14,375 bases of DNA from an uncultured Hyphomicrobiales bacterium (lineage in GTDB: Bacteria; Pseudomonadota; Alphaproteobacteria; Rhizobiales; Beijerinckiaceae): the NCBI GenBank assembly GCA_903903935.1, contig CAIVAX010000115.1, forward strand, positions 1 to 14,375, written 5' to 3'. Below the pieces are notes generated by a model that saw only the letters and a program-made list of their open reading frames with translations, had not been told where the DNA came from and did no database searches. Positions 1 through 14,375 of this stretch are shown one piece after another; the stretch's first letter is position 1, and every line of letters begins with the position of its first letter. The position numbers were made by a program, and so were the translations under genes.

Positions 1-1221
1 ATCCTGATCTGAATCAAGCATAACGGCCAGCACGAGAAGATCATTGAACACATTTTCTGAGGGATCACGAATAACCCCCGGCGCTTCTTTCCCAGCCTGC
101 ACATCCTTCATTGCGTTGAGCAGCATGCGACGCGCTTGCACAATGGCAATATCACTCGCACCCAAATGTTCTCTGGTGCGATCATGAATCTGTCCCGGTG
201 TTTCGACCGCGAAGAGATCATGCGAAGGAAAATAATTTCCCATCCCAGCAAATGTCTCCACCTTCATCTGCTCGCGATCTTGCAAATAGCGATTGGCTCT
301 GCTGCGCTCGGGCCGATAACCGGCTCCCATTTCTGTATTAACCTTATCTTCCAACCGCGGCCGATCAATCGGATTGACCGGATCATAATAAAAATCATAG
401 CGCCAATGTTGGCGATCATCGATTGGCACATGCCAGTGAACCGAATAGCTGGTGGGGCCTGATCGCCCCCCATCACCAGCAAAGAAACCAATATTCGGCA
501 TAGCAAAATTGGTGAGGCGAAGATATTTGCGGCTCTCGCCCGCACCGCGCTGCGCATAAATGCGCATGCCAAATCGGGTGCGTTCTATATCGATTTTGGG
601 CCGTGCTTGCTTGCCTGTCACTGCCTGCATTTCGAGATAGACACCCTTGCGCCCATCGCGGCCCGTATTCAAGGCATGCAGAAAGGATAAATGCGCCGGA
701 TCAAAATTTCCTTCATTGGCTTGCAGCTGATTGCAATCATGAAACACCTTTGTCGCAAAGACATGATTCTGATCGGCATGCAAGAAATGATAGTTTGGAA
801 CAAGCGGCGGCTCACCCGGACCCATATAAGTAAGAATGACGCCACCTGTCTCATAGCAGGGATAGGCCGTATGTTTGACCTCACTCTTATAAGTGCTGTC
901 AGCTGGCTCAGCAGGCTGATCGAGACAATGACCATGCTTGTCAAACAACCAGCCATGATAAAGACAGCGAATGCCTTCAGGCTCCAAACGCCCATAGGAT
1001 AAATCAGCACAGCGATGCGGACATAAAAGCCCCACTAGACCGGGCTGGCCCTTACCATCGCGAAACAGAACAAGATCCTCCCCCATGATTTTAACCTGTA
1101 GGGGCGCATCTTTAAGCTCTTCTGACAGGGCGACCGGCTGCCAATATCGGCGAAAGAGATCCCCTCCGGCTGTGCCTGGTCCGGTTCTCGTTAAAAGATC
1201 ATTCTCGTCACGCGTTGTCAT
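1..1221 (-). CDS. Rieske non-haem iron aromatic oxygenase, subfamily A, copy A1 (3' end cut by window)
   Basis: This is the catalytic oxygenase component of a phthalate-4,5-dioxygenase/O-demethylase-type Rieske enzyme, expected in the cytoplasm. It would insert oxygen into, or demethylate, an aromatic acid using electrons from a separate reductase. Translating the minus strand from ATG 1221-1219 gives 407 codons open to the window edge, so the C-terminus (about 25-30 aa by comparison with A2) is missing. The Rieske cluster is C67-P-H69 and C86-L-Y-H89. The mononuclear iron site is E170-GNF-D174-PA-H177-LSFL-H182, and the probable third ligand is D335 in a SHDLFAVET segment. The start is supported by GGGGAGG seven bases upstream and by alignment with A2 (both read ENDLL then GPGT). 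It lies 22 bp downstream of the frameshifted permease and is probably cotranscribed with it. The substrate cannot be read from sequence. Confidence 0.93.
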   Translation of the reverse strand, partial: MTTRDENDLLTRTGPGTAGGDLFRRYWQPVALSEELKDAPLQVKIMGEDLVLFRDGKGQPGLVGLLCPHRCADLSYGRLEPEGIRCLYHGWLFDKHGHCLDQPAEPADSTYKSEVKHTAYPCYETGGVILTYMGPGEPPLVPNYHFLHADQNHVFATKVFHDCNQLQANEGNFDPAHLSFLHALNTGRDGRKGVYLEMQAVTGKQARPKIDIERTRFGMRIYAQRGAGESRKYLRLTNFAMPNIGFFAGDGGRSGPTSYSVHWHVPIDDRQHWRYDFYYDPVNPIDRPRLEDKVNTEMGAGYRPERSRANRYLQDREQMKVETFAGMGNYFPSHDLFAVETPGQIHDRTREHLGASDIAIVQARRMLLNAMKDVQAGKEAPGVIRDPSENVFNDLLVLAVMLDSDQD

Positions 1222-1243
1222 GATCAACCCTCCCCATCTTATT

Positions 1244-2973
1244 TTATCGAACGTCTTGCCTGTGTCCCAGACGAAATGCAATGGCCGCCACACATAGCGA
1301 AATAAAAGCAATGATCACACCCACCACCGCCGCTGATTCAAACCGCCCAGAACTCGCAAAGTCAAACATCAGCAAAGATAAGGTCCGTGTGCCCGGCGCA
1401 GCAATCAGAACCACCGTACTGATGTCGCGAATGGTGCTGGCGAAGATCAACAAAAACACCGAAATCAAAGTCGGTGCAATCAAAGGCAAAGTGATGCGCC
1501 GGAAGATTTGCCAAAATCCAGCCCCCGACATTTTGGCTGCCTCTTCCAATTCCATCGAGGTTTGCGCAATCGATGTGCGGATCATTTGCACACCAATAGG
1601 GAGCTCCTTGATGATGAGGGCAAGGATGAGCGGAATCAAAGTTCCATAGAGCTTATTCAGTCCTGGCACATTCAACACAAGGCTCAGGAGTGTGAGCCCC
1701 AAAATCAAACCCGGAATGGCCCAGGGCAACCAGACCAGAAAACTTAATATATCTCTCGACCACAGACGCGAGCGCACAATCACCCAGGACAAGAGGGCAA
1801 AGAGCAAACAGCCGAGCAGGCCAACCGTTAACCCCAAGCTGACAGAATTGATAACCGATCGAACAAACCGATCATCCCCAAAGACGCCAAGCCAATGTTG
1901 AAATGTCCATGGATCCTCGAGAAAAAAGAATCCAAACAGCTTATTGAGTGAACCCGAAATCAGCACCAAAAGGGGGAGGAAAATACTGAAGAGAACATAA
2001 AGGATCAAAACCAAGCTGATGAGCGGCGCGAAGGCACGTTTGCGCAATTGCAAGCGCAAGCCCTTCCCCGTCAAAGTGGCGCGATGGCCAGCCCGACGCA
2101 GATAAATCTGATAATAGCCTGCCAACATAAACAGCATTGCCAAAAACACAGTGCTCAAAGCCAAAGCCTGCGAGAACAAGGGTGGCTCACGACTAATCAT
2201 CTCGAAAATGCGTGTCGCATAGACATAAATTCCAGCTGGCACACCCAGCAATTGTTCAACTTCAAACGTCTCCAGACTTCTAATCAAGCCCGCAATGAAA
2301 GCGGTGAGAATGGCCGGACTGAGCAAAGGCAGAGTCACGCGAAAAAAGATCGTCAAGGCACTCGCGCCCGACATCTCACCCGCTTCTTCATAGGCGGCAT
2401 CTATCTGCCGCAGTGCAGGGGCAAGCATGATCACCATGATGGGTATGGTCGTCAGACTCAAATGCACCCACATAATGCCCGGAATGGAATAAATCGAAAA
2501 AATCGGCTCTTCTAAAAAGAGCAATTTTGCGCAACCACATTGAGCAGACCATAATTCTTATCCAGCAAAAGAATCCAGCCCATCATCATCGGCACACTGG
2601 GCAGAAAGAACCCAAACATCAACGAGAGCTCAATGAACCGCCGCCCCGGAATATCAAAGCGGATCAGCAGCCATGACATGACCAGAGCAATGACAATGGC
2701 AAGGGGAACGCGCAGCGATAAAATCAAAGAATAAAACGCCGCATTCAATGTCCGCTGGCTCGCAATCATATCGCGCCAGCCATCCAGCCCAAATTGATAG
2801 GGCGCACCTAATCGGGCAACATCAAAACTCTCAATGACGACATACAGCACTGGCGCCAGCGTGATGAAGGCAACCAAAAGAAAAAGCGCAAATCCGTAAA
2901 ACCACTCAAGTCCTATTGCGCGTGATCGGACAATGCCCATTGACTTCGACGCAGACAGAGTTCCGTCGGTCAT
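1244..2973 (-). pseudogene. ABC transporter permease 1, fused two-domain AfuB/FbpB-like, split by a -1 frameshift
   Basis: Inner-membrane permease of a binding-protein-dependent importer. It is read in two frames: 2973-2512 (153 aa, ending in TAG) and an overlapping frame running from about 2524 to 1244. The first part ends NVVAQNCSF-stop and the second continues LEEPIFSIYS. Permease 2 has N-D-L-L-Q then KPIFSAYS at the same spacing. Adding one T to the T5 run (A5 on plus, 2514-2518) joins them with no gap and gives 576 aa, matching the 578- and 576-aa paralogues here. Both EAA loops survive (EEAGEMSGA and LEEAAKMSGA, each followed by a T-L-P-L segment), and no other stop interrupts the frame, so the lesion is recent or a sequencing error. 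The ATG at 2973 has only a weak ribosome site. The gene precedes Rieske A1 and is divergent from SBP1. An alternative is two polypeptides, the second restarting at TTG 2524. Confidence 0.85.
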
Positions 2974-2987
2974 CTGCCCAACTCACG

Positions 2988-3051
2988 CCAGATGGAGTGA
3001 TCGAGACCAGATGGATTGAGCACCGATTGAAGACAGAGTCCAAATCTGGTC
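2988..3051. repeat. Cluster of CCAGAT elements: 13-bp direct repeat plus a distal inverted copy
   Basis: CCAGATGGAGTGA (2988-3000) and CCAGATGGATTGA (3007-3019) match at 12 of 13 bases and lie 19 bp apart. GACCAGAT (3005-3012) has a perfect inverted copy, ATCTGGTC, at 3044-3051. The cluster is immediately upstream of the permease 1 start on the minus strand, so it is either in the 5' leader or a regulator-binding array. The function is inferred from position only. Confidence 0.5.
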
Positions 3052-3492
3052 AAGCCCAGCTGCGACATCTAGTCCACCTCCCCTATTCTTTATCTGCGCT
3101 TGGAAAGAATGTTCGTGGCCGGCCTGCATCCACATCCATCGACGCAGGACCTAAGCACAGTCTCACAAGCATATTCGAGCGTGTTTATAACAAATCCTTA
3201 TATAGATTTCTTCCGGCTTGAGAAGAGCGCCAGCCTCTTTCGCCTCCCTCAAGAGCGCTAAAAAGTTATAGGCAATAGCGTCGGTCGCGGACCGCTCGGC
3301 CGCTCAAAGCCGCCCCGCAAGTCTATGGATATGTTTAAGAAAATGACTTTTCCCCATTTGCAAGAGAAAATAGTCGATGTAACATGAGGAAATAAATAGG
3401 GAGATCGTCGGCCATCAATGACCGACAAAACAGCAGGCACATGCATCTGAGGCAAGCTTATCAAAGATCAACACCTCCCTCACAAATTCCTC

Positions 3493-3514
3493 TGGCACAG
3501 ATTGATCTGTGACA
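3493..3514. promoter_or_regulatory. Imperfect 22-bp palindrome upstream of SBP1, candidate operator
   Basis: The core CACAGAT-TG-ATCTGTG (3496-3511) is a perfect 7-bp inverted repeat with a 2-bp spacer. One mismatched pair is followed by two more matching pairs, giving 9 of 10 arms paired. It ends 31 bases before the SBP1 start codon. That size and symmetry are typical of a dimeric repressor site such as those of GntR- or MarR-class regulators. With only a 2-base spacer it is a poorer fit to an RNA hairpin. No regulator gene is present in the window to pair with it. Confidence 0.5.
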
Positions 3515-3545
3515 AATTGCCGCTGCACACCAAGAAGAGACCAAA

Positions 3546-4703
3546 ATGAAAAATCTCACCCCCCATTTTGATCTGGGCCAGAGCCTGTCCCCGGACAATC
3601 TCACCACGCCGCGCCGCATCTTTTTTACCTGCTTAACGCTGCTTGGCCTTTGTGTGACTCCACAGCTTGTCAAAGCCGATGATCAATGGCTGGAGGGTGC
3701 CGGCCCAGCTTGGACAGAAATGCTGACCAAGGCAAAGGCCGAAAAGCCTGTCGTTGTTGCCATTGGGGCGCCAATAGCCAATGAATTGGCCAGCGCCTTT
3801 AAGCGCGATACCGGCCTAGACCTCCAGCACATTGGCGGCGATGCCAGCGCGGTTTCTGCAAGATTGGCTCAGGAAATCGTCTCACCCAATCTGACCATTG
3901 ACGTGCAAATTGGCGGGAGCAGTGAATTGCCCTTCATTGAAAAGGGCCTCATGCAACCCATCAAGCCCTTGCTGGCCCTGCCGCGTGTGACTGAAGGTCA
4001 ATATTGGCTAGGCGGCAAAATCAGATGGATCGATAATGCTGGCCAATATTTTGCGCAGGGCGCTGAATATGTCTCGTTCCGCGTCTTCGCCAATCCCGAC
4101 AAAATCAATATTGCTGAAATTCGCGACTTCGCCGATCTTCTGAAGCCGCAATATAAGGGCAAGATTGCTTCATCTGATCCCAGCGGAGCGGCTGGCGGGC
4201 GCGGGTTTGCCGAAGCTGTCGCCTCTTCGCGCGGACAAGATTTTCTGATCAAACTCTATAAGGGCCAAGAGGTCACCTATACACGCAATCCAACCCAATT
4301 GGTGGAATGGGCCGCGCGCGGCGTGCAGCCAATCATCATTGGATCCTTGCAGCAATATATCGATAAATTTGTGAGCGAGGGCTTCAATATTAAATATGTG
4401 CCCTTCTCCGATTGGCCTGCTCATACAACCGGCGGCAGGAGCGTGATCAAAGTCCCCGCCAAGGCACCCCACCCCAATGCAGCTGCTGTTTTTGTCAATT
4501 GGTTCCTCAGTAAGCCCGGCCAAGAGCTTTATGAAAAATTGCTCGCCGAGCCCTCGCGGCGCACCGATGTCGCGCATGCCAATATTCCAGACTATGCCAT
4601 CCCCAAGCCCGGCAATGAGTATGTCGGCTCTTATGATGAATCCTATGTGCTTAAACTGCGTGGTGAAGTGGCCAAGCAAATGCGCGCTATTGTGAATGAG
4701 TAG
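3546..4703 (+). CDS. Periplasmic solute-binding protein SBP1 of an ABC importer (AfuA/COG1840-like)
   Basis: Periplasmic receptor that captures the substrate and delivers it to the membrane permease; 385 aa. A long N-terminal region is followed by RR and a hydrophobic stretch (about residues 25-41), with likely signal-peptidase cleavage after V-K-A at about residue 44. The mature part resembles AfuA-type binding proteins: an early VVVAIGAP segment, a KGKIASSDPSGAAGG segment, and a C-terminal APHPNAAAVFVNW motif followed by SRRTDV. These segments are shared with SBP2, so the two are paralogues. There is no adjacent Tyr-Tyr pair, which FbpA-type ferric-binding proteins usually use, so an Fe(III) ligand is doubtful and an organic anion is more likely. 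ATG 3546 follows AAGAAGAGA. It opens the operon SBP1-B1-B2-permease 2, with 8 bp to the next gene. The ligand is unknown. Confidence 0.88.
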   Translation: MKNLTPHFDLGQSLSPDNLTTPRRIFFTCLTLLGLCVTPQLVKADDQWLEGAGPAWTEMLTKAKAEKPVVVAIGAPIANELASAFKRDTGLDLQHIGGDASAVSARLAQEIVSPNLTIDVQIGGSSELPFIEKGLMQPIKPLLALPRVTEGQYWLGGKIRWIDNAGQYFAQGAEYVSFRVFANPDKINIAEIRDFADLLKPQYKGKIASSDPSGAAGGRGFAEAVASSRGQDFLIKLYKGQEVTYTRNPTQLVEWAARGVQPIIIGSLQQYIDKFVSEGFNIKYVPFSDWPAHTTGGRSVIKVPAKAPHPNAAAVFVNWFLSKPGQELYEKLLAEPSRRTDVAHANIPDYAIPKPGNEYVGSYDESYVLKLRGEVAKQMRAIVNE

Positions 4704-4711
4704 GACGAAGT

Positions 4712-5869
4712 ATGAGTGAATTAACAACAGCCCAGACCCATAAAGTCACCGATCTTGATCTGCATGCCACAGGCCCCGGCACTCTGGCTGGCCGTTATAT
4801 GCGCATGTTCTGGCATCCCATCTGCTTATCAACTGAAGTGGAAGCCGGGCGCTCACGCCGCGAACAGATCATGAGTGAATTTGTCACTATCTATCGTGGC
4901 GAGAGCGGCCAATTGCATGCTGTAGCCGATCGCTGCCCGCATCGCGGCGTGCAATTATCCATCGGCTGGGTGCAGGGCGAAGAGATCCGCTGCTTCTATC
5001 ATGGCTGGAAATTTAATGGTCAGGGGCAGTGCACCGAAATGCCGGCTGAAACGCCTGGCTATGCCGCACGCATGAAGATCAAGCATTATCCCGTCAAAGA
5101 ATATCTGGGCTTTGTGTTCATTTATCTTGGCGAGGGTGAGCCACCCGAATTGCCATGCTATCCTGAGCTGGAAGATGAGAAAGCCGGCGTGCTAGAATCT
5201 CTCGCGCGCTTTCCTGTTCCCTGCAATTATTTCCAGCGCCTCGAAAACAATATTGATCAGGTGCATGTCAATTTTGCTCATGGCGATGTCTTTGGCGATC
5301 AGGGTGTGGGGGAAATTCCCGAATATATCATCGAGCCAACCGACTTTGGCCTGCGCGCCATTGGGCGCCGCTCAACCGGTGACCGCGTCACCTATTATCA
5401 TATGCCCAATATTGGCGTGATTGCCGTCCCCCCCGTGGGCGATGAAGTCGATTGGGCCATTTTGGTTGTCTGGCGCGTGCCGGTTGATGATTATTCCAAT
5501 CGCAGCTTCAATGTCCGGCGGGCCCGCAAAAAGCCCGGTGCTCCCATCAAGCCCGTTGTGGATCGCTCTGCCGAGCAAGTGGCTGTCTCACTCGATATTT
5601 TAGCTGGACGCCGCAAGCTTGAAGAGATCAGCCAGAATGATCGTGAATTGCTTGTCCCCGTGCAAGATAATCTGGCCCTGATTGGACAGGGTGCGATTGC
5701 TGATCGTGGCGAAGCAGAAAATCTCGGCCGCTCCGATGCTGGCATCATAGCTCTGCGTCGTCTCTGGCGCACCGAATTGCAAAAACTGGTGGATGGCGAA
5801 GCCGTCAAACAATGGCCCTGGCCCAAAACGGGTATGAAGGTCACCTCAGGCGCAAAAGGCTCGGACTAG
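4712..5869 (+). CDS. Rieske non-haem iron aromatic oxygenase, subfamily B, copy B1
   Basis: Cytoplasmic oxygenase component of a ring-hydroxylating or O-demethylating system; 385 aa. The Rieske [2Fe-2S] ligands are C75-P-H77 and C94-F-Y-H97. The non-haem iron site is N-N-I-D182-QV-H185-VNFA-H190, with D319 in VQDN as the probable third ligand and a conserved GRSD near residue 340. The closest visible relative is B2 next door, collinear over the whole length and sharing segments such as GPGTLAGRY, YRGESGQ, GVQLS and WRVPVDD. It is clearly more distant from A1/A2, lacking their ADLSYGR and ENDLL signatures. The start at 4712 is 8 bp after SBP1, with GGACGAAG just upstream. It is in the middle of a transporter operon, so its substrate is probably the imported compound. 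A reductase is required and not seen. Confidence 0.93.
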   Translation: MSELTTAQTHKVTDLDLHATGPGTLAGRYMRMFWHPICLSTEVEAGRSRREQIMSEFVTIYRGESGQLHAVADRCPHRGVQLSIGWVQGEEIRCFYHGWKFNGQGQCTEMPAETPGYAARMKIKHYPVKEYLGFVFIYLGEGEPPELPCYPELEDEKAGVLESLARFPVPCNYFQRLENNIDQVHVNFAHGDVFGDQGVGEIPEYIIEPTDFGLRAIGRRSTGDRVTYYHMPNIGVIAVPPVGDEVDWAILVVWRVPVDDYSNRSFNVRRARKKPGAPIKPVVDRSAEQVAVSLDILAGRRKLEEISQNDRELLVPVQDNLALIGQGAIADRGEAENLGRSDAGIIALRRLWRTELQKLVDGEAVKQWPWPKTGMKVTSGAKGSD

Positions 5870-5924
5870 GGACGAACACAGCCTTGGGCCAAGCGCTTCA
5901 GGCTGCAAAAGTGGGAATGCTATT

Positions 5925-7073
5925 TTGACCGCCCCTGATGTCTCGCTGAATGATCTTGTGCATATAGGGCCCGGCACTTTGGCGGGGCGCTATTTGCGCC
6001 AGTTCTGGCACCCTGCCTGCCTCTCCTCCGAATTGAACGTGAAGGATAAGCGGCGCGAGCTGATCTTGGGGGAATATATCACGCTCTATCGCGGTGAAAG
6101 CGGACAGGTCCATGCTCTGACTGATCGCTGCGCCCATCGCGGTGTGCAGCTCTCTTTGGGCTGGGTAGAGGGCGAGAGAATTCGCTGCTTCTATCATGGC
6201 TGGACTTTTGATGGCGCTGGCGCTTGCAAAGAACAACCTGCCGAACCCCACGCCTATGCCGCGAGAGTCAAAATTCGTGCCTTTGCTGCGCGCGAATATC
6301 TGGGCATGATTTTTGTCTATCTGGGTGAGGCCCCCGCGCCAGCCTTTCCGACCTATCCCGAACTTGAAAATGAAGCTGATGGCGAACTCATCGCCGCAGC
6401 GCGTGCGCCTGTGCCCTGCAATTTTTTCCAACGCGTCGAAAATGCCGTCGATCAAGTGCATGTTGCCTTCGCCCACAGAGATGTCTTTGGCCTCGAAGGC
6501 GTACCCGATATTCCAGATTATAGCGTCGAGGAAACGTCCTATGGCCTGTGCGCGCGCGGCAAGCGACCGGGCAAAGCTGACCGCCTCACCCATTTTCACA
6601 TGCCCAATATCAACATTATGCAAGTTCCACCCAATAAGGATGAATTAGGCTGGGCACCCAATATTGTCTGGCGCGTGCCCGTGGATGATCACCATCATCG
6701 CAGCGTCAATATTCGGCGCGTTAAAAGGGATCCGCAAGCCCCGCAGATCTCACGCAATTATGAGCGCACAACAACCGATCGTCAGGTTGAAATTGCCAGA
6801 GCCATTCTGGATGGTCGCATGCGCCTTGATCAGCTCGACCCGATCAAAGATCGCGCCATCATTGTCGCTGTGCAAGATAATATAGCGCAGATGGGCCAAG
6901 GCGTGATTGCAAACCGGCAGAATGATCATCTGGGCCGCTCGGATGTTGGCGTGATTGCAGTGCGCAGATTATGGCTGGACGAATTACGCGCGCTCGCGCA
7001 AGGTCATGCCACACGCCAATGGACACGTCCCCCCGGCGGAGTTGAAATGACCTCAGGCGCATCTGTAGAATAA
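5925..7073 (+). CDS. Rieske non-haem iron aromatic oxygenase, subfamily B, copy B2 (TTG start)
   Basis: Second subfamily B oxygenase, 382 aa, apparently a tandem duplicate of B1 that has diverged. The Rieske ligands are C69-A-H71 and C88-F-Y-H91. The iron site is D176-QV-H179-VAFA-H184, with D318 in VQDN. All catalytic positions are kept, so it should be active; differences in the C-terminal domain (for example WAPNIVWRV against WAILVVWRV) could mean another substrate. The start is TTG at 5925: GGGA lies 9 bases before it, the nearby ATG at 5917 leads straight to a stop, and no in-frame ATG lies upstream in the gap. A 55-bp gap separates it from B1, and 7 bp separate it from permease 2. B1 and B2 may be separate enzymes or, less likely, subunits of one hetero-oligomer. 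Confidence 0.92.
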   Translation: MTAPDVSLNDLVHIGPGTLAGRYLRQFWHPACLSSELNVKDKRRELILGEYITLYRGESGQVHALTDRCAHRGVQLSLGWVEGERIRCFYHGWTFDGAGACKEQPAEPHAYAARVKIRAFAAREYLGMIFVYLGEAPAPAFPTYPELENEADGELIAAARAPVPCNFFQRVENAVDQVHVAFAHRDVFGLEGVPDIPDYSVEETSYGLCARGKRPGKADRLTHFHMPNINIMQVPPNKDELGWAPNIVWRVPVDDHHHRSVNIRRVKRDPQAPQISRNYERTTTDRQVEIARAILDGRMRLDQLDPIKDRAIIVAVQDNIAQMGQGVIANRQNDHLGRSDVGVIAVRRLWLDELRALAQGHATRQWTRPPGGVEMTSGASVE

Positions 7074-7080
7074 TCACTCA

Positions 7081-8817
7081 ATGCAAGTTACCAAAACGAG
7101 CGATAGTACCAAAAGCCCGTCAAAGCTGCGCCAGACATCCGTTTGGCACAATTGGCAAGGCCTCGCTATATGCCTGCTGGTTGGTCTGTTTACTGCTCTG
7201 CCGACACTTTATTTGATTGCCAATAGCTTCAATCTCTCTGGCATTGGTGAGGGCTTTCGCTTCGGCTTTGATAATTGGCTGGAGCTTGCGAACAATCGCT
7301 CCGTGAGCCGCGCTATCAATACGAGTTTTTTAATGTCCTTGCGCGCTCCGCTGGGCGTTATCATTGCTTTCGTGATCGCATGGATGTTGGTGCGCATAGA
7401 AATTCCGGGACGCAAAATTATTGAATACGGACTCTGGTTTGCCTTTTTTCTGCCTACGCTGCCGCTCACTGTGGGCTGGATCTTGCTGCTCGATCCCAAT
7501 TACGGCCTGATCAATGATCTCTTACAAAAATGGGGCGTGACGTCGAAGCCGATTTTTTCGGCCTATTCCATTGCCAGCATTATGTGGGTGCATTTATCTG
7601 CAACGATCATTCCCATTAATGTGATTTTACTCACCCCCGCCATTGCCAATATGGAAGCGGCTTTTGAAGAAGCCGCCACTATGTCCGGCGCCAATCGCTG
7701 GGTGAGTTTGAGCCGCATCACCATTCCGCTCATGGCGCCAGCCATTATCATCACGACGATTTTGGGTTTCATCAAATCTCTGGAAGCGTTCGAGGTTGAA
7801 CAAATCCTCGGCACACCAGCTAAAATCAGCGTCTTTGCCACTAAAATTTACGACTTTGTTCATTGGGATCCCCCGCGCCTTGGCGAAGCCATGGCTTTGA
7901 GCACAGCTTTGCTGATCATCTTGCTGGGCGTGACGATCCTGTATCGCTGGCTTTCTAAGGGCGATGTGGGTCATGCCACCATCACCGGCAAGACCAATCG
8001 CTTGCGATCATCGACACGGCCCAAATGGGCTTGGATCGCCTCTGCGCTGATCTTTCTCTATATGGCGATTGGCATTGTTCTGCCGCTGATCATTCTTGTT
8101 CTAGGCACATTCACACGGCTGTTTGGTTTCTTTTTTATGCCCAATCCTTGGACAAGCAAGCATTGGGTATCTGTTCTCAATGATCCGCATTTCCTGAATG
8201 CCTTCAGCAATTCTTTCTTGGTTGCAAGCCTCACAGCAGTGATTGGCACGATTACCTTTGTTCTTCTGGCTTGGGCCATTGTGCGCAGCCGCTTATGGGG
8301 ACGCGCTTTGCTCAATCTGCTGGTCTGGTTGCCCTGGGGCATTCCTGGAATCTTGCTGGGTCTGTCGACCTTAATCTTGATTCTCAATCTGCCCGGCCTT
8401 GTTCTCATTCACGGCACAATTGGCGCCTTGGTTCTCGTGCTGTTGATCAAAGAAATGCCCTTGGGCGTTCAAATGATCAAAACCTCGATGATGCAGATTG
8501 CCAAGGAATTGGAGGAGGCCGGACAAATGGCCGGCGCGCGCTTTGGCACGATTTTACTCCGCATCATCATTCCGCTGATTGCGCCGATGATTGGCAGCGT
8601 TTTCCTCTTGACCTTTGTCGTCGCCTTTCGCGACATTAGCGCGAGCATTCTTCTTGCCGGCCCCAATTCGCGCACAATGGCCATATTCATGATTGAACTG
8701 GGCGAAGAGGGCCGCTTCGAGGCCATGGCGGTGATCGGAGTGATCTTGTCCTTTGTTGTTTTGCTCATGACGATTGCCATGCGCATGCTGCAATCGCGCA
8801 TCGGCATTCAACGCTAG
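7081..8817 (+). CDS. ABC transporter permease 2, fused two-domain AfuB/FbpB-like (intact)
   Basis: Inner-membrane pore of an importer, 578 aa, made of two tandem BPD_transp_1 units, so one chain supplies both transmembrane halves. A hydrophobic helix at about residues 28-47 opens the protein. The first EAA loop is E197-A-A-TMSG203 followed by ITIPLMAP. The second is E478-E-A-GQMAG followed by IIIPLIAP. These loops dock the ATPase. It shares segments such as WILLLDPNYGL, IMWVHLSA and LFGFFF(M/L) with permease 1. The start at 7081 follows the B2 stop by 7 bp with a weak ribosome site, suggesting translational coupling. It closes the SBP1-B1-B2 operon, so SBP1 is its likely partner. No ATPase is encoded beside it. 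The 27-bp gap to the convergent SBP2 gene shows no clear terminator hairpin. Confidence 0.93.
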   Translation: MQVTKTSDSTKSPSKLRQTSVWHNWQGLAICLLVGLFTALPTLYLIANSFNLSGIGEGFRFGFDNWLELANNRSVSRAINTSFLMSLRAPLGVIIAFVIAWMLVRIEIPGRKIIEYGLWFAFFLPTLPLTVGWILLLDPNYGLINDLLQKWGVTSKPIFSAYSIASIMWVHLSATIIPINVILLTPAIANMEAAFEEAATMSGANRWVSLSRITIPLMAPAIIITTILGFIKSLEAFEVEQILGTPAKISVFATKIYDFVHWDPPRLGEAMALSTALLIILLGVTILYRWLSKGDVGHATITGKTNRLRSSTRPKWAWIASALIFLYMAIGIVLPLIILVLGTFTRLFGFFFMPNPWTSKHWVSVLNDPHFLNAFSNSFLVASLTAVIGTITFVLLAWAIVRSRLWGRALLNLLVWLPWGIPGILLGLSTLILILNLPGLVLIHGTIGALVLVLLIKEMPLGVQMIKTSMMQIAKELEEAGQMAGARFGTILLRIIIPLIAPMIGSVFLLTFVVAFRDISASILLAGPNSRTMAIFMIELGEEGRFEAMAVIGVILSFVVLLMTIAMRMLQSRIGIQR

Positions 8818-8844
8818 AGATCAGCAAAGATTAAAAATTGCCTG

Positions 8845-10023
8845 CTATTTACCAATTTCTTGCAAAATCGCGACAACCTTGCTCTGATAATCTTGGATCT
8901 CTTCATTCTGCGAGCCAATATAAGCGGCCAGATTTTGCGCATCGACCTCTAAGTCTGGATCATGCGCTTTCACATCCGTGCGCCGACTATTGAGCTTGAG
9001 AGCCAAGGTCAATTTTTCTTGCGTCTCTTGTTTCAAGAGCCAATTGACAAACAGCTTGGCAGCATTGGGATGTGGCGCGCCTTTCATCAAAGTGAGCGCG
9101 CCCACGCCCGGCGTCCAGACTTTGAGCTCTTTCATCTCGACAAAATCATCAAGCTTCACGCCCCTTTGGCCATATTCGAGGAATGTCGCTTTGGGAATGC
9201 CAAAGGCAATGGGATTGCGGCCTGAGGCAATCCAATCCATCTGCTGGCGTGGTTCTTTGGTGATCACGGGCTGCTGATCAACCAGCAATTTGCGGATAAA
9301 CTCTTCGCCATAAACTTGATAGATCGCCGAGAGCGCATTTAGCGAAGCCCCGCCGCGCGGATCCGCCATGGAAATCTTGCCCTTGAATTTAGGCTGCAAG
9401 AGCCCTTTGACGGATTGATCCTCGGGCGTAGAAGCAAATTTACGATTATAGGAGGCAGATGCTGTTTCATAAGCGATGAAGGCGAAGAAATATTCCTTCT
9501 CTTTATCAAGGTAAGAATTTTGAATCCCGCCCAGCCATTTGGTCGAATCCACAACCTCCGGCAACATCAGTAATGGTTTGATGGGATCAAGCGCACCGGC
9601 CTTTTTGAACGCATAGCCGGGCGCATCAAGGCCCCCCACACGCAAATCCCATAAGATCTGGCCCACATCCCGCTCTTTGGAAAAGCGCGGCCAGAAATCG
9701 CGGCTCGCCATAGGCGTAACTTCAAGCTTGATGCCGGGATAATCCTTCTGAAACTCCATCAATTGCACACGCCAATCACGCCCCTGCGGACCCGAAATAA
9801 CCAAAGTCCCTTCCTTATTGGCGGCGGCAACCAGAGCATCCCAACCGGGAACTTGCGACTCTTTCGAGGCGCCCTGCGCATAGGCAGCAGAAAGGCTCAT
9901 CACACTGGCCAGACACAGAGCTGAGAATTTCAATGTAACCGAGGCCATGAAGGAAACACTTGCACTTTGCGACATAGGCTCACACTTCGCCCGATCCGAA
10001 TTGATAATTGCACTGCATGTCAT
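8845..10023 (-). CDS. Periplasmic solute-binding protein SBP2 of an ABC importer (AfuA/COG1840-like)
   Basis: Paralogue of SBP1, 392 aa from the chosen start. A hydrophobic signal core (about residues 30-46) ends S-A-A-Y-A, with cleavage likely after A49. Shared features are IKPLLMLPEV, LQPKFKGKIS then a DPRGGA segment, APHPNAAKLFVNWLL and SRRTDV. Like SBP1 it has no Tyr-Tyr pair, arguing against ferric iron. ATG 10023 has the strongest ribosome site (GGGAGG seven bases away). ATG 10068 would add 15 residues with a poorly spaced GAGG. ATG 9975 or 9948 would give a more ordinary signal-peptide length but weak sites. It is downstream of Rieske A2 by 83 bp on the same strand and converges on permease 2. 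No permease follows in its own operon; the divergent permease 3 is the likely partner. Confidence 0.87.
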   Translation of the reverse strand: MTCSAIINSDRAKCEPMSQSASVSFMASVTLKFSALCLASVMSLSAAYAQGASKESQVPGWDALVAAANKEGTLVISGPQGRDWRVQLMEFQKDYPGIKLEVTPMASRDFWPRFSKERDVGQILWDLRVGGLDAPGYAFKKAGALDPIKPLLMLPEVVDSTKWLGGIQNSYLDKEKEYFFAFIAYETASASYNRKFASTPEDQSVKGLLQPKFKGKISMADPRGGASLNALSAIYQVYGEEFIRKLLVDQQPVITKEPRQQMDWIASGRNPIAFGIPKATFLEYGQRGVKLDDFVEMKELKVWTPGVGALTLMKGAPHPNAAKLFVNWLLKQETQEKLTLALKLNSRRTDVKAHDPDLEVDAQNLAAYIGSQNEEIQDYQSKVVAILQEIGK

Positions 10024-10060
10024 GGCCAGCCCTCCCAGAGCATTTATGGCAGACGGGATT

Positions 10061-10080
10061 TGCCTCATTCTGCCTCATCT
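10061..10080. repeat. Tandem 10-bp repeat in the A2-SBP2 gap
   Basis: TGCCTCATTC is followed directly by TGCCTCATCT. On the minus strand this gives two AATGAGGCA/GATGAGGCA units, the first of which acts as a possible ribosome site for the ATG at 10068. No function is evident beyond that. Confidence 0.4.
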
Positions 10081-10106
10081 TGATTCATGTTGACTGACGC
10101 AAAGCC

Positions 10107-11378
10107 TCATGCCCTTTTCTGGACACGCTCTTTCCAGAATTCCTTATGATCGACCTCGGCAGGAATAACCTCGGAGACCACAACAATAGTGGAGCAATCA
10201 TTCTGTGCCTGTTCGCGGAACACATGAATTGGATCCTTGCCCGCCTGCACGGCGGCAATGCCATTGAGCAAGGTGCGGCGCGCAGCCACAATGCACACAT
10301 CGGTTGAGCCCAAATGCTCCTTGGTGCGATCCACAATCGCGCCCATGCTCTCGGTGGCAAACGCATCATGCACGGGGAAATAATCACCCATGCCTGTATA
10401 ATTGGAGGTCTTCATCAATTCGCGATCCTGCAGATAGCGATTGGAGCGATTGCGCACATGGCGATGATCGGGCGTGCGCTCTGTCTCATGGTGCTTGTCA
10501 TACCGCGAGCGCTCAATCGGGCGGACGCGATTGAAAATGAAATCGAAGCGCAGATTATGCTCATCATCCACCGGCACATGCCAATGCAGAGAATAGCCCT
10601 GACCAACCCGCCCCTCATTGCCAACAATGGCCGCTTTATTGGGCATAATGAAATTTGTGACCCGCAGATATTTGCCCTTCTCGCCAGCATTGCGGATGGA
10701 ATAATTGCGCACACCAAATTCTGTGCGCTCAATCTCCAACTTGGGGCGCGTGTCATCTCTATAATAAGCATCGGCCGATTTATCACTGCCTGGAACCGCC
10801 CGGCTATCGACCGGCGCCATGGGTTTATGCAGATAAGATAGATGCGAGGGGTCAATATTGCCCTCGATTGCTTGCAGCCAATTGCTATCCAAATGCGTCT
10901 TGACGAGGAAGCGATGCTCTTCATCGGCGTTCAAAAATTCATATTCGGGAAACAAAGGGGCGGGATCTTTGCCCAGATAAGCAAAGATCATCCCCGCGCG
11001 CTCAATGCATTTATAAGCGTTATGGTGAATCTCATCCTTATAAGTGCTGTCTTCAGGCTCAGCAGGCTGCTCCAGACAGCGGCCGTTCACATCAAACAGC
11101 CAGCCATGATAGAGGCAGCGCAAGCCGCCATCCTCAATGCGGCCATAGCTCAAATCCGCGCAGCGATGCGGACATAAGATATCCATCAATCCCACACGGC
11201 CTTTGTCATCGCGAAACAAAACGAGATCTTCTCTCAAAATCCGCAGCGGCAGGGGCGCGCTACCAGGAGGCAGATCCTCACTCAGGGCAACGGGATGCCA
11301 ATATTTGCGCATCAGCTCACCGCCCGGCGTGCCTGGGCCTGTATGAGTCAGCAAGTCATTTTCGGCAGGCGAGACCAT
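10107..11378 (-). CDS. Rieske non-haem iron aromatic oxygenase, subfamily A, copy A2
   Basis: Full-length paralogue of A1, 423 aa from ATG 11378. The Rieske ligands are C69-P-H71 and C88-L-Y-H91. The iron site is E172-GNI-D176-PS-H179-LSYL-H184, with D338 in VHDAFATES as the probable third ligand. It resembles phthalate-4,5-dioxygenase and related demethylases more than B1/B2, with the signatures CPHRCADLSYGR and AEPEDSTYK. The open frame extends upstream to 11429, but ATG 11378 is preferred: GAGGGAG lies 9 bases before it and the protein then begins like A1 (ENDLL after five residues). A -35/-10 pair lies about 55 bp upstream. SBP2 follows 83 bp downstream, forming a two-gene oxygenase plus receptor unit, a mirror of the permease 1-A1 unit. 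Substrate and reductase are unknown. Confidence 0.93.
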   Translation of the reverse strand: MVSPAENDLLTHTGPGTPGGELMRKYWHPVALSEDLPPGSAPLPLRILREDLVLFRDDKGRVGLMDILCPHRCADLSYGRIEDGGLRCLYHGWLFDVNGRCLEQPAEPEDSTYKDEIHHNAYKCIERAGMIFAYLGKDPAPLFPEYEFLNADEEHRFLVKTHLDSNWLQAIEGNIDPSHLSYLHKPMAPVDSRAVPGSDKSADAYYRDDTRPKLEIERTEFGVRNYSIRNAGEKGKYLRVTNFIMPNKAAIVGNEGRVGQGYSLHWHVPVDDEHNLRFDFIFNRVRPIERSRYDKHHETERTPDHRHVRNRSNRYLQDRELMKTSNYTGMGDYFPVHDAFATESMGAIVDRTKEHLGSTDVCIVAARRTLLNGIAAVQAGKDPIHVFREQAQNDCSTIVVVSEVIPAEVDHKEFWKERVQKRA

Positions 11379-11420
11379 TTGGCATTTCTCCCTCTCAGCG
11401 CTCATTGACAGTGTGGCGCT

Positions 11421-11428
11421 TGACGTCA
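11421..11428. promoter_or_regulatory. TGACGTCA palindrome at the predicted A2 transcription start
   Basis: A perfect 8-bp palindrome just downstream of the proposed -10 box of the A2 promoter. Position suggests an operator, but eight bases can occur by chance and it is not seen in the other divergent region. Confidence 0.3.
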
Positions 11429-11430
11429 TT

Positions 11431-11460
11431 AATGTAGGAAAGAACCTGCGGGACTGTCAA
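11431..11460 (-). promoter_or_regulatory. Candidate sigma-70-type promoter for Rieske A2
   Basis: On the minus strand TTGACA (11460-11455, perfect -35) is followed after 18 bp by TACATT (11436-11431, 4 of 6 to TATAAT). Transcription would start near 11424, leaving a leader of about 45 bases before ATG 11378. The perfect 8-bp palindrome TGACGTCA lies at the predicted start point, where a repressor could block initiation. Confidence 0.5.
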
Positions 11461-11495
11461 CGAAATCCCGCTTTTCAAATCGAGGGGGGATGAAT

Positions 11496-11532
11496 GCACA
11501 GGCTGAGCACAGGATCAGTATTGGGGATCAGT
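11496..11532. repeat. Direct repeats in the A2/permease 3 divergent region
   Basis: GCACAGG occurs at 11496-11502 and 11507-11513, spaced 11 bp (about one helical turn). GGATCAGT occurs at 11512-11519 and 11525-11532, spaced 13 bp. They lie upstream of permease 3 and could be activator-binding half sites. The hexamer GCACAG also appears at 3155-3160 and inside the palindrome upstream of SBP1 (3495-3500). Confidence 0.35.
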
Positions 11533-11576
11533 GTCGCGAACGCCCATCGCTGCCATTTTGATCGCGTCTTATCATC

Positions 11577-13307
11577 TTGACCCTGACGAAGCCCTCTCCA
11601 GCCAAATCTACCTCCCTCTGGCGCCTCAAGCTGCCCGGGCAAATGGCTGGCGCGCTTTTATTGCTCACGCTGCTTGTGCTGGTGGCCTATCCCTTGGCGC
11701 TGCTCATCTATGGAAGTTTTCTGTCAGACCAACCCGGCCAATCGCACAACCTTAGCCTTAATTCTTGGACCAGCGCTTTGTCGCAACCCGGCATGAGCAC
11801 GGCGCTGATCAATACACTCAAACGTACAGCTATTACTGAAATCATCGCTCTGCCCAGCGCTATTGTGATTGCCTGGCTGGCTGCGCGCACCGATATGCCA
11901 GGGCGACTTTGGCTTGATCGATTGCTCTGGATGGCTTTCTTTTTACCGGCTCTGCCCGTTTTGCTGGGCTGGATTCTTTTATTCGATCCAGATTTCGGAT
12001 TGGCCAATCAGCTCGTGATGAAAGTGTTCGGCTCAACCGAACCCTGGTTCAATATTTATTCCTTCTGGGGCATTGTCTTTGCTCATATGGCCTCGCGCTC
12101 AATTGCGGCCAAATATATTTTTCTGGTTCCCGCCTTTCGTAATTTCGATGGCGCGCTGGAAGAGGCCTCCATCATCGCAGGCTATGGAACCTTGCGCACA
12201 CTGTGGCAAATTGTCGTACCCCTCTTGGTTCCTGCCATAATGGTCACCGCGATCATCTCGCTGGTTCATTCCCTCGAATCCTTCGAGATTGAGCTCATTC
12301 TGGGCGGCCCAATCGACTTTTATGTCTTTTCAACGCGGATCTATCGCCTGATTGAACAATCACCGCCGCTGTTTGGCGCGGCAACAGTTCTGGCACTGGC
12401 TGTTTTATTCTGCATGCTGCCTTTGATGATCTGGCAGCAGCGCATTTTGGCCTCGCGCAATTTCGCCACTGTGACGAGTCATTTTCGCCCCCGCCTTTTG
12501 CGTCTTGGGCGCTGGCGCTGGCCAATCTGCTGTGCACTCGCCTTGGGCGGGCTGATCATCACTCTGGTGCCGACACTCTGCCTAATCATGGGCACATTCA
12601 TGAATCTGTTTGGCAAGTTTGATTTAGAGATTGTCTGGACGCTGGATCATTGGTCGGCCATTTTGAATGATCACGAAACGCTCTCTGGCTTGTTTAACAC
12701 GCTCATCATGGGGCTTGCTGCGGCCGCCCTTGCTCTCGTTTGGTTTCCGGCCATTGCCTATGTCACCGATCGCACCCGCCTGCCCGGACATAGTCTGCTG
12801 GGACTTTTGGCCTGGCTGCCCGCCACCTTGCCGGGAATTATTTTAGGTCTTGGTCTGTTGTGGATGTTTCTCACCACACCCTTATTGCGCGGCCTTTATG
12901 GATCCATTGGCGTGTTGATTCTGGCTGTGCTGATTGCCGCTCTCTCCACCGGCGTGCAATTGATCCGCAGCAATCTGGTGCAAATCAGCCGTGAGCTGGA
13001 AGAAGCCTCTTACATCACCGGCGCCAGCTGGCTGACCACCTTCCGGTTGATCATGATGCCCCTATTGGGGCCTGTTCTGCTCACCGTGGCTTTGCTCACC
13101 TTCAACTCTGCGGCTCGCAATGTGGCAGGCGTTGCCATGCTAGCCACTGCCTCCAATCGCCCCCTCGCTATGTTGCAAGTGGATTATATGGTGGATGGAC
13201 GCTATGAACCTGCAGCCATTGTGGGTGTGTTGATTGTTGCCATGACCCTTGGCATGGCCTTTGTGACGCGCATCCTTGCCAATCGCATCGGCATTCGAAC
13301 CCATTAA
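11577..13307 (+). CDS. ABC transporter permease 3, fused two-domain AfuB/FbpB-like (TTG start)
   Basis: Inner-membrane permease, 576 aa, with two BPD_transp_1 halves and the same plan as permeases 1 and 2. The first hydrophobic helix covers about residues 23-45. EAA loop 1 is E195-E-A197-SIIAG followed by VVPLLVP. EAA loop 2 is E475-E-A477-SYITGA followed by MMPLLGP. It is the most divergent of the three; permeases 1 and 2 share motifs it lacks (such as IMWVHLS, replaced by IVFAHMASRS). The start is uncertain: TTG 11577 is the first usable codon after an in-frame TGA at 11559 and gives a basic leader like permease 2, but no ribosome site is visible. The next choice, ATG 11643, also lacks one and trims the leader to nothing. 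It heads an operon with the LigB homologue and the ATPase, 38 bp before the former. Confidence 0.9.
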   Translation: MTLTKPSPAKSTSLWRLKLPGQMAGALLLLTLLVLVAYPLALLIYGSFLSDQPGQSHNLSLNSWTSALSQPGMSTALINTLKRTAITEIIALPSAIVIAWLAARTDMPGRLWLDRLLWMAFFLPALPVLLGWILLFDPDFGLANQLVMKVFGSTEPWFNIYSFWGIVFAHMASRSIAAKYIFLVPAFRNFDGALEEASIIAGYGTLRTLWQIVVPLLVPAIMVTAIISLVHSLESFEIELILGGPIDFYVFSTRIYRLIEQSPPLFGAATVLALAVLFCMLPLMIWQQRILASRNFATVTSHFRPRLLRLGRWRWPICCALALGGLIITLVPTLCLIMGTFMNLFGKFDLEIVWTLDHWSAILNDHETLSGLFNTLIMGLAAAALALVWFPAIAYVTDRTRLPGHSLLGLLAWLPATLPGIILGLGLLWMFLTTPLLRGLYGSIGVLILAVLIAALSTGVQLIRSNLVQISRELEEASYITGASWLTTFRLIMMPLLGPVLLTVALLTFNSAARNVAGVAMLATASNRPLAMLQVDYMVDGRYEPAAIVGVLIVAMTLGMAFVTRILANRIGIRTH

Positions 13308-13345
13308 GATGATAACCCCATTAGAACAAAATAGAGGAGACAATC

Positions 13346-14242
13346 ATGGCTAAACTCATTGGCGCCCTTGCCATGTCGCACGCCCCGCAATTGATCATGC
13401 CACCAGAAAAATGGCCGGATCTGCCCGCCAGAGCCAAAGGGCCGTTTAACCCCAAAGCGACAATCGCCAGTGAAATCACGCCAGAGGCACATCTGGCCCG
13501 CGCCGCGCAATGCAAAGCGGCCATTGCGGGCCTGCGCGAGAAACTTGAAGCGCTCAATCCCGATGCCGTTATTGTCTTTGGCGATGATCAGCATGAAAAT
13601 ATCTTCGACGATAATATGTCGCCCTTTTGTATTTACACTGCCGAAAAGGTCGCTGCGACCGAACATTTCCTCTATTTGGGCGCTAAAGCCGAAGACCAGA
13701 TGACCCATTATGATGTCCCCGCATTGGCAGGCGACTTGTTGCACCAATTATGGGAGCGGGATTTTGATCTTGCCTGGTCGCGCGAAACACGCGACCCCTG
13801 CGGCTTGGGCCATGCTTTCGGTCGCGCGTTGAAATTTCTGATGCCGACCAAAAAAATCCCGATCGTGCCAATCATGGTCAATACATATTATCCCCCCGCC
13901 CCCAGCGCACGGCGCTGTCTGCGGTTGGGCGAGGCGCTGCGCGCAAGTCTGGAAGCCATTCCCGGCGATCAGCGCATTGTGCTTTTAGCCTCAGGCGGGC
14001 TCAGCCATACGGTGATCGATGAATCATTTGATCACGCCTTCATTGGCGCCTTGTATAATCGCGATGTCACCTATCTCGAAAGCCTGAGCGCTGATCAGAT
14101 GATGTATGGCACATCAGAAATTCGCAATTGGATCATCCTGTCTGGCGCTATGCCTAAAGGCGTCTCGCATGTGGATTATATTCCCTGCTATCGCAATGCT
14201 GATGGCGTGGGCTGTGCCATGGGCTTTGCATCATGGAGCTAA
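13346..14242 (+). CDS. LigB-type class III extradiol ring-cleavage dioxygenase
   Basis: Non-haem Fe(II) enzyme that opens a catechol-type ring beside the hydroxyls; cytoplasmic; 298 aa, close to the length of the LigB catalytic subunit of protocatechuate 4,5-dioxygenase. The LigB fold is marked by SHAP with H12 and GDDQH with H83 as the two expected iron histidines, and E258 in SEIRNW as the expected carboxylate ligand. The catalytic-base histidine is H221 in SGGLSH. Other typical segments are GLGHAF and PIMVNTYYPP. All expected catalytic residues are present. Substrate could be protocatechuate, gallate, 3-O-methylgallate or a related diol; sequence alone does not decide. No separate LigA-type small subunit is visible. 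ATG 13346 has a strong GAGGAGA ribosome site. It sits between permease 3 and the ATPase gene, overlapping the latter by 10 bp, so uptake and ring opening are probably expressed together. Confidence 0.9.
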   Translation: MAKLIGALAMSHAPQLIMPPEKWPDLPARAKGPFNPKATIASEITPEAHLARAAQCKAAIAGLREKLEALNPDAVIVFGDDQHENIFDDNMSPFCIYTAEKVAATEHFLYLGAKAEDQMTHYDVPALAGDLLHQLWERDFDLAWSRETRDPCGLGHAFGRALKFLMPTKKIPIVPIMVNTYYPPAPSARRCLRLGEALRASLEAIPGDQRIVLLASGGLSHTVIDESFDHAFIGALYNRDVTYLESLSADQMMYGTSEIRNWIILSGAMPKGVSHVDYIPCYRNADGVGCAMGFASWS

Positions 14243-14375
14243 ATTCATCGCCCGAACCTCTGCTGAGCCTGCGCGGTCTAACCAAGCGCTATGGCTCTTT
14301 TGCGGCCGTCGATCAGATTGATCTCGATATCCGCAAAGGCGAGGTTTTTGCGCTTCTGGGCCCCAGCGGCTGCGG
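14233..14375 (+). CDS. ABC transporter ATP-binding protein (5' part only)
   Basis: N-terminal 47 residues of an ABC ATPase that energises an importer on the cytoplasmic face of the membrane. The A-loop region reads LTKRYGSFAAVD with the aromatic tyrosine that stacks on adenine. The sequence then runs GEVFALLGPSGCG, the first half of the Walker A motif, where the window ends. This form fits the PotA/FbpC-type ATPases that work with fused AfuB-like permeases. ATG 14233 overlaps the end of the LigB gene by 10 bp in another frame, implying translational coupling; no strong ribosome site is seen. It is the only ATPase gene in the window and may serve permeases 1-3. Confidence 0.9.
   Translation, partial: MELNSSPEPLLSLRGLTKRYGSFAAVDQIDLDIRKGEVFALLGPSGC

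Follow-up and report, generated by a model that had tools for sequence, protein, structure and literature searches.

What do ABC importers of a type named for iron carry when their genes adjoin those of Rieske oxygenases (ROs)? The window, the whole stretch of 14,375 nucleotides analysed here, comes from an uncultured Hyphomicrobiales bacterium and encodes four ROs, three fused ABC permeases, two periplasmic binding proteins (SBPs) of the FbpA/AfuA type, one dioxygenase of the LigB family and the first part of an ATPase. ORF calls and Pfam searches confirmed this inventory as drawn up in an earlier note on the DNA, together with its remark that every Rieske gene adjoins a same-strand importer gene (ROa-perm1, SBP1-ROb, ROc-perm2 and ROd-SBP2). 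All three permeases that it listed are present, with the qualification that perm1 is not intact in the assembly. Module A consists of perm3 (11577-13307), LigB (13346-14242) and the ATPase start (14233->14375) on the plus strand, divergent from ROd (10107-11429, probable start 11378), SBP2 (8845-10068), perm1 (1244-2973) and ROa (1-1221) on the minus strand. Module B, formed by SBP1 (3546-4703), ROb (4712-5869), ROc (5925-7073) and perm2 (7081-8817) on the plus strand, sits reversed between SBP2 and perm1. The contig start removes only about the last codon of ROa, whose start Met can be read in the translation, and the contig end cuts the ATPase gene, which overlaps the LigB stop, after 47 codons whose translation reaches as far as the Walker A motif GPSGC. 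Among the window ORFs, none was seen to encode an RO reductase or a dihydrodiol dehydrogenase, and neither a regulator nor a TonB receptor was seen in the window. GC content ranged from 0.49 to 0.57 along the window in 500-base steps, from 0.51 to 0.56 in ten contigs of the same genome and from 0.59 to 0.63 at four loci of two relatives; as far as GC alone can tell, there is no sign of the join of a chimeric contig.

Comparison with related bacteria indicated how the two modules came to stand together. Two relatives of the same genus carry module A without interruption, at L103 and at L081/L104 (one place in one genome), with 69-89% identity for comparable genes (79-82% for ROa at the matching place, 84-89% for ROd and 79-84% for perm3, each against L081 and L103), and the ATPase is full-length at the matching place in L081/L104. 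Module B is intact as a separate locus in one of these two relatives (L230, genome G449) with 66-83% identity (ROb 83%, ROc 70%, perm2 66%), and alignment of the upstream region before SBP1 between the window and L230 gave no clear conservation. Within the window, ROa and ROd are 54% identical, ROb and ROc 55%, other RO pairs 31-33%, permeases 35-48% and the SBPs 29%. Because paralogues share only 29-55% identity and the modules stand apart in G449, a recent tandem duplication is ruled out. The proposal of a duplicated uptake-and-oxidation system therefore holds in part: synteny, RO-SBP linkage and an excess of permeases near Rieske genes point to uptake and oxidation as one coupled system and not to a chance neighbourhood, whereas the halves diverged long ago and are nested here. 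On these sequence comparisons the window consists of two modules that separated long ago, with B nested in A, an order known from a single MAG.

Module A also has a distinctive control region. Between the divergent ROd and perm3 genes lies an inverted repeat, TTGACAGT-N40-ACTGTCAA (11405-11460, no strand assigned), whose ROd strand includes TTGACA-N18-TACATT, a predicted sigma-70-like promoter. The arms and spacing are identical in L103 and in L081/L104, such that the region is conserved in three genomes. The repeat did not occur in 200 shuffles of the window and, at up to one mismatch, was absent from the other loci scanned, L105-L108 included. By eye, L105 has a less strict version whose spacer is longer.

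Is the oxygenase-importer pairing specific? Among the best 79 RO loci, an SBP lay within 400 bp of the RO at 9 of the 10 loci with at least 50% identity to ROd, at 3 of 11 with 45-49% and at 2 of 58 below 45%; the linkage drops with distance from ROd, and the coupling is specific. In the same genome and three others of the genus, 18 of 51 fused permeases had a Rieske hit no more than 3 kb away, compared to 3.9 expected (15 of 48 without the three from the window). The other 33 had no Rieske hit within 3 kb, some of them on contigs too short to tell. The earlier note had held that importers found mostly without oxygenases would count against its reading; this is the case for the wide permease family and not for the nearest permease clade, where, of the 7 members that the permease sequence by itself recovered from other loci with sufficient flank, 5 have a Rieske neighbour. 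The ROd-SBP2 pair next to a perm3-clade permease and an ATPase recurs in L105-L108, and a SAR202 MAG (L133) carries a similar RO-SBP-ATPase-permease run. With SBP2 as query, five relatives came from a pair of genomes in another family, the L108 genome included; three directly adjoin an RO and a fourth is within 2 kb of one, with a permease between. RO-SBP dyads occur also without a permease, and the SBP1 relatives in G446:C91, G004:C14, G449:C94, G449:C45 and G431 have no RO within 400 bp. Taken together, this sequence evidence indicates that RO-importer coupling is conserved and specific, not chance adjacency. A search of plasmids with perm2 (1159 records) gave matches under 60% identity alone, and around the best of them (a Rhizobium plasmid, L100) neither the annotation nor our searches showed an RO within 10 kb.

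All four ROs passed PF00355 (E 9e-19 to 1e-22) and keep the CxH/CxxH motif, D-x2-H-x4-H and the acidic third Fe ligand; C65, H67, C84, H87, D172, H175, H180 and D355 (ROa-row numbering) are invariant, and we take them to be the cluster and Fe ligands. Against the Pfam cut-off of 27 for LigXa_C (PF19301), ROa scored 110.8 and ROd 134.4, placing both with the LigXa_C/phthalate-dioxygenase type (phthalate-4,5-dioxygenase for ROa); ROc reached 28.0, just above the cut-off with no single stretch passing, and ROb 21.6, under it. The nearest solved ROs are of the phthalate type. ROd gave 241 bits to 7fjl, which we take to be the phthalate dioxygenase of Comamonas testosteroni KF1, and 200 bits to the isophthalate dioxygenase of that strain (9ina), whereas ROb matched 7fhr best. 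In phthalate dioxygenase, S182, R207 and R244 bind phthalate, R244 contacting the substrate carboxylate and S182 and R207, the residues for the ortho-carboxylate, being needed for phthalate, and the 7fjl chain has all three at the published positions (PMC12445078). The arginine matching R244 (R244/R234) is kept in all four ROs, but in ROd S182 is replaced by leucine and R207 aligns to alanine, in a gappy stretch of the alignment; o-phthalate itself is thus an unlikely substrate.

The LigB protein belongs to the class III extradiol dioxygenases (PF02900, 81.9 bits against a cut-off of 26.3), the family to which LigZ of Sphingobium sp. SYK-6 presumably belongs. Its best match in the PDB was 2,3-dihydroxyphenylpropionate dioxygenase, followed by protocatechuate and gallate dioxygenases; among the matches listed, 12 of 120 relatives are named 3-O-methylgallate 3,4-dioxygenase by JGI and most others are unnamed. 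Neighbouring genes in the relatives encode amidohydrolases, RraA-type aldolases, FAA hydrolases and alpha/beta hydrolases. Next to the cluster there are also RidA-like genes (L105, L108) and MetE-like genes (L105, L106). An amidohydrolase adjoins module A in L103 (with a counterpart of like sequence in L104) and in L108; the L103 and L108 proteins are 33% identical, and the best solved relative of the latter is LigY, then 4-oxalomesaconate hydratase. No LigY-type amidohydrolase is encoded within the window.

Both SBPs passed Pfam SBP_bac_11, _8, _1 and _6 and have the FbpA/AfuA (COG1840-type) fold. The SBP1 model (pLDDT 89.9) was closest to FutA, FbpA and IbpS, with AfuA lower; these top folds are true ferric-binding proteins, which counts against a non-iron reading. 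The nearest fold to SBP2 was MctA, a metal-citrate binder. The window SBPs share their fold over the mature protein with FbpA and FutA (Fe3+), AfuA and VcA0625 (sugar phosphates), P5PA (pyridoxal phosphate) and MctA, at 12-22% identity in structural tables, VIA-align and Foldseek matches being evidence of fold alone. A tandem Tyr-Tyr in the C-terminal lobe of FbpA binds iron. Unlike these examples, the window SBPs lack the ferric-site pair and have an oxygenase as genetic partner: none of the 65 rows in either SBP family has the tyrosines (SBP1 compared with YfuA/SfuA; the SBP2 position matched through MctA and SBP1 rather than a ferric structure), placing both outside the ferric-ion-binding class and disfavouring iron uptake. 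Seven arginines occur in 64 or 65 of 65 SBP2-family rows. The suggestion of an AfuA/AfuB-type importer was thus upheld, with binding proteins lacking the ferric-ion tyrosines. PF00528 was passed by perm2, perm3 and the long piece of perm1 (1244-2524), while the short piece (2512-2973) had no Pfam match; a frame shift of one base near 2510-2525 breaks perm1 in two and shows as a one-base gap relative to L103, where, as in L104, the counterpart of perm1 is one uninterrupted match. Both perm2 and perm3 contain two BPD_transp_1 stretches and fall in the fused (AfuB/PhnU2-type) class, defined by a single chain of some 550-600 residues with two such halves. The PhnU2 model spans nearly the full permease length at 137-140 bits, compared to an equivalog cut-off of 593, and PhnT2 gave the smallest shortfall of the Phn models with the ATPase taken from L104 (343 against 458). 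A 2-aminoethylphosphonate importer (PhnSTUV) was rejected, as PhnS, PhnU2 and PhnT2 were all under their NCBIfam equivalog cut-offs.

These results lead us to regard as fairly likely a model in which two nested catabolic importer-oxygenase modules serve aromatic acids and the importers do not transport iron. Conservation of the pairing in related bacteria makes aromatic acids of plant origin, not iron, the probable cargo of the importers. The periplasmic SBP of each module would catch an acid, and a fused permease and the ATPase would carry it inward; the single ATPase gene seen may be common to the three permeases and two SBPs. The neighbouring RO, with a reductase probably encoded elsewhere and shared, would hydroxylate or O-demethylate the acid, giving one of the catechol type. 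Ring opening by the LigB enzyme would follow in module A, and the amidohydrolase found beside this module in relatives, outside the window, may hydrolyse or decarboxylate the product. Lignin or humic matter is the likely source of the substrates, which would be aromatic acids of the methoxylated or polycarboxylated kind. Tentatively, the modules may represent a wider arrangement in which each RO has its own receptor, the receptors share a few fused permeases and one ATPase, and new substrates are acquired by gaining or nesting a dyad or module.

Database names for these SBPs, where given, are mostly iron(III) or Fe3+ transport proteins, and together with the folds of SBP1 (FutA, FbpA) and SBP2 (MctA) they count in favour of a different reading, that the importers supply iron or iron-citrate to the genome's many iron enzymes and adjoin ROs through co-regulation only. 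We consider this quite unlikely, given the missing tyrosine pair, with the SBP2 position reached indirectly, the RO clades with SBPs of their own, and the ring-cleavage, amidohydrolase and aldolase genes alongside. The ROs might instead act on carboxylated substrates other than benzoates, such as N-heterocycles, betaines or steroid-like acids. RO sequence is a poor predictor of chemistry, the best NCBIfam model for all four ROs is methylsterol monooxygenase (far under its cut-off), and RidA-like and MetE-like genes are nearby; the LigB, LigY-like amidohydrolase and RraA-type genes, however, better fit benzoate-type ring cleavage, and this alternative seems unlikely. Finally, in a genus rich in RO and ABC genes, with as many as 72 Rieske hits per genome and most fused permeases lacking a nearby RO, adjacency could reflect chance or loose catabolic clustering. 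The excess of permeases near Rieske hits (18 of 51 against 3.9), an order kept in other families and resembled in the SAR202 MAG, and the conserved divergent control region make this highly improbable.

The aromatic-acid model has partial precedents. Acids imported by PatDABC and OphFGH are subsequently oxidised by a Rieske enzyme, with one importer per pathway and no known fused permease array. These phthalate importers of Rhodococcus jostii RHA1 and Burkholderia, respectively, resemble the window in ABC uptake of an aromatic acid (PMC10973024, PMC3223731), but OphFGH is of the taurine-uptake (TauT) family rather than FbpA/AfuA (PMC3223731). The 5,5'-dehydrodivanillate cluster of SYK-6 (ligXa-ligZ-ligY-ddvK-ddvR-ddvT) likewise groups a Rieske O-demethylase, LigXa, with a ring-cleavage dioxygenase, a meta-cleavage hydrolase and a dedicated importer, although its inner-membrane carrier DdvK is an MFS protein (PMC6874591) and the window has FbpA/AfuA-type ABC importers and several ROs. 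By analogy, the window would be much like a LigXa-LigZ-LigY cluster with the MFS carrier replaced. SAR202 group VII, an uncultured DOM-degrading group, shows expansions of ring-hydroxylating dioxygenases with many RO paralogues, as here; the word 'transporter' is absent from the main text of that study, where importer pairing is thus unreported (PMC6946804). Among the matches listed from the open-licence literature, no paper was found to describe a pairing of Rieske oxygenases with importers of the FbpA/AfuA type.

Rieske oxygenases number dozens in uncultured aquatic bacteria, with substrates yet to be assigned. If the wider arrangement of paired receptors and oxygenases is true, a wide branch of 'iron(III)-binding' proteins would be freshwater and marine receptors for aromatic acids derived from lignin and humic matter. 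Were each RO tied to a specific SBP, ligand screens of these small soluble proteins would offer a practical means of assigning RO substrates, and many 'iron transporter' annotations could be corrected. Such a tie would further identify how terrestrial aromatic carbon can enter cells other than through MFS, TRAP or TTT carriers.

The window, the whole of contig C115, encodes four Rieske oxygenases (ROa-ROd), three fused ABC permeases (perm1-perm3), two FbpA/AfuA-fold binding proteins (SBP1 and SBP2) and one dioxygenase of the LigB family. An ABC ATPase gene is present for its first 47 codons only. ORF, domain and translation checks bore out the gene list and strand pattern of the earlier note, with two amendments. 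First, perm1 is interrupted by a one-base frame shift and reads as two ORFs; its counterpart in a same-genus locus, L103 (genome G449, MAG RH-23may17-787), is intact. Alignment with that gene places the break at 2510-2525, reflecting either an assembly error or a gene decaying since its operon was interrupted. The start of ROd was corrected and most likely lies at 11378, leaving a 198-base divergent region ahead of perm3. The source draft genome (2.6 Mb, 583 contigs, 82% complete) has 24 Rieske-domain matches. Eight genomes (G003, G004, G010, G012, G014, G019, G021 and G023) hold 45 to 72 each; Rieske domains are strongly expanded in the genus.

Same-genus relatives point to the origin of the array. 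In G004, ATPase-LigB-perm3 runs divergently from ROd-SBP2-perm1-ROa-SBP, with genes LigB through ROa 69-84% identical to their window counterparts (a full-length comparison of the ATPase was not possible) and the terminal SBP 37% identical to SBP1. L103 reads LigB-perm3, divergent from ROd-SBP2-perm1-ROa-SBP; its LigB is truncated by the contig end, and perm3 through ROa are 82-89% identical to the window. No second block lies between SBP2 and perm1 at either locus. In the window, SBP1-ROb-ROc-perm2 occupies that position on the opposite strand, and in G449 the same four genes form a separate locus on contig C11 (81, 83, 70 and 66% identity, respectively). Because the first module is uninterrupted in G004 and L103 and the second stands apart in G449, the window array is by its gene order a nesting of two old modules, the nested order itself being known from one assembly. 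Base composition along the window gave no sign of a chimeric join.

The region between ROd and perm3 carries an inverted repeat, TTGACAGT-N40-ACTGTCAA (11405-11460), whose arms and exact spacing are identical in L103 and G004 (L081 and L104 there being the same place). It arose by chance in 0 of 200 shuffles, and was not found at one mismatch or fewer in the other loci scanned. On the ROd strand, the window, L103 and G004 all carry TTGACA-N18-TACATT (spacing counted by hand), a good candidate sigma-70 promoter. Insertion of the second block would separate perm1-ROa from the ROd promoter; that this insertion led to the breakage of perm1 is only a suggestion.

The pairing of this oxygenase type with a binding protein is specific. 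Relatives of ROd and ROa were sought in a genome collection of 84,980 species, yielding 365 stretches, of which the best 79 loci were retained (L104 and L113, L103 and L137, and L110 and L114 share genomes, and at some loci the contig ends close to the gene). Among these 79, an FbpA/AfuA-type SBP gene lay within 400 bp at 9/10 loci at least 50% identical to ROd, 3/11 at 45-49% and 2/58 below 45%; a fused permease lay within 5 kb at 7/10, 1/11 and 0/58, respectively. SBP2 is rare, with matches at E 1e-40 or better in 3/385 genomes of the class, the source genome included. Three of its five relatives in the other two genomes (one being G256, matched to the genome of L108) directly adjoin an oxygenase, a fourth has one less than 2 kb away with a permease between, and the fifth has none in the stretch viewed. 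SBP1 has 19 matches in 6 of 51 genus genomes, and 9 of the 16 examined outside the window (17 in total) have an oxygenase within 400 bp.

Across four genomes, 18 of 51 fused permeases, including the window's own three, lay within 3 kb of one of the Rieske matches listed (a list that stops short of the weakest), against 3.9 expected. In a quickly built permease tree with some long branches, one clade holds all three window permeases; its 26 rows, many retrieved through oxygenase or SBP searches, comprise 20 linked to an oxygenase, three unlinked and three cut by contig ends. Given these two proportions, fused permeases are mostly not oxygenase-linked, whereas the window's clade is. Among clade rows retrieved by permease sequence alone, excluding the window, 5/7 with enough flank were linked (L081 twice, L084, L012 and L083; not L082 or L100).

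Three further contigs of the source genome (C236, C189 and C580) carry an oxygenase, an SBP and a permease; no ATPase was seen on these short contigs. In L232, L235 and L239 an oxygenase and an SBP stand as a dyad, with no permease in the stretch retrieved. It is a fair inference from such gene content that one ATPase serves several permeases. C236 (positions 1-5973, locus L010) contains two oxygenases, an SBP, a permease and an alpha/beta hydrolase. G004 has the 68% counterpart of this hydrolase adjoining its ATPase, and C236 may therefore continue the window. Elsewhere in this genome, oxygenases neighbour other ABC families: one lies beside a family-5 SBP (L018, contig C221, 6543-8592), another beside what by eye looks like a peptide-type set of two permease-like genes plus one ATPase-like gene (L011, contig C95, 9004-13049).

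The Rieske and iron ligands are conserved in all four window oxygenases. The best solved relatives of ROd are all phthalate-type (7fjl, 241 bits; 7fhr, 214; 9ina, 200), and those of ROb are 7fhr, 9ina and 7fjl. Phthalate dioxygenase contacts the substrate carboxylates through R207, R244 and S182, according to the isophthalate dioxygenase paper (PMC12445078). The R244 equivalent is arginine in 4/4 oxygenases; ROd has leucine at the S182 place and alanine opposite R207, where the alignment is gappy. Since the R244 match is kept and those of S182 and R207 are not seen in ROd, the substrate is likely a carboxylated aromatic, and o-phthalate is unlikely. The window contains no reductase gene for these oxygenases; a reductase-like gene (Fer2, FAD_binding_6, NAD_binding_1) lies near another oxygenase on contig C175 of the same genome.

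The window LigB passes PF02900, and its nearest solved relative is 2,3-dihydroxyphenylpropionate dioxygenase, followed by protocatechuate and gallate dioxygenases. Of 120 relatives listed, most unnamed or generally named, 12 carry the JGI name 3-O-methylgallate 3,4-dioxygenase. Neighbours of the first module include an amidohydrolase and an alpha/beta hydrolase in L103 and, at other loci, an FAA hydrolase, alpha/beta hydrolase and ring hydroxylase (L105), an RraA-type aldolase and a dihydroxyphthalate-decarboxylase-like gene (L107; named by eye, with weak NMT1/phosphonate-binding Pfam matches only), and an RraA-type aldolase and an amidohydrolase (L108), the amidohydrolase best matching LigY and then 4-oxalomesaconate hydratase. 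MetE-like genes occur near ROd-SBP2 in two MAGs (L105:14030-15412, PF01717; L106:12472-12795, named by eye).

Other clusters in the genus combine related parts. One, conserved between L012 (source contig C174, 3271-12378) and L241 (G431:C239), comprises decarboxylase-like, LigB, glyoxalase-fold, Rieske oxygenase, class V aminotransferase, GST-like and fused permease genes, six at 81-95% identity, with an additional intradiol dioxygenase in L012. A second importer theme joins an SBP to a fused permease (L085, L086, L087, L089, L091 and L092), in most of the six with a glyoxalase-fold and/or FAA hydrolase gene next, as called by Pfam in L086 and L091 and by sequence likeness in the other four; no ATPase or Rieske gene was detected beside them.

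With LigB in the first module, and a LigY-like amidohydrolase and other pathway genes beside that module in relatives, the nearest known logic is the SYK-6 ligXa-ligZ-ligY cluster, which carries the MFS carrier gene ddvK (PMC6874591); here an ABC importer would take the place of DdvK. Phthalate uptake by ABC importers is described for PatDABC (PMC10973024) and OphFGH (PMC3223731). The latter source, a 2011 ligand survey, gives TauT as the sole ABC family then listed for aromatics, and reports a COG0687 (polyamine-type) protein that bound p-coumarate. ABC uptake of phthalate and MFS uptake in the LigXa cluster are thus already known; no account of Rieske oxygenases paired with importers of the FbpA/AfuA type was found among the open-licence papers listed.
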